Source: Phaeospirillum sp.
GTDB lineage: Bacteria; Pseudomonadota; Alphaproteobacteria; Rhodospirillales; Magnetospirillaceae
Length of the DNA: 64,000 nucleotides
Assembly (NCBI GenBank): GCA_030651575.1
Contig: JAUSFB010000030.1
Coordinates: 248,001 to 312,000 of the forward strand
Direction of reading: 5' to 3'
Below, piece after piece: positions 1 to 64,000 of this stretch. Both the position numbers and the translations under genes were made by a program. Positions within the stretch are counted from its first letter, which is position 1. Each line of letters opens with the position of its first letter. A model generated the notes under the pieces. It saw only the letters and a list, made by a program, of their open reading frames with translations. It had not been told where the DNA came from and ran no database searches.

Positions 1-226
1 CGCCCTGCTGGATGGGCACGGCGCGGCCGCAGCGGGCGATACGGGTCAGGGCTTTCCCTGGTGTCGAACACTGCGTCGAAGGAATCGCCGCGCCCTTGCC
101 ACACGGTATCCAAGACGGCCAGCCGTTGAGCTTGAGCGCGTCAGAACGCTGGAACACCACCCCGGCAGCGCCTTCAAAGAAACGCACGATCGCTCTGTAT
201 TCAATATCTAGGGACGGGAGGGTGAG
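1..226. other. Left-edge stretch with no assignable gene
   Basis: No convincing gene was found here. One plus frame is open from the edge to a TAG at 209-211, but its product is Arg-rich and unrecognisable. On the minus strand a frame is open from about 296 to the window edge. It gives a plausible-looking peptide rich in Trp, Phe and Tyr (for example EYFGGDWRHLTLP), but it has no ATG start and lies antisense to the start of the next gene. It could be the 3' part of a broken gene or chance. Confidence 0.3.
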
Positions 227-646
227 ATGCCGCCAGTCGCCGCCGAAATACTCCGACGCATCAATCCAAACATGCTGATCGCCAACGAAGGAAACCTAGT
301 TGTCGGCATCGAGGACTGCGACGATCCCGAGCACCGGATTTACCGGCTCGAATATCGGAGTACCGCGGATGGAGCGCACGCTATCGCGGTGTGTGTCAGC
401 AATCCGTGGGACCGGGATGACCCTACCGCCGGAATGAGCGCGGACCGGGGGCACATCTCGGAAGGCGGGCTGATTCGCCTGGGGCCGGGGGTGGAAGCGG
501 TCCTGGGCGTCGGCGGTGTGCCCCTTGTCGAAAACTCGCCGTTTCACGTCGAGGAGGCGGTCATCCGCGCCCGCTATTGGGTCGCCGCGTTCTCCTGCCG
601 CTACGTGTTCGAGGAACTCCAGCAGATGAAGGAGAACCGGCCATGA
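227..646 (+). CDS. Putative E2 (UBC)-like fold protein lacking the catalytic cysteine
   Basis: A 139-residue protein starting after a good GGGAGGG ribosome site. Residues 76-85 read HISEGGLIRL, which matches the pattern around the ubiquitin-conjugating E2 active site (H-x-x-x-x-G-x-I-C-L), but Arg84 stands where Cys is expected. A preceding Y-x-L-x-Y strand and Asn-Pro turn and a following amphipathic helix also suit an E2/RWD-type fold. Its stop overlaps the next start as ATGA, so it is probably translationally coupled to the JAB peptidase downstream. Pairing of E2-like and JAB proteins is known from bacterial ubiquitin-like conjugation operons. The fold call is inference from a short motif; an unrelated small protein is possible. 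Base use is less GC-rich than the core genes, suggesting transfer. Confidence 0.45.
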   Translation: MPPVAAEILRRINPNMLIANEGNLVVGIEDCDDPEHRIYRLEYRSTADGAHAIAVCVSNPWDRDDPTAGMSADRGHISEGGLIRLGPGVEAVLGVGGVPLVENSPFHVEEAVIRARYWVAAFSCRYVFEELQQMKENRP

Positions 647-2235
647 CCCAGTGGATTGCCGAGACATCCATCCGCGGTGCCCCCAAGGCTCCGTTTCCCA
701 TGTGCTTTACCGCCTCCGCAGCCGAAGAGATCCTGCGGACCATCGGCAGCAAACCGCCGGAAGCTGGTGCCAAATTGTTCGGCCCTAAAGACCATGTGGG
801 GATCGACGTGGTTGAATTCGACATTCATGGCAGCCAGCGAGCCGGCGGGACCGTCTATTCGCCCGACGTGCAATGGGGTAATCGCCGGGTCGATCACCAT
901 CTCGGCCAGAAAGACATTCGGGTCTGGACTGGTGACGGCCACAGCCACCCAGGCAGCATGGGGCACCCGAGCGGGAAATCCGGCGTCGGACTGGGGGACC
1001 TGGGATATGTCGAGCAGGTTTTCCACATGAACGAGTGGATGCAGTACTTCTGCCTACCGATTTTTACCTTTGGCGAAGCGGGGGTTCGCATTCATCCCTG
1101 GATCATCTGCCGGGACAACCCGTTCGTCCCGCTTCTTGCCCCCGAGGTCCGCATCTGCCCTGCGAGCGAGTTTCCTGACCGGCAGTACAACCCCGTCTGG
1201 GAGGCGCGGATCAACCGAACCGCCTTGCCCCAGGCCAAAGAGACCAGCACCGCAAAACCGGCTTCGGCCCCCGCCATCGCGCCGCGGGACGCCTCCGAGG
1301 AGGAGGCCTCCCGCCTTGCCCTGGACGTGACTCGGGTGCGGGACGAAAACGCCCGCCTTCAAGCCGACATCCGCAGGTCGAACGTCGAACACGAACGCAC
1401 TTCCTGCGACCTCCGGACAGCCCAGGCGGAAATCACCGAATTGCAGGATCGGGTGGTCAAGGCAGAGAAGGAAGCGGCTCGCGCCCTGATCTCGCAAATG
1501 TCCGGTCAGTCGGAGAAAACCAAGATGGAAAATCTGATTTCCCAGCAGCGCCAAGAGATCGGAACCCTGAAGGGAATGATTACCGACCTGAGAAACCGCC
1601 ACGACCAGTTGGCGGATGAACTCAGTCGGCTGACTCGGGAAGCCACCAAGCATGGCGACGGTCTCCGCCAGTTGCAAGACGACGTAACCCGCCAGTTTCA
1701 GCAGGTGGTCAAGAGCCTGAGTCAGCTAGAATTGGGGCTGTTGAGCAATGACGGGATGCTCAAGTCAGAAGCCAAGGCCATCCGCGACGGCGTTGGAGCG
1801 ATTCGCGAATTCGCCGAACATAGTATCGAGAAAGTGACGGGAAAATTCGACCGGCAGGCCCGCCAGATTCATTGGTACGGCGGTATAGGCCTCGCCGCGG
1901 CGGCGGCTCTGCTGGCTTGCTTTCTGGCTCTGCGCCAGGACCCGGTTGCGCCCGCCGCCCAGGAGTCGGGCACCCCGGCACAGGTTGCTGCCGTGGATAC
2001 CTCTAGCTTGGAGTCATTGCGCCGCGACATCGCGACCATGTCGGATAAGCTGGCGCGAATGGAAGCTGCTACCGCCGAGCGCTCGGCGGCGGTGGACGGG
2101 GTCTCCCACGCCCTGTCCGTCAACCGTGATGAACTGCGGACAGCCATGTCGATGCTGACCCAGCAGTTCGAAGTAATCGCCGAAAAATTGAAGGAAAAGC
2201 CACAAACAAACCAAGTTGGACGGAAAAATCCGTAA
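643..2235 (+). CDS. Membrane-anchored JAB/JAMM-domain putative isopeptidase
   Basis: A 530-residue protein whose ATG overlaps the stop of the upstream gene. An N-terminal JAB (MPN+) domain spans about residues 15-185. His100-Ser-His102-Pro and Ser110 match the zinc-binding H-S/T-H-P-x6-S part of the JAMM motif, but the usual Asp position holds Ser113 and the nearest Asp is Asp119, so the motif is a variant. Residues about 215-390 are heptad-rich coiled coil. Residues about 411-431 form one transmembrane helix, followed by a second short coiled coil of about 100 residues. JAB proteins next to E2-like proteins act as deubiquitinase-like peptidases in bacterial ubiquitin-like systems. Membrane tethering through a long coiled coil is unusual. 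Substrate unknown; no ubiquitin-like or E1 gene lies inside the window. Confidence 0.6.
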   Translation: MTQWIAETSIRGAPKAPFPMCFTASAAEEILRTIGSKPPEAGAKLFGPKDHVGIDVVEFDIHGSQRAGGTVYSPDVQWGNRRVDHHLGQKDIRVWTGDGHSHPGSMGHPSGKSGVGLGDLGYVEQVFHMNEWMQYFCLPIFTFGEAGVRIHPWIICRDNPFVPLLAPEVRICPASEFPDRQYNPVWEARINRTALPQAKETSTAKPASAPAIAPRDASEEEASRLALDVTRVRDENARLQADIRRSNVEHERTSCDLRTAQAEITELQDRVVKAEKEAARALISQMSGQSEKTKMENLISQQRQEIGTLKGMITDLRNRHDQLADELSRLTREATKHGDGLRQLQDDVTRQFQQVVKSLSQLELGLLSNDGMLKSEAKAIRDGVGAIREFAEHSIEKVTGKFDRQARQIHWYGGIGLAAAAALLACFLALRQDPVAPAAQESGTPAQVAAVDTSSLESLRRDIATMSDKLARMEAATAERSAAVDGVSHALSVNRDELRTAMSMLTQQFEVIAEKLKEKPQTNQVGRKNP

Positions 2236-2284
2236 GGCGCGCTTTTTCTGGCGGTTTTGACTCAGGGGGGATCGCATGCGGATA

Positions 2285-2320
2285 GCCGCCCGCGTCGAAG
2301 GGATTGAGAATCTCGACCAT
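2285..2320 (-). pseudogene. 5' stub of phage major capsid protein (gpE-like)
   Basis: Fourteen nucleotides after the gpD-like stop, behind a CGGAG ribosome site, a start codon opens MVEILNPFDAGGY. This resembles the N-terminus of lambda-type gpE capsid proteins. After about a dozen codons the likeness stops and the frame runs antisense into the JAB gene. I read it as a capsid gene cut off by the junction with the E2-like/JAB cassette. The stub is very short, so the call rests mainly on its place after gpD. Confidence 0.45.
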
Positions 2321-2334
2321 GAAAGGGACTCCGA

Positions 2335-2724
2335 TCAGACGGTGGTGCGGGCGACGAGGCCGGCGGCGGCAAGCTGGGTGATCTTGGCGGTGCGTTCGGC
2401 GGGCTGGTCGACCGAGGCGTCGAACACCAGGGCGGCATCGGCCAGGATGACCGGGCCACGGGCGGCGATCACGCCGGTGGCCACGCCATCGGTGGCGTCC
2501 ACGGCTTGCAGCAGCACGGCGATGGCGGTTTCGGTGCCTTCGTCGCCAACCACCTCGGCGGCGGGGGACAGGCGGTATTCGCCGCTGGCGGCAATGCGGC
2601 CCAGCACGGAACCCAGGGGATAGGACGTGCCCGCCTTCAGGGTGACGGTTTCCCGGCAATAGCTGGGATTGCACTCGAATTTCAGCAGGTCGCCCAGGTT
2701 GGGCGATGCGGTCAACGTCGGCAT
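2335..2724 (-). CDS. Phage head decoration protein D (gpD-like)
   Basis: A 129-residue protein of usual gpD length. It has the pattern GDLLKFE...SYCRETVTL, the glycine-rich turn before LGRI, and the ending in which QPAERTAKITQLAAAG precedes a short C-terminus. Head decoration proteins trimerise on the capsid and stabilise it against DNA pressure. It lies directly after the S49 head protease and before the capsid stub, the lambda order C-D-E. The gene is intact, but with no full capsid gene it cannot build a head here. Confidence 0.75.
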   Translation of the reverse strand: MPTLTASPNLGDLLKFECNPSYCRETVTLKAGTSYPLGSVLGRIAASGEYRLSPAAEVVGDEGTETAIAVLLQAVDATDGVATGVIAARGPVILADAALVFDASVDQPAERTAKITQLAAAGLVARTTV

Positions 2725-2736
2725 GGCGGCGGTTCC

Positions 2737-3945
2737 TTACTTGCGGGAGGCGGCTTCGCGGGCACGCCGGACGATGGGGCTTTCGGTTTCGGTTTTCGGG
2801 ACCGCACCCGACGGAGCGGCGGCCACCACGTCGGTGGCGTCGGAGCGCTCGGCCAGCTGATCCAGCACCGTGCGGCGCAGCGCCTCGGGGCGGATGCCCT
2901 TGGCCATGGCCTCGGCGGGGTCGATGGCCACTCCAAGGCGGGCGGCCTGGGCGGCGATGGCGCTGATCTCGGCATATTCGGCGCGCAGGCGCTGCTCCAG
3001 ATCGGCGTTGGCCTGGGCGGGCGGCTGCGGCACGGCAGCCAGAACGGGGACTTCCCCCTGGGATTCGGACATCGGGACTTCCTTTCGGGCGGCGATGGGG
3101 CGGGAAACGGTGGGTCGGGCCAGCACGGCCGCGAGATCAGTCAGGGCGACACGCAGAGTGCCGACCTTGTCGGCCAGACCGGCAGCCACCGCCTGGTCGC
3201 CGCGATAGACCGCAGCCTCGGTGGCCCGCACGGCGTCGGGAGACAGCCGCCGCCGCTCGGCCACCAGGGTGGTGAACTTCCCGTAGAGGGCGTCCACGTC
3301 GGCCTGGAGCGTGGCGCGGGCAGAGTCGGACAGCGGCTGATGCGGGTTGCCATCGACCTTTGCCGCCCCGGCATGGACGAAGGTCCAGGCCAAACCGGCC
3401 TGGGCATCGGCCCCGGATTCGTCGCGATGAACCGCCACCACTCCGATGGAGCCGACCTCGCCGGTCTGGGTGACGTAGAGACGGTCGGCGGTGCAGGCGA
3501 TGGCATAGGCCGCCGACAATGCGGCTTCGTCCGCCACCGCCCAGATCGGCTTGCCACACTGCTGGCGGATCGCCTGGATGTGGTCGACCAGATCGAACAA
3601 GCCGCCGACCTCGCCGCCGGGGGAATCCACGTCCAGCAGGATGGCGCGGACTTTGGGATCGGTAGCCGCCGCCTCGATGGCATTGGCGATGTCCGAATAG
3701 GCGGTCAACCCGCTGGCGGCACCGAGATAGCCCGAGCGCGCCACCAGGGTGCCGATCACCGGCACGATGGCGATGCCGTCGGCCGTCACCTCGACCGTGG
3801 CGGCCGGAACAGGTTCGCCGTCAAAGGACAGCGCCTGCCCGGCCAGCCGGGGAGCGAGCGCCGCCAGAATCACGTCCAGCTTTGCACGCGCGATCAGCAG
3901 CGGCGCGCCGTACAGCCGGGCCGCCACATGGGGAAGGTCATGCAT
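2737..3945 (-). CDS. Phage head maturation protease, S49 (SppA/gpC) family
   Basis: A protein of 402 residues if started at 3945, behind AGGA about nine bases upstream; an upstream ATG at 3984 would overlap the toxin promoter. It has the S49 signature: LLDVDSPGGEVGG for the oxyanion region, then ADEAALSAAYAIA with the catalytic Ser, then TGEVGSIGVV. The Ala/Pro-rich C-terminal part (about 290-402) probably holds the internal scaffold region, as in lambda gpC. This class cleaves scaffold and portal or capsid termini during head assembly. It is the middle of a portal-protease-gpD-gpE series, now separated from the portal by the toxin-antitoxin pair. Confidence 0.8.
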   Translation of the reverse strand: MHDLPHVAARLYGAPLLIARAKLDVILAALAPRLAGQALSFDGEPVPAATVEVTADGIAIVPVIGTLVARSGYLGAASGLTAYSDIANAIEAAATDPKVRAILLDVDSPGGEVGGLFDLVDHIQAIRQQCGKPIWAVADEAALSAAYAIACTADRLYVTQTGEVGSIGVVAVHRDESGADAQAGLAWTFVHAGAAKVDGNPHQPLSDSARATLQADVDALYGKFTTLVAERRRLSPDAVRATEAAVYRGDQAVAAGLADKVGTLRVALTDLAAVLARPTVSRPIAARKEVPMSESQGEVPVLAAVPQPPAQANADLEQRLRAEYAEISAIAAQAARLGVAIDPAEAMAKGIRPEALRRTVLDQLAERSDATDVVAAAPSGAVPKTETESPIVRRAREAASRK

Positions 3946-3957
3946 TTTCGAGATTCC

Positions 3958-3995
3958 TATAAGCCGTTGACTTATATCCGCCAATGGCTTAGGTT
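3958..3995 (+). promoter_or_regulatory. Toxin-antitoxin promoter with inverted-repeat operator
   Basis: TTGACT (3967-3972), 17 bases, then TAGGTT (3990-3995) forms a sigma70-like promoter. TATAAG (3958-3963) and CTTATA (3971-3976) form an inverted repeat with a 7-base spacer over the -35 box, suiting autorepression by the HTH antitoxin. The toxin ATG at 4002 is only about 6 bases past the -10 box, so the transcript may be leaderless. Confidence 0.5.
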
Positions 3996-4001
3996 TGAAT
4001 C

Positions 4002-4271
4002 ATGTTCGAGTGGGACGAAGCCAAGAGCGAGGCCAACCTGCGCAATCGCGGGTTCGATTTCGCCTATGCCACGTTGGTCTTCGATGGCCCCATCCTCGAA
4101 ATGGACGACGACCGTGAGGATTACGGCGAGAAGCGCGTCCAAGTGATCGGACAGGTCGACGACGACATCCTGTTCGTGGTCTTCACCTGGAGGAGCGATA
4201 CTCGTCGCATCATTTCCGCTCGCCTTGCCAACCGGAGGGAACGCGATGTCTACCGTCAAGCTTTCGGCTGA
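4002..4271 (+). CDS. brnT: BrnT-family ribonuclease toxin
   Basis: An 89-residue protein with the BrnT (DUF497) layout: FEWDEAKSEANLRNRGFDF at the N-terminus, a central strand pair, and RIISARLANRRERDVYRQ at the C-terminus. BrnT toxins have a RelE-like fold and cleave RNA. The normal BrnT length is about 90 residues, so the gene is complete. It overlaps the antitoxin gene by 26 bases. The pair sits opposite to the phage genes, between portal and head protease, and looks like an insertion into that module. Confidence 0.85.
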   Translation: MFEWDEAKSEANLRNRGFDFAYATLVFDGPILEMDDDREDYGEKRVQVIGQVDDDILFVVFTWRSDTRRIISARLANRRERDVYRQAFG

Positions 4272-4614
4272 TGAAATTCGCAGCCGCGCTCGCGTCAATC
4301 GGGCCATGATCGCGGCGACCACCGAAGACGATATCGCCCGTCATGCCGCCGAGGACGGTTCGCGCACCGATGATGTCGATCTCAATGCGGCCTTGGCCGA
4401 TGGGCGGCTTCGCGCCACCGATCCCCTCGACGTGGCCGACATCCGGGCCAGGACCGGCCTGTCGCAGGACCGCTTCGCCAGGGCCTTCCACATCAGCCCC
4501 CATACGCTGCGGAACTGGGAGCAAGGCCGGCGTGTCCCCGAGGGGCCGGCGCGGGCGTTGCTGATGGCGATCAAGCGCGATCCCGAATCGGTCATGCGGG
4601 CGTTGCAGGCTTAG
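4246..4614 (+). CDS. HTH-type antitoxin partner of BrnT
   Basis: A 122-residue protein started at the ATG behind GGAGGG (a TTG at 4225 gives a longer, unsupported form). The N-terminal half is acidic and helical and probably wraps the toxin. The C-terminal half holds an XRE/HigA-like helix-turn-helix: DIRARTGLSQDRFARAFHIS then TLRNWEQGRRVP. Most brnT genes pair with the BrnA antitoxin, which has a CopG-like DNA-binding end, so this HTH type is a variant pairing. It probably represses the promoter at 3967. Its 3' end overlaps the convergent portal fragment by about 23 bases. Confidence 0.75.
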   Translation: MSTVKLSADEIRSRARVNRAMIAATTEDDIARHAAEDGSRTDDVDLNAALADGRLRATDPLDVADIRARTGLSQDRFARAFHISPHTLRNWEQGRRVPEGPARALLMAIKRDPESVMRALQA

Positions 4615-5209
4615 GCCGGGGCACCGGCTGCACCGAGGCATTGGCCGGCAGGGGCGGCGGGTCGCCGAAAACCAGCCCCAACCGCTGCTCCCGCGCCTTG
4701 TCGGCGGCGATCTCGGCGTCCACCTGCTCGGCATCGAAGCCGCGCTCGGCCAGGGCCTGGGTGCGGCTTTTCAGGCCGGCGTCGATCTGCTCGATCTCGG
4801 CGCGGGCGTCCTTGAGCGGATCGACCCAGTCCCATTTCGGCGGCAACCACGAACACGCCACCATGCTGGCGCGGTTCTTCTCGTAGCCGGTGATGGCCAA
4901 CGCGCCGGCCATCACCGCAGTGTCCATCCAGCGCTGCCACACCGCCCGGCACAGTTGGTGGACCATCACCGCATGCTGCCACGCATCGATGCGACGGCGA
5001 AATTCCAACAGAGCGAGGCGCGAGTTGGAGTAGTTGGCCTTCAGCATGTCGTTGCTGAGGTAGGCGTAGGGCACCCCCAGCGCCGCCGACACCTGCAGCA
5101 GGGTGCGGTACTGGAAAGCCTCGTAGGAGCCGCCGACATCGGCGGGGGCCGAGGTCTGGATCTGCTCGCCCGGCTCCAGCATCACCACCTGGCCGGGCTG
5201 AACGTCCAT
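4592..5209 (-). pseudogene. Phage portal protein (lambda gpB-like), C-terminal fragment
   Basis: About 205 codons that match the C-terminal part of lambda-type portals: the PG-x-V-x-x-L-x-PGE motif, then Y-x-AFQYRTLLQVSAALGVPY, then YSNSRLALLEFRRR, and a WDWVDPLKD motif before a Pro-rich tail. Full portals are about 500 residues, so more than half is missing upstream. The frame before 5209 does not continue as portal sequence. Portals form the ring through which DNA enters the head; this one cannot work. The last residues are encoded inside the antitoxin gene, which suggests the end was also altered by the toxin-antitoxin insertion. Confidence 0.8.
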
Positions 5210-5336
5210 CAGACCCGCCCGGCTTCCGCGCCGTGGCGCCGGACGCCGTGACCACCAGCAGGAACGATGCCGCCGTCGTCAGGTCGCCAAACATGAGCGA
5301 CGGCGGCATCCCCACCCAGGACATTGGAGAACATCC

Positions 5337-5705
5337 ATGGATGACAGGATCATAGGGATCGGGGCTGCCCCGAACAATCCGCCCGCCACCAGGGAGGAAT
5401 GCCAGCGGCGGCTTGCCGATCTGAAGGACGAGATCGCCGCCATCCGGACGGAGATCGCCGCCGCCGACATGGACCGTCAGGTCGGTGGCAAGCGGATGGA
5501 CGCCCGCTGGTACCACCGTGCCCGCACGGCGTTGCGCCATCGCCAGCGCGAGGCGGCGGAAATCGCCGTCCTGATGGCCCGCCTGCCGGGCCGCAAGGAT
5601 GCGCTGAAAGACACGCTGATCGCCATCTTCCGCGAAGGCTGTGACGAGGGTGGCTGGGCGAAGGTGATGGACGAGGCCCATCGCCGCCTCGGGGGTGCCG
5701 CGTGA
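5337..5705 (+). CDS. Small phage-associated protein, coiled-coil, unknown function
   Basis: A 122-residue protein with GGAG ahead of its ATG. Residues 17-50 are a charged helix (REECQRRLADLKDEIAAIRT), followed by an Arg-rich helical middle and a C-terminal segment with GWAKVMDEAHRRL. It overlaps the start of the next gene (TGA 5703-5705, GTG 5702 or ATG 5705), so the two are probably co-translated. It lies on the early-gene strand of the phage remnant, opposite to the head genes. I recognise no domain. Recombination or nuclease accessory is a guess from context only. Confidence 0.6.
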   Translation: MDDRIIGIGAAPNNPPATREECQRRLADLKDEIAAIRTEIAAADMDRQVGGKRMDARWYHRARTALRHRQREAAEIAVLMARLPGRKDALKDTLIAIFREGCDEGGWAKVMDEAHRRLGGAA

Positions 5706-5782
5706 TGGCCGCCCTGCCGCCCCGCCCGACGCCCACCGTCGAGGCCATCTACGCCGCCTTCGAGGCCAATGCCGAGGACGGC
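5702..5782 (+). pseudogene. 5' fragment of a probable phage PD-(D/E)XK-type nuclease gene
   Basis: Twenty-seven codons, ALPPRPTPTVEAIYAAFEAN then an acidic DGF, resemble the N-terminus I recall for phage exonuclease-type proteins found beside DUF2924/recombinase modules. At about 5,782 the sequence switches abruptly to the 3' part of a gene on the other strand, so the rest of the nuclease is lost. The open frame runs on through antisense sequence and is meaningless there. Identity is recalled from a short N-terminus, so confidence is limited. Confidence 0.45.
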
Positions 5783-5783
5783 T

Positions 5784-6784
5784 TCCCACGACAGCGGCAG
5801 CACGTCGGGCAGGCCGTAGCGGTTCTTGGCCAGGAAGGCCGGACGTTCGGCGGTGTAGAGAACCCGCTCGCCCGACCCCAGCGCCCGGGTCACCTTCTTG
5901 TTGAAGCCGACATCGCTTTTGACGGTGCTGATGCGGTAGTTGGCGAACAGCACCGCGTCGGAATGCTCCTGCATCAGTGCCGCGGCGCGGGCGTGCAGCT
6001 TGATGATGTAGCGGTCGTAGGGCTCGTGCTCGGGGCTGTCGAAGCGCTTGATCTCGGTGTGGGCGATCTGGATCGCCTCGTTCGGCGGGCGATAGTAGAT
6101 CGTCCCGCGGCGCCCGTCGTTCCGGTGGTCGTGGACGCTCGAAAGAGGTCCGCCATGGCGAACAATCAGCATGATCGATGCGGGATGGGCGGTGGTAGCA
6201 GGAAGATCGAGCGCCTTGACGGTGCAGGCGGTCTTGAGTTGGAGGACCTTCGTGATCTTCGTGGCGAGGGCGGCCTCGTCGATCGTACCCGAATCCAGAT
6301 TGATTGCCTTTTCGAGTTCCACCTCGAAGGCATCGTACAGCTTGCCGTAGTCCCTGAATTTCCTTGCGAAATGGAAACTCTCGGCATCTTCGAACGTCTG
6401 GCGGGCGTTCAGGAACGCCCAGATGCTTCTGCAGAGTTGGTCGGGCTGTCGGTCGAACTCGATTGATTGCTCTTCGGCAAATTGCTGTTCCGCGATGGCC
6501 GTGAGGGAATCGATGCCTTTACCCTCGGCCAGGGCCAGAATTCTGCGTGATCGCTGCTCTGCGGGGCGCAGTTCATCCGGGTCGAATGCCGACAAGGTCT
6601 GGATCAGGTCGTGCCGAAACGCGTCTACAGCTTCGTCATCGGTCGGATCGGGAGCCTCGGCAGGCAGGCCGAAATCAGGCTCGTTTTCCCCCTCCCTTAC
6701 TGCCAGAACGGCTCGGGCAAGATCGATGCGCGCATCTTCGATCAGCGCAAGAATATGGGGTCCGATGCGAATTGCGCGCGCCAT
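5784..6784 (-). pseudogene. Unknown protein, 3'-truncated at a tail-to-tail junction
   Basis: A minus-strand gene starts at 6784 behind a strong GAGGTGAG site and codes about 330 sensible residues. It is acidic at the N-terminus (EGENEPDFGL, PDPTDDEAVDAF), has a QPDQLCRSIWAFLNARQTF segment, and later YYRPPNEAIQIAHTEIKRF and YDRYIIKLHARAAAL. After VLPLSW the frame reads antisense through the phage nuclease start and the small gene before it, with no stop until 5477. That tail is an artefact of the junction. I recognise no family. The base composition is less GC-rich than the core. It may come from a different mobile or defence element than its neighbours. Confidence 0.5.
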
Positions 6785-6971
6785 AAACTCACCTCAATGA
6801 CCAAATTGCCCAATCATTGCCTTAGCCCGTGATGATAGTGGACGAAGCCGCAGCGGGCAAGAGCGGGTGTTCCGCAGACGTTCGCACTCCGGTCGTTTTC
6901 GGCATCACATGTCCCATCTCGGGCCACAGGGTGGCTTTTGATTGGTAACGACACCGATCACGGCCCCGCCC

Positions 6972-7175
6972 ATGTCATTTGCCCTTTCCCCCGACCATAT
7001 GACCGCCGCCGAGCGCCTCGACGAGGTGGCCGAGATCCTAGCCACCGGCGCCATGCGCCTGATGGCGCGGAAATCCACTCGTTTATCTGCTGAGCGCGGA
7101 GACAGTTCCGTCGACTTCACCGCCACCCAGAGCGTGTATGGCGGGGAGAGCAAACCGAGGGGAACCCGCCCATGA
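6972..7175 (+). CDS. Small phage/recombinase-associated protein
   Basis: A 67-residue protein (MSFALSPDHMTAAERLDEVAEILATG), Arg-rich in the middle, whose end overlaps the DUF2924 gene start. I recall similar short genes directly before DUF2924 and serine recombinase genes in alphaproteobacterial prophages, so it is probably a regular member of that module. The ATG at 6972 is preferred over a TTG at 6942 because the family starts near MxFxLSPDHMT. No catalytic motif is visible; function unknown. Confidence 0.65.
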   Translation: MSFALSPDHMTAAERLDEVAEILATGAMRLMARKSTRLSAERGDSSVDFTATQSVYGGESKPRGTRP

Positions 7176-7621
7176 GCACTGCAATCCTCACCCAGGTGGC
7201 CGAATTGCCCACCTTGCCGACGCCCAGGCTGAAGGCCATGTGGCGCGAACTGACCGGCACCGAGCCGCCGCCCTACAACCGCACCTTCCTGGTCAAACGC
7301 TTGGCCTACCGGATTCAGGAGTTGGCCTTCGGCGGCCTGTCGGTCAAAGCCGAGCGCCGCCTCGACGACTTGGTCGAGGAGTTGGACGGCAAGAAGAAGC
7401 CGAAGCCCAAGGATATGACAGCCCCCGTCGTCGGCACCAAGTTGATCCGGGAATGGCAGGGGGTGCTGCACGAGGTGACGGCGCTGGCTGATGGCTTCGA
7501 GTGGCAGGGGCGCCGCTACCAGAGCCTGTCGGCGGTCGCCCGCGCCATCACCGGCACCCGATGGAATGGCCCCCTGTTTTTCGGCCTGCGCAAGCACGGT
7601 GCCTTGGGAGGTGGCCGATGA
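7172..7621 (+). CDS. DUF2924 domain protein
   Basis: A 149-residue protein with the DUF2924 pattern: LPTPRLKAMWRELTGTEPP, then RTFLVKRLAYRIQELAFGGL, a Lys-rich linker, and a C-terminal GTKLIREWQG...EWQGRRYQSLSAVARAITG segment. The last part resembles a small DNA-binding fold also found in recombinase partners. Function is unproven, but DUF2924 genes nearly always precede a large serine recombinase, as here, with ATGA overlaps on both sides. It probably aids or regulates excision and integration. Confidence 0.85.
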   Translation: MSTAILTQVAELPTLPTPRLKAMWRELTGTEPPPYNRTFLVKRLAYRIQELAFGGLSVKAERRLDDLVEELDGKKKPKPKDMTAPVVGTKLIREWQGVLHEVTALADGFEWQGRRYQSLSAVARAITGTRWNGPLFFGLRKHGALGGGR

Positions 7622-8676
7622 GCGCCGCCGCCAAGCCCCTGCGCAAAGTCCGCTGCGCCATCTATACCCGCAAATCCTCGGAAGAGGGGCTGGAGATGGA
7701 ATTCAACAGTCTCGACGCCCAGCGGGAATCCTGCGCCGCCTACATCGCCAGCCAGAAGGCCGAGGGCTGGGTGCCGGTGCCCGACCATTACGATGACGGC
7801 GGTTTCTCCGGCGGCAACCTGGAACGCCCGGCGCTGAGGCGCCTGCTGGCCGATATCGAGTCCGGGCTGATCGATGTGGTGGTGGTTTACAAGATCGACC
7901 GCCTCAGCCGTTCGCTGATGGACTTTTCCAAGCTGGTCGAGGTGTTCGACCGCAACGCCGTCACCTTCGTGTCGGTGACCCAGTCGTTCAACACCACCAC
8001 CTCCATGGGCCGGCTGACTCTTAACATCCTTTTGTCCTTCGCCCAGTTCGAGCGCGAGGTGATCGGCGAACGTATCCGCGACAAATTCGCCGCCTCGCGC
8101 CGCAAAGGGATGTGGATGGGCGGGGTCCCGCCGCTCGGCTACGACGTGGTCGCCCGCAAGCTGGTGGTCAATCCCGCCGAGGCCGATCTGGTCCGCCACA
8201 TCTTCGACCGCTTCCTCAAGATCGGCTCCGCCACCCTGCTGGTGAAGGAACTAAACGCCGCCGGTTACCGCACCAAGTCCTGGACCACCCAGGACGGCAA
8301 GGCCCGCGACGGCGTGCCGGACGTGGACCTAGTGGCGTTCATGCGGGTTACGCACAGTCGCCGTATCTTTATTCAACAAATCGGTCGCGGCCTGCGGACC
8401 AGTCCCAAGAAGGACAAGGTCATCGTCCTCGACTTCGTCAGCGACCTGCGGCGGTTGGCTGAAGTGGTGGAGTTGGAGAAGGCCGCCAAGGGCGGCGACC
8501 TCGAGCAATTGCCCATGGGGTCCAATATCGTCCGCTTCCGGGAAGCCTCCGCAGGCAGTTTCATGGTCGAGTGGCTGAAGGATCAGGCCGACCTGATGCT
8601 GCGCGAAGGAGAATCCAATTTGGAGATTCCGATGTTCGACTTCCCCGACGTCCCGCAACCGGGGAGCGTGCAATGA
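7618..8676 (+). pseudogene. Serine recombinase N-terminus fused in frame to an SF2 helicase C-terminus
   Basis: Residues 1-232 are a large serine recombinase: catalytic Ser in YTRKSSEEG, then LDAQRESC, VVYKIDRLSRS, LLSFAQFEREVIGERIRDK and GGVPPLGYD, followed by the start of the recombinase domain. At Gly232 (base about 8,313) this ends. Residues 233-352 are the C-terminal motifs of a DEAD/DEAH helicase: a DLVAFMRVTHSRRIF motif V-like segment, QQIGRGLRTSP (motif VI) and VIVLDFVSDLRRLAE. The zinc-ribbon/coiled-coil end of the recombinase and the ATPase half of the helicase are both absent. I read it as a deletion scar that stayed in frame. The recombinase is very unlikely to integrate DNA. It is translationally coupled to DUF2924 upstream and to the gene downstream. 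Confidence 0.8.
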
Positions 8677-9200
8677 GCGTCCCGGACGTTATCAGGGCCG
8701 AGGTCCGGGATTACCTGTGGGCCGAGGCCGACCGGCTTTATTGGTCGACCCTGTCGGCGGGTGAGAAGGCGCGCTGGTACGGCATCTGGACTGAGAGCGA
8801 GGCGGTGGGCCGCCGTCTGGCGCCTTTCCTCGACCCCCGGAAAATCCGCGTCTATATCAAGGACACGCTGCTCAAGTCTTACACCCGGGAACGGATGGCC
8901 GATGTCGGCCCGGTCATGAGGCTGCTCGGCCTTCCCCCAGAGGAGGAAGCTGTCCGCGAGTTCATCAAGCCCCACGGCCGCCTGTTTGCCGATGGCCGTC
9001 TGGTCGCGTGGAGCAAAGCCGTCGACTGGAAGCTCACCTTGATGACGATCCACGAGCGCGCCTTCACCATCCACGGGGCGCGAGCCTATGGCGTCGCGCT
9101 ACTCGAGGCAGCCACCAAGCATCCTGATGAGAGCACCAGGGCGGTCGTGAATGAAGCCGCGCGACGGCTCTCCGTGGAGAGGCTTGTTTGGATAGACTGA
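8673..9200 (+). CDS. Helicase-associated protein of unknown function
   Basis: A 175-residue protein starting at an ATGA overlap with the helicase fragment, so it was probably the partner of the lost helicase rather than of the recombinase. It is helical and rich in Trp, Arg and Glu (EVRDYLWAEADRLYWSTL, KARWYGIWTESEAVGRRL), with a C-terminal ARAYGVALLEAATKHPDEST segment. No signal peptide, membrane segment or known active site is visible. Helicase plus unknown-protein pairs are common in anti-phage islands, but this assignment is only contextual. The gene looks intact although its partner is broken. Confidence 0.6.
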   Translation: MSVPDVIRAEVRDYLWAEADRLYWSTLSAGEKARWYGIWTESEAVGRRLAPFLDPRKIRVYIKDTLLKSYTRERMADVGPVMRLLGLPPEEEAVREFIKPHGRLFADGRLVAWSKAVDWKLTLMTIHERAFTIHGARAYGVALLEAATKHPDESTRAVVNEAARRLSVERLVWID

Positions 9201-9554
9201 ACGTCCCTGTTTCGTACAAAGGCCCGTGTCAATCTGCGCTGCCGCATCTGAACGTAATCCCCATACTGCAAATGAGTAATTTGCCCCCAGACTCCAGCGC
9301 TCCGCAGAAAAAACTGCGAAAAGGTCACCAGCATTGAGCGCCGCAACGCATTGAATTTACGACACTTTTAAAACCCGTACCTTTTGGGTGCAGTCAACAG
9401 CCGTTGGAGAATACGGGGAGCAGAGAATAGAAAACGGCCGAAATTCAGTCCACCACTACCCGCCAAGGTCAATAGCTACTGGCCGCAAATGGCGCAGAGC
9501 CTTGGGCTTTCGCCCAAGGCTCTATGCGTCAGAGAATCTATTCTTTAGAAGTAA
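9201..9554. other. Intergenic region between accessory block and tRNA-Ser
   Basis: No gene was found. The main structure is the 12-bp perfect hairpin listed at 9,496-9,523. The rest is of lower GC than the surrounding genes and may be the outer flank of the mobile block. Confidence 0.5.
9496..9523 (-). terminator. Hairpin downstream of tRNA-Ser, probable terminator
   Basis: AGAGCCTTGGGC and GCCCAAGGCTCT pair perfectly over 12 bp with a TTTC loop, about 30 bases past the tRNA 3' end in its transcription direction. There is no clear U-run, so it may serve as a processing or stability element instead. Confidence 0.45.
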
Positions 9555-9647
9555 TGGCGGAGGGAGAGGGATTCGAACCCTCGATACGGCTCAACACCGT
9601 ATACACACTTTCCAGGCGTGCGCCTTCAACCGCTCGGCCACCCCTCC
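9555..9647 (-). tRNA. tRNA-Ser (anticodon GGA)
   Basis: On the minus strand the RNA begins GGAGGGGTGGCCGAGCGGTT and pairs its first seven bases with TCCCTCC before G-CCA. The anticodon loop contains CTGGAAA, giving GGA, which reads UCC/UCU serine codons. A long variable arm (GTATACGGTGTTGAGCCGTATC) confirms class II tRNA-Ser, and GGTTCGAATCC is the T loop. The CCA end is encoded. It borders the accessory region, and tRNA genes are frequent integration sites, but I saw no copy of its 3' end at the other side within the window. Confidence 0.95.
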
Positions 9648-9831
9648 GCAATCACCGACGGTCCGCTATCGCGGGGTCAGGGAAGGGCGAGAACGTACAC
9701 GAGGGATTGGAGGGACGCAACCCCTCTCGGAAATTCTTGTTTGCGACCTAAAAACAGTTGAATTTCAGAGCGCTTCGGCGCAAAGCTATCCTCAACTGTC
9801 AAACAAGCAGTGATTTCGTCGGGGGGAAGGC

Positions 9832-10134
9832 ATGGTCTTCGGGCGTGTGATGGGGTGGCTATTGATCGGACTGGCCGTCATCATGGCATCGGCGGACGCG
9901 GTGCTGGCCCTGGGGCCGACCGAGTATGCCGGAATCATCACCGCTGATGTGGTTACCCTGTTGGCCGGACATGCCCCCGACACCGCCGAGGCCGGTCGTT
10001 CGCTGATCGACAATATCCAGGCGATGGTCATGGATACCCCCGCCTGGATCGCGGTCGGACTGATGGGGGTCAGCCTGTCGATGGCCTGCCGCAAGCGCCA
10101 GCGGGTCAGGCGCTACGCCCAGATTCATCGCTGA
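9832..10134 (+). CDS. Small two-helix membrane protein, unknown
   Basis: A 100-residue protein with a GGGGGGAAGG ribosome site. The N-terminal helix (GWLLIGLAVIMASADAVLAL) is a signal anchor. A second hydrophobic stretch (AWIAVGLMGVSLSMA) is followed by a Lys/Arg-rich tail, so the C-terminus is probably cytoplasmic. The middle part (TADVVTLLAGHAPD) would be periplasmic. No family is recognised. It stands alone between tRNA-Ser and lepA, on the strand opposite to lepA. Confidence 0.6.
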   Translation: MVFGRVMGWLLIGLAVIMASADAVLALGPTEYAGIITADVVTLLAGHAPDTAEAGRSLIDNIQAMVMDTPAWIAVGLMGVSLSMACRKRQRVRRYAQIHR

Positions 10135-10221
10135 GTCGGAGACGGATCACTCCACGTCGGGGGCGGGTTCCCGCCGGGTGTCGGCTGTTCCGGCGGGGGG
10201 CCTTGTCGTCGAGGACGCAAG

Positions 10222-10260
10222 CCCAAGAAAATATCCGTTGGCCCCGCCTCCGAACGGATC
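10222..10260 (-). terminator. Terminator after lepA
   Basis: On the minus strand ATCCGTT and AACGGAT form a stem around a 13-base GC-rich loop, followed by ATTTTCTT. It lies just past the lepA stop and fits a rho-independent terminator, though the stem is short. Confidence 0.5.
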
Positions 10261-10277
10261 TTGTGCGACCGCTGGCG

Positions 10278-12080
<1,803 letters not shown>

Positions 12081-12293
12081 CGGGATTCATGTTCCTAGGG
12101 TTGCCGGACCATAAAGCCAGCCGCCGTTCCACGCAATGTTTCACGTCTTATGCCGCAGTGTAATATTTGGCAACAATGATTGATTTGAGGACTGGACGAC
12201 CGGCTGGTAGACCTAACAGCGTGAAAAGCGGGGTTCGCGACGGGGCAAGGGTCGCCCGGCAACGCGGACCAAGGATTAAAGGGGACCACGAGC

Positions 12294-13277
12294 GTGAACA
12301 ACATTGTTGCCGACATGCTGCCCGGATCAAGCTCGCTCTCTTCCGTGGCCGATCGTTCCGTGGTTCACAGCCGCACTCTCAAGACCAGCATCGGTTGCAC
12401 CGGCATCGGCCTGCACTCCGGCGCCAAGGTCACCATGGTGCTGCATCCGGCCGAGGTCGGCACCGGCATCCGCTTTCGCCGGGTCGACATCAACGGCGGC
12501 GGCGCCATCGTTCCGGCCATCTGGTCGGCGGTGCACGACACCCGCATGAATTCCTGCCTGCGTAACGACGATGGCGTCGTGGTCGGTACGGTCGAGCATC
12601 TGATGGCCGCCCTGGCCGGCATGCAGATCGATAACTGCCTGATCGAGATCAACGGCCCGGAAGTGCCGGTGATGGACGGCTCCTCCGCCCCCTTCCTGTT
12701 CCTGATCGAATGCGCCGGCGTGGTCGAGCAGTCCGCTCCCCGTCAGGCGATCAAGATTTTGAAGCCGATCAGCGTCCAGGACGGTGACCGTATCGCCTCG
12801 CTGACCCCCGCTCCGGGCTTTTCGGTCCGGTTCGAGATCGACTTCGCCAGCTCCGCCATTTCCCGCCAGGAAGTTTTCGTCAACCTGTCGCGCGGCGCCT
12901 TCAAATCGGAAATCTCCCGCGCCCGCACCTTCGGGTTCGAGCAGGAAGTCGCCTTCCTGCGCGCCAACGGCTTGGCGCGCGGCGGTTCGCTGGACAACGC
13001 GGTGGTGATCGACTCCACCGGCTCGTGCGTCCTTAACGACGACGGCCTGCGCTATCCCGACGAATTCGTCCGTCACAAGGTGCTGGACGCGGTCGGCGAC
13101 CTCTATCTGGCTGGCGCTCCGCTGATCGGCCATTTCCACGGCATCCGCTGTGGCCACGCCCTCAATAACCAGTTGCTGCGCGCTTTGTTCGCCGACCAGA
13201 CCGCCTGGACGCTGACCACCGTCGCTTCCGGTTCGGCCGCCGCTCCCCTCCCGGCTCAGTCGCGGGCGGTCGCCTGA
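12294..13277 (+). CDS. lpxC: UDP-3-O-acyl-N-acetylglucosamine deacetylase
   Basis: A 327-residue zinc deacetylase of lipid A synthesis, the committed step in the cytoplasm. The motifs are [11 protein letters not shown] near the N-terminus, the zinc ligand in TVEHLMAAL, and [15 protein letters not shown] with [13 protein letters not shown] at the end, giving the remaining His and Asp ligands and the catalytic His. The GTG start at 12294 follows AAAGGGGACC; an ATG at 12315 is a possible shorter start. LpxC is often encoded beside ftsZ in this class; here it is between lepA and a LysR gene, so a second copy elsewhere is possible. Confidence 0.95.
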
Positions 13278-13356
13278 GGCCTGTCGTCGATCCTGGTCTG
13301 ATCGGGCCATCGCCCGGCCCGGCCGGAGCGAGAGCCCCGCATGGGGCGGTTATGCC

Positions 13357-14214
13357 TTATTCTTCATTTTCCAGAGATGCGACGTAGCGCAGCCCGTCCA
13401 GGGCGGTGGCGAACCAATCCTCGCGGGTCTCATCCTCGGCGTGGACCAGATAGGCCGGGCGGCGGAATTCCGGGGCGCCGGTCACCTCGAACAGCCGCCC
13501 ATCGGCCAGATAGCCGCGCGCCACCCGCATGGGGAAGAAGCCGGTTCCGCCATAGGCCAGGATATGCTGCAAGCCCAGCGCACCCAATCCCACCGATACC
13601 GCCGGGGTCTTGAGGTCGGGAAAGGCTTGGCTGTGGGCGGCGCGGAATTCCGGCCCCCAATCCACCAAGACGTAGTCGTCATCCCACTCGTCGACCGAAC
13701 GCCGCTGGGTCGAGACCAGCACCAGACGCTCTTCCAGCAGCTTTTCGATATGCAGGCCGGGGCGGCTGGTGGGGGAGTACATCACGCCCACATCCAGCAA
13801 CCCTTCGGTCAGTTGGCGCATGATGCCGTCGGACAGGCCCACCTCGGCGCGCAGCGCCACGTCGGGCATGGCGGTCCGCATCCACGGAATCCACTGCACC
13901 AGCAGGCGATCCCACAGTGAGAACTGGCCACCCACGTTCAGCACCGTGCGGAACCCCGGTGGCAAGGCCAGTTCCTGGCGGGCCTGCTGCCAGACCCGAA
14001 CCATGGTGGTGGCGTAGCGGCGGAACTGCATGCCGGCGGCGGTCAGCTTGGTGCCGGCCTTGGAGCGCACGAACAGCGGACGCCCCAGTTCGTCCTCCAG
14101 CGCCTTGATGCGCATGCTGACGGTGGACTGGGTGACGGAAAGGCGTTCGGCGGCCTTGTTGAAATTGCCGGTATCGACGATTTCGAGGAAGGTTCTGGCG
14201 AGATCGATGTTCAT
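13357..14214 (-). CDS. LysR-family transcriptional regulator
   Basis: A 285-residue LysR regulator started at the ATG of MNIDLARTFLEIVDTGNF. Residues 1-60 form the winged helix-turn-helix (KAAERLSVTQSTVSMRIKAL, then ELGRPLFVRS). The effector domain follows from about 90, with RAEVGLSDGIMRQLTEGLLD. The neighbours are lpxC and hpf, neither an obvious target, so the ligand and regulon cannot be guessed. The effector domain is rather short of typical features but complete in length. Divergent or adjacent catabolic genes are missing, so it may control a distant gene. Confidence 0.9.
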   Translation of the reverse strand: MNIDLARTFLEIVDTGNFNKAAERLSVTQSTVSMRIKALEDELGRPLFVRSKAGTKLTAAGMQFRRYATTMVRVWQQARQELALPPGFRTVLNVGGQFSLWDRLLVQWIPWMRTAMPDVALRAEVGLSDGIMRQLTEGLLDVGVMYSPTSRPGLHIEKLLEERLVLVSTQRRSVDEWDDDYVLVDWGPEFRAAHSQAFPDLKTPAVSVGLGALGLQHILAYGGTGFFPMRVARGYLADGRLFEVTGAPEFRRPAYLVHAEDETREDWFATALDGLRYVASLENEE

Positions 14215-14419
14215 GGCGCGTCCGGGAGGCGCAGCCTTGAATGCTGCGCTGCAATATGAGGCTACGTTGTAGCGCAACCGGATGCGGACATCAACCACGG
14301 GAAGGGCATGGATCAATAATATTGATCCATGGGTGGTTTTTACCAACCCTTAAGGGTTGGCTGGCCTTGAGCGCCCGGCGAGCCACGGTCGTGACTCGCC
14401 GGCACTCCGCGCCGCTGGA

Positions 14420-14782
14420 TCAAGCGCGGGCGCGGGCCTTGACGTCGCCGCGCATGCGTTCGACGTATTCCTTCAATTGACGCTCCATGCTGGCGAAGGT
14501 TTCGCGCAGGGCAACGTAAACGTCTTCATTGACATGGCTGTCCTTGGGGTCGCGCTTCACGACCAGCTCGGAGCCAGGCACCGTAAGGTCCAGACGAATA
14601 TGGAAGGGCTCGCCCTTGTGGTGAAGATTGGACGTATTGCGGTGGTGTGACTCGATCACCACGCGACAGCTGGTGATCCGGTCGAAGAGTAGCTCCAGCT
14701 TGGCCACCTTTTCGCGGATGCGGGTTTCTACGGCGTCGGAATGATCGATGCCGTGAAAGGTGATCTGGAGGGGAATCTGCAT
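14420..14782 (-). CDS. hpf: Ribosome hibernation factor, HPF/RaiA family
   Basis: A 120-residue protein with the HPF/RaiA fold: MQIPLQITFHGIDHSDAVE, REKVAKLELLFDRITSCRVV and FHIRLDLTVPGSELVVKRD, with a basic C-terminal helix (QLKEYVERMRGDVKARARA). It is of the short form, lacking the dimerisation domain of long HPF. These proteins sit in the 30S decoding site and silence ribosomes in stationary phase. The start at 14782 has GGAGA at good spacing; ATGs at 14794 and 14797 are alternatives. It is transcribed divergently from htpG, so both may be stress controlled. Confidence 0.85.
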   Translation of the reverse strand: MQIPLQITFHGIDHSDAVETRIREKVAKLELLFDRITSCRVVIESHHRNTSNLHHKGEPFHIRLDLTVPGSELVVKRDPKDSHVNEDVYVALRETFASMERQLKEYVERMRGDVKARARA

Positions 14783-14974
14783 CAACGTCTCCATCATATC
14801 GGTCGTCGTCCCGCCCCTTGCTGGGGCGTCGTGCGACTCGGTTCTTTGTCGCGCCTTGCGAACGATCACCGCGTGAACAGTCACGAAGCGAATTTCGGGG
14901 CGCCATACATACCCATTCGCGGACGCTATGGCAACGCCCGGAAACAATATCCATTCTTTCGGAGAATCGCGGCA

Positions 14975-15003
14975 CTTGCAACCTTCCGCAGCGCGCCTCA
15001 TAT
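14975..15003 (+). promoter_or_regulatory. Possible heat-shock (sigma32-type) promoter for htpG
   Basis: CTTGCAA (14975-14981) and CCTCATAT (14996-15003) with 14 bases between resemble the alphaproteobacterial RpoH pattern (CTTG ... CCTATAT), 46 bases before htpG. This is a match by eye to a loose consensus. Confidence 0.3.
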
Positions 15004-15048
15004 CAGGTCGCGCCGAAACACATACCATTCGTGGGAGATTAATTGGTC

Positions 15049-16917
15049 ATGGCCGAAGAGAAGCGTCAATTCCAGGCGGAAGTGGGCAAGCTGCTCGACA
15101 TCGTCGTCCACTCGCTCTACTCCAATAAGGAGATCTTTCTGCGCGAATTGATCTCGAACGCCTCGGATTCCTGCGACCGGCTGCGATACGCCGCCATCAC
15201 AGAGCCTGAATTGCTGGCCGGAGAGGGAGAATTCCAGATCCGCCTGATTCCCGATCCGCAAGCGGGCACTCTGACCATCATCGATAACGGCCTTGGCATG
15301 AACCACGACGAGGTGATCGCCAATCTGGGCACCATCGCCAAGTCGGGAACCTCGGAATTCCTGTCGCGCCTGACCGGCGATTCCAAGAAGGATGTCAGCC
15401 TGATCGGCCAGTTCGGCGTCGGCTTCTACTCCGCCTTCATGGTGGCCGGGGAGGTCACGGTGGTGACCCGCAAGGCCGGCGACGCCATGGGCTGGCGCTG
15501 GACCTCGGACGGCAAGGGCGAGTTCACCGTGGCCGAGGCCCCCGACGCCGCCCGTGGCGCCGCCATCACCTTGACGTTGCGCGACGGCGAGAAGGAGTTC
15601 GCCGAGGCGGTCCGCCTGAAGGCCATCGTCAAGCGCTACTCGGACCACATCGCCATTCCGGTCAAGCTGAAGGACGGCGACAAGGACGAGGAATCCATCA
15701 ACTCGGCCAACGCCCTGTGGACCCGGTCCAAGTCCGAGATATCGCCGGAGCAGTACAAGGAGTTCTATCACCACGTCGCCCACGCCTTCGACGAGCCCTG
15801 GGCGACCCTGCACTACAAGGCCGAGGGCGCCATCGAGTATACCGGCCTGCTGTTCGTGCCGTCCTCCAAGCCGCTCGACATCTTCCACCCCGACCGCAAG
15901 CAGCATGTGAAGCTGTATGTGCGCCGGGTGTTCATCACCGATGACTGCGAGGAACTGCTGCCGCCCTATCTGCGCTTTGTGCGCGGCGTGGTCGACAGCC
16001 AGGATCTGCCGCTGAACGTCAGCCGCGAGATGCTCCAGCACAACCCGGTCCTCAGCAAGATCCGCAGCGGTCTGGTGAAGCGGGTGCTGGGCGAGCTGAA
16101 GAAGAAGGCCGAGGACGCCGACGGCAACTATGCCGCCTTCTGGGAGGTGTTCGGCGCCGTCCTCAAGGAAGGAATCTACGAGGATTTCGAACGCCGCAAC
16201 GACATCTTGGAGCTGTGCCGCTTCCGCTCGACCCATGGCGACGGTCTGGTGACCCTGGCCGAGTATGTGGGCCGCATGAAGGAGGGCCAGGAGGCCATCT
16301 ACACCATCACCGGCGACGACCTGACCCAGTTGAAGAGAAGCCCCCAACTGGAAGGCTTCATCGCCAAGGGCGTCGAGGTTCTGCTGCTGACCGATCCCAT
16401 CGACGAGTTCTGGGTTTCGGCTATTCCGAACTACATGGACAAGGAACTGCGTTCGGTGACCGCCGCCGGCGACGATCTCGGCAAGGTCAAGGCCCCCGAG
16501 GGTGCCGCCGACGCCAGGGCCGACGAGGCTCCCGCCGCCGAGGTCGCCACCCTGATCGCGGCGCTGAAGCTGGCGCTGGGCGACAAGGTCAAGGATGTGC
16601 GCGGCTCGGAACGCCTGACCGAATCCGCCGTCTGTCTGGTGGCCGATTCGGGCGATATGAGCATGCATCTGGAAAAGCTGCTGCGCGCCCATGGTCAGGC
16701 CGCCGGCGAGCGGGTCCGCATCCTGGAGATCAACCCCCGGCACGCCCTGATCAAGGGGCTGGCGGCTCGGGTCACCGCCGCCGGGACGAATCCCCTGATT
16801 GAGGACATGGCCGCCCTGCTGCTGGATCAGGCCCGCATCGTCGAGGGCGAGCCCCCCGCCGACCCGGTCGGCTTCGCCCGCCGCATGGTCTCGGTGATGG
16901 AAAAGGGGCTGATCTAG
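15049..16917 (+). CDS. htpG: Chaperone HtpG (bacterial Hsp90)
   Basis: A 622-residue Hsp90. The N-terminal GHKL ATPase has LISNASDSCDRLR, DNGLGM and GQFGVGFYSAFMV. The middle domain has LFVPSSKPLDIF and the catalytic-loop NVSREMLQHNPVL, and the C-terminal dimerisation domain follows. It refolds client proteins in the cytoplasm, especially under heat or oxidative stress. A TTG six bases upstream (15043) has better spacing to GGGAG, so the protein may start MVMAEEK. It is convergent with the ccm genes, with a strong hairpin between them. Confidence 0.97.
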   Translation: MAEEKRQFQAEVGKLLDIVVHSLYSNKEIFLRELISNASDSCDRLRYAAITEPELLAGEGEFQIRLIPDPQAGTLTIIDNGLGMNHDEVIANLGTIAKSGTSEFLSRLTGDSKKDVSLIGQFGVGFYSAFMVAGEVTVVTRKAGDAMGWRWTSDGKGEFTVAEAPDAARGAAITLTLRDGEKEFAEAVRLKAIVKRYSDHIAIPVKLKDGDKDEESINSANALWTRSKSEISPEQYKEFYHHVAHAFDEPWATLHYKAEGAIEYTGLLFVPSSKPLDIFHPDRKQHVKLYVRRVFITDDCEELLPPYLRFVRGVVDSQDLPLNVSREMLQHNPVLSKIRSGLVKRVLGELKKKAEDADGNYAAFWEVFGAVLKEGIYEDFERRNDILELCRFRSTHGDGLVTLAEYVGRMKEGQEAIYTITGDDLTQLKRSPQLEGFIAKGVEVLLLTDPIDEFWVSAIPNYMDKELRSVTAAGDDLGKVKAPEGAADARADEAPAAEVATLIAALKLALGDKVKDVRGSERLTESAVCLVADSGDMSMHLEKLLRAHGQAAGERVRILEINPRHALIKGLAARVTAAGTNPLIEDMAALLLDQARIVEGEPPADPVGFARRMVSVMEKGLI

Positions 16918-16926
16918 CCCGGAACT

Positions 16927-16957
16927 CCCCCTTTCCCGGTTCCGCCGGGAGAGGGGG
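16927..16957. terminator. Hairpin between convergent htpG and ccmB
   Basis: CCCCCTTTCCCGG and CCGGGAGAGGGGG pair over 13 positions with one G-T, around a TTCCG loop. It can act in both directions, but there is no U-run on either side. It ends at the ccmB stop. Confidence 0.4.
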
Positions 16958-17623
16958 CTACTCCAACGCTTGCCGCAGGGCGGCGGCGCTGGCCCAGGGA
17001 GCCAGGGCCAGGGCGGCGGCCAGGATGCCGGCCAGGATCAGCAGATGCGGCTTGGCCGACATCCCCTGGACGGCGGCGTCGATGGCGCCGACGCCAAAGA
17101 TCAGCACCGGCACGTAAAGCGGCAGGATCAGCAGCGACAGCAGCACGCCGCCGCGCCGCGCGCCCAGCACCAGGGCAGCGCCGATGCCGCCGATCAGCGA
17201 CAAGGTGGGCGTGCCCAGCGCCATGGCGGCCAGCAGGGTGGTGAAGCCGTCGGCCTGCATGTGCAGCAGCACCGCCAGCACCGGGGCGGCCACCATCAGC
17301 GGCAGGCCGGTGGTCAGCCAGTGGGCCAGCATCTTGGCGGCGACCACCACGCCCAGCGGCGCGGGGGTCAGCACCAGCAGCTCCAGCGAGCCATCCTCGT
17401 AATCGGCCTGGAACAGCCGGTCCAGCGACAGCATGGAGGCCAGCAGGGCGGTGACCATCAGCACCCCGGCCGAGACCCGCTCCAGCACGTTGACCTCGGG
17501 GCCGATGCCGAACGGGAACAGCACCACGGTCAGCACGAAGAAGGTCACCACCATGACGCTGTCCGAACCCTGGCGCAGGGCCAGACGCAGGTCGCGGCGC
17601 ACCACTTCGAAGAATCGGTTCAT
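16958..17623 (-). CDS. ccmB: Haem exporter membrane protein CcmB
   Basis: A 221-residue integral membrane protein with about six helices (VMVVTFFVLTVVLFPFGIG, LLASMLSLDRLFQADYEDG, LSLIGGIGAALVLGARRGG, LLILPLYVPVLIFG). The conserved FQADYEDGSLELL and P-x-L-x-L-x-GG patterns mark CcmB. With CcmA, and normally CcmC and CcmD, it releases haem-loaded CcmE during cytochrome c maturation (system I). It overlaps ccmA by ATGA. No ccmC follows, because the next gene is the convergent htpG. Confidence 0.95.
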   Translation of the reverse strand: MNRFFEVVRRDLRLALRQGSDSVMVVTFFVLTVVLFPFGIGPEVNVLERVSAGVLMVTALLASMLSLDRLFQADYEDGSLELLVLTPAPLGVVVAAKMLAHWLTTGLPLMVAAPVLAVLLHMQADGFTTLLAAMALGTPTLSLIGGIGAALVLGARRGGVLLSLLILPLYVPVLIFGVGAIDAAVQGMSAKPHLLILAGILAAALALAPWASAAALRQALE

Positions 17624-18306
17624 GCCGCCGCCTCGTCATCATCGTCGTCGTCGTGGAGGGGGGTGGTGAAGCGGTCGAGATGCAGTTCGGCGGAACCGGG
17701 CAGCTCAACCTCGGCATGGGTGGACAGCACCACCATGCCGCCGTCGGCGCGATGCTCGGCCAGCACTTTTTCCAGCGCCTTGATCGAGGCCTTGTCCAGG
17801 GCGGTGGTGGGCTCGTCCAGCAGCCACAGTTCGGACGGGGCCGCCAGCAGCCGGGCCAGATTGGTGCGGCGCTTCTGACCGGCCGACAGCATCTTGCCGG
17901 GGATGGTGGACAGGTGGGACAGGCCGAACCGTTCCAGCGCGCCGTCCACCGCGCGACCGGCGCGCTCGGCATGGGGGTCGTGGAGATGAGCCCAGAACCG
18001 CAGATTCTCGGCGACGGTCAGCACCGGCTTGATGGCGTCGTGATGGCCCAGGTAATGGGTGCGCGCCGCATGGGCCTCGGGATCGTCGGCCACTGCTCCG
18101 GCATTCCAGGCCAGCACGCCATGGGCCGGGCGCAGCAGGCCCGCCAGCACCCGCAGCAGGCTGGACTTGCCCGATCCGTTGGGGCCGAGCAGCACCAGGG
18201 CACCGCCGGACTCCAGGCTGAAATCGAGACCGGCGAACACCACCCGCCCGCCGCGCACGCAGGCCAAGTCTTGTCCGGAGAAGGTGGAGCAACCTTGTTT
18301 GATCAT
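17620..18306 (-). CDS. ccmA: Haem exporter ATP-binding protein CcmA
   Basis: A 228-residue ABC ATPase. Walker A is LLGPNGSGKSSLLRVLAG, the signature is LSAGQKRRTNLARLL, and Walker B is ELWLLDEPTTALD with the His of LSTHAEVE switching. It energises CcmB in cytochrome c maturation on the cytoplasmic face of the inner membrane. The start is the ATG of MIKQGCSTFSG; a second ATG lies 12 bases upstream. The C-terminus ends in a run of six Asp before EAAA, an unusual acidic tail. It is divergent from acnB across a 475-base gap. Confidence 0.95.
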   Translation of the reverse strand: MIKQGCSTFSGQDLACVRGGRVVFAGLDFSLESGGALVLLGPNGSGKSSLLRVLAGLLRPAHGVLAWNAGAVADDPEAHAARTHYLGHHDAIKPVLTVAENLRFWAHLHDPHAERAGRAVDGALERFGLSHLSTIPGKMLSAGQKRRTNLARLLAAPSELWLLDEPTTALDKASIKALEKVLAEHRADGGMVVLSTHAEVELPGSAELHLDRFTTPLHDDDDDDEAAA

Positions 18307-18780
18307 GGCCGGCACCATGGCAAAATTCCGCCGGCTTGACGAGGGGTTTCGCGGAGCCCCTGCCGGGTCATCGGCAACGGCTCCCGTCTTCCGGGATGGG
18401 TCAAGGCCGGGTTTTACAAAAATCCTTGGGGCGGCCGGCGCCAGGGGGACAAGCGCCGACCGCCACCTTGGAAAGCCCGGCGCCGCGCGTCCGAGGGGGC
18501 GTGACGGCGCGGCGCGACGGGGCCATGACGGGACGGTGCGACTCAATTGTGGCAATTTCATGGGCGACATGGGAGGGAAGATGCGGAAAGGCTCTTTCCT
18601 CATGCCGAGGTTAGGGGTAGTTTTCTCCGGACTTAGCCCCCACTTAAGGGTGGGGCCTGTTAGCGACGCGGATCGGGGGGCATGGAAACACCGTGCTTCG
18701 CGGTCCTGCCGTGCGCCCGGCCGAACGGCTCTGAGCAATCCTTGCGGCAGAGCCCCAACTTTGATCGAGAGGATTTCGCC
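18307..18780. other. Long ccmA-acnB intergenic region
   Basis: About 475 bases without a gene between divergent ccmA and acnB, so it must carry both promoters. The only clear structure is an inverted repeat at 18,636-18,656 (GCCCCCAC ... GTGGGGC around TTAAGG), about 125 bases before acnB. I found no recognisable riboswitch. An iron- or oxygen-responsive operator would make sense for both genes, but no consensus is evident to me. Confidence 0.4.
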
Positions 18781-21366
18781 GTGCTTGAAGCCTATCGCCA
18801 GCATGTCGCCGAACGCGCCGCGCTCGGGATTCCGCCCCTGCCGCTGTCCGCCCCGCAGACCGAATCCCTGGTCGCCCTGCTGCGGAACCCGCCCAAGGGC
18901 GAGGAAAAGACCCTCGTCGAGCTGATCACACATCGCGTGCCGGCCGGCGTCGACGACGCCGCCAAGATCAAGGCCGAATACCTGGACAAGGTCGCCAAGG
19001 GAGCCGAGGCCAGCGCCCTGATCTCGCGCGAGACGGCGGCCCAGCTGCTGGGCACCATGCTGGGCGGCTTCAACGTCAAGCCGCTGATCGAGCTGTTGGG
19101 CGACGCCAAGGTCGGCGCCGTCGCCGCCGAGGGGCTGAAGAAGACCCTGCTGGTGTTCGACTTCTTCCACGACGTCAAGGATCTGGCCGACAAGGGCAAC
19201 GCCAACGCCAAGGGCGTGTTGCAGTCCTGGGCCGACGCCGAGTGGTTCACCTCGCGCCCGGAAGTGCCGAAGAGCCTGACCGTCACCGTCTTCAAGGTGA
19301 CCGGCGAGACCAATACCGACGACCTGTCCCCGGCCCCCGACGCCTGGAGCCGCCCCGATATTCCGCTGCACGCCCTGGCCATGCTGAAGAACCCCCGTCC
19401 CGGCATCGAGGCCGACGAGGCCGGCGCCCGTGGCCCGCTGAAGCAGCTGGACGCGCTGAAGGCCAAGGGCCATCTGGTCGCCTATGTGGGCGACGTGGTC
19501 GGCACCGGCTCGTCGCGCAAGTCGGCGACCAATTCGGTGCTGTGGTTCACCGGGGAGGACATCCCGTTCGTCCCCAACAAGCGGTTCGGCGGCGTCTGCT
19601 TGGGCACCAAGATCGCCCCGATTTTCTACAACACCATGGAAGACGCCGGCGCCCTGCCCATCGAGCTGGACGTCAACCAGATGAATATGGGCGACGTGAT
19701 CGAGCTGCGTCCCTACGAGGGCAAGGCCCTGAAGGACGGCAAGGTCATCGCCGAATTCACCGTCAAGTCCGAGGTGATCTTCGACGAGGTCCGCGCTGGC
19801 GGCCGTATTCCGCTGATCATCGGTCGCGGCCTGACCACCAAGGCGCGTGAGGCCCTGGGTCTGCCGGTCTCCACCTTGTTCCGCCTGCCGGCGGTGCCCG
19901 CCGATACCGGCAAGGGCTTCTCGCTAGCCCAAAAGATGGTCGGCCGCGCCTGTGGCCTGCCCGAGGGTAAGGGCATGCGTCCCGGCACCTATTGCGAGCC
20001 CAAGATGACCACGGTCGGCTCGCAGGACACCACCGGCCCCATGACCCGCGACGAGTTGAAGGATCTGGCCTGCCTCGGCTTCTCGGCCGATCTGGTGATG
20101 CAGTCCTTCTGCCACACCGCCGCCTATCCCAAGCTGGTCGACGTCCAGACCCACAAGGAGCTGCCGGGCTTCATCTCGACCCGTGGCGGCGTCGCCCTGC
20201 GTCCGGGCGACGGCGTCATCCATTCCTGGCTGAACCGCCTGCTGATGCCCGACACCGTCGGCACCGGCGGCGACTCCCACACCCGCTTTCCCATCGGCAT
20301 TTCGTTTCCGGCCGGCTCGGGCCTGGTCGCCTTCGCCGCCGCCACCGGCGTGATGCCGCTGGACATGCCGGAATCGGTTCTGGTCCGCTTCAAGGGCAAG
20401 ATGCAGCCGGGCGTGACCCTGCGCGATCTGGTCAACGCCATTCCGCTCTACGCCATCCGCGCCGGTCTGCTGACGGTGGAAAAGAAGGGTAAGAAGAACG
20501 CCTTCTCCGGCCGTATCCTGGAGATCGAGGGTCTGCCCGACCTGAAGGTCGAACAGGCGTTCGAGCTGTCCGATTCCGCCGCCGAGCGTTCGGCCGCCGC
20601 CTGTTCGGTGCGCTTGGACAAGGCTCCGATCATCGAGTACATGACCTCGAACATCACCTTGATGAAGTGGATGATCGCCAACGGCTACGAGGACGCCCGC
20701 ACTCTGGGCCGCCGGATCAAGGCCATGGAAGCCTGGATCGCCAAGCCCGCCCTGCTGGCCCCCGACGCCGATGCCGAATATGCCGCCGTGATCGAGATCG
20801 ATCTGGCTGACATCAAGGAGCCCATCGTCGCCTGCCCGAACGACCCCGATGACGTCAAGCTGCTGTCGGACGTGGCCGGCGCTCAGATCGACGAGGTCTT
20901 CATCGGGTCGTGCATGACCAATATCGGCCATTTCCGCGCCGCCGCCACCGTGCTGGCCGGCAAATCCGATATCCCCACCCGCCTGTGGATCGCGCCGCCC
21001 ACCAAGATGGACGCCATGGTCCTCAACGAGGAGGGCTATTACAGCACGCTGGGCAAGTCCGGCGCGCGCATGGAAATGCCCGGCTGTTCGCTGTGCATGG
21101 GCAATCAGGCTCAGATCCGCAAGGGTTCGACCGCCATGTCGACCTCGACCCGCAACTTCCCCAACCGTCTGGGCATCGACACCAACGTCTATCTCGGCTC
21201 GGCCGAGCTGGCCGCCGTCTGCGCCCTGATGGGCAAGATCCCCACCGTGGCCGAGTACATGGCCCAGGTCAGCGGGCTGACCCCCAAGGCCGGCGATATC
21301 TATCGCTACATGAACTTCGACAAGATCGCGGCCTTCAGCGAGGTGGCGGCCGGCGTCACGGTCTGA
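18781..21366 (+). CDS. acnB: Aconitate hydratase B / 2-methylisocitrate dehydratase
   Basis: An 861-residue AcnB of normal length. The N-terminal HEAT-like domain is followed by the swivelling domain with [19 protein letters not shown] and [16 protein letters not shown], then the catalytic core. The 4Fe-4S ligands are in [11 protein letters not shown] and [11 protein letters not shown]. It interconverts citrate and isocitrate in the TCA cycle and also serves 2-methylcitrate. The GTG start at 18781 follows GAGAGGATT; frames further upstream look non-coding. A strong terminator follows. The B type is the usual housekeeping aconitase in many Proteobacteria and is sensitive to iron status. Confidence 0.96.
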
Positions 21367-21384
21367 CCCTCGCGGTTTTAAAGC

Positions 21385-21420
21385 AAACCCCCGCCGGGCA
21401 ACCGGCGGGGGTTTTTGTTG
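21385..21420 (+). terminator. Rho-independent terminator after acnB
   Basis: AAACCCCCGCCGG and CCGGCGGGGGTTT form a 13-bp stem with a GCAA loop, followed by TTGTTG. It is a textbook intrinsic terminator 18 bases after the acnB stop. Confidence 0.93.
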
Positions 21421-21500
21421 TTTGGAGTCATCGCAGCGCAATGGCTATTGCCTGCCGGAACATGCATAATTACCCCACAATAGAAGGGGCAATCCGATTC

Positions 21501-22274
21501 ATGACGACGTCCCGCACCGTGCCGGCCAGCGGCAATCCCCTGATCGACCATCAGCATGGCCGCCTGACCGAGCTGATTCGCCTTGCGGCCCAGTCCGCTC
21601 GAAACGATATGGACCAGTTCGGAGCCGCCGTGCTGGCGTTCCGGACGGCGCTGGCCGAGCATTTCAAGGTAGAGGGCGTCATCTTCCGGGGGGCCGGCTT
21701 CACAGAATCGGCCGGGCATGACGGCGCCCATGCCTCCATCTTGGAGCGGCTGGACGCCATTGCCCGACGCTTGTCCGACCTTGACGCGGCGGCGGCGCGG
21801 CATGCGGTCGTCGATGAGATGGAGCGGATTTTGTTCGATCACGAGTTGCTGGAGGACTCGGCCTATTGGGAGGTGATCCGCCATCGCGCCGCCGAGCCGG
21901 CGGTCGCTTGGGAGCCCAGCCTGGAGACCGGCTTGCCATGGCTCGACGACCAGCACCGCCACCTGATCGCCATCATCAACGAACTGATCGTCGCCGCCAC
22001 CAAGCCGCACCGGGAAACCGCCATTGCCGAGTTGATGGAGCGGTTTTTACGCCATGCCCGTCAACACTTCGCCGCCGAGGAGCGTCAATTGGCCGCTTGG
22101 GGAAACGCGGTCTCCACCCATCGGGCCGAACATGCCCGGCTGATCGAGGAGGTGGAGTCGCTGGCCATGACCATCGGCAGCGATCCCAAGGCGCTGGTGA
22201 ATCACTATCTGCGATTTTGGATGCTCGACCATATCCGCGTCACCGACAGGCAGGACTTCGCCGACCGGGGGTAA
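21501..22274 (+). CDS. Two-domain hemerythrin-like protein
   Basis: A 257-residue protein with two hemerythrin domains in tandem. Domain 1 (about 10-125) has DHQH, then HFKVE, HDGAH and HELLED. Domain 2 (about 140-255) has DDQHRHL, then HFAAE, HRAEH and HIRVTD. These are the H, HxxxE, HxxxH and HxxxxD ligands of a di-iron oxygen-binding site, and both sets look complete. Hemerythrins carry, store or sense oxygen and are numerous in magnetotactic and microaerophilic Rhodospirillales. There is no signalling domain, so storage or delivery is more likely than sensing. The ATG at 21501 has AGAAGGGG upstream; an in-frame ATG at 21462 is possible. Confidence 0.85.
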   Translation: MTTSRTVPASGNPLIDHQHGRLTELIRLAAQSARNDMDQFGAAVLAFRTALAEHFKVEGVIFRGAGFTESAGHDGAHASILERLDAIARRLSDLDAAAARHAVVDEMERILFDHELLEDSAYWEVIRHRAAEPAVAWEPSLETGLPWLDDQHRHLIAIINELIVAATKPHRETAIAELMERFLRHARQHFAAEERQLAAWGNAVSTHRAEHARLIEEVESLAMTIGSDPKALVNHYLRFWMLDHIRVTDRQDFADRG

Positions 22275-22284
22275 GGGGGGATCG

Positions 22285-23208
22285 CTACGCCAGTTGTTGC
22301 GCCATGGACAGCAGGCTGACGAACAGGGGGCCGAACACCTTTTCCGGGTCGCTGCCCCAACGCTCCATAAAGACGTCCCGGCGCTCGGGCGTGAAGGTCT
22401 CCAGACGGAATTCCGAGAACAGCGCCACGAACATCCGGACCATATGGGCCTCGCTGAACTCTCGGGTCACCTTGTCCTCGGCCTTCTTGGGGATGAAGGC
22501 GTTGGAGGCGGTCGAAATCGAGGATGGGCTGGAATTCATGATGATCAGGAACCAGTCCTTGCGCGGTTCGAACCGCCGGAAGCTGCGGGCAATCGCCACC
22601 GCGATCTGCTCGAAGACCTGCATGACGTCGAAGTCGCGATAGAAATCGTCCCAGGCCACCATGCCCTCGGGGGTGCGGTGGCGCTCTGCCGCTTCGTTGG
22701 CGCGGGTGCGCAATCCGTCGAACGGTTCGTCGCCGACGATCATCCGCACGGCGGCGAAGAACTGGGCCAGATGCTTGCGCTCTAGGCCGGCCTCGCGGTC
22801 GTCGAGCAGGGCGGCGAAGGGCTGGGTGACGATGCGGCCGATGAAGTCGGTGCGCTGTTGTTCGATCCGGCGCAACGTGAAGGCCGAATCGCAGCCGTTT
22901 TCCCAGTTGGCGTAATAATCGGAAAGCGGCCCGCGCGCCGAAAGTACCGCATTGGCGATGCGCCGCACCACATCCATGGTGACCGCGCCATCGGTCGTCG
23001 ATTCGTCAAGCAGATCGATCAGGGCGCGAATGGCGATGCCCGCGACACCGCGGCATCGCTTGCCACCCGGTTCCCTCATCAGCAAGGCGGCGTCCGGCTC
23101 AATGGCCGGTGTGGTTTCCTGCGCTCCCATATGGGCCTGCATTTTCTCAGCGTATCGGTTAAACACCCTAGAATGGGGCCTCTCCAGACTAGCACAATCA
23201 GGAGTCAT
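22285..23208 (-). CDS. Conserved-looking cytoplasmic protein, unknown function
   Basis: A 307-residue soluble, largely helical protein without signal peptide or membrane segment. Notable stretches are GGKRCRGVAGIAIRALIDLL, DYYANWENGCDSAF, HLAQFFAAVRMIVGDEPFDGL and FVALFSEFRLETFTPERRDVF. I recognise no domain. The start is uncertain: ATG at 23208 has no ribosome site, while ATG at 23142 (MQAHMGAQE) follows GAGAA and would give 285 residues. It is convergent with the hemerythrin gene, 11 bases apart. Repeated Arg-Phe-rich helices might bind nucleic acid or protein, but this is not shown. Confidence 0.7.
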   Translation of the reverse strand: MTPDCASLERPHSRVFNRYAEKMQAHMGAQETTPAIEPDAALLMREPGGKRCRGVAGIAIRALIDLLDESTTDGAVTMDVVRRIANAVLSARGPLSDYYANWENGCDSAFTLRRIEQQRTDFIGRIVTQPFAALLDDREAGLERKHLAQFFAAVRMIVGDEPFDGLRTRANEAAERHRTPEGMVAWDDFYRDFDVMQVFEQIAVAIARSFRRFEPRKDWFLIIMNSSPSSISTASNAFIPKKAEDKVTREFSEAHMVRMFVALFSEFRLETFTPERRDVFMERWGSDPEKVFGPLFVSLLSMAQQLA

Positions 23209-23445
23209 TTATGAGTAGATACTATCAAGCACTGACTTAAGTCCAGGGCGGATTGCTGCCAAGCCTTACGCTGCACTGCAAAATTAGTTATATCTTGTAT
23301 TCGAAGTCTGGTTCCGCTCCAAATTATTCCATTTCCTGCGAGGCGAAACGAGGACTACCGGGGGCCGGCGGGATGCATTAATTTCAAGAGGATGGTCGGA
23401 GCCGCGACGGCTCTGGACACGGCGAGGCTGCAAGCGAGCGACGAT

Positions 23446-25257
23446 ATGGTTGATGCCGATTCCATTACCGGCCCCGCAGCCCCACAGCGGCTGGAGGATT
23501 TGCGCACCGAATTGCGCCGCCGCTCGCTGACCGGGTTCGTGGTGCCGCGCAGCGACGAGCATCAGGGTGAGTATGTCCCGCCCTCCGCCCAGCGACTGGC
23601 CTGGCTGACCGGCTTCACCGGCTCGGCCGGCTCGGCGGTGGCGCTGTTGGACCGGGCCGCCATCTTCGTTGATGGGCGCTATACCATTCAGGTCCGCGCC
23701 GAGGTGGATTGCACCCGCTTCCAGCCCCTGCATCTGGTGGATCATCCGCCGTCCCGCTGGCTGGGCGAGGTGTTGACGCGAGGCGATCGGCTGGGCTTCG
23801 ACCCCTGGCTTCACACCTCCGATCAGGTCGAGGCGCTGCGCACCGCCTGCGAACGCTGTGGCGCCGAACTGGTGGCTTGTCCCGACAATCCGCTGGACGC
23901 GGTATGGACCGACCGGCCGCCGCCGCCGCTGGCGCCGCTGACGGTTCATCCCGAGTCCCTGGCCGGACGGTCCGCCGCCGACAAGCGGGCCGACATCGCC
24001 GCCGTCCTGGTGGCCGAGCGGTTGGACGCGGCGGTTCTTACCTCGCCCGATTCCATCGCCTGGTTGCTGAACATCCGGGGCGGCGACGTGGCCTATACGC
24101 CGTTGCCGCTGGCCTTCGCCATCATTCATGACGATGCCGGGGTCGATCTGTTCGTGGATGGGCGCAAGCTGAACCCGGCGGCGATCGCGCATCTCGGCCC
24201 CCGGACCCGGTTGTCGCAGCCCCTGGCGTTCGATACGGCGCTGTCCCGGTTGGGGCAGCAGGGCAAGCGGGTCAGGGTCGATCTGACCACCGCCCCCAGC
24301 CACGTGGCCGAGCGGCTGAGGCTGGCCGGGGCGCGGCTGGATCGCGGCCCCGATCCCTGCCTGTTGCCCAAGGCGTGCAAGAATCCGGTGGAATTGGCGG
24401 GGTGCCGCGCCGCCCATCGCCGCGACGGTGTCGCCATGGTTCGATTTCTCGCATGGCTGGCGCAGGAGGCCCCTGGCGGTGGAGTGGACGAACAGAGCGC
24501 CACCGCGAAGCTGGAAGGGTTCCGCGGCCAGGGCGAGCACTTTCGGGGCCTGTCCTTTCCCACCATCTCGGGGGCGGGGCCTAACGGCGCCATCGTCCAC
24601 TACCGCTCGACCGCCGCGACCAACCGGCCGCTGGCGTCGGGCCAGCTGTATCTGGTGGATTCCGGGGCGCAGTACCTGGACGGCACCACCGACGTCACCC
24701 GCACCATCGCCATCGGTCCGGCGGGAGCGGAGGAGCGTCGCCGCTTTACCTTGGTGCTGAAGGGGCATATGGCCCTGGCCATGGCGGCGTTCCCGGCCGG
24801 AACCACCGGCAGCCAGCTCGATGTCCTGGCGCGGCGCGCGCTTTGGGCCGAGGGGCTCGACTACGACCATGGTACCGGCCATGGGGTGGGAAGCTACCTG
24901 TCGGTGCATGAAGGGCCGCAGCGCGTATCCAAGGTCGGCAATTCGGCCCAACTGCGGCCCGGAATGATCGTCTCCAACGAGCCCGGCTATTACAAGGCCG
25001 GGGCCTACGGCATCCGCATCGAGAATCTGATTCACGTCGCCGATCTGCCGGCTCCGGCGGGGGCCGAGCGGCCGTTGCTGGGTTTCGAGACCCTGACCCT
25101 GGTTCCCATCGACCGGGCTCTGATCGAGCCCGGTCGGCTGAATCCCGAGGAGACGGCGTGGCTGGACGCCTATCACGCCCGTATCCTGGCCGAGATCGGC
25201 CCCCTGGTCGATGACGTGACGCGGGAGTGGCTGGAGGGGGCGACGGGGCCTCTTTAA
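23446..25257 (+). CDS. pepP: Xaa-Pro aminopeptidase, M24B family
   Basis: A 603-residue protein: two creatinase-like N-terminal domains (VVPRSDEHQGEYVPPS, LTGFTGSAGSAV) and the C-terminal pita-bread metallopeptidase. Metal ligands are visible in VDSGAQYLDGTTDVTRTI (two Asp), GTGHGVGSYLSVHEGP (His) and SNEPGYY plus GFETLTLVP (two Glu). It removes an N-terminal residue before proline, in the cytoplasm with manganese or cobalt. The ATG at 23446 fits the family start; an ATG at 23392 would add 18 odd residues. Its stop overlaps the convergent neighbour's stop by four bases. Confidence 0.9.
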   Translation: MVDADSITGPAAPQRLEDLRTELRRRSLTGFVVPRSDEHQGEYVPPSAQRLAWLTGFTGSAGSAVALLDRAAIFVDGRYTIQVRAEVDCTRFQPLHLVDHPPSRWLGEVLTRGDRLGFDPWLHTSDQVEALRTACERCGAELVACPDNPLDAVWTDRPPPPLAPLTVHPESLAGRSAADKRADIAAVLVAERLDAAVLTSPDSIAWLLNIRGGDVAYTPLPLAFAIIHDDAGVDLFVDGRKLNPAAIAHLGPRTRLSQPLAFDTALSRLGQQGKRVRVDLTTAPSHVAERLRLAGARLDRGPDPCLLPKACKNPVELAGCRAAHRRDGVAMVRFLAWLAQEAPGGGVDEQSATAKLEGFRGQGEHFRGLSFPTISGAGPNGAIVHYRSTAATNRPLASGQLYLVDSGAQYLDGTTDVTRTIAIGPAGAEERRRFTLVLKGHMALAMAAFPAGTTGSQLDVLARRALWAEGLDYDHGTGHGVGSYLSVHEGPQRVSKVGNSAQLRPGMIVSNEPGYYKAGAYGIRIENLIHVADLPAPAGAERPLLGFETLTLVPIDRALIEPGRLNPEETAWLDAYHARILAEIGPLVDDVTREWLEGATGPL

Positions 25258-28200
25258 CCCCGCAACCCCGCCTGCCGCAGCGCCCGGTCGATCCAGGCCT
25301 TGCCCAGCTTCTCCCAGGTGGAGTTCTGGCTGAGACGTTCGGCCAGACTGACGAAATCCACATGGTCCAGCGGCTGATCCTGATCGGCGCAGGTGAAGAC
25401 GATCTTCTCCTCGCCGGTGATCGGGTCCTTGTGACGCTGGAGGCACTGGGCGCAGACCTCCTTCAACATGCATTGCATGGGCGAGTTGATGGAGCCGATG
25501 GCGGTATGGCCCTTGACCAGCCAGGGGGCCAGCCGATCATGCCGGGCCTTGGCCACCGCGGCCATCATGCGGTCCGAGCCGATGGCGATGACCCGGTCCA
25601 CCGCCGCCAGGGAGATGGCCTGCTCGCCCAGGCGGCCTTCGCCATAGGCCACCATGGCCTCGACGATATTGCCGACGAAGGTGCGGTCCTGGGGCCGGTC
25701 GGGGACAAAGCCCTCGCCACCATCGACGCACCACACCACCACATCGGCGGCGGCCTCGATATCGGACACCTTGAAGCGGTCATGGGCGTTCTTGTAGCCG
25801 GCGAAGTACAGCACCTTGGATCCGGCGGCGCGGAAAGCGTGGCCGATGGAAAACAGCACCGCGTTGCCGAGGCCGCCGCCGGCCAGCAGCACGGTTTCCT
25901 TGCCGCAGACATGAGTGGGGGCGCCGGTCGGCCCCATCAGGATCACCGGCTCGCCCGGACGCAGATGGGCGCACAGGTCGCTTGATCCGCCCATCTCCAG
26001 CACGATCAGCCCGACGAGGCCTTGTCCCGTATCGACCCAGGCCCCCGTCAGGGCGAGGCCCTCCATGGCCAGCGAGGACCCGCCGGCCTTGCGGGCCAGC
26101 ATCTCGAAATTCTGCAACCGGAAGAACTGCCCCGGCTCGAACGCCCGGGCGGCGGCGGGGGCGCGGATCACCACCTCGATGATGGTGGGAGTCAGGCGGT
26201 TGACGGCGTGAACGGTGGCGCGCAGGGAGTCGTTCAGCCGGTCGAACAGCTCCCCCGGCGTCACGGCCGAGGCCGGACGCCGGGCCATGGCCCGCGTCAC
26301 CACCGGGTGGCCCTGCTTGGCCGAGGCCATGGCCGAGACCACGTTGCCGGCGTAGGAGGGGTGGAGGTCGCCGAAGAAGCTGACGGTGCGGTCGAATCCA
26401 TCCACATGCATCAGCACCTGGGGTGTGCCGGGCTTGGCTAGGCGCTCAGGCTTGACCACCACGCCGTCCTCGTCGACCGCCTGGAAGAACTTGCCGTCCA
26501 GGGTGATGTCGCGGCGCTCGCGGGCCAGGCTGGTGTTGGGGATGGTGCCGGCGGCGACCAGGATCGAGCGGGCGGGCAGGAGATGGGGGACGCCGTCCTT
26601 GTCCTTGACCTGAAGGCCGGAGGCCGAGCCGAAATCGTCCACCTCCACCGCCACCGGAGTCAGGCTTTCGGCGAAGCGGATGCCTTCCTCCAACGCCTTG
26701 GAGATTTCCTCGTGATTGCGGTAGGCCGGGCTGTCGATCAGCCGGCGGCGATAGGCCAGGGTCGCGCCGCCCCAGGTTTGCAGCAGCTCGCGGATATGGG
26801 GTTCGCGGCCCTCGACGGCGGCGGCGCGGCGTTCGGCCCGGATCGCCCGGGCATGGGCGATGAACTCGTCGGCGATCTCGTGGTCCTCGGCCGACCATTG
26901 CAGCCGCACCGCGTGCTCGCCGCGCTCGGCCATCAGCAGTTCGTACCGGGTCAGGAACTTCTCGACCTGAATCGGGTAGTAGGCCAGCGCCTCGGTGCAG
27001 GTGTCCACGGCGGTCAGGCCGCCGCCGATCACCACCACCGGCAGCCGCAATTGCAGATTGGCCAGGGTGTCGGCGCGGGCCGCTCCGGTCAGTTGCAGCG
27101 CCATCAGGAAGTCCGAGGCCTGACGCACGCCGCGCGCCAACCCGCCCGGCATGTCGAGGATGGTGGGCTTGCCGGCCCCGGTGGCCAGCGCCACATGGTC
27201 GAAGCCCATGGCGAAGGCCCCGTCCAGGGTCAGGTTGCCGCCAAAGCGCACGCCGCCGAACAGGGCGAATTCGGCCCGGCGCTCCAACAGCAGGCGGATG
27301 ACGTCCAGGTAGTTCTTGTCCCAACGCACGGTGATGCCGTATTCGGCGACGCCGCCGAACCCGCCCATGACGCGGTCGCTCAGGTTTTGCCACAGGGCGC
27401 GGATATCGCGGACCGGCTTGAACGGCACCCGCTTGCCATGGGGGTCGATGCCGGACAGGTCGGCGGCCAGCGGTTCGATTTTCAGTCCGTCGATGGCGAC
27501 CACATGGTGGCCGTCTTGCATCAGGTGATGGGACAAGGTGTAGCCGGCCGGCCCCATGCCGACCACCAGCACCTTGCGCCCGGTATCGGGACGCGGCAGC
27601 GGGCGGCGGAGGTTGACCGGATTCCAGCGGGTCAGCAGGGAGTAAATCTCGAAGCCCCAGGGCAGCTCGATCACATCCTTCAGGGTGCGGGTCTCGGCCT
27701 CGGGGACGTTGACCGGGTCGCGATTCTGATTTTGATAGATGCAGGCGGTCATGCAGTCGTTGCAGATGCGGTGCCCGGTGCCGGCGGCCATGGGATTGTC
27801 GATGGTGATCACCGCCAGCGCCGCCAGGGCGAGGCCGCTGGCCTTGACCTCGTGCATCTCCGAGATCTTTTCCTCCAGCGGGCAGCCTTCCATGGTCACG
27901 CCCAGGGCGGTCTTGGCCAGTTCGCCGGTCTTCTTGTCCGTCATGCCCTTGGAGCAGGAATCCCGGCCCTGATGGTGGCACAAGATGCAGTAGTTGACCT
28001 CGTCCAGGGCTCCGGCCAGATCGGCGCCGTGATCGGTGAGGTCAAAACCCTCGCGCCGCCGCAGCCGGGCGGTCTCCACTTCCAGGGCGATGACGCCGCA
28101 ATGGTCGGTCGGCTGGACGGCGACCAGGGCCAAGGGGTCGTGCTTGCCCGGCAGGCGGAACAGGACGCCCTCGGGATGAACGGCGCGGCCGGCCTCGGCG

Positions 28201-28724
28201 ACCTTGGCGGCGGCGAGGCGGGTGGCCAGAGCCAGGTCATCGGCATGATTGGCTTCGTCATCCAGCCAGGCCAGCACCCGGCGGGCAAAGCCGATTTCGG
28301 TGAACGCCTCGCCGGTGCGGACCGAGTAGTCCAACGCCAGAGCGGCGGCGTCCAGGGTGGCTGCGTCCTCGGGCTTGACCGCCTTGACGGCGCGGCGCTG
28401 CACGAACAGCCGCTTGGCCTGATACAGCGGCGCCAGGGCGGAATGCCGCTCGCGCAGTTCGATGGCGGCGGCGCGGATGCCGAACAGGCCGGACAGAAAG
28501 TCGTCCAGATGAGGCGCCAGGGCGACGATCAGTTCGGATTCGTCCTTAGCCGGCAAAGCCCAAGGTTCGGCGCGGGCTGCCAGCAGCCGGTCGCGCAAGG
28601 CGGTGTCGGCCTGCCCCAATTCGCCGAGGAAGGCCTGATCGACGCGCTCCAGCCCATCGCGGGCGTACAGGTCGGGAAACGAAATGCCGAAACCAAGGGC
28701 CGGATGCGTCATGTCCACACTCAT
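25254..28724 (-). CDS. Fused GltD-type/PyrK-type flavin Fe-S oxidoreductase (NfnB-NfnA-like)
   Basis: A 1,156-residue fusion. Residues 1 to about 240 are a helical domain I do not recognise. From about 245, Cys clusters (NYCILCHHQGRDSC, EGCPLEE, RICNDCMTACIYQNQNRDP) resemble the Fe-S N-terminus of glutamate synthase small chain-like enzymes. Two Rossmann motifs follow (VLVVGMGPAGYTLSHHL; VVVIGGGLTAVDTC). From about 820 there is a ferredoxin-NADP reductase module (FEPGQFFRLQNF, VLLAGGGLGNAVLF), ending in a PyrK-like Fe-S motif (CMLKEVCAQCLQRH ... FTC). The same two halves make up the two subunits of NADH-dependent ferredoxin:NADP reductase (Nfn). NAD(P)H-ferredoxin or quinone electron transfer is likely; bifurcation is unproven. 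Confidence 0.75.
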   Translation of the reverse strand: MSVDMTHPALGFGISFPDLYARDGLERVDQAFLGELGQADTALRDRLLAARAEPWALPAKDESELIVALAPHLDDFLSGLFGIRAAAIELRERHSALAPLYQAKRLFVQRRAVKAVKPEDAATLDAAALALDYSVRTGEAFTEIGFARRVLAWLDDEANHADDLALATRLAAAKVAEAGRAVHPEGVLFRLPGKHDPLALVAVQPTDHCGVIALEVETARLRRREGFDLTDHGADLAGALDEVNYCILCHHQGRDSCSKGMTDKKTGELAKTALGVTMEGCPLEEKISEMHEVKASGLALAALAVITIDNPMAAGTGHRICNDCMTACIYQNQNRDPVNVPEAETRTLKDVIELPWGFEIYSLLTRWNPVNLRRPLPRPDTGRKVLVVGMGPAGYTLSHHLMQDGHHVVAIDGLKIEPLAADLSGIDPHGKRVPFKPVRDIRALWQNLSDRVMGGFGGVAEYGITVRWDKNYLDVIRLLLERRAEFALFGGVRFGGNLTLDGAFAMGFDHVALATGAGKPTILDMPGGLARGVRQASDFLMALQLTGAARADTLANLQLRLPVVVIGGGLTAVDTCTEALAYYPIQVEKFLTRYELLMAERGEHAVRLQWSAEDHEIADEFIAHARAIRAERRAAAVEGREPHIRELLQTWGGATLAYRRRLIDSPAYRNHEEISKALEEGIRFAESLTPVAVEVDDFGSASGLQVKDKDGVPHLLPARSILVAAGTIPNTSLARERRDITLDGKFFQAVDEDGVVVKPERLAKPGTPQVLMHVDGFDRTVSFFGDLHPSYAGNVVSAMASAKQGHPVVTRAMARRPASAVTPGELFDRLNDSLRATVHAVNRLTPTIIEVVIRAPAAARAFEPGQFFRLQNFEMLARKAGGSSLAMEGLALTGAWVDTGQGLVGLIVLEMGGSSDLCAHLRPGEPVILMGPTGAPTHVCGKETVLLAGGGLGNAVLFSIGHAFRAAGSKVLYFAGYKNAHDRFKVSDIEAAADVVVWCVDGGEGFVPDRPQDRTFVGNIVEAMVAYGEGRLGEQAISLAAVDRVIAIGSDRMMAAVAKARHDRLAPWLVKGHTAIGSINSPMQCMLKEVCAQCLQRHKDPITGEEKIVFTCADQDQPLDHVDFVSLAERLSQNSTWEKLGKAWIDRALRQAGLRG

Positions 28725-28912
28725 TGCTACTACTGCCTGCGGGGAGTTCAGGGGGGCGGGTTAATACGGTATGGCATTGTGTAGAATTATCGACAACACC
28801 AAAGTTTTTGTGGAGAATTGAAATCCCCGCCAGATGGGCCGCCATACACTTTAGCGCCTCGTTAACGCCGCCTGGGTTAGGCTGATATGGGGAATGGGCT
28901 TCGACATCACAA

Positions 28913-29710
28913 ATGGTAATTTGCGTGGGCAAGCCAGTCACGAGCAACGAACAGGAAGCACTCTTCCAGGCGATCATCCGCAAGCTCCCCTCGGTGGTGG
29001 AGCCAAGCCGGCTTCAGGAAGTCTCCACCCTGGCGCTGGCGCTGATGCTGCGCCGTCCCGGCGACCGGGATCTGCGGGCGGAACTGACCCGCGAGATTCA
29101 CGACATCATCGCCGAGGTCAAGCCCGGCCACCCGCCCGAGGCCATCCACAACGAGATGCGCTTCGCCGTGCGCGGCTGCATCAAGGTCCTGCAAGCGGCC
29201 AAGGAAAGACGGCTGCCGCGCAAGGCCCAGGCCGCCGCGAATAATTGGGCGCAGTCGGATGGGGCCAGGCGGACCGTGAAGCCGGTCCATCACAAATCCG
29301 AAGATGAGGACAACAGCAAGAAGACTACCAGATCCGTGGTGGCGGTGTTGCTGGCGTTGCTGGTGCTGTTGGGCGGCTATATCTGGTGGAGCGGGGCGCG
29401 TACGGATGGCGGCTCCGACCCGTCCGAGGCCGGCCGCTTCGCGCGACAGGTGATGGATGCGGCCAAGGGGGACGCTCCCGAGACCCATATGTTCGGGGGC
29501 TCGCTGCGGGTGGTTTCCATGGGTGGGCGCCCGGTGGTGGTGGCGGAAAAGGTTCCTCCCCGCATCTGCGCCGCCTCGGGCTGGACCTTGGTCCGGGGCG
29601 GAGTGCTCTCCATCAACGGGGTGACGCCGCAGCGAGTCTCCTCGGGCAAGATCACCGAGTTGTGCAATAGCGAGGATGGCGATGCCAGCATCATGTGGTC
29701 GCCGAAATAG
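28913..29710 (+). CDS. Single-pass membrane protein, unknown function
   Basis: A 265-residue protein. Residues 1-105 are a cytoplasmic helical region (EALFQAIIRKLPSVVEPSRL, ELTREIHDIIAEVKPGHPPE). A charged linker leads to one transmembrane helix (SVVAVLLALLVLLGGYIWW, about 142-160). The outer domain ends with PPRICAASGWTLVRGGVLSING and RVSSGKITELCNSEDGDA, whose two Cys could form a disulphide. No family is recognised; this end resembles domains seen with pilus or secretion proteins, but weakly. It overlaps the M23 peptidase gene by 35 bases, so an envelope role is likely. Confidence 0.65.
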   Translation: MVICVGKPVTSNEQEALFQAIIRKLPSVVEPSRLQEVSTLALALMLRRPGDRDLRAELTREIHDIIAEVKPGHPPEAIHNEMRFAVRGCIKVLQAAKERRLPRKAQAAANNWAQSDGARRTVKPVHHKSEDEDNSKKTTRSVVAVLLALLVLLGGYIWWSGARTDGGSDPSEAGRFARQVMDAAKGDAPETHMFGGSLRVVSMGGRPVVVAEKVPPRICAASGWTLVRGGVLSINGVTPQRVSSGKITELCNSEDGDASIMWSPK

Positions 29711-30515
29711 CCGTTTCGCGCTGCTGGTTCTGCTGTCGTTGATCGTCCGATCCGCTGGGGCCGAAACCGTCTTGTCCGGGCGACTGGAGCAAGGCGGCCT
29801 CGTCCTCGGCCAAGCCTCATCCCCGGCCGAGATCACCCTGGACGGCCGGCCGGTTCCGGTGGAGGCGCAAGGCCGTTTCCTGCTGGGCTTCGGCCGCGAC
29901 GCCGCCCCCGGCGCGGTGCTGGAGATCCGCCAGGGCGATACGGTCGAGACTCAAGTCCTGACCATCGCCCGCCGCGCATGGGAAATTCAGCGCATCGAGG
30001 GCCTGCCCCGCGAAAAGGCCGCGCCCGATCCGGCGGCGGTCGCCCGCATCAAGGCGGAAAGCGAGATGCTGCGCGGATTGCGGGCAAAGACCACTGTCGA
30101 ACCCTGGTTCATGACCGGCGTGATTCGCCCGGCCGAAGGAATCGTCTCCGGAGTGTTCGGCAGCCAGCGGGTCTATAACGGCAATCCCGGCGCGCCCCAT
30201 TCCGGCCTCGACATCGCCGCCGCCACGGGGGCTCCGGTCTTGGCCGCCGCCGATGGCGTGGTCGTGCTGGCGGTCCCCGACCTGTTTCTTACCGGCCAGA
30301 CGGTGATGATCGACCATGGCCTCGGCCTGATGTCCAGCTATGCCCACCTGTCGCGGCTGGAGGTGGAGCCCGGTCAGCGCGTCGCCACCGGCCAGCGAAT
30401 CGGCGCCATCGGGGCCACTGGTCTGGCCACGGGGGCGCATCTGCACTGGGGAATGTCGTGGCTGGATATCCGCCTCGATCCCGAATCGGCGCTGGCCCTG
30501 CTGCGAAGGATGTAG
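29676..30515 (+). CDS. M23-family (LytM) peptidoglycan endopeptidase
   Basis: A 279-residue exported protein: signal peptide (SRFALLVLLSLIVRSAGA), a beta-rich N-terminal domain, then an M23 domain at about 150-275. Zinc ligands are in HSGLDIAA (H-x3-D) and GAHLHWG (H-x-H), with YAHLSRL giving the other catalytic His. It should cut peptide cross-links in periplasmic peptidoglycan; all active residues are present, unlike the EnvC/NlpD activators. The ATG at 29676 or 29682 lies inside the upstream gene, implying translational coupling. Confidence 0.9.
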   Translation: MAMPASCGRRNSRFALLVLLSLIVRSAGAETVLSGRLEQGGLVLGQASSPAEITLDGRPVPVEAQGRFLLGFGRDAAPGAVLEIRQGDTVETQVLTIARRAWEIQRIEGLPREKAAPDPAAVARIKAESEMLRGLRAKTTVEPWFMTGVIRPAEGIVSGVFGSQRVYNGNPGAPHSGLDIAAATGAPVLAAADGVVVLAVPDLFLTGQTVMIDHGLGLMSSYAHLSRLEVEPGQRVATGQRIGAIGATGLATGAHLHWGMSWLDIRLDPESALALLRRM

Positions 30516-30621
30516 GTTTCTACTACTTTAGAATACAAAAAAACCAAAAGTATTATAGAAATTGCGTTGAACTATGCTATTAGGTGCGCATCAAGCCGAC
30601 TGGCGATGGGGATACGCTGAG

Positions 30622-30822
30622 ATGTTTGAACGACACGCAATCCTGGGCAACGGCCAGCCCCTCGGCGACGAGGTTCTCGACGAGATCGAGGGCAAGTCCC
30701 TGGTCGTCATCGAGCACCCCGACACCTACAGCCTCCAGACCGTGGCCGCCGCCAGGCGCGCCTTGGAAGCCATCCGGCGCATGCGCGGCGCCGGTCAGGC
30801 GCCGCTGCGACTGAGCGCCTGA
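30622..30822 (+). CDS. Small hypothetical protein
   Basis: A 66-residue acidic protein (MFERHAILGNGQPLGDEVLD, then EGKSLVVIEHPDTYSLQTVA and a basic helix RRALEAIRRMRGAG). Codon use is like that of neighbouring genes, which supports it as real. An ATG at 30574 gives an 82-residue form but has no ribosome site. The preceding 100 bases are AT-rich and may hold its promoter. No domain is recognised. Confidence 0.5.
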   Translation: MFERHAILGNGQPLGDEVLDEIEGKSLVVIEHPDTYSLQTVAAARRALEAIRRMRGAGQAPLRLSA

Positions 30823-30836
30823 CGATATAACCCCGC

Positions 30837-32894
30837 CTACCGCAGGCTGGCCTCTATATTCCCGCCATCCACCGTCACGGTGCAGGCGGTGACCTTGTTC
30901 GAGCGGGCCAGCCAGACGAAGGCGTCGGCCACATCCTCGGCGGAGACCTCCAACCCCAGCAGATTGCCGGCCATGTAGTCCTTTTCGGTCAGGCCGCGCG
31001 CCTTGGACCGGCTGGCGATCATTTCGGTGGTCAGCAGGCCGGAACGGATGCGGTCGGCATTGACCGCGTTGGAGCGGATGCCGTCCTTGCCGTGATCCAG
31101 CGCGTACTGCTTCATCAGGAACAGGCTGGCGGCCTTGGGCAGGCCGTAGGGACCGAAATTCCTGCCGGGATTGACCGCCTGCTTGGAGGTGTTGAACAGC
31201 AGCGCCCCACCGGTGCCTTGCGCGGTCATCACCCGGACCGCATTTTGGGCGACGCTTTGATGGGCGAAGAAGTTCAGCTCGAACGAGCGGCGCAGCACCG
31301 CGTCGTCGACCACGCCCACCGCACCCTGCCAAGCCGCGCCGGCGTTGCTGACCACGATATCGACGCCGCCAAAGCATTCGGCCACCGCGTCGAAGGCGGC
31401 GCGGACCGCGTCCGGGTCGGTGACGTCGCAGCCCACGGCCAGGGCCTTGCCGCCGCAGGCCTTGGCGGCGGCCTTGGCCGCCTCGGGGTCGAGGTCCAGC
31501 ACCGCCACCTCGGCGCCGTCGCGGGCGAAGGCCTTGGCGGTGGCGGCGCCGATGCCGGACCCGCCGCCGGTGACCACCACCACCTGACGCGCGAAGGGCT
31601 TTTCCGCCCCCTTGCCCAGCTTGGCCTGTTCCAGCGACCAGTATTCCAGGTCGAACAGGTGATCCTCGGCCACCGGCTGGAAGCTGCCGACGGCCTCGGC
31701 ATCGGCGATGCACTCCACCGTGTTGACCGCGATATCGGCGGCGATGGCGGCGTCCTTGGCGGAAGCACCGATGCCGAACAGGCCCAGGCCGGGCACCAGG
31801 GCGACGCGCGGCATGGGGTCCAGCTCGGTCTTGACGCCGCCCAGGCGCTGGTTGTTGCGGGCGAAATAGGCGTGATAGCGACTGATGAAACCGTCGATGG
31901 CGGCCGAGGCGGCGATGGTCCACTCCTCCAGCTTGCTGGCCTCGGGGGCGGGCAGCACCACCGGCCAGTTCTTGGTGCGGATGGTGTGGTCGGGGGTGAC
32001 GACGCCCTGCTGGGAGTAGCGCGCCACCTCGGCCCCGTCCACATAGGCGCGGATGGCGGGCGAGGTGCGGAAATCCATCACCCAGCGTCTATGGGCGCCG
32101 TCGCCCAGGTCCTGGGCCAGCAGGCCGCGCAGCAGCGGCGCCACTTCGGCCAGGGGGGCCGGGGTCTTGGGCAGGCCGGTGGTGGCGGCGATCAGGGGCT
32201 TGCGGCCCCTCTCCAGCCGCTGCTCGGCCAGGGTGACCATGGCGATCATGCGGTCATAGGCTTGGCGCGCGGTGTCGCCGAAGGTGAAGATGCCGTGCTT
32301 GAACAAGATCAGGCCTTCGACGGTCGGATCTTGCTCGTAGACCTCGGCCGCCGCCTTGGCCAGGGCGAAACCCGGCATGATATAGGGGACATAGCCCATC
32401 TTGGCCCCGAACAGCTCGCGGCACAGGGCATCGCCATCGGGCTGGTCGGTCAGTGACAGCACGGCGGTGGAATGGGTGTGATCGATGAATTTATGCGGCA
32501 GGAAGGCGTGCAGCAGCGTCTCGACCGACGGATTGGGCGAGGCTGAGTTCAGCAGGTTGCCACGCTGGAAATCGACCATGTCCTCGTCGGCCAGCGCCGC
32601 CAGGCGACGGAGTTTTTGCAGTGGGGCCAGCCGCACGGCGGGCAGGCCGGCGGGTTCGATATCGCCCATGTCCCAGCCGGAGCCCTTGACGCACAGCACC
32701 TCCACCGTCTCGCCCAGCAGATCGGTGACGGTGGTCTTGCACGAAGTGTTGCCGCCGCCGTGCAGCACCAGCTTTGGGTCGCCGCCCAGCAGCCTTGTGG
32801 TGTAGACCCGCAGGGCAAGGTCGCGGTTCACCCCCTGGGAAGCGTATCTGGCGACATGGGACTCGGCATCGGCATCGGACCACAGCGACTTCAT
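30837..32894 (-). CDS. Bifunctional class II aldolase / short-chain dehydrogenase (RhaD-type fusion)
   Basis: A 685-residue fusion. Residues 1-410 are a class II aldolase with GGGNTSCK, the zinc ligands in HTHSTAVL and KHGIFTFG, and an acidic Asp/Glu region. Residues 430-685 are an SDR: VVTGGGSGIGAATAKAF for NAD binding, VSNAGAAW, and the catalytic FGPYGLPKAAS (Tyr-x3-Lys). This fusion type is known as rhamnulose-1-phosphate aldolase/lactaldehyde dehydrogenase. No other rhamnose genes are near, so the real substrate may be another sugar phosphate or a C5 salvage product. It stands alone. Confidence 0.88.
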   Translation of the reverse strand: MKSLWSDADAESHVARYASQGVNRDLALRVYTTRLLGGDPKLVLHGGGNTSCKTTVTDLLGETVEVLCVKGSGWDMGDIEPAGLPAVRLAPLQKLRRLAALADEDMVDFQRGNLLNSASPNPSVETLLHAFLPHKFIDHTHSTAVLSLTDQPDGDALCRELFGAKMGYVPYIMPGFALAKAAAEVYEQDPTVEGLILFKHGIFTFGDTARQAYDRMIAMVTLAEQRLERGRKPLIAATTGLPKTPAPLAEVAPLLRGLLAQDLGDGAHRRWVMDFRTSPAIRAYVDGAEVARYSQQGVVTPDHTIRTKNWPVVLPAPEASKLEEWTIAASAAIDGFISRYHAYFARNNQRLGGVKTELDPMPRVALVPGLGLFGIGASAKDAAIAADIAVNTVECIADAEAVGSFQPVAEDHLFDLEYWSLEQAKLGKGAEKPFARQVVVVTGGGSGIGAATAKAFARDGAEVAVLDLDPEAAKAAAKACGGKALAVGCDVTDPDAVRAAFDAVAECFGGVDIVVSNAGAAWQGAVGVVDDAVLRRSFELNFFAHQSVAQNAVRVMTAQGTGGALLFNTSKQAVNPGRNFGPYGLPKAASLFLMKQYALDHGKDGIRSNAVNADRIRSGLLTTEMIASRSKARGLTEKDYMAGNLLGLEVSAEDVADAFVWLARSNKVTACTVTVDGGNIEASLR

Positions 32895-32966
32895 GGGGCA
32901 CCCTTACGATAATTCGGCGGGGGATTATTAGGCCAAGGCGGCTGCCGGGGAAACGGATAATCCCGA

Positions 32967-32994
32967 CGAACCAATGAAATCATTTATTGGTTCG
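32967..32994. promoter_or_regulatory. Inverted repeat between aldolase/SDR and antiporter genes
   Basis: CGAACCAAT and ATTGGTTCG form a perfect 9-bp inverted repeat with a 10-base spacer, in the promoter region shared by two divergent genes. This geometry fits a dimeric regulator's operator; a weak hairpin is the alternative. Confidence 0.4.
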
Positions 32995-33101
32995 GATGGG
33001 CGGGCGCCATCGGCGGCCCGCCGGTATAATTGGGCAAGAGGGGGAGACAGGCGGCTTCAACTCGCTTATGTACGAGCGGGAGAAGGAGGAACCGCCGGCC
33101 C

Positions 33102-34898
33102 ATGATCGACACCATGAACATTTCCATCCTGATCGTGTCCGGATTAGTGGCGTTGTCCATTTTCTCCAGCCTGCTCAGTTTCCGCATCGGCGCGCCGTTG
33201 CTGCTGGTGTTCCTGTGCGTCGGGCTGATCGCCGGCGAGAGTGGGTTGGGCCTGCATTTCGACGACGTCAACGCCGCCTATCTGATCGGCAATGTGGCTC
33301 TGGCGGTGATCTTGTTCGATTCCGGCTTCCACACCAGCGTCAAGGCGTTCCGCTCCGCCGCTTGGCCGGCCATGTCGCTGGCCAGCCTGGGCGTTTTCGT
33401 CACCACCGCCGTGGTGGCGGTGCCGGTGCATTTCCTGCTGGACCTCGGCTGGCTGGAATCGGCGCTGATGGGCGCCATCGCCAGCTCGACCGATGCGGCG
33501 GCGGTGTTCTTTCTGCTGCGGGTCGGCGGCATCCATGTGCGCGACCGGGTGCGCTCGACCCTGGAGGTGGAGTCGGGCAGCAACGACCCCATGGCGATCT
33601 TTCTGACCCTGACCCTGGTCAGCCTGCTGGGCGGGCAGCAGTCGGCCTCGATCCCGCATATCGTCGCCGAATTCGGGGCTCAGTTCGGCGTCGGCGCCGT
33701 GATCGGCATGGCGGGCGGCGCCCTGATCGTGTTCGCCCTCAACCGCATGGGGTTCGAGCGCGGATTGCAGCCGCTGGCGGCGATCAGTCTGGCGCTGGTG
33801 GTGTTCGCGGTGACCGGCGAATTGCACGGCAGCGGTTTTCTCGCCGTCTATATCGCCGGACTAGTGGCCGGCAATGCCCGCATCAACGCCCCGGAGACCA
33901 TGCGCCGTTTCCAGGACGGTCTGACATGGCTGGCTCAGATCGTCATGTTTCTGACGCTCGGCCTGTTGGCGACGCCGTCGGAATTTCCGGCTTTCGCCCC
34001 CGCTGCCCTGGGAATCGCGGCGGTGCTGATCTTTGTGGCGCGGCCGCTGGCGGTGTGGCTGTGCCTGCTGCCGTTCGGCTTCAACCGCAATGAAACCGCC
34101 TTCGTCGCCTGGGTGGGCCTGCGGGGGTCGGTATCGGTGCTGTTGTCCATCGTTCCCATGGTGGCCGGTCTGGCCCATGCGCGGGACTATTTCATCATTG
34201 CGTTTCTGGTGGTGCTGCTCAGCCTGGGCTTGCAGGGCTGGAGCATCGGGGCGGTGGCCCGCTTCCTCGGCCAGATCGTGCCCAAGCGCATCGGGCCGGT
34301 AGAGCGCATGGAGTTGGAAATCCCTGGCGCCCGCCACGAACTGGTGTCGTATCGGGTGGTCGCGGATTCGCTGGTGGCGCGTGGACATCGCCTGCCGCGT
34401 TGGGCGGCTCCGTCGCTGGTGGTGCGCGACGACAAGTCCTATAGCGCCCATGCCGCCGGCTATTTGCGGGCGGGCGACACCGCCTATCTGTTCGCCCGGC
34501 CCGAACGGGTGCCCCATCTCGACCGCCTGTTCGCCAGCGTGGCTCCGGCGGCCGAGGCCGATCGCCAGTTCTTCGGTGATTTCGCCCTCGCTCCCGATAT
34601 CCCCATGAAGGAGCTGGCCCAATCCTATGGACTACCGGTGCCGGTGACCGATTTCGAGATGACGATAGCGCATTGGCTGATCCGCGAATTGGGCCATGCG
34701 CCGGGGACCGGCGACCGGGTGCCCCTGGGCGAGATCGAACTGATCGTCCGGGCCTTGGACTGGGACGACGGCATTTCCGAAGTGGGGCTGGCGGTGGAGC
34801 CGACCCCCATCGACAAGCCGAAACTGCCGCTGTTTCAAAGCCGGGCCGAATTACGCGGCATGGTCCGGCGCTGGTTCAAGAAGGGAACGACACAATGA
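33102..34898 (+). CDS. CPA1-family cation/proton antiporter (NhaP2/CvrA type)
   Basis: A 598-residue protein with about 12 transmembrane helices (LIVSGLVALSIFSSLLSF through FIIAFLVVLLSLGLQGW). The ion site is in ASSTDAAAVFFLL and LEVESGSNDPMAIF (Asp pair). The C-terminal 200 residues are cytoplasmic and hold a TrkA-C-like domain (DSLVARGHRLPR, YLRAGDTAYLFARPE) and a CorC-like end. This layout matches NhaP2 potassium/proton antiporters, which adjust cytoplasmic K+ and pH. Its stop overlaps the rhodanese start as ATGA. AGGAGG lies about 14 bases before the ATG; a second ATG is 12 bases on. Confidence 0.9.
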   Translation: MIDTMNISILIVSGLVALSIFSSLLSFRIGAPLLLVFLCVGLIAGESGLGLHFDDVNAAYLIGNVALAVILFDSGFHTSVKAFRSAAWPAMSLASLGVFVTTAVVAVPVHFLLDLGWLESALMGAIASSTDAAAVFFLLRVGGIHVRDRVRSTLEVESGSNDPMAIFLTLTLVSLLGGQQSASIPHIVAEFGAQFGVGAVIGMAGGALIVFALNRMGFERGLQPLAAISLALVVFAVTGELHGSGFLAVYIAGLVAGNARINAPETMRRFQDGLTWLAQIVMFLTLGLLATPSEFPAFAPAALGIAAVLIFVARPLAVWLCLLPFGFNRNETAFVAWVGLRGSVSVLLSIVPMVAGLAHARDYFIIAFLVVLLSLGLQGWSIGAVARFLGQIVPKRIGPVERMELEIPGARHELVSYRVVADSLVARGHRLPRWAAPSLVVRDDKSYSAHAAGYLRAGDTAYLFARPERVPHLDRLFASVAPAAEADRQFFGDFALAPDIPMKELAQSYGLPVPVTDFEMTIAHWLIRELGHAPGTGDRVPLGEIELIVRALDWDDGISEVGLAVEPTPIDKPKLPLFQSRAELRGMVRRWFKKGTTQ

Positions 34899-35302
34899 CC
34901 TTGATAAAGACCCATCGCCAGTTGATCGACGAAGCCAGCGCCGTGATCGAGACCGTCCCCACCTCGGCGGCCATCGTCCTGTACGGGAATGCCGATGTGG
35001 TGTTCGTCGATCTGCGCGACCCGCGCGAGTTGGAGCGCGAAGGCATGATCCCCGGCGCGTTCCACGCCCCGCGCGGCATGCTGGAATTCTGGATCGACCC
35101 CACCAGTCCTTATTTCAAGGAGGTGTTCGGCTCGGGCAAACGCTTTGTGTTCTATTGCCAGTCGGGCTGGCGCTCGGCCCTGGCGACCCGGGCGGTGCAC
35201 GAGATGGGGCTGGCCCCCGTCGCCCATGTGGAGGGCGGCTTTCGCGCCTGGAAGGACGCCGGCGGCCCGGTGGGTGAAAAGCCGGCGCATCGGAAGGAAT
35301 AG
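34895..35302 (+). CDS. Rhodanese-like sulfurtransferase
   Basis: A 135-residue single-domain rhodanese. VVFVDLRDPRELEREGMIPG is the conserved CH2A-like start, and FYCQSGWRSALAT carries the active-site Cys loop. AHVEGGFRAWKDAGGPV closes the fold. Such enzymes move sulfane sulfur in the cytoplasm. It is translationally coupled to the antiporter gene, a link that has no obvious metabolic meaning. Confidence 0.93.
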   Translation: MTLIKTHRQLIDEASAVIETVPTSAAIVLYGNADVVFVDLRDPRELEREGMIPGAFHAPRGMLEFWIDPTSPYFKEVFGSGKRFVFYCQSGWRSALATRAVHEMGLAPVAHVEGGFRAWKDAGGPVGEKPAHRKE

Positions 35303-35318
35303 GCAGAGCCCCGACGCC

Positions 35319-36092
35319 TTAAAACGCGTCCTTGCGACGGCGCAACTCGGCGAAGATCTGGGCGGGATCGGCGCCGGGCTCCATGCCCACCGCCTTGGCG
35401 ACGCTTTTGGTATCGGCGCGCAGGAAGGGGTTGGCGGCGCGTTCGTCGGCGATGGTGGTCGGAATGGTCGGCAGCCCCTTGGCGCGCAACGCCTCGACCT
35501 GCTCCAGCCGGGTCAGCAGGGCCTGATTGTCGCGCTCGACCAGCCGGGCGAAGCGGCCGTTGCCGGCGGTGTATTCATGGGCGCAATAGACCAGGGTGTC
35601 GGGCGGCAGGTCGCGCAGCTTCTTCAAGGAGGTCCACATCTCCTCGGCCGAGCCCTCGAACAGCCGGCCGCAGCCCAGCGAGAACAGGCAGTCGCCGGCG
35701 AACAGCACATGGCTGTCGGGAAACCAAAAGGCGATGTGACCCGAAGTATGGCCGGGGGTTTCCAGCACCATGGCGGCGGCGCCCCCCAACAGGAAGGTGT
35801 CGCCCTCGCCTACCTCGACCGAGATGCCGGGGATACGCTCGGAATCCTTGGCGGCTCCGACCACGGCGCAGCCGGTGCGGTGGATCAGTTCCTGATTGCC
35901 GCCGGTATGGTCGCCGTGATGGTGGGTGTTGAGGATATGGGTCAACCGCCATCCCCGGGTCGCCAGCCGTCCCAGCACCGGCTCGGCCACCGCCGGGTCG
36001 ACGGCCGCCGTCGCGCCGCTGACCGGCTCGTGCACCAGGGTTATGTAGTTGTCCGACAGGACCGGGATCTGCTCGACGACGATCTTGGCCAT
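35319..36092 (-). CDS. gloB: Hydroxyacylglutathione hydrolase (glyoxalase II)
   Basis: A 257-residue metallo-beta-lactamase-fold enzyme. NTHHHGDHTGGN is the THxHxDH metal site, TPGHTSGH and FAGDCLFSLGCGR supply further ligands, and YCAHEYT the last His. It hydrolyses S-lactoylglutathione, completing methylglyoxal removal. The C-terminal substrate-binding helical part is present and ends with ELRRRK. It is divergent from a methyltransferase gene, a pairing I recall from other alphaproteobacteria. Confidence 0.95.
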   Translation of the reverse strand: MAKIVVEQIPVLSDNYITLVHEPVSGATAAVDPAVAEPVLGRLATRGWRLTHILNTHHHGDHTGGNQELIHRTGCAVVGAAKDSERIPGISVEVGEGDTFLLGGAAAMVLETPGHTSGHIAFWFPDSHVLFAGDCLFSLGCGRLFEGSAEEMWTSLKKLRDLPPDTLVYCAHEYTAGNGRFARLVERDNQALLTRLEQVEALRAKGLPTIPTTIADERAANPFLRADTKSVAKAVGMEPGADPAQIFAELRRRKDAF

Positions 36093-36212
36093 GATTTCAC
36101 TCGCGGAAATGTATGGTCAATGTGTAGCACCAATAGGGTGAAACGCCTATTCTCTCTGGTGACGTCCTCGGTCGCCAGGAGGATGTGCCCATGGGGATGA
36201 ACGGAGTGCGCC

Positions 36213-36977
36213 TTGGATCGTGACCTCGCCTATCCGGCCATGTGGAGCGACGTGGTCGATCTGCGCGACTTTTACGGCAGCAGCCTGGGGCAGGTGGCCC
36301 AGCGGCTGATCCGGCGTCAGGTGCGCCAGCTTTGGCCCGACCTGACCGGCATGCGGGTGCTGGGGCTGGGCTTCGCCACGCCCTATCTGCGCATCTTCCT
36401 GCCCGAGGCCGAGCGGGTGATCGCGGTGATGCCGGCCAGCCAAGGCGTGTTGCCCTGGCCGGCGGAGGGGCCGGGACTGACCGCCCTGGCCGACGAGACC
36501 GATCTGCCGCTGCCCGACCGTTCCATCGATCGCCTGCTGTTGGTTCACGCCCTGGAATCCACCGAACAGGTGCGCGCCATGATGCGTGAGGCCTGGCGGG
36601 TGCTGGCCGATGGCGGCCGCCTGATGGTGGTGGCCCCCAACCGGCGCGGCATCTGGGCCAGGATGGAGCGCACGCCTTTTGGCAATGGCCGGCCCTACAC
36701 CATGGGTCAGCTCAACCGCCTGCTGCGCGACAACATGTTCACCCCGGTGGCGCGGGGCTCGGCCCTGTTCCTGCCGCCGACCCCCTCGCGCATGCTGTTG
36801 CGCTTCGCCCCGGCGGCGGAGGAAATCGGCCGGCGCTGGTTCGAGACCTTCGGCGGCGTCGTCATGGTCGAAGCCGCCAAGCAGATCTATGCCGGCAGCG
36901 CGCTGCGCGAAGCCAAGGTCAGGCGCCGCGGCTACTTGCCCGTGGCGGAAGGATTCTCGCGGGTGATGGAGGAATGA
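36213..36977 (+). CDS. SAM-dependent methyltransferase
   Basis: A 254-residue class I methyltransferase: motif I in GMRVLGLGFATPYLRIF, acidic motif II replaced by VIAVMPASQ, and the post-motif segment RLLLVHALEST followed by REAWRVLADGGRLMVVAPN. The substrate is unknown. The start is taken as TTG (36213) behind CGGAG; an ATG at 36240 would remove nine residues. It is divergent from gloB with a 120-base promoter region, and ends 8 bases before the convergent aminotransferase stop. Confidence 0.85.
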   Translation: MDRDLAYPAMWSDVVDLRDFYGSSLGQVAQRLIRRQVRQLWPDLTGMRVLGLGFATPYLRIFLPEAERVIAVMPASQGVLPWPAEGPGLTALADETDLPLPDRSIDRLLLVHALESTEQVRAMMREAWRVLADGGRLMVVAPNRRGIWARMERTPFGNGRPYTMGQLNRLLRDNMFTPVARGSALFLPPTPSRMLLRFAPAAEEIGRRWFETFGGVVMVEAAKQIYAGSALREAKVRRRGYLPVAEGFSRVMEE

Positions 36978-36985
36978 GGCCGGGA

Positions 36986-38143
36986 TTACCCGAAATGCCG
37001 CGCTAATCGCATCACCGCCTCGTCGATGGCGGCTTCGGTCTTGGCGAAGCAGAACCGGGCGAAGTGGGCGACATCCCGGCCCTGATAAAAGGCGCTGACC
37101 GGAATGGCGGCGACGCCGGCTTTTTCAGTGATGTGACGGCAAAAATCCTCGTCGCCGCCGGGGAAGCCCAGCGGGCGGAAATCGGCCGAGATGAAGTAGC
37201 TGCCGCCGGTGTCCAGCACCCGGAACCCGACCCGCTCCAGCCCCGCCGCCAGCCGGTCGCGCCGCGCCGCCAGCATGGCGGTCAGGCCGGCGTAATAGGC
37301 GTCGTCCTTGCCCAGGCCATGGGCCACCGCCGTCTGAAGATTGGGTGGCGTGGTGAAGGTCAGGTATTGGTGCGCCTTGGCCACCGGCTGCAACAGGGCC
37401 GGGGCGGCGATCACCCAGCCCACCTTCCAGCCGGTCAGCGAGAAGATCTTGCCGGCCGAGCCGATCTTGAGGCAGCGGCCGCGCATGCCGGGCAGGGTGA
37501 TCAGCGGGATGTGGCGGCGGTGATCGTAGACCAGATGCTCGTAGACCTCGTCGCACACCGCATAGGCGTCGAACCGCTCCAGCAGCCCGGCCAGGAAGGC
37601 CAGTTCATCGGCATCCCAGACCTTGCCGGCGGGGTTCATGGGCGAGTTGAGCACGATCAGCTTGGTGCGCTCGGAGAACGCCGCCGCCAGCGCGTCGCGC
37701 GGCAACTCCCAGTGGGGCGGGGCCAGCCGGACCAGCTTCGGGATGCCGCCGGCCCGCAGGATGATGGGGAGGTAGGAATCGTAGAGCGGCTCGATCAGCA
37801 CCACCTCGTCGCCCGGCTCGATCAGTCCGAACAGGCAGGCGGCCAGCGCCTCGGTGGCGCCCGAGGTCACCATCACCTCGGCCATGGGGTCGAGGTCCAG
37901 GCCGTAGAACCGCCGGTCATGGGCCGCGATGGCCCGGCGCAGATCGGGGACGCCCATCATGGAGGGGTATTGGTTGGGGCCGGACAGGGTCGCCTCGGCG
38001 GCCTTGGCGACGACGTCGGCTGGTTCCAGCCCCTCGGGGAAGCCCTGGCCGAGATTGATCGCCCCATGGGCCTGGGCGAGGCGGGACATGGTCTCGAAGA
38101 TGGTGGTGCCGAAGGACGACAGGATGGAATTGGCCGGCTTCAT
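36986..38143 (-). CDS. Class I/II PLP aminotransferase
   Basis: A 385-residue fold-type I aminotransferase. INLGQGFPEG and PNQYPSMMGVPDLRRAIAAH mark the kynurenine/methionine aminotransferase-like subgroup. YDSY and NSPMNPAGKV bind substrate and cofactor, DEVYEHLVYD follows, and the PLP lysine is in SAGKIFSLTGWKVGW. C-terminal Arg lies in FARFCFAK. It probably transaminates a broad set of amino acids; the exact donor is not readable. It ends 12 bases from topA upstream and may be co-transcribed with it. Confidence 0.88.
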   Translation of the reverse strand: MKPANSILSSFGTTIFETMSRLAQAHGAINLGQGFPEGLEPADVVAKAAEATLSGPNQYPSMMGVPDLRRAIAAHDRRFYGLDLDPMAEVMVTSGATEALAACLFGLIEPGDEVVLIEPLYDSYLPIILRAGGIPKLVRLAPPHWELPRDALAAAFSERTKLIVLNSPMNPAGKVWDADELAFLAGLLERFDAYAVCDEVYEHLVYDHRRHIPLITLPGMRGRCLKIGSAGKIFSLTGWKVGWVIAAPALLQPVAKAHQYLTFTTPPNLQTAVAHGLGKDDAYYAGLTAMLAARRDRLAAGLERVGFRVLDTGGSYFISADFRPLGFPGGDEDFCRHITEKAGVAAIPVSAFYQGRDVAHFARFCFAKTEAAIDEAVMRLARHFG

Positions 38144-38154
38144 CCCGTCGCCTC

Positions 38155-40863
38155 CTACTCTGCCGCCGTCTTGGGCTTGGCCTTCCTGGCGGCGGGTTTT
38201 TTGGCCGGAGCCTTCTTTACGGCCGGAGCCTTCTTGGCAGCTGCGGCCTTCTTGACCGGCTTGGCCGGCCCCTTGGCGGCCTTGGCCTTGATCAGCTCCA
38301 GCGCGGCTTCCAGCGTCACCGCATCCAGCACCGCGCCCTTGGGCAGGGTGGCGTGGACGCCGTTGTACGACACATAGGGGCCGTACTTGCCCTCGTGCAT
38401 GGTGACCGGCTTGCCCTCGCTTTCGCCCAGGGTCTTGAGCGGGGCGGCGGCGCCGCGTCCCCCCTTGGGTTGGGCCAGCAGCTCGACGGCGCGGTTCATG
38501 CCGATGCTCAGCACGTCGTCGCCCTTGGCCAGCGACTTGTAGCCGCCGTCATACATCAGATAGGGACCGAACTTGCCGACGCCGGCCTTGATCACCAGCT
38601 TGGTCTCGGGATGCAACCCGACATCGCGCGGCAAGGCCAGCAGTTGGCAGGCGATGTCCAAGGTGACGTCGGCCGGCTCCAGGCCGCGAAACAGCGAGAC
38701 CCGCTTGGGCTTTGGGGGCTTGGGCGCCTTGGCGACCTTGGGCTTGGCGGCCTTCTTGCCCTTGGCCGGCGGAGCGGGCTCGGGGGCGGGTTCGGGGGCC
38801 GGTTCGGCCGCTTTCAGGGTGGCTTCGTCGCCCAATTGGACGTAGTGGCCGTAGGGGCCTTTGCGCAGCGTGACCGGCAAGCCGGAGGTGGGGTCGTTAC
38901 CCAGCTCCTTCGGCCCCTCGCGGGTTTCCTCGTCGCCGGCGCTCTCGCCGCTGGTCAGGGGGCGGGTAAAGCGGCATTCGGGATAGGTCGAGCAGCCGAT
39001 GAAAGCGCCGAACTTGCCCAGCTTCAGCGATAGCCGGCCGGCATTGCAGGTGGGGCAGACGCGGGGGTCGTGGCCCGAGCCGTCATCGGGGAAGAAATGC
39101 GGCCCCAGCAGCTCGTCCAGGGCGTCCAGCACCTGGGTGACCCGCAGGTCCTTGGTCTCGTCCACCGAGCCGGAGAAGGCGGACCAGAATTGCTCCAGCA
39201 CCTTTTTCCAGTCGATGCGGCCGCCGGAGATGTCGTCCAGCTGGTTTTCCAGCTCGGCGGTGAAGTTGTACTCCACATAGCGGCCGAAGAAGCTTTCCAG
39301 GAAGGCGGTGACCAGCCGGCCGCGGTCTTCCGGGATGAAGCGGCGGCTGTCCAGCCGCACATAGTTGCGGTCCTGCAACACGGTGAGGATCGAGGCGTAG
39401 GTGGAGGGCCGCCCGATGCCGAGTTCTTCCATCCCCTTGACCAGACTGGCTTCGGAGAAACGCGGCGGTGGCTGGGTAAAGTGCTGGTCCGCCTTGAGGG
39501 AACGGCGCGCCATGGGATCGTTCTCGCCCACGTCGGGCAGCAGCTTCTCGGCGTCCTCGTCCTCGGAATCGTCACGGTCCTCGCGGTAGACCTTCATGAA
39601 GCCGTCGAACACCACCACCGAGCCGGTGGCGCGAAAGGTGATCTGGCGGTCGGCGCTGGAAATATCGACGCCCACCTGATCCAGTTCGGCCGAGGCCATC
39701 TGGCTGGCGATGGTGCGTTTCCAGATCAGTTCGTACAGCCGCAGCTGGTCCTTGTCGAGGTAACGCGCCACGTCCTCGGGCCGACGGGCCAGGTCGGTGG
39801 GGCGGATGGCCTCGTGGGCCTCCTGGGCGTTCTTGGCCTTGGTCTTGTAGAGGCGGGGCGCTTCCGGGACATAGGCCTTGCCAAAGTCCTGGCCGATGAC
39901 GTCGCGGGCGGCGGCGATGGCCTCGGCCGCCATCTGGACGCCGTCGGTTCGCATATAGGTGATCAGGCCGACGGTCTCGCCGCCCATATCGACGCCTTCA
40001 TACAGGCGCTGGGCCAGTTGCATGGTGCGGGCCGCGCCGAAATACAGCTTGCGGCTGGCCTCCTGCTGGATGGTCGAGGTGGTGAAGGGCGGGAACGGAT
40101 TGCGCTTGGCCCGCTTGCGCTCGACCTTGGCGACCGAATAGACGGCGGCGGCGGCCTTGGTCTCGGCGGCGCGGGCGGCGTCCTGGCTGGGCAGGTCGAA
40201 CTTGTCCAGCCTCTTGCCGTCCAGATGAGTAAGCGACGCGGTCAGAACCGGCCCCTTGGGGGTCTGGAACTCGGCGGCGATGGACCAGTATTCCTGGGAC
40301 TTGAACGCCTCGATCTCGGATTCGCGCTGGCAGATCAGGCGCAGCGCCACCGATTGGACGCGCCCCGCCGAGCGCGAGCCCGGCAGCTTGCGCCACAGCA
40401 CCGGCGACAGGGTAAAGCCCACCAGATAGTCCAGCGCCCGGCGCGCCAGATAGGCGTCCACCAGTTCCTGGTGGATGTCGCGGGGGTGGCGCATGGCGTC
40501 GAGCACGGCGGTCTTGGTGATCTCGTGGAACACCACCCGCTTGACCTCGACCCCCTTCAGCGCCTTGCGCTCCTCCAGCACCTTCTTGACGTGCCAGGAA
40601 ATGGCCTCGCCCTCGCGATCCGGATCGGTGGCGAGGAACAGCTTTTCGGCCCCCTTGACGGCGGCGGCGATTTCCTTGATGTGGCGTTCGGATTTGGGGT
40701 CGGTCTCCCAGTCCATGGCGAAGTCTTCATCGGGCCGGACCGAGCCGTCCTTGGCCGGCAGATCGCGGATATGGCCGAACGAGGCCAGCACCAGGAAATC
40801 GCTTCCCAGGTACTTGTTGATGGTCTTGGCCTTGGCCGGAGACTCGACGACGACGACTTTCAT
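38155..40863 (-). CDS. topA: DNA topoisomerase I
   Basis: A 902-residue type IA topoisomerase. The Toprim domain has VVVESPAKAKTI and DPDREGEAI, and the active-site Tyr is in LITYMRTDG. C-terminally there is one zinc-finger segment (CPTCNAGRLSLKLGKFGAFI then CSTYPEC) and several K-x-G-K-x-G-P-Y-V repeats. The last 45 residues are an Ala/Lys/Pro-rich basic tail that should hold DNA. It relaxes negative supercoils. The ATG at 40863 follows GGAAG; an upstream ATG at 40890 is less likely. It follows dprA closely, the usual order in alphaproteobacteria. Confidence 0.96.
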   Translation of the reverse strand: MKVVVVESPAKAKTINKYLGSDFLVLASFGHIRDLPAKDGSVRPDEDFAMDWETDPKSERHIKEIAAAVKGAEKLFLATDPDREGEAISWHVKKVLEERKALKGVEVKRVVFHEITKTAVLDAMRHPRDIHQELVDAYLARRALDYLVGFTLSPVLWRKLPGSRSAGRVQSVALRLICQRESEIEAFKSQEYWSIAAEFQTPKGPVLTASLTHLDGKRLDKFDLPSQDAARAAETKAAAAVYSVAKVERKRAKRNPFPPFTTSTIQQEASRKLYFGAARTMQLAQRLYEGVDMGGETVGLITYMRTDGVQMAAEAIAAARDVIGQDFGKAYVPEAPRLYKTKAKNAQEAHEAIRPTDLARRPEDVARYLDKDQLRLYELIWKRTIASQMASAELDQVGVDISSADRQITFRATGSVVVFDGFMKVYREDRDDSEDEDAEKLLPDVGENDPMARRSLKADQHFTQPPPRFSEASLVKGMEELGIGRPSTYASILTVLQDRNYVRLDSRRFIPEDRGRLVTAFLESFFGRYVEYNFTAELENQLDDISGGRIDWKKVLEQFWSAFSGSVDETKDLRVTQVLDALDELLGPHFFPDDGSGHDPRVCPTCNAGRLSLKLGKFGAFIGCSTYPECRFTRPLTSGESAGDEETREGPKELGNDPTSGLPVTLRKGPYGHYVQLGDEATLKAAEPAPEPAPEPAPPAKGKKAAKPKVAKAPKPPKPKRVSLFRGLEPADVTLDIACQLLALPRDVGLHPETKLVIKAGVGKFGPYLMYDGGYKSLAKGDDVLSIGMNRAVELLAQPKGGRGAAAPLKTLGESEGKPVTMHEGKYGPYVSYNGVHATLPKGAVLDAVTLEAALELIKAKAAKGPAKPVKKAAAAKKAPAVKKAPAKKPAARKAKPKTAAE

Positions 40864-40895
40864 CCGCTTCCGATCACACTCTTGAGACAACAGGA

Positions 40896-42023
40896 TCAGC
40901 CGATCAGCAGCGATACCTTATTGCCGGGGTGGCGGTCCAGGCGGCCGGCGAGTTCAAGTTCAAGCAGCACCCAGGACACCACGGAGGGTGACAATTGGCA
41001 TTGGCGGATGATTTCGTCAACCATCACCGCAGATGGTCCCAGCAGTTCGAGGATCCGGGTCCGCGCCTGGATGGCCTCGTCCTCGTCGGGAAGGGTGGCC
41101 GGCGCGCCCTGGTATTCGGTCCCTCCGCCTTCGCCCAGCGGCCGGCGCAGCAGGTCGGACAGGACGTTTAAAATATCCGTGGCGGATTCGGTCAAGGTGG
41201 CGCCGTGGCGGATCAGATCGTTGGGGCCGGCGGCCCTGGGGTCCATGGGCGATCCCGGCACGGCGAACACTTCCCGGCCCTGATCGGCGGCGAAGCGGGC
41301 CGTGATCAGCGATCCCGAGCGGGCATTGGCCTCGACCACCACCACTCCCAGCGACAGGCCGGAGATGATGCGGTTGCGACGGGGAAAATAACTGGCCTGG
41401 GGCGCCGTTCCGACCGGCATCTCGGACACCACCGCTCCGGTCTGGGCGATATCGCGCCACAGCCCCTCGTTCTCCGGCGGATAGATCACGTCGGCTCCGC
41501 CGGCCAGTACCGCCACGGTGCCCGAGGTCAGCGCGCCCTGATGGGCGGCGGTATCGATGCCGCGCGCCAGACCACTGGTCACCACCATGCCGGCGCGGCC
41601 CAACTCGGCCGCCAGCTTGCGCGCGAGGTTGCGGCCGTTGAGCGAGGCGTTGCGCGCCCCTACCATGGCGACCATGGGCTTGGCCAGGATCGAGGCGTTG
41701 CCGATCACCGACAGCAGCGGCGGCGCGTCTTCGAGGGCGGCCAGCCAGCGCGGATAGGCCGGCTCGATGGTGGCGATCAACCGGGCTCCCAGCCGTTCGG
41801 CAGCGGCAAATTCGCGCTCGGCGTCGGCCTTGGGGCAGATGGAGATGGCGCGGCGCAGGCCGCCGTGTCTGGCCATGTCGGGCAAGGCCGCCAGGGCGGC
41901 GTTTGCGCTGCCGAACCGTTCCAGCAGTCGATTGAAGGTGCGCGGTCCCACATTCTCGCTGCGGATGAGGCGCAGCCAGTCCAATCGTTCCGCCGTCGAC
42001 AGGGTGCGTTTGCTCTCATCCAT
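40896..42023 (-). CDS. dprA: DNA-processing protein DprA (Smf)
   Basis: A 375-residue protein. The N-terminal helical part ([20 protein letters not shown]) is a SAM-like domain. The Rossmann-like DprA core has [38 protein letters not shown] and [14 protein letters not shown]-terminal winged helix ([20 protein letters not shown]) completes it. DprA loads RecA on incoming single-stranded DNA during natural transformation and also protects ssDNA. The start is the ATG of MDESKRT. It lies 32 bases before topA. Confidence 0.96.
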
Positions 42024-42339
42024 CGCGGGCAGGATGAAGCACCGCCCGCGATCGGTCAAGGGAGGGCGGCGGGGCGCACGAAAAGGCCGCCGATATTGAG
42101 CTCGGCGGCCTTTTTGACGCGTGGCCTGGGAAAGGCCCTGTGGAGGCTGTGCCGCACACCACGACAACCCATCTTGGGTTGTGAGCCGTTCCTGAGTCGC
42201 CGTACGTGCATTACGGCGGCTGTTGTCGTGGGCGAATGCTCGACCACCCGGAAATAGTGGACGATTTCGCCGATTTTGGCAAGTGGATTCGCCACGATGC
42301 GGTCTGGATCTTTCGCCGAGAACAGCACGCGATACGCGA
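42024..42339 (-). other. Structured intergenic region, possible small RNA
   Basis: No convincing gene in about 316 bases. On the minus strand there are three short hairpins in series (GCCGT/ACGGC; ACAACCC/GGGTTGT at 42,164-42,182; GGCCT/AGGCC at about 42,123), then a strong stem AAAAGGCCGCC/GGCGGCCTTTTT at 42,081-42,115 with U-runs on both strands. This is a bidirectional terminator and may end a small RNA or separate cysQ from dprA. A 51-codon frame here looks accidental. Confidence 0.4.
42081..42115. terminator. Bidirectional intrinsic terminator
   Basis: AAAAGGCCGCCG and CGGCGGCCTTTTT form a GC-rich stem with an 11-base loop, with T-runs on each strand. It probably ends transcription from the memo/cysQ side before dprA. 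Confidence 0.75.
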
Positions 42340-43112
<773 letters not shown>

Positions 43113-43116
<4 letters not shown>

Positions 43117-45335
43117 GATGATGTCTTTCTCAGCAGGGTCCAGATGGCCAGCGGGGTCGCCGGCATGTCCAGGTGGCGGACGTCCAGCGCGTCGGCCAGG
43201 GCGTTGATCACCGCCGGGGCGGCGCCGATGGTGCCGGCCTCGCCCGCTCCCTTGATGCCCAGGGGGTGGGTGCGGCAGGCGACCTCCACGGTGGAGAAAT
43301 CGATCTCGGGAATGTGCTCGGCCCGCGGCATGGCGTAGTCGATCAGGCTGGAGGTCAGGGGCTGGGCGCTGTGGGGGTCGAACCGGGCATGTTCCAGCAG
43401 GGCCTGGCCGATGCCCTGGACCGCGCCGCCGACGATCTGGCCCCGGAGCAGCAGCGGGTTCAGCACCACTCCCACATCGTCGACGATGGTGTAGCGCGAA
43501 ATTTGAGGCTCGCCGGTGGCGGGATCGACCTCGACCTCGCAGACATGGCAGCCATTGGGGAAGGTCGAGGCCTTGGGCTTGAAGCGTAACGAGACGGCGA
43601 GGTCCTGGCCATGCTCGCGCGCCACTTCGGCAAAGCCGACCGAGCGGCCAGCGACCGAGAACACCCCGGCGGCAAAGGCGGTCTCGGCGGTCTCGGCCTG
43701 CAACAGCCGGGCGGCGACGGGCCGCGCCTGTTCCACCAGTGCCTCGATGGCCTGGGCGATGGCGCCGCCCTGCTGGGCCAGTGAGCGCGAGCCGCCGGTG
43801 CCGCCGCCGGTGGCGATGCGCCGCGTGTCGCCCTGGACAAAGCGGATTGCCGCCGGGTCGAGGCCCAATTCGGCCGCCACCATCTGGGGAAAGGCGGTCT
43901 CGTGCCCCTGGCCGGTGGATTGGGTGCCGACCAGCAGTTCGGCTCCGCCATCGGGGCGGATGGTTAGGGTGATGTTCTCGCCGCTGGTGCCGCCGCAGAC
44001 TTCGATGTAATAGGCCAGACCGATGCCGCGCAGGCGGCCCCTGGCCTTCGCTTCGGCGCGGCGGGCCTGGAACCCGGCCCAGTCGGCGCGCAGCAGGGCG
44101 GCGTCCATCACGCGGGCGAATTCGCCGGAATCATAGGTGTGCCGCCCCGGTGTGGCGTAGGGGAAGGCCTGGGGCGGGATGAAATTGCGCAGCCGGATCT
44201 CTGTCGGCGACAGCCCCATGTCGCGCGCCGCCACATCCACCAGCCGCTCGATCAGATAGGCGGCCTCGGGCCGCCCCGCTCCGCGATAGGCGTCCACCGG
44301 GCTGGTGTTGGTATGGACGCAGCGCACCCGCGCATGGAAGGCGGGAATATCGTAGACGCCGGTCAGCATGCCGGTGCCGGCCAGGGTGGGGACGAAAGCG
44401 CCGTAGAGCGAGACATAGGCCCCCAGATCGGCCACGGTCTCGACGTCGAGGCCGAGGAAGCGGCCTTCGGCGTCCAGGGCCAGCCGGGCGGTACTGACAT
44501 GGCCCCGGCCATGGGTGTCGCTGAGGAAACTTTCGGTGCGGTCGGCCACCCATCGGACCGGGCGGCCCAGCATTCGGGCCGCCGCCAGGGCCATGACCTG
44601 CTCGGGGAAGGGGGCAAGCTTGAGACCAAAGCCGCCGCCCACATCGGGGGTGACGACGTCGAGGCGGTCGGGGGCCAGTCCCAGGGTCGCGCACAGCTCG
44701 TCACGCACCAGATGAACGCCCTGGCTGCCGGCGATCATCTCCAGTCGGCCATCCGGCAAGGGACGCGCCAGACAGGCGCGCGGCTCCAGCGCGGTGGGGG
44801 CGAGGCGGTTGTTGATCAGCTCCAGCGTCACCACCCGCGCCGCCGCGGCGAAGGCGGCCTGCACCGCCCCGGCGTCGCCCATGCGCCAGTCCAGGGCGGT
44901 CTCGGTGGCGGTGGCGATGGCGCCGGCAGCCGGCAGGGCGGCGTAATCCACCATGACCGCCTCGGCGGCGTCGCGGGCCTGATCGGCGGTTTCCGCCACC
45001 ACGAAGGCGATGGCCTCGCCGGCGTAGCGCACTCGCGGCCCCGCCAGCACCGGCCGGGGGAGGGGCTGGGGCTGTCCCTCGGGCATGAAGCCGCACCGCA
45101 TGGGGCCGACGCCCTCGGCCGCCATCTCGGCATGGGTGAGAACCAGCAGCACGCCGGGCATGGTGCGGGCCGCCGCCGCGTCGATGACGATATCGGCGTG
45201 GGGGTAGAGGCTGCGCGCTACCCAGCCATGACCCTGGCCGGTCAGGGCGATATCGTCGGTGAATTGCCCGCCCCCGCGCAGGAAGCGGGCATCCTCGACT
45301 CGCTTGACCGATTGTCCGATACCGAAACGGCGCAT
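43113..45335 (-). CDS. Orphan molybdenum hydroxylase large subunit (xanthine dehydrogenase/CoxL form II type)
   Basis: A 740-residue molybdopterin-cytosine-dinucleotide-type subunit. GIGQSVKRVEDARFLRG is the family start, followed by VDVTPDVGGGFG-like binding loop, the AYRGAGRPEAAYLIERL loop (form II, not the AYRCSFR of true CO dehydrogenase), GTQSTGQGHETAFPQMVA, and the catalytic Glu in GIKGAGEAGTIGA. Substrate unknown. No Fe-S or flavin subunit lies next to it, so it must borrow them or use another electron path. It sits between the Memo-AMMECR1 gene and cysQ in one direction. Confidence 0.85.
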
Positions 45336-45390
45336 GGGATGTCCTTCCGTAAGCCGGGAAGGATACGGGAGACGGCGGGGAGAGGGAAGA

Positions 45391-46773
45391 TCACTCCTTG
45401 CCGATTTCCACCGCCTGGAAGGTGCTGGCCCGGAAGTTGGGCGACCAGTGGTTGACCGGCATCCCGGCCTTGGCCTTGAGATGGCCGAGGAAGGCACGCT
45501 TGTCTGGCAGTTGCTCCCACACCGAGGGCAGGAACAGGGCGCGGCGGCCGTCGTCTTCGATGATCAGGCCGTCCACGCGGACCCGCAGCCGGGCCAGCAG
45601 CTCGGCCTCGTCGGCAAAGCGCATGGGAACCGGCGGCGTCAGCACCGAGACCGACAGGTCAAGGTCGTCCAGTTCCCCGGCGGTCAGGGGGGAAAAGCGC
45701 GGGTCGCGGAAGGCGGCCTTGAAGGCGTTGTCGGCGATGTCCTCGGCCAGCGGGCGCCACGCCACCGCCGAGCCGATGCAGCCGCGCAACTGGCCTTGGC
45801 GATAGAGGGTGACGAATGCCGCGCCGGGCTCGGCTAGCCGGCCAGGACGCAAGCCGGGCGGAGCCGCCGGCCTTCCCTCGGCCAGACCGTGGCGGATCGA
45901 GGCCCAGGCCAGCTCCAGCAGGGTGGAGCCGATGACCTTGATTCCGGCTTCGTCGTCTTGCATCGTCCGGGTGTCCTTTTCGTATAGAGCCCAGGCGCCA
46001 TAGCCCACCACCCGGCTTTTATCGCCAGCGGTGTCGCCGGAATTGCGCACATCCAGCGTCACGATGTCCAGCCCATGCCGCCGGGCGCTGATCAGCAGGC
46101 CGCCCACCGGAACCCGGCCGCAGGCGCCGTCGCGCTCGATCGCGGTGGGGTCCAGTCCTTCGATGGCGGCGACGGTGGCCTGATCCAGGCGGCGGCAGCC
46201 GGCGTAATCCAGGAAGTGCGACAGGTCGGTGGAGACCACGATCAGGGTTTCGTCCCCGCCCCAGGCCGCGTCGATCGCCGCCGCCACCATGTCGGGGGAC
46301 GTGTCGCCGACCACGATGGGCAGCAGCTTGAACTCGCCCAGCACCGCTTGCAGGAAGGGCAGGTGAACCTCCAGCGAATGCTCCTGGGCATGGGCCTGAT
46401 CGAACATGCCGACGCCGGGCAGGGTCAGCAGCCGCTCGGCCCCCGCGCGGTCGAGCGGCACCGCTCCCAGCGGCGACGCCCATTGATCGGCGCTGGACAG
46501 GGCCAGGCCCCGGAACGCGACCCGATGGCTGGGGCCAAGCAGCACCACCCGCTCGATCTTGCCGCGCGACGGCAGCAGCCGCGCATAGGCGCTGGCGGCG
46601 ATGGGGCCGGAATAGACCCAGCCGGCATGGGGCGCGATCAGCGCCTTGGGGCGGCGAGGATCACCGGGGCGGATCCTGGCCTCGGCCAGAAAGGCGTCGA
46701 GCTGACGGGTCGCCTCGGCGAAATCAGCGGGGTAGAACATGCCGGCCACGGCGGTGGGGCGGATTGCGGTCAT
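45391..46773 (-). CDS. Memo-AMMECR1 fusion of the AmmeMemoRadiSam system
   Basis: A 460-residue fusion. Residues 1-270 are Memo (extradiol-dioxygenase-like fold) with IAPHAGWVYSGPIAA, LLGPSHR, QEHSLEVHLPFLQA and VSTDLSHF. Residues 280-460 are AMMECR1 with GQLRGCIGS, FRDPRFSPLTAGEL and FLPSVWEQLPDK. The radical-SAM member amrS lies 500 bases away on the other strand. The trio is widespread and conserved but its reaction is not established; a role in modifying a small molecule or protein by radical chemistry is assumed. It heads a run with the molybdenum hydroxylase and cysQ. Confidence 0.93.
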   Translation of the reverse strand: MTAIRPTAVAGMFYPADFAEATRQLDAFLAEARIRPGDPRRPKALIAPHAGWVYSGPIAASAYARLLPSRGKIERVVLLGPSHRVAFRGLALSSADQWASPLGAVPLDRAGAERLLTLPGVGMFDQAHAQEHSLEVHLPFLQAVLGEFKLLPIVVGDTSPDMVAAAIDAAWGGDETLIVVSTDLSHFLDYAGCRRLDQATVAAIEGLDPTAIERDGACGRVPVGGLLISARRHGLDIVTLDVRNSGDTAGDKSRVVGYGAWALYEKDTRTMQDDEAGIKVIGSTLLELAWASIRHGLAEGRPAAPPGLRPGRLAEPGAAFVTLYRQGQLRGCIGSAVAWRPLAEDIADNAFKAAFRDPRFSPLTAGELDDLDLSVSVLTPPVPMRFADEAELLARLRVRVDGLIIEDDGRRALFLPSVWEQLPDKRAFLGHLKAKAGMPVNHWSPNFRASTFQAVEIGKE

Positions 46774-46892
46774 GGAAAGCCCTCCGATATCCGGGTATTT
46801 CGAGTATTATAGTATAAAGGTAAGGCCGCGTTCACGATTGAAACGACCCCGACGCAGGGGCTCGCCTGAAGAGGCAAGGGAGGATCGTCACT

Positions 46893-47294
46893 ATGGCCGA
46901 AATCATCTGGCAGAGCTGGTTTGAACTGGGAAACTACCGGATCGATGCCGAGCATCGGGTCTTCCTCGACCTGATCATGGGGCTGAACCGGGATCATAAG
47001 GCGGGCATCGCCGCCGACAAGCTGGCCCGCAGCCTGCGAGAGATTCACAAATACGCCGAGTTCCACTTCCTCAGCGAGGAAAACCTGATGATCGACGTGG
47101 CCTATCCACAGCGCGATCTTCACGTCGCCGAGCACGCCAAGATCCTGCACGCCCTGGAGACCAGCGTCGCCAAGCTGGTCAAGGGCGAGGACATCCTCGA
47201 TGAATTCCTGACATTCCTGTATGATTGGTTTTCCGAACATACGGTCGGCACCGATCACCAGCTGACCCGGTATATTGCGGCAAGAACGGGATAA
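46893..47294 (+). CDS. Bacteriohemerythrin
   Basis: A 133-residue single-domain hemerythrin with all ligands: IDAEHRVFLDL, HKYAEFHFLSEENLM, HVAEHAKIL and SEHTVGTDHQL. The di-iron centre binds oxygen reversibly. The normal length is about 130. A start behind AGGGAGGATC is strong. It lies between the divergent Memo-AMMECR1 gene and amrS, ending 4 bases before the amrS ATG, so it is co-transcribed with the radical-SAM enzyme and could shield it from oxygen or sense oxygen for it. Confidence 0.93.
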   Translation: MAEIIWQSWFELGNYRIDAEHRVFLDLIMGLNRDHKAGIAADKLARSLREIHKYAEFHFLSEENLMIDVAYPQRDLHVAEHAKILHALETSVAKLVKGEDILDEFLTFLYDWFSEHTVGTDHQLTRYIAARTG

Positions 47295-47298
47295 GACC

Positions 47299-48390
47299 AT
47301 GGGCCCGGCCGTCGAAGGTTCCCACTATCCCGGTCGCTATTGGCACCGCCTCGACGACGGCCGCGTCCAGTGCGATCTGTGCCCCCGCCTGTGCCGGTTG
47401 CATGACGGACAGCGCGGCCTGTGCTTCGTGCGGGCCTGCGCCGATGGCGGCATGGTGTTGACGACTTATGGCCGGTCATCGGGGTTTTGCATCGACCCCG
47501 TCGAGAAGAAGCCGCTCAATCATTTTCTGCCGGGCACTCCCATCTTGTCGTTCGGCACCGCCGGTTGCAACCTGACCTGCAAGTTCTGCCAGAACTGGGA
47601 CATCTCGAAAGCGCGCGAGCTTGACCGGCTCAACGATGCCGCCGACCCTGACGCCATCGCCGAGGCGGCGGTGCGGCTGGGCTGCCGTTCGGTGGCGTTC
47701 ACCTATAACGACCCGGTGATTTTCCTGGAATACGCCGTCGATGTGGCCAAGGCCTGCCGGGCGCGGGGGCTGAAGACGGTGGCGGTGACGGCCGGCTACA
47801 TCATGCCCGAGCCCCGGATCGAGTTCTATGACCACATGGATGCCGCCAATGTGGACCTCAAGGCGTTCACCGAGGCGTTCTACCACACCTTGTGCGGCGG
47901 CCATCTGGAACCGGTCAAGGAGACCCTGGTCTATCTTCGTCACCGGACCAAGGTCTGGTTCGAGATCACCACCTTGCTGATTCCCGGCGCCAATGACTCG
48001 GCCGAGGAAATCGACGCCCTCAGCCGCTGGGTGTTCGAGGCGCTCGGCCCAGACGTGCCGCTGCACTTCTCGGCCTTCCATCCCGATTGGAAGATGACCG
48101 ACCTGCCCAACACCCCCGCCGCCACCCTGACGCAGGCCCGCGCCATCGCCATGAGGAACGGCCTGCGGCACGTCTATACCGGCAATGTCCACGATCCGGC
48201 CGGCGGCAGCACCTATTGTCACGCTTGCGGTACCCTGCTGATCGGCCGCGACTGGTACGAGCTGTCCACCTGGGCCGTGACCGCCGACGGCCGCTGCCAA
48301 GCCTGCGGCACGCCCCTGGCCGGCGTGTTCGAGCCTCAGCCCGGCAAGTGGGGCAGCAAGCGCCAGCCGGTCCGGGTTATGCGGGGCTGA
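47299..48390 (+). CDS. amrS: AmmeMemoRadiSam system radical SAM enzyme
   Basis: A 363-residue radical SAM protein. An N-terminal Cys set (CDLCPRLCRLHDGQRGLC) precedes the SAM cluster motif CNLTCKFCQNW. GRSSGFCIDPVEKKPLNHFL and FTYNDPVIFLEYA are typical of AmrS. C-terminal YCHACGTLLIGRDWY and CQACGTPLAG may bind metal. It has the PflA-like fold. The ATG at 47299 starts MGPAVEGSHYPGRYWH; further upstream ATGs fall inside the hemerythrin gene. It is oxygen-labile by nature, which makes the hemerythrin neighbour notable. Confidence 0.95.
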   Translation: MGPAVEGSHYPGRYWHRLDDGRVQCDLCPRLCRLHDGQRGLCFVRACADGGMVLTTYGRSSGFCIDPVEKKPLNHFLPGTPILSFGTAGCNLTCKFCQNWDISKARELDRLNDAADPDAIAEAAVRLGCRSVAFTYNDPVIFLEYAVDVAKACRARGLKTVAVTAGYIMPEPRIEFYDHMDAANVDLKAFTEAFYHTLCGGHLEPVKETLVYLRHRTKVWFEITTLLIPGANDSAEEIDALSRWVFEALGPDVPLHFSAFHPDWKMTDLPNTPAATLTQARAIAMRNGLRHVYTGNVHDPAGGSTYCHACGTLLIGRDWYELSTWAVTADGRCQACGTPLAGVFEPQPGKWGSKRQPVRVMRG

Positions 48391-48403
48391 CCAGATATCC
48401 GGC

Positions 48404-49168
48404 CTAGCGGCACTTGGAGAAGTCGGGGGGGCGCTTTTCGGTGAAGGCGGCGACCGCTTCCTTCAGTTCCGGACGGGTGAGGCAGGCGTCGAACACCGCG
48501 CTTTCGCGGCTCAGGCGGTCGGCCACCGGCTCGGGCGGCGTCTTCATCAGCGCCTTGATCATCAGCAGGGTGGCGCGCGGCTTGGCCGCCAGCTTGCGGG
48601 CCGCGGCCATGGCGGCGGTTTCCAGTTCCTCGCCCGGCACCACCGCGTTGATCAGGCCGATGGCAAGTGCCTTGTCCGTGTCGAACGGCTCGCCCAGCAG
48701 CAGCATCTCGGCGGCGCGACGATGGCCGGCCAACTGCGGCAAGGTCATGCTGGACGCGGCCTCGGGCACGATGCCCAGATTGATGAAGGGCGTGAGGAAT
48801 TTGGTTCCCGGCGCGGCATAGACCAGATCGCAATGGGGCAGCAAGGTGGCGCCGATCCCCATGGCGGCCCCCCGGACCGCCGCGACCACCGGCTTCTTGG
48901 CGCCAGCCACCGCGCGGATGAAGCCGTCGGCGGACGAGCCGGTCAGGCTGGTCCAGGTCAGGAAGTCGGGCAGATCGTTGCCGGCGGTGAAGTCGGTCTG
49001 GCTGCCGAGAAGCAGGAATGTTCCGACCGCGTCGTCGGCCTCGCCCTGGGCGAAGGCCTCGGCCAGGGCGACGTACATTTCACAGATCAGGGCGTTCTTC
49101 TTGTCCGGCCGGTTCATGCGGATTACTTGAACGCCGGCATCGACATGGGACAGGACCAAGTCGGTCAT
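48404..49168 (-). CDS. Enoyl-CoA hydratase/isomerase family protein
   Basis: A 254-residue crotonase-fold protein: MNRPDKKNALICEMY, SQTDFTAGNDLPDFL for the CoA pocket, RGAAMGIGATLLPHCD for the oxyanion hole, and FINLGIVPEAASSMTLPQLAG with the second acidic residue. It resembles enoyl-CoA hydratases that pair with fatty-acid degradation. The start overlaps the end of the solute-binding protein gene as ATGA, so the pair is one transcript. The true substrate is unknown. Confidence 0.88.
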   Translation of the reverse strand: MTDLVLSHVDAGVQVIRMNRPDKKNALICEMYVALAEAFAQGEADDAVGTFLLLGSQTDFTAGNDLPDFLTWTSLTGSSADGFIRAVAGAKKPVVAAVRGAAMGIGATLLPHCDLVYAAPGTKFLTPFINLGIVPEAASSMTLPQLAGHRRAAEMLLLGEPFDTDKALAIGLINAVVPGEELETAAMAAARKLAAKPRATLLMIKALMKTPPEPVADRLSRESAVFDACLTRPELKEAVAAFTEKRPPDFSKCR

Positions 49169-49938
49169 TGGGGATTTTCCTCGCTCATCAGGGGGGCGTA
49201 ATGCGCCACGATCCGGGCATATTCGCCGCTTTCCCGCAGCTTCGCCAGTCCCCGATTGAAACTGTCGCGCAAGCCGGCGTCCCGGAACGCCATCCGGTAT
49301 TCCGTGGGAGCGAAGAGGTGGTGGTGCCGGATCGCCTGATTGGCATCCACCTTGGATGTTACTTCCGGGGTGTGGGCGAACCAGTTGAAGATGTTGCGGT
49401 CGGCGATCACCACGTCGACCCGGCCGAGATACAGCAAGATCGGGTGCGTGACCTGCTTGGCCTCCTCGCGATAGGTCGGGCTGCCGGTGGCGGTGGCCTT
49501 GAAGGCCGGCCCCAGGGCCGTCGTCGCGTTCTGAAAGGCCAGGACCGTCTTGCCGGCCAGATCCTCGATCCGCTCGACCTTGATGTTTCGCGACGCCAGC
49601 GTGATCGCGACATTGCGGTAGGCGATATAGGGTTCGGAAAATTTGTTGTCGGTTTCGGGCTCGGCCTGCTGGGTCATGGCTCCGTCGGTGCGGCCTATTT
49701 CCATCATCTTGGCGACGCGGGCGAGCGGAACGTATTGCGGAACCATGGTATGGCCTTCGAGGGCCAAGGCTTGCTTGACGATGTCGTATTCCAGGCCGCG
49801 CTTCTCGTCGGGGATGACGTAGGGCGACAGGGAAAGGCCGATCGCCACCGAGACGTTTCCGGCCATGGCCGGGCGCGTCTCCGGGCAGATCAAGGCGACA
49901 GCCAGTGACAGGCCAGCTGTTAAGTTGCGAAACCACAT
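49165..49938 (-). CDS. Periplasmic solute-binding protein (family 3)
   Basis: A 257-residue exported protein: signal peptide [18 protein letters not shown]...AMA, then the two-lobe family 3 fold ([71 protein letters not shown]). Such proteins bind amino acids or small acids for ABC transporters, but no permease or ATPase is adjacent. Coupling to the crotonase gene is odd. It could be a stand-alone sensor-type binding protein. Confidence 0.82.
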
Positions 49939-49947
49939 GGTAGGGCG

Positions 49948-49967
49948 TCCCTAGAATTCAATAGGGA
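49948..49967. promoter_or_regulatory. Inverted repeat before solute-binding protein gene
   Basis: TCCCTA and TAGGGA form an inverted repeat with an 8-base AT-rich spacer, about 10 bases before the start codon. It may be an operator; no regulator gene is adjacent. Confidence 0.3.
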
Positions 49968-50081
49968 TAGAATGTCACAATCATTCCAAGGTCAAGCGTT
50001 TCGCAGGGAAAAGGCTCGGATTCGGTCATATTTTATCAACCGCGGGGGGAGCGGCCGCGCGGATTTACCGTTTCGACGAAA

Positions 50082-52187
50082 CTATTCCGGCATGCGGTCG
50101 CCGATGGGTAGGCGGCGGATGCGCTTGCCGGTGGCGGCGAAGATGGCGTTGCAGACGGCCGGCGCGATGGGGGGGACGCCGGGCTCGCCCACGCCGGTGG
50201 GGGCGGCGGCGCTATCCATGATATGGACCTCGATCCGGGGCATTTCGGACATGCGCAGGCAGCGGTAGTCATGGAAGTTGGATTGCTCGGCGGCCCCGTC
50301 CCTGATGGTGATCTCGCCGAACAGGGCGGCGGACAGGCCAAAGGCGATACCGCCTTCCATCTGGGCGCGGATGACGTCGGGGGTGACGGCGACGCCGCAA
50401 TCCACGGCGCAGACCACCCGCTCAACCGTGATCTCGCCCTTGGGGCCGATCTTGACCTCGGCGACCTGGGCGACGAAGGAGTGAAAGCTTTCATGCACCG
50501 CCAGACCGCGCCCCTTGCCGGGCGGCAGCGGGACGCCCCAGCCGGCCTTGGCGGCGGCCAGTTCCAGCACGCCCAGGTGGCGGGGGTGGTCGGCCAGCAG
50601 GACGCGGCGCAGCTCCAGCGGATCCTTGCCCCCGGCATGGGCCAACTCGTCGAGGAAGCATTCGGTGGCGAAGGCGGTATGGCTCGATCCCACCGACCGC
50701 CACCACAGCACCGGAATCGGCAGCTTGGGCGAGTGCAGCTCGACCTGAAGATGGGGAATGGCGTAGGGCAGGTTGGCGGCCCCTTCCACCGACAGGGCGT
50801 CCACGCCCTCGATGATGGCTTGGCCGACGAGGCGATGACGCCAGGCCAGCGGCATGCCGCCGCCGTCCAGCGCGGCGTCGAATCCGTGGACGAAGGCCGG
50901 GCGGTAGCAGCCGCCGGCGATGTCGTCCTCGCGGGTCCACATCAACCGCACCGGCGCGCCGACCGCCCTGGCCGTCTCGACCCCCTCGACGATGTAGTCG
51001 GAGGTCGCATTGGCGCGGCGGCCGAAACTGCCGCCGGCGTGGATGGTGTGGATTTCCACCTGGGAGGGTTCCAGGCCGGCGGCTTTGGCCGCCCGCGCCT
51101 GATCGGCGGTCTGGCTTTGCGAGCCGGCCCAGATCTCGCAGCGGTCCCTGGACAGCCTGACCAGACAGTTGAGCGGCTCCATGGGGGCATGGGCCAGATA
51201 GGGCGACTCGTAGACGGCGTTCAGGCGGGTGACGCCAAGCTCCAGGCCAAGCGCCCCGTCACCCTCGTTGCGAACGGTCTTGCCGGGCTGGTCGAGCAAC
51301 ACGGTGAAGTCTTGGCGGATGGTCGCGGAGGATGGACGCTGGTCCGGCAGGGTCCATTCCAGCTTCAGGGCCGCGCGGCCGCGCCGGGCCGCCCAGAAAT
51401 CGGTGCCGACCACCGCGACGCCGGATGAAATCGGCACCACCGCGACAATCCCCGGCAGCCGAAGGACGGCGCTTCGATCGAACGCCTTCAGCTTGGCCCC
51501 GAACACCGGCGGTCGCGCCACCAGGGCGGTGACCATGCCGGGCAGGCGGATATCGCCGCCGAACAGGGCCGAACCATTGCTTTTGGCCTTGGAATCGGGG
51601 CGCTTGACCCCGGCCTTGCCGATCAGGCGGAATTCGGAGGCGGGTTTCAGCGGCGGATTGTCGGGCGGCGACAGCCGGGCCGCGTCGGAGGCCAGTTCGC
51701 CATAGGACAGCCGGCGCGCGGTCGGCCAGTGGACGATTTCGCCGTCAATGGCCACCAGACCGGCGCGGTCGATCCGCAGACGGCGGGCGGCGGCCTCGAT
51801 CAGCATTTCGCGGGCGGCGGCCCCGGCCTTGCGCAACTGCTTCCACGAATTGGCCATGGCGGTCGAGCCGCCGGTTCCCTGGGTTGGTCCCCAGAGCAGG
51901 TTGTTGTAAAGCTTGGCGTTGGCCGGAGCGAACGCGACCCGGATGGCGGCGGGGGCGACCTCCAGCTCTTCGGCCACCAGCACCGGCAGGCCGGTGGCGA
52001 CGCCCTGGCCCATCTCCAGATGTTTGACCGTCACCGTCACCTTGCCGTCGGTGGCGATGGTGACGAAGGCGTTGGCGGCGAAGGCTCCCGGTTCGGCGGC
52101 GTCGGCGGTGACGGCGGCCAGGGTCAGGCCGCCGCCGGCGCCGGCGGCCAGCACCAGGAAGTCGCGGCGGTTCAGCTGGGGGCTCAT
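50082..52187 (-). CDS. Tat-exported molybdenum hydroxylase large subunit (isoquinoline 1-oxidoreductase beta type)
   Basis: A 701-residue subunit with a twin-arginine signal ([20 protein letters not shown]). [21 protein letters not shown] and [16 protein letters not shown] are typical of IorB-like enzymes, and [16 protein letters not shown] is the Mo-cofactor loop. [14 protein letters not shown] carries the catalytic Glu. It should hydroxylate N-heterocycles or oxidise aldehydes in the periplasm. It overlaps the Fe-S subunit gene by four bases. The cytochrome subunit sometimes found with this type is absent, so the electron acceptor is unclear. Confidence 0.9.
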
Positions 52188-52654
52188 TTGCCGCCTCCCA
52201 GCCGGAACGCGGCGAGATGGACGGCGGCGCGGATGCGGTTATAGGTGCCGCAGCGGCACAGATTGCCGTCCATGGCGGTATCGATATCGGCGTCGGTTGG
52301 CCGGGGGATGCGGCGCAGCAGGGCGGCGGCCGACAGGATCTGGCCCGATTGGCAAAAGCCGCATTGGGGGACGTCCAGCTCGGTCCAGACGGCGATCAGC
52401 GTCTTGCCGATGGCGCCGTCCAGTCCCTCGATGGTGGTGATCCGGCGGCCGGACACCGCGCCGACCGGCAGCATGCAGGACTGCTTGGCCTCACCATCCA
52501 CCAGGATGGTGCAAGCGCCGCACTGGTTTTGACCGCAGCCATATTTGGTCCCGCCCAGCCCCAGGATGTCGCGCAGCACCCAGAGCAGCGGCATGTCGGG
52601 CGCGGCGTCGACCTTGTGGCGCTCGCCGTTGACGATCAGGGAAAACATGGACAC
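52184..52654 (-). CDS. 2Fe-2S subunit of the molybdenum hydroxylase (isoquinoline 1-oxidoreductase alpha type)
   Basis: A 156-residue protein with two 2Fe-2S sites: plant-type [15 protein letters not shown] ... SC near the N-terminus and the helical-domain pair CGFCQSGQ and [11 protein letters not shown]. It carries electrons from the Mo site of the downstream subunit. A GTG at 52654 or the ATG at 52648 could be the start; both lie behind GGAAGGG. No signal peptide is visible, so it probably travels with the Tat-exported large subunit. Confidence 0.93.
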
Positions 52655-52735
52655 CGGCCCTTCCGCGTAAGCCCCGGACCACGCAGCCTATCACGAACCG
52701 GCCCGCCGCAAGAATGGCGAAGGATGGCTATGGAT

Positions 52736-54262
52736 TTATCCCGCCAGTCGCAACGCTCCTTCGTCGATGGCGGCCAGGGTGCGGTCCAGGCGGTCGCCCT
52801 CCGGGTCGGCCAGGGCGGCGATGCGGGCGCTGGCGATGGCGTCGAGCGCGAAGGCGACCGGCCAGTCGCCCGTCAGGGCGGGGGTGATCAGCGCCCGGTC
52901 GATGCTGCGGAAATTGGCTTCGCCGCGCCGCCAGGTCTCGCCATAGCCCTTGATCAGGCGGGCGCATTCGGCCACTTCCAGCCCCAGCGACGGCGAGATG
53001 GCGAGGGCCTTGGCGACGCGGGCCAGCCAGAGTTCGATCCCGCTCTGCTCTTCATGGAAGCGGTGGCTGAACCGCCGCCAGGGTTGCAGCCGGGCCATCA
53101 GCCATAGGCTGGTGAAGCCGCCGATGCCGTTGCTGGTGACCTCGCGCCCCAGATAGGCGGTGTGGATCCAGCCCCGCCGCCGGGCCAGGGCCAGGATCGG
53201 CCGCGCCAGCAACGATGGCAGGATGGAGCAGATCTCGTCGATGCCGGGCTTCAGGAAGTCCTTCACCACCACCGGCTGGTCCGGCGCGGCCCCGATCTCG
53301 GCCCGGATGCGGGCGAAGCGGCCGGGGTCGGTCTTTAACTGGGCCACCCGGATGACGTCTTCGAACGACATGCGCACCGCCAGATGCCGCGCCACCACCC
53401 GCGTCAGCGAGCCGTCGCCGCCGGCGTCGCGCTCGGCGCTGGCGATGGGGGCGAGGCGTTCGAGGTATAAGGTGGCGTAGCGGGCATCCTGGTAGCGGGT
53501 CAGACGCTTGACCCCCTCCGCCGCCGACTCGCGGGCCGGGGGCGGCAGCTCGGCATGGGCGCGGGCCACCAGGGCCAGGGCCGGCGACGTTTCCGGCTGG
53601 GGCCGCTTGTGGTCGGGCTGGACCGGCGCGGGAACCTCGCCCCGCGCCGCCCGCAGCCCGGTCTGGAAACCGCGCAGATTGCTGTCCACCGCCTTGCCGG
53701 CGGCGCGGATGCCGGCCTCGAAGGTCTCGGGCGCGATGGGCAGCACGCCGCTGCCGGCGATAGCCCCCAGCAGCACCGAGTTGACGACGCAACCGGCCGC
53801 CTTGGCCGCCTGTTCCATGTCGAACAGTAGGCGCGTCCTGGTGCCGGCCTCGATCACCCGCAGCAACTGTTCTGAATCGGCGCGGCCGTCTCCCATGGCC
53901 GACTTCTCGGCCACCGCGTAGACCCGGTGGGTCGAGGCGATCAGGCGGGTCTGTCCGGCCGAGGCATAGCCGCGCGAGACGGTGCGGGCCGCCTCCATCA
54001 GTTCGGTAGCGACCACCAGATCCACATCGCCGACCGAGGGGGCCAGCGCCAGGATCGGCCGCGCCCCGCCCAATTGGGCGAGGGGAACCGGGTAGATCTC
54101 GACGTAATAGGTGGTGGCGCCGGTGCGCTGGGCGACGCCGGGCACCGAGGTGCTTTGCACCGCGAGGCCCTCGGCATTGGCGGCCTGGACCAGCCAGTCG
54201 GTCAGCACGCCGCCGCCCTCGCCACCCATGGCGGCGATCACGATGGAGATGGGTTTGGTCAT
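52736..54262 (-). CDS. iorB: Indolepyruvate:ferredoxin oxidoreductase, beta (gamma-domain plus extension)
   Basis: A 508-residue subunit. Residues 1-200 are the gamma domain of 2-oxoacid:ferredoxin oxidoreductases (AAMGGEGGGVLTDWLVQAA, STSVPGVAQRTGATTYYVE). The 300-residue helical extension (about 200-508; RLTRYQDARYATLYLERL) matches the DUF6537-type tail of extended IorB. With the alpha subunit it decarboxylates aryl pyruvates to aryl-acetyl-CoA with reduction of ferredoxin. It overlaps the alpha gene by four bases. It lies at the end of the box transcription unit. Confidence 0.88.
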   Translation of the reverse strand: MTKPISIVIAAMGGEGGGVLTDWLVQAANAEGLAVQSTSVPGVAQRTGATTYYVEIYPVPLAQLGGARPILALAPSVGDVDLVVATELMEAARTVSRGYASAGQTRLIASTHRVYAVAEKSAMGDGRADSEQLLRVIEAGTRTRLLFDMEQAAKAAGCVVNSVLLGAIAGSGVLPIAPETFEAGIRAAGKAVDSNLRGFQTGLRAARGEVPAPVQPDHKRPQPETSPALALVARAHAELPPPARESAAEGVKRLTRYQDARYATLYLERLAPIASAERDAGGDGSLTRVVARHLAVRMSFEDVIRVAQLKTDPGRFARIRAEIGAAPDQPVVVKDFLKPGIDEICSILPSLLARPILALARRRGWIHTAYLGREVTSNGIGGFTSLWLMARLQPWRRFSHRFHEEQSGIELWLARVAKALAISPSLGLEVAECARLIKGYGETWRRGEANFRSIDRALITPALTGDWPVAFALDAIASARIAALADPEGDRLDRTLAAIDEGALRLAG

Positions 54263-56397
54263 GATGCGGTCTCCGGCTGGAGCCAGCCGATGGCCCGGCG
54301 ACGCCAGCCGTCCAGCCAGCGGTCGAAGCGGTTGGGATTTTGGATGATTTCGGCCCGCCAGAACGATGGGCACAGCACGGCGGCATGGGCGACTTCGCCG
54401 CACAGGCCGCAGCCGACGCAAGACTGCTGCACCGCCGCCACCGGATCGTCGCGCAGGGGGTCGGGATTGGGCTTGATGGTCAGGGACGGGCAGCCCGACA
54501 GCCGGATGCAGGAATGGTCGCCGGAACAGACCTCGTCATCGACGCCATAGCGCACCCGGACCACCCGCTCGCCGGCCTTGAGTCTGGCGGCATCCTCGGA
54601 CTTGACCCGGCGCTGGCGGGCCAGCTGACATTCGCCGTCGGCGATGATGACCTTCAGGCCCTTCTCGGCGCTGGTCATGGCCTCCTTCAGCACGTCTTTC
54701 ATGGTGCCGACCGAGTAGGACCGCACAGTCTTCAACCATTTGACCCCCATCACCTTCAGGGTCGCCTCGATGCTGAACGGGGTTTCCGCCCGGCGGCCCT
54801 CGGCGGTGGAGGATGGCATGAACTGCTGGCCGGTGGCCGAGGTATAGCCGTTTTGCAAGATCACCAGCACCCCGTCGCCGCGATTGAACATGGTGCTGGC
54901 GACGCCGGTGATCGAGCCGTTATGCCAAAATCCGCCATCGCCCATGATGCTGATCGGGCGCTTGCCCAGATTGGGGCCGACGGCGGCGGCCGAGGCCAGC
55001 GACATGCCGAAGCCCAGGATGGAATTGCCCATGTTGAACGGCGGCAGGGTGCCGAACGAGTGGCAGCCGATATCGGCGCTGATATGGGTGGTTCCCACAT
55101 CCTGCTGCGCCAGCTTCAGGGCGGTGAATACCGGCCGTTCGGGGCAGCCGGTGCAAAAGCCGGGCTGACGGCCGGGCAGTTCGGCGTCCAGCAGGGCGGC
55201 GGCGTCCAGGCGCTGGCGTTTGATGGAATCCGCCAGCCGGCGGGCGGGGGCGGGATCGAGACCGGTCGGCTTGGCTTGTTCCAGGAAGGCGGCGAGGCCC
55301 TCGACCAGCACGTCGGAAGTGTACTCCCCCGCCTCGGGCAGGCAGCCCTTGCCGTATAGTCCGGTCTGGAGGTCGGCCCGGCGCAGGATCTGGCCCAGCG
55401 CCTGTTCGATATAGTCGGGGGTGCCCTCCTCGACCATCAACACGGCGCGTTTGGCGGCGCAGAACGCGCTCAGTTCCTCGGGCACCAGCGGATAGGTGAC
55501 GTTGAGGCAAAAGATTGGAATCCGGGTATTGCCCAGCGCATCGGCGAGGCCGAGGCGGGCCATGGCGCGCAGCAGGCTGTTGTAGAGCCCTCCCTGGACG
55601 ACGATGCCGATCTCGGCGATATCGCCGTCGAACCGCTCGTTGAGCTGGTGTTCGCGGATGAAGCGCCGCGCCGCCGGCATGCGCTCCTCGACCTTGGCGA
55701 TCTCGTGGGCGAAGGTCGAGGGCGGATGCGACAGCTTGGCGTAGTCGAAGGTGGCGGGGCTGCCCATGGGGGTGTGGCGCGAGATGGCGGCCTTGCGGTT
55801 GTCGTGGGCCTCGAATTCGCCGGTGACGTGGCAGGCCTTGATGCGCAGGTCCAGCATGACCGGCGAATGGCTGGCCTCGGACAGCTCGAAGCCCTTTTCC
55901 ACCATGCGAACGATGCTGGGCAGGTGCGGGCGCGGGTCCAGCAGCCAGATGGACGACTTCATGGCGAAGGCGTGGCTGCGTTCCTGAATGACGGATGCGC
56001 CGTCGCCGTAATCCTCGCCGATGATGATCATCGCCCCGCCCATGACGCCGGGCGAGGTCAGGTTGGACAGGGCGTCGGAAGCCACATTGGTGCCGACCAC
56101 CGACTTCCAGGTCACCGCGCCCCGGATGGGATAGGCGATGGAGGCCCCCAGCATGGCGGCGGCGGCGGCTTCGTTGGTGCAGGCCTCGATATGGATACCC
56201 AACTCGTCCAGCAGGTCTTCCGCATCGACCAGCACGTCCATCAGATGCGAGACCGGCGCCCCCTGATAGCCGCCCACATAGGAGACCCCCGACTGCAACA
56301 GCGCCTTGGTGACGGCCAGGATGCCTTCGCCCCGGAAGGTCTGCCCCTCTCCCAGCCGCAGCAGATCGACTTCATGCTTGTAGGATCGTTCGGCCAT
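54259..56397 (-). CDS. iorA: Indolepyruvate:ferredoxin oxidoreductase, alpha
   Basis: A 712-residue subunit: pyrimidine-binding domain (VGGYQGAPVSHLMDVL, CTNEAAAAAMLGASIAYP), transketolase-like C-terminal domain, and thiamine-diphosphate domain (FCTGCPERPVF, GCHSFGTLPPFNMGNS, SIMGDGGFWHNG). The C-terminal ferredoxin-like end has CSGDHSCIRLSGCP and CVGCGLCGEVAHAAVLCP for two 4Fe-4S clusters. Substrate is probably an aryl or 2-oxo acid, giving an acyl-CoA. It follows the PaaG-like gene by 52 bases in the box direction. Confidence 0.92.
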   Translation of the reverse strand: MAERSYKHEVDLLRLGEGQTFRGEGILAVTKALLQSGVSYVGGYQGAPVSHLMDVLVDAEDLLDELGIHIEACTNEAAAAAMLGASIAYPIRGAVTWKSVVGTNVASDALSNLTSPGVMGGAMIIIGEDYGDGASVIQERSHAFAMKSSIWLLDPRPHLPSIVRMVEKGFELSEASHSPVMLDLRIKACHVTGEFEAHDNRKAAISRHTPMGSPATFDYAKLSHPPSTFAHEIAKVEERMPAARRFIREHQLNERFDGDIAEIGIVVQGGLYNSLLRAMARLGLADALGNTRIPIFCLNVTYPLVPEELSAFCAAKRAVLMVEEGTPDYIEQALGQILRRADLQTGLYGKGCLPEAGEYTSDVLVEGLAAFLEQAKPTGLDPAPARRLADSIKRQRLDAAALLDAELPGRQPGFCTGCPERPVFTALKLAQQDVGTTHISADIGCHSFGTLPPFNMGNSILGFGMSLASAAAVGPNLGKRPISIMGDGGFWHNGSITGVASTMFNRGDGVLVILQNGYTSATGQQFMPSSTAEGRRAETPFSIEATLKVMGVKWLKTVRSYSVGTMKDVLKEAMTSAEKGLKVIIADGECQLARQRRVKSEDAARLKAGERVVRVRYGVDDEVCSGDHSCIRLSGCPSLTIKPNPDPLRDDPVAAVQQSCVGCGLCGEVAHAAVLCPSFWRAEIIQNPNRFDRWLDGWRRRAIGWLQPETAS

Positions 56398-56449
56398 GCC
56401 GCCCTCCTGGAATCAATCTGTATTCATGTGGGTATGGCGCGCGTGATTG

Positions 56450-57238
56450 TCAGTGGCCTTCGAATCGCGGCGGGCGCTTGGCCATGAAGGCTTCGACCCC
56501 TTCCCGATAATCGCGGGTCCGCCCCGTCTGGGTCTGAAGGTCGCGTTCCAGGTCAAGCTGGGCGTCGAGGCCGTTGCCGCCGGAGGCCCGCAGCGCCCGC
56601 TTGGTCAGCGCCAGTCCGAAGGTGGGCTGACGGGCGAGGTGGCGGGCCATGCCGCCGGCCTCGGTCATCAGGGCGGCATCGTCGACGCAGCGCCAGATCA
56701 TGCCCCAGGCCTCGGCCTGCTCGGCCCCGACCTTGTCGCCCAGCATCATCAGGGCGGTGGCGCGGGCCTGGCCCACCAGACGCGGCAGGGTCCAGGTTCC
56801 GCCGCTGTCGGGAATCAGCCCGACCTTGCAGAAGCTTTGAATGAAGCTGGCCGAGCGCGCTGCGATCACGATGTCGCAAGACAGCGCCAAATTGGCCCCG
56901 GCTCCGGCGGCGACGCCGTTGACGGCGGCGATCACCGGCATGTCCAGCCCTTTCAGCAGGCGGACCAGCTGGTTGTAATTGGCGTCCAGCGACGCGCCCA
57001 GATCGGGCGGCGGCGATCCCGGCGGCGTGACCCGGTCGGCCAGATCCTGGCCGGTGCAAAAGCCCCGTCCGGCCCCGGTCAGCAGCAGGCAGCGGGTGCC
57101 GTCGGCCGCGGCCGCGGCCAGGGCGGTGCGCAGCTCGGAATGCATCTGGGCATTGAAGCTGTTGAGCTTGTCCGGGCGGTTGAGGGTGATGGTGGTCACC
57201 CCCTCGGCCCGCTCGATCAGGATGGTCATGGCCGGCAT
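56450..57238 (-). CDS. PaaG-like enoyl-CoA hydratase/isomerase
   Basis: A 262-residue crotonase. GRGFCTGQDLADR and CKVGLIPDSGGTWTLPRLVG resemble PaaG, the ring-epoxide isomerase of aerobic phenylacetate breakdown, with the Asp of PDSGG in place of the usual Glu. AAVNGVAAGAGANLALSCD forms the oxyanion hole. It is directly adjacent to boxA (one base apart). In this cluster it could act on a box ring-opening product or on an unsaturated adipyl-CoA; the exact step is inference. Confidence 0.88.
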   Translation of the reverse strand: MPAMTILIERAEGVTTITLNRPDKLNSFNAQMHSELRTALAAAAADGTRCLLLTGAGRGFCTGQDLADRVTPPGSPPPDLGASLDANYNQLVRLLKGLDMPVIAAVNGVAAGAGANLALSCDIVIAARSASFIQSFCKVGLIPDSGGTWTLPRLVGQARATALMMLGDKVGAEQAEAWGMIWRCVDDAALMTEAGGMARHLARQPTFGLALTKRALRASGGNGLDAQLDLERDLQTQTGRTRDYREGVEAFMAKRPPRFEGH

Positions 57239-58414
57239 CTAATAGGTTTCCACATGATAGCGCCCTTCCCGACGCAAGGTGGCGCGCAGGCTGGCCCAGT
57301 CCAGGCCGTTGAGGCGGCAGATATCGGCGAAGGCTTCGTCGCAGCCCTGCTCCATGCCCTTCAACCCGCAGATATAGATGTGGGTCTTGGCGTCGGGCAG
57401 CAGCGGAGCCAGATCGGCGGCGCGGTCGCGAAGCTTGTCCTGGACGTATCGCTTGGGCTGGTCGGGCACCCGGCTGAAGGCCAGATTGACGTCGATCAGG
57501 GTCTTGGGCAGCTTCATCAGCGGTCCGAAATAGGGTAGCTCGCCCGGCGACCTCGCCCCGAAGAACAGCATCAACTTGCCGGGGGCCTCGGCATGGGCGC
57601 GCCGCCGCCGCTCGGTGAAGGCGCGGAACGGTGCCGAGCCGGTGCCGGTGCAGATCATGATGATATGGGCTTCGGGATCGTCGGGCATCAGGAAGGCGTC
57701 GCCGAACGGCCCGGCCACCAGCACTTCGTCGTCCTTCTTGAGGTCGCAGACATAGTTCGAGCCGACGCCGCCGGCGACCCGCTTCACAGTCAGGGCCAGA
57801 TTGTTGTAGCCGCTGCGCTCGCCCTCGCGCGGGCTGGCGACGGAGTAGAGGCGGATATTGTGCGGCCGGCCCTTGGCGTCCAGGCCGGGCGGGATGATGC
57901 CGATGCTCTGACCCTCCAGGACCGGGAAGGCGTTGGCCTGGAAGTCCAGCACCACATGGTGGATGTCGGATTCGGTCCCTTCGGCGGTGATGCGCATATT
58001 GCCGGCGACGCGGGCGGTTACCGGGGCTTCGCGGGAATAGACATTGGTGAAGGGCTGGGCCGCGCTGGGCGGCGGCGGCACTTTTCCGCCGGTGGCGGTG
58101 GTGGCGGCGTCCATCAGGTCCGACACTTCGGCCGGAGTCTCGACGATGGTGGCGCCGTGGCTGGGATGGGATTCGGGCAACTCCTCCCACCCCAATTGCT
58201 CGTCCAGGGTCCATGGCCGGTCCACCAGCAGCCAGTTGTCGATGGCTCCGGTGGGGCAGGGCGAAACGCAGGCGCGACAGCCGGAGCACTTTTCGAACGA
58301 CACCACGTAGTTGTTGGAGTCGTGGGTGATGGCGTCGACCGGACAGGCTTCCTGGCAGGTGTTGCAGCGGATGCAGACCACCGGATCGATCAAATGCTGA
58401 CGTCTGAGTTCCAT
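57239..58414 (-). CDS. boxA: Benzoyl-CoA 2,3-epoxidase reductase component BoxA
   Basis: A 391-residue Fe-S flavoprotein. The N-terminus holds two 4Fe-4S ferredoxin motifs ([12 protein letters not shown] and [15 protein letters not shown]). The rest is an FNR-type reductase: RLYSVASP for [13 protein letters not shown], and [12 protein letters not shown] for NADPH. It passes electrons from NADPH to BoxB for ring epoxidation of benzoyl-CoA in the cytoplasm. The ATG at 58414 follows GAGG; a TTG at 58450 would add 12 residues. It is 53 bases after boxB. Confidence 0.96.
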
Positions 58415-58467
58415 GGCGGCCTCGGCGATGGGAGAGAGGGAGCGGGGCAAAGCCCGCTCCCCTTGAT

Positions 58468-59889
<1,422 letters not shown>

Positions 59890-59894
59890 GGGAG

Positions 59895-61541
59895 TTACAC
59901 CCTTTCCTGATTGTAGGCGGCACGCTTGCCGGTGCCGTAAAGCTTCAAGGCGCCGTTCTCGCCGACGGCGTTGGGGCGCTGGAAGATCCAGTTCTGCCAG
60001 GCGGTGAGGCGGCCGAAAATCTTGGTTTCCATGGTCTCGGGGCCGGCGAAGCGCAAATTGGCCTCCATGCCGGTCAGCGAGTCGGGCGAGAAGCTGGCGC
60101 GTTCCTCGATGGTCAGGCGGATTTCGTCCTCCCAGTCGATGTCGTCGGGGGTGGCGGTGACCAGACCCATTTCGGCGCAGGTGGCGGCGTCCAGGTCGCG
60201 GCCGACGGCGTCCTTGGCGCGGATGACCGAGTCGGGCTCGCCCAGGAAGCGGGTGGCGAGGCGCGAGATGCCGTTGCCCATGGGCAGGCCGTCGAAGTTC
60301 AGCGCCGACAGGCGGATCTTGGCGGCGGGAGTGGCGTTGCCCTCGAACTGGCCGTCCAGCATGTAGGAGCGGTCCACCGCGAACAAGATATCGGCGACGA
60401 AACCGGCAAAGCAGCTGCCCGGCTCGATCAGGGCGTACAGGGTGCGCGATGTGGTGTCCAGGCGCTTCAGGGTACGCTTCCAGTACAGCAGGATCTCGCG
60501 GGCCAACCAGTCGCCCTGGCACTTTTGCAGCAGGGCGTCGTAGCCCGCCACCAGATCGTTGTCGCCCTGGGTGCGGATCACCCAGGAGGCCAGGGTGGTC
60601 TCGTTGGCGCGCAGGTGCAAGATGGCGTCATCCAGCTCGCGGGCCAGGGCCAGCGGGTAGAAGTCGATGCCCTGGGCATGGATGCCGGCGGCGTCGGCCG
60701 GGGCGGCCGCAGCCGGTCCCTTGATGGTGATGTGGGCGCAGCGATTGTCGCGGTCGAAGGTGATACCGATATGGGGGTAGCTCACCGCCTCGTCCGAGAT
60801 GGCGCGGGCCGGGTGACTCAATACCACGCCCTTGCCGCCGGGACGGTCGGAGGTGGCTGCCATGGCGGCGGCCCGTCTGGCGACGGCGTCCTTGAAGGAG
60901 GAGGAGGGGATCACCTCGTCCACCAGGCGCCACTCGACGGCGCGCTTGCCCTTCACGCCCTCTTCGATGGAGCAGAAGATATCGGCCAGATCGCGGCGCA
61001 CCTTGCGCTTGTCGACCACGCGGGTCAGGCCGCCGGTGCCGGGCAGCACGGCCAGCAACGGCACTTCCGGCAGCGAGACGGCGGTATTGCCGTCATCGAC
61101 CATCATGATGTAGTCGGTGGCCAGGGCCAGCTCGTAACCGCCGCCGGCGGCGGTGCCGTTGACCGCGCACAGATATTTCTGCTGCGAGTTGGCGGTGGCG
61201 TCCTCGATGGAGTTGCGGGTCTCGTTGGTGAACTTGCAGAAGTTGACCTTGTGGCCATGCGACGAGACGCCCAGCATGCGGATATTGGCGCCGGCGCAGA
61301 AAATCTTGGGATTGGCCGAGGCCATCACCACGGCGCGCACCTCGGGGTGTTCGAAGCGCAGACGCTGGATGGCGTCGTACAGCTCGATATCGACGCCAAG
61401 GTCGTAGGAGTTCATCTTCAGCTCGTAGCCAGGGGCCAGGGTGCTGGTGGGGTCCACATCCATGGTCAGAGTGGCGACGGCACCGTCGAAGGCCAGCTTC
61501 CAGTGCCTGTAGCGATCCGGGGATGTCTGAAAGTCGATCAT
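59895..61541 (-). CDS. boxC: 2,3-epoxybenzoyl-CoA dihydrolase BoxC
   Basis: A 548-residue member with duplicated crotonase domains. The first has ANPKIFCAGANIRMLGVSSH, GGGYELALATD and LPGTGGLTRVV; the second is divergent and shorter of motifs. It opens the epoxidised ring and, with two waters, gives 3,4-dehydroadipyl-CoA semialdehyde and formate. The start is the ATG of MIDFQTSPDRYRHWKL. It is first in the box transcription unit, behind the promoter/operator at 61,572-61,603. Confidence 0.97.
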   Translation of the reverse strand: MIDFQTSPDRYRHWKLAFDGAVATLTMDVDPTSTLAPGYELKMNSYDLGVDIELYDAIQRLRFEHPEVRAVVMASANPKIFCAGANIRMLGVSSHGHKVNFCKFTNETRNSIEDATANSQQKYLCAVNGTAAGGGYELALATDYIMMVDDGNTAVSLPEVPLLAVLPGTGGLTRVVDKRKVRRDLADIFCSIEEGVKGKRAVEWRLVDEVIPSSSFKDAVARRAAAMAATSDRPGGKGVVLSHPARAISDEAVSYPHIGITFDRDNRCAHITIKGPAAAAPADAAGIHAQGIDFYPLALARELDDAILHLRANETTLASWVIRTQGDNDLVAGYDALLQKCQGDWLAREILLYWKRTLKRLDTTSRTLYALIEPGSCFAGFVADILFAVDRSYMLDGQFEGNATPAAKIRLSALNFDGLPMGNGISRLATRFLGEPDSVIRAKDAVGRDLDAATCAEMGLVTATPDDIDWEDEIRLTIEERASFSPDSLTGMEANLRFAGPETMETKIFGRLTAWQNWIFQRPNAVGENGALKLYGTGKRAAYNQERV

Positions 61542-61571
61542 GGGCCTGCCATTCGGTTGGGGGTGACTATC

Positions 61572-61603
61572 TGCACTATAATGCATGATTGAGGCTTTGA
61601 CCA
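61572..61603 (-). promoter_or_regulatory. box promoter with TGCA-N6-TGCA operator
   Basis: On the minus strand TGGTCA (61598-61603) and TATAGT (61575-61580), 17 bases apart, form a promoter about 30 bases before boxC. TGCA-CTATAA-TGCA (61572-61585) straddles the -10 box. TGCA(N6)TGCA is, as I recall it, the operator of BoxR/BzdR-type benzoyl-CoA-responsive repressors. A lone TGCA at 61,655 may be a further half site. Confidence 0.65.
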
Positions 61604-61608
61604 GTTCT

Positions 61609-61642
61609 AAATTACGCAATCCGGTGCCGGATTGCGTAATTT
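61609..61642. repeat. Perfect 16-bp inverted repeat between boxC and boxD-type gene
   Basis: AAATTACGCAATCCGG and CCGGATTGCGTAATTT are perfect inverted copies with two bases (TG) between. It lies upstream of the boxC -35 box and 32 bases past the aldehyde dehydrogenase stop. It may be an operator for a dimeric regulator or a hairpin ending the upstream transcript; the AT ends and lack of a long T-run favour neither strongly. Confidence 0.7.
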
Positions 61643-61673
61643 GATGAACCAAAGTGCATGGCCTCCCGAGGGA

Positions 61674-63218
61674 TTACAGCGCCACGACCGCTGACTTGGC
61701 TGCCAGAGCCTCCAGGGTCGCCTTGTTGCCTTGGATGGCAGTGCGCTGCATATAGAAACGCAGGCCCCGAAGGCCTCCCAATTCCTCGCCGCCGCCGGCC
61801 CGGCCTGGGCCGCCGTGGACGCATTGGGGCATCACCACGCCGTGGCCGGTCTGGCTGGCGGCGACGGCGGCATCCACCACCAGGACGCGGCCATGGGCGG
61901 TGGCGATAGCGGGGACGAACGTGGCGGTAAAGCCGGCATCGCCAGAGAACACCGACGCCGCCAGCGAGCCGCCGCCGCGCCGGGCCAGGGCGATGGCCTG
62001 TTCGGTGGAGTCGTAGGGCATCAGGGTGGCGACCGGGCCGAACACCTCGACTTCGTGGACCAGCCGGGCGGTCTCGGGCGCGTCGCAGAGCAGCAGGGTC
62101 GGCGGTAGGAAGCAGCCATCGGGCTCGCCGCCGCCCACCACGATCCTGGCCTCGGTCTTCAGCTTGGCGAGGCCGTCCAGGGCGGCCCGAAGCTGCGATG
62201 CGTTGACCAGCGGCCCCATGCGGTTATCGGGGTCGCGGGGATCGCCCCGGCGGACCTTGGCGAAGGAGGCGGCGACGGCCACCACCACCGCGTCGATCCG
62301 GGAGCGCGGCGCCAGGATGCGGCGGATGGCGGTGCATTTCTGCCCGGCCTTGACGGTGATCTCGCGCGTCACTTCCTTGACGAAGGCGGCGAATTCCGGG
62401 CTGTCCGGCCCGGCATCGGGGCCGAGGGCGCACAGGTTCAGGCTGTCGGCCTCCACCGCGAAGCGGATGTTGGAAGCCAGCACGTTGGGGTGCGAGCGCA
62501 GGGTCAGCGCGGTGTCGGCCGAGCCGGTGAAGGCGACCACGTCGCCGGGCCGCACATGGTCCATCAGGTCGCGGCCGCCGCCGCACAGCAGCGAAATCGC
62601 GCCCTCGGGCAGGACGCCCTTGGCGACCACATCCTTGACCATCTCATAGGCCAGCCAGGCGGTGGCGGTGGCGGGCTTGGCCAGGAAGGGCACCCCCGCT
62701 AACAGCGATACTGCCGCCTTTTCCCACAAGCCCCAGGACGGGAAGTTGAAGGCGTTGATATGAACCGCCGCGCCGTGAACCGTGGTCCACAGATGCATGG
62801 AGCGGAAATTCTCGTCCTTGCTCAACTGGTCGCCGCCGGCCTCGGCCAGGGTGTGGACCTCGCCCAGCTTGCGCCCGATCGCGGCGTAGTATTTCAAGGT
62901 GCCGATGCCGCCGTCCACGTCCAGCATGGCGTCCATGGCGGTATTGCCGGAATTGGCCAGGGCGATGGCGTTATAGCGGTCGCGGTTCTCGGTCAGCACC
63001 GCCGCTACCGCGTTGATCAGACCGGCGCGGCCGGCGAAGGTCAGGGCGCGCAGCGCGGGGCCGCCCTTGGCGCGGGCGTGTTCCAGGGCTTCGGCCATGC
63101 CGAGCCCGTCGCCGGAGGCGCTGGCCACGGTTTCGCCGGTCACCGGATCGGTCAGCAGGGCGCCCTTGCCGGCACCGTCCTGCCAGCGTCCGGCCAAATA
63201 GCTTTGAAGTCTGATCAT
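61674..63218 (-). CDS. 3,4-dehydroadipyl-CoA semialdehyde dehydrogenase (BoxD/PaaN-type)
   Basis: A 514-residue aldehyde dehydrogenase. NAFNFPSWGLWEKAAVSLLA, GDVVAFTGSADTA, EADSLNLCALGPDAG and AGQKCTAIRRILAP give the NADP site and catalytic Cys. The C-terminal dehydratase domain of PaaZ is absent, fitting BoxD, which is NADP-dependent. It oxidises the ring-opening product of BoxC to the dicarboxylic CoA ester. The gene overlaps the hydrolase upstream by ATGA, and is separated from boxC by the regulatory gap. Confidence 0.9.
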   Translation of the reverse strand: MIRLQSYLAGRWQDGAGKGALLTDPVTGETVASASGDGLGMAEALEHARAKGGPALRALTFAGRAGLINAVAAVLTENRDRYNAIALANSGNTAMDAMLDVDGGIGTLKYYAAIGRKLGEVHTLAEAGGDQLSKDENFRSMHLWTTVHGAAVHINAFNFPSWGLWEKAAVSLLAGVPFLAKPATATAWLAYEMVKDVVAKGVLPEGAISLLCGGGRDLMDHVRPGDVVAFTGSADTALTLRSHPNVLASNIRFAVEADSLNLCALGPDAGPDSPEFAAFVKEVTREITVKAGQKCTAIRRILAPRSRIDAVVVAVAASFAKVRRGDPRDPDNRMGPLVNASQLRAALDGLAKLKTEARIVVGGGEPDGCFLPPTLLLCDAPETARLVHEVEVFGPVATLMPYDSTEQAIALARRGGGSLAASVFSGDAGFTATFVPAIATAHGRVLVVDAAVAASQTGHGVVMPQCVHGGPGRAGGGEELGGLRGLRFYMQRTAIQGNKATLEALAAKSAVVAL

Positions 63219-64000
63219 GGATGGTGTCCTTGGAGGTCGGAGACGAAGCGGGTTATGGCCGCCAGCGTTGCGTCGGGTTGGTCCTTGTGGGGGGAGTGGC
63301 GGCAGTGGTCCAGCAGCACCACCTCCACCGGGCCGCCGCTTTTGGCCCGGATGGACTCGTACTGAACCGAGCTACCGTATTCATCGTTGCGGCCCTGGAT
63401 CACCATCACCGGCGCCGTGATGCCGGGCAGGTATTCCTCCAGGTTCCAGCACATGAAGTCGGGGTCGAGCCAAGCGCCGTTCCAGCCCCAGAAGGCGCAG
63501 TCCACATTGTCGTGGTGCAGCGGCAGGAGGCGGGCGCGCAGGTCGCCGGTCTCGTAGGCGGTTCTGGCTTGGCGGATGGAGGCGACGCAGACCTCCTCGT
63601 TCATGACATGAGGCGCCATGGCCACGACCGCGCGGATGCCCGGCGCGGTCGTGCCGCCGGCATGGATCAGGCTGATGGACGCGCCGTCGCTATGGCCGAT
63701 CAGCACCACTTCGCCCAGCTTCAGCGCCGCGAGCAGACGGGGCAGTATGTCGAGCCCCTCGTCATGCATGTAGCGAAGCGGGCGTGGCGTCGGCACTGGC
63801 GACGACTTGCCATAACCCCGGCGGCTATAGACGAAGACGCCGCAGCCGGTGGCCTCGGCGACCCGCTCGGGAAAGCCCTTCCAGATGGCGACGCAGCCCA
63901 GCCCTTCGTGCAGGAACACCAGGGTCGGGCGGCCCGCCGCCGTCGGGTGGAGCCATTTGTATTCCAACTGCTGGTCGCCGAGGTCGATCCGGCCGTGGGT
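63215..64000 (-). CDS. Alpha/beta hydrolase of the box cluster (5' end beyond window)
   Basis: About 262 residues are visible; the frame is open to the right edge (THGRIDLGDQQLEYKW), so the start lies outside. LVFLHEGLGCVAIWKGFPE is the oxyanion strand, LIGHSDGASISLIHAGG holds the nucleophile Ser, QGRNDEYGS an Asp and DHCRHSPHKDQP the His. Hydrolases of this type beside box genes are proposed lactonases or thioesterases for pathway intermediates. It is coupled to the BoxD-type gene. Confidence 0.82.
   Translation of the reverse strand, partial: THGRIDLGDQQLEYKWLHPTAAGRPTLVFLHEGLGCVAIWKGFPERVAEATGCGVFVYSRRGYGKSSPVPTPRPLRYMHDEGLDILPRLLAALKLGEVVLIGHSDGASISLIHAGGTTAPGIRAVVAMAPHVMNEEVCVASIRQARTAYETGDLRARLLPLHHDNVDCAFWGWNGAWLDPDFMCWNLEEYLPGITAPVMVIQGRNDEYGSSVQYESIRAKSGGPVEVVLLDHCRHSPHKDQPDATLAAITRFVSDLQGHHP

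Follow-up and report, generated by a model that had tools for sequence, protein, structure and literature searches.

Type II CBASS, the operon type 6e, and the tail genes of lambdoid phages are the described systems closest to the locus studied here. In type II CBASS, Cap3 cleaves cyclase conjugates, according to the part of the source available (PMC10097602). Operon type 6e, in the available passages of Iyer et al. 2006 (PMC1779556), combines a Cys-less RWD-like E2 with an E1-like protein that is mostly fused to a JAB domain. The same passages describe JABs in phage tail operons, and place the I gene of lambdoid phages between K, which encodes JAB and NlpC/P60 domains, and J.

Here we characterize a two-gene cassette (ORF A and ORF B) in a 64,000-nucleotide stretch of DNA, the window (G000:C70:248001–312000, on a contig, C70, of 395,622 bases). 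ORF B shares with Cap3-kind JABs a collinear Glu, HxH, and Pro-Ser motif, and JABs of this kind supply its weak but best profile matches; it differs from them in having a displaced Asp, a coiled coil, and a transmembrane segment, and its contig has no cyclase or E1 match. ORF A contains the motif H-[IV]-x3-G-x-[IL]-x-[LV] of the E2 domain of CBASS Cap2 (Pfam Prok-E2_B), but has no profile match to it, carries Arg in place of Cys, and is not fused to an E1. A Cys-less E2-like neighbor of a JAB is already described for type 6e, which, in the passages available, carries an E1-like gene and Ub-like domains (PMC1779556), whereas the contig of ORF A and ORF B has no E1 match and no Ubl was recognized by eye. 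As in lambda K/I (JAB and Ub-like), a JAB lies near J in a lambdoid-type locus, but ORF B is on the other strand, has another domain layout, and has no sequence match to these proteins. We read the cassette, with a probability of about one in three, as a two-gene cargo operon in a decayed lambda-like prophage, made up of a membrane-held divergent JAMM protein and a small partner.

Gene structure of the cassette

ORF A (227–646, + strand) encodes 139 amino acids of unproven fold, proposed to be E2-like and having Arg in place of the catalytic Cys. ORF B (643–2235, + strand) encodes 530 amino acids from the ATG at 643, and is composed of a JAB-like domain, a coiled coil, a transmembrane helix, and a helical tail. 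The end of ORF A and the start of ORF B are joined by an ATGA overlap (TGA/ATG). Shine-Dalgarno-like sites were read directly in the sequence ahead of ORF A (GGGAGG, 216–221, + strand) and, within ORF A, ahead of ORF B (AAGGAG, 629–634, + strand). With both frames, their overlap, and both sites present, the ATGA-coupled two-gene cassette put forward by a sequence-only reading of this DNA is confirmed. The GC content by codon position is gene-like in ORF A (0.705/0.439/0.763) and ORF B (0.651/0.457/0.728), and the GC content of the cassette (0.616) is lower than that of the window (0.663).

Prophage setting

A tail J-like phage remnant lies to the left of ORF A, with its end at 2–187 of the window (− strand). 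The piece extends beyond the window and spans L002:15651–16187 (−), L002 being 16 kb of DNA fetched to the left of the window, such that window base 1 is L002 base 16001. It is an internal fragment (PHROG 469, E 3.8e-14; PHROG 31, central tail fiber J, 1.9e-9; Pfam Phage-tail_3, 5.7e-10). A large PAS/histidine kinase gene to its left ends at L002 15409. To the right of the cassette, and likewise on the minus strand, are genes for a lambda D-like head decoration protein (2335–2724; Pfam PF02924, E 2.3e-33), a lambda C-like S49 peptidase (2737–3984; Pfam PF01343, E 3.3e-32), and the C-terminal fragment of a lambda-type portal protein (4592–5209; Pfam PF05136, profile positions 278–354 of 354). 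The tail-J fragment on the left and the head decoration and S49 peptidase genes on the right agree with the decayed prophage that had been recognized from the sequence. Farther right, the remnant contains DUF2924, a resolvase-family frame, and an AAA_24 fragment. Since a lepA-like gene at 10278–12080 (named by eye) resembles host sequence, the right end of the remnant is probably between 9.2 and 10.3 kb.

Three other parts of the remnant were noted in passing. A BrnT toxin gene and an HTH (BrnA-like) antitoxin-like partner are located at 4002–4614 (+ strand), with the S49 peptidase remnant on one side and the portal remnant on the other. A frame of 435 amino acids occurs at 5477–6784 (− strand), and its AAA_24 match covers only the last 71 of 195 profile positions. 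The frame at 7501–8676 opens with serine recombinase sequence (Resolvase, E 4.6e-38); its residues 272–317 match part of the PADLOC type IV restriction and PbeA models, as if decay had joined two genes.

In lambda, the remaining head and tail genes sit between D and J. The cassette occupies the place between the tail-J and head-D remnants, which makes it either cargo of the prophage or a replacement; it sits close to one end of the remnant, whose limits we infer to be ~10 kb apart. ORF A and ORF B are oriented opposite to the adjoining phage genes. A defense role for the cassette is possible from this location.

The adjacency of a JAB-like domain and a J remnant recalls the lambdoid K-I-J order (available passages of PMC1779556), and ORF B might on this account be what remains of a lambda-type tail-assembly K gene (JAB-NlpC/P60). 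This origin is disfavored, and we regard it as highly improbable: ORF B is opposite in strand to the phage late genes, its JAB part has no PHROG match, and its Pfam matches include no NlpC/P60 domain, with a coil and a transmembrane helix found instead. ORF B was rejected as tail protein K on the grounds of strand and of the missing PHROG match for the JAB part.

JAB-like domain of ORF B

The JAB-like domain of ORF B spans residues ~22–160 (706–1122, + strand; approximate limits), as delimited by the PADLOC models PDLC00898 and PDLC00891, both labeled simply JAB, and by a profile of five JABs. Residues 1–206 gave weak, collinear matches to PDLC00898 (E 0.0027, residues 39–112 on profile positions 40–112) and PDLC00891 (E 0.017, residues 36–112). 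When full-length ORF B was used, the E-value for PDLC00898 was 0.012, ranking below coiled-coil matches. Pfam Prok-JAB did not match ORF B, and the matches from Pfam, NCBIfam, and PHROGs were weak and mostly to coiled-coil families.

Of the JAMM motif, ORF B has the catalytic Glu, the HxH, and the Ser, in the expected order. Glu40 (760–762, + strand), in the sequence PPEAGAKLFG, is the candidate catalytic Glu and is invariant in an alignment of 10 rows. It is followed by GDGHSHPGSMGHPS (residues 97–110; 931–972, + strand), which aligns with the JAMM motif and contains its His100, His102, and Ser110. Glu40, Gly97, His100, His102, Pro103, Pro109, and Ser110 are common to ORF B and the nine other JABs in this alignment, these being nine of 13 JABs selected by a pattern that included SxxD; Ile154 is also invariant, but is located in a badly aligned part. 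The candidate third metal ligand is Asp119 (997–999, + strand), the next Asp after Ser110, which comes six residues later than in HxHx7SxxD, with position 113 being Ser. With SxxD split by a six-residue insertion, catalysis may be lost, so activity is uncertain, although the insertion could leave Asp119 at the metal site.

The significance of these resemblances was evaluated against shuffled sequences. The profile of five JABs (L037 and four of 36 JAB loci, picked for an EAG-x-LF-like likeness to ORF B near the Glu) scored ORF B at 9.1 bits, as compared with 7.6 bits for the best of 2000 shuffles (0/2000 reaching the score). With a profile of nine JABs, ORF B scored 6.7 bits, and 0/500 and 1/2000 shuffles scored at or above this value. 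The pattern G..H.HP.{5}PS occurred in 3/200000 shuffles and in one of the 280 long frames of the window. As the profiles and patterns were chosen after the motif had been seen, these tests do not amount to proof. Alignment with JABs by hhalign gave a probability of 8% (E 0.0043, 19 columns), and a single-sequence structure model of the JAB part had a mean pLDDT of 31. We consider the N-terminal part of ORF B to be probably a divergent JAB domain, as judged from these comparisons. The JAB/JAMM assignment of the earlier reading is thus retained as to a likely divergent domain with a JAMM-like motif, and weakened by the displaced Asp of SxxD and the unmatched Pfam Prok-JAB.

Among 289 genomes, PDLC00898 had matches at E ≤ 1e-4 in 12, and the genome carrying the cassette was not among these. 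The best match (E 1.8e-49; L037, in L037/L089) adjoins an E1-E2 protein (ThiF and Prok-E2_B) and a DncV-like cyclase, and the same cyclase and E1-E2 pair occur in the surroundings (L095) of a second JAB, L054. Judging from these two neighborhoods, the models nearest ORF B appear to represent the type II CBASS (Cap3) kind. Stand-alone JABs of that kind (L037, L051, L054, L059, and L060) have stop-to-stop frames of 167–242 amino acids, and unlike ORF B have the SxxD spacing intact.

Coiled coil, membrane segment, and tail of ORF B

The JAB-like domain is followed by a long coiled coil at residues 217–400 (1291–1842, + strand), which has weak matches to coiled-coil families and a heptad power reached by 0/1000 shuffles. 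By part, the heptad signal was reached by 0/1000 shuffles for residues 320–400 and by 28/1000 for residues 225–320 alone. A transmembrane helix occurs at residues 412–430 (1876–1932, + strand; Kyte-Doolittle 19-residue mean of 2.05). Its positive N-terminal flank has Lys/Arg/Arg ahead of the helix, and an acidic Pro-rich stretch lies behind it, so the JAB end of the protein is probably inside. Residues 452–523 (1996–2211, + strand) form a helical-looking C-terminal region that would be periplasmic. The heptad signal in this region is weak (55/1000 shuffles, best period 3.80). Accordingly, the long coiled coil and the transmembrane helix stand as first proposed from the sequence, whereas the proposed second coiled coil stands only as a region that looks helical. 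In the literature surveyed, consisting of the starts of abstracts and of passages, no coiled-coil, transmembrane-anchored JAB was found described.

ORF A and the question of an E2 fold

ORF A has a sole E2-like signature, the motif HISEGGLIRL (residues 76–85; 452–481, + strand), seen by alignment. GHISEGGLIRL aligns with the PHIEAGGRLCL-type motif of CBASS E2 domains, and has Arg at the position of the catalytic Cys; the Cys residues of ORF A are at positions 31, 56, and 124. Because Cys-less members have been described (available passages of PMC1779556), the missing Cys bars an active E2 but not an E2 fold. The motif pattern occurred in 1015/200000 shuffles and in 3 of the 280 long window frames, and is therefore weak evidence.

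E2 profiles of four and seven rows gave no hit on ORF A, although shuffles obtained some score in 1465/2000 and 1320/2000 cases. The seven-row profile, built from seven of 16 fetched loci, is sound, since it recognized solved E2s (UBE2L3, E 1.3e-5). With hhalign, ORF A and E2 aligned with a probability of 0.3% (E 0.18), and no E2 match for ORF A was found in Pfam, NCBIfam, PADLOC, PHROGs, or PDB sequences. The single-sequence model of ORF A (pLDDT 38) has a helix-strands-helix order, which would suit the UBC fold as well as others. A Foldseek search with this low-confidence model returned nothing at E ≤ 0.001 and named no UBC among the best 50 of 608 matches; because structure prediction without homologues failed, this outcome is meaningless. 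The proposal that ORF A is E2-like, which these comparisons leave with a single motif and the strand order of a low-confidence model, is not supported.

The Nudix hydrolase YfcD supplied the best single matches to ORF A (NCBIfam, E 0.043; PDB 2fkb, E 0.079; genome G1030, E 0.0076). Against one YfcD, ORF A scored 18.6 bits, as compared with 7.7 bits for the best of 2000 shuffles, in a test with the same weakness as those for the JAB, namely that the comparison was picked after the match had been seen. These scores, together with the weak JAB scores of ORF B, would fit a degenerate Nudix-like ORF A alongside an ORF B that is no JAB enzyme but a structural protein of the membrane whose HxH motif is due to chance. 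The YfcD match, however, spans ~40 residues of ORF A and was picked as the best from large libraries, the Nudix box is absent from ORF A, and the JAB pattern of ORF B is rare in both shuffles and window frames, as given above. We consider this explanation of the two proteins unlikely.

Partner genes in the genome

No ThiF/E1 match and no SMODS cyclase match were found on contig C70. The locus thus has neither the ThiF nor the SMODS match of type II CBASS, nor the ThiF match of the E1 in a Bil or Ubl-conjugation operon. Of the ORFs of ≥80 amino acids in the 16 kb to the left of the window that passed a filter for GC content, none was recognized by eye as an E1 or Ubl gene, in keeping with the earlier observation that no E1 is visible. 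ThiF had two matches in the genome, on C20 and C42. The former is a MoeB-type gene beside a cysK-like gene (by eye), and the latter (L107) is also a MoeB-type gene; the 9 kb fetched around it have a GC content of 0.484 versus 0.663 for the window, and C42 was therefore set aside as probably foreign. Prok-E2_B had no match in the genome. Prok-JAB matched an ordinary-looking JAB frame of 171 amino acids on C31 and a RadC-like protein on C71 (both named by eye). Given the absent partner matches, no conjugation cascade is visible for the ORF A/ORF B pair, and the ubiquitin-like conjugation system to which the E2-JAB pairing had pointed was not upheld.

As a separate observation, the one SMODS cyclase found in the genome is a CD-NTase at C7:58480–58974 (L106 8090–8974, − strand; SMODS, E 1.7e-52). 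It is followed by a two-transmembrane protein of 228 amino acids, SLATT-like by eye, forming a compact CBASS without a ThiF match on C7.

The pair might still be a stripped fragment of a ubiquitin-like conjugation system, an E2 and a JAB that use an E1 and a Ubl encoded elsewhere. The resemblance of the ORF A motif to CBASS E2 domains, the proximity of the ORF B JAB to Cap3-kind models, and the helix-strands-helix order of the low-confidence ORF A model are consistent with such a fragment. It is rather unlikely, however, as ORF A has neither an E2 model match nor the Cys, the two ThiF genes of the genome are the MoeB-type gene beside the cysK-like gene and the one on the probably foreign contig, and the sole SMODS cyclase found, on C7, adjoins the SLATT-like protein with no ThiF on that contig.

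Search for relatives

Full-length ORF B had no homologue in the genome contig collection, and none was recognized in the viral contig collection, in scans that rely on exact short peptide or DNA patterns. The motif pattern gave 19 stretches in the genome contigs, only one of which (L021, a frame of 534 amino acids from Chryseobacterium) had a JAB-like stretch by eye; 22 residues of L021 and ORF B aligned at the motif used for selection (10.4 bits, 0/2000 shuffles). In the viral contigs, one scan gave two stretches, of which L012 was a JAB by eye. No match for the cassette was found by tblastn in plasmids or in 50,697 phage records.

Whole-genome searches at E ≤ 0.01 gave matches in 1/60, 6/385, 3/317, and 5/398 genomes, in sets that overlap (the 317 belong to an order-level search), and the genome of the cassette was among the matches in each. 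Nine other short pieces from these searches (E 0.0008–0.009) were judged by eye to be chance matches, from surrounding frames filtered by length and in some cases by GC: three have internal stops, and the others are within or opposite synthetase-like, phospholipase D-like, and Nudix YfcD-like genes. With a profile of the JAB family to which ORF B had been added, JABs were detected in at least 174 of 398 genomes. Thirty-six of these loci, 30 taken by score and six chosen for long frames, were viewed by eye, and in none was a JAB followed by a coil and a transmembrane helix (six frames of >420 amino acids were seen in part). The survey of homologous pairs and their neighbors that had been suggested therefore yielded no recognized relative in the collections and genomes searched, and relatives outside the sampled sets are quite possible. 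As no homologue was found, structure prediction failed, and no residue of ORF B is backed by conservation.

The phage records bear on whether the cassette serves prophage counter-defense, with ORF B removing the cyclase or Ubl conjugates that type II CBASS or a Bil-like system produces and ORF A acting as a Cys-less decoy E2. The phage location, the Arg at the Cys position of ORF A, and the closeness of the JAB to models of the Cap3 kind, which in the available part of PMC10097602 cleaves cyclase conjugates, are compatible with this role. Set against it are the unsupported E2 identity of ORF A, the lack of a match among the phage records, and a host genome in which no E1-E2 was found as a target, and we view it as quite improbable.

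Discussion

We favor a two-gene cargo operon of a decayed lambda-like prophage, in which ORF B would carry a divergent JAMM (JAB/MPN) metalloprotease domain on the cytosolic side of the membrane. Of the models tried, those of Cap3-kind JABs come nearest to this domain. The protein would be attached to the inner membrane through a coiled coil of ~180 residues, a single transmembrane helix, and an external helical tail, and the coil would cluster it there. ORF A may bind ORF B or the substrate of ORF B, and might be a Cys-less E2-fold (UEV/RWD-like) adaptor; in such a role it would present substrate to ORF B. When a phage enters or the cell is under stress, the JAMM site could then cleave a target close to the membrane at a peptide or isopeptide bond, leading perhaps to superinfection exclusion or defense, or to an interaction with the host.

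A more elaborate possibility, which we hold to be very improbable, is that the cassette is a prophage device for disarming Ubl conjugation, with a Cys-less decoy E2 occupying the E1 or its target, and a membrane-clustered JAMM deconjugase stripping conjugates of cyclase or Ubl where the phage enters. If true, no earlier two-part anti-conjugation module and no earlier coiled-coil, transmembrane-anchored JAB would be known to us.

Should ORF B of the favored cargo operon not be an active JAMM enzyme, the locus would illustrate how readily a ubiquitin system can be suggested by a short HSHP motif and a single H..G motif. Should it be active, a coiled coil would be clustering a deconjugase-type protease at the inner membrane, a layout not found described in the abstract starts and passages surveyed, and the question would become what such an enzyme cleaves there, whether a conjugate or a peptide, given that the cell has no visible dedicated E1.
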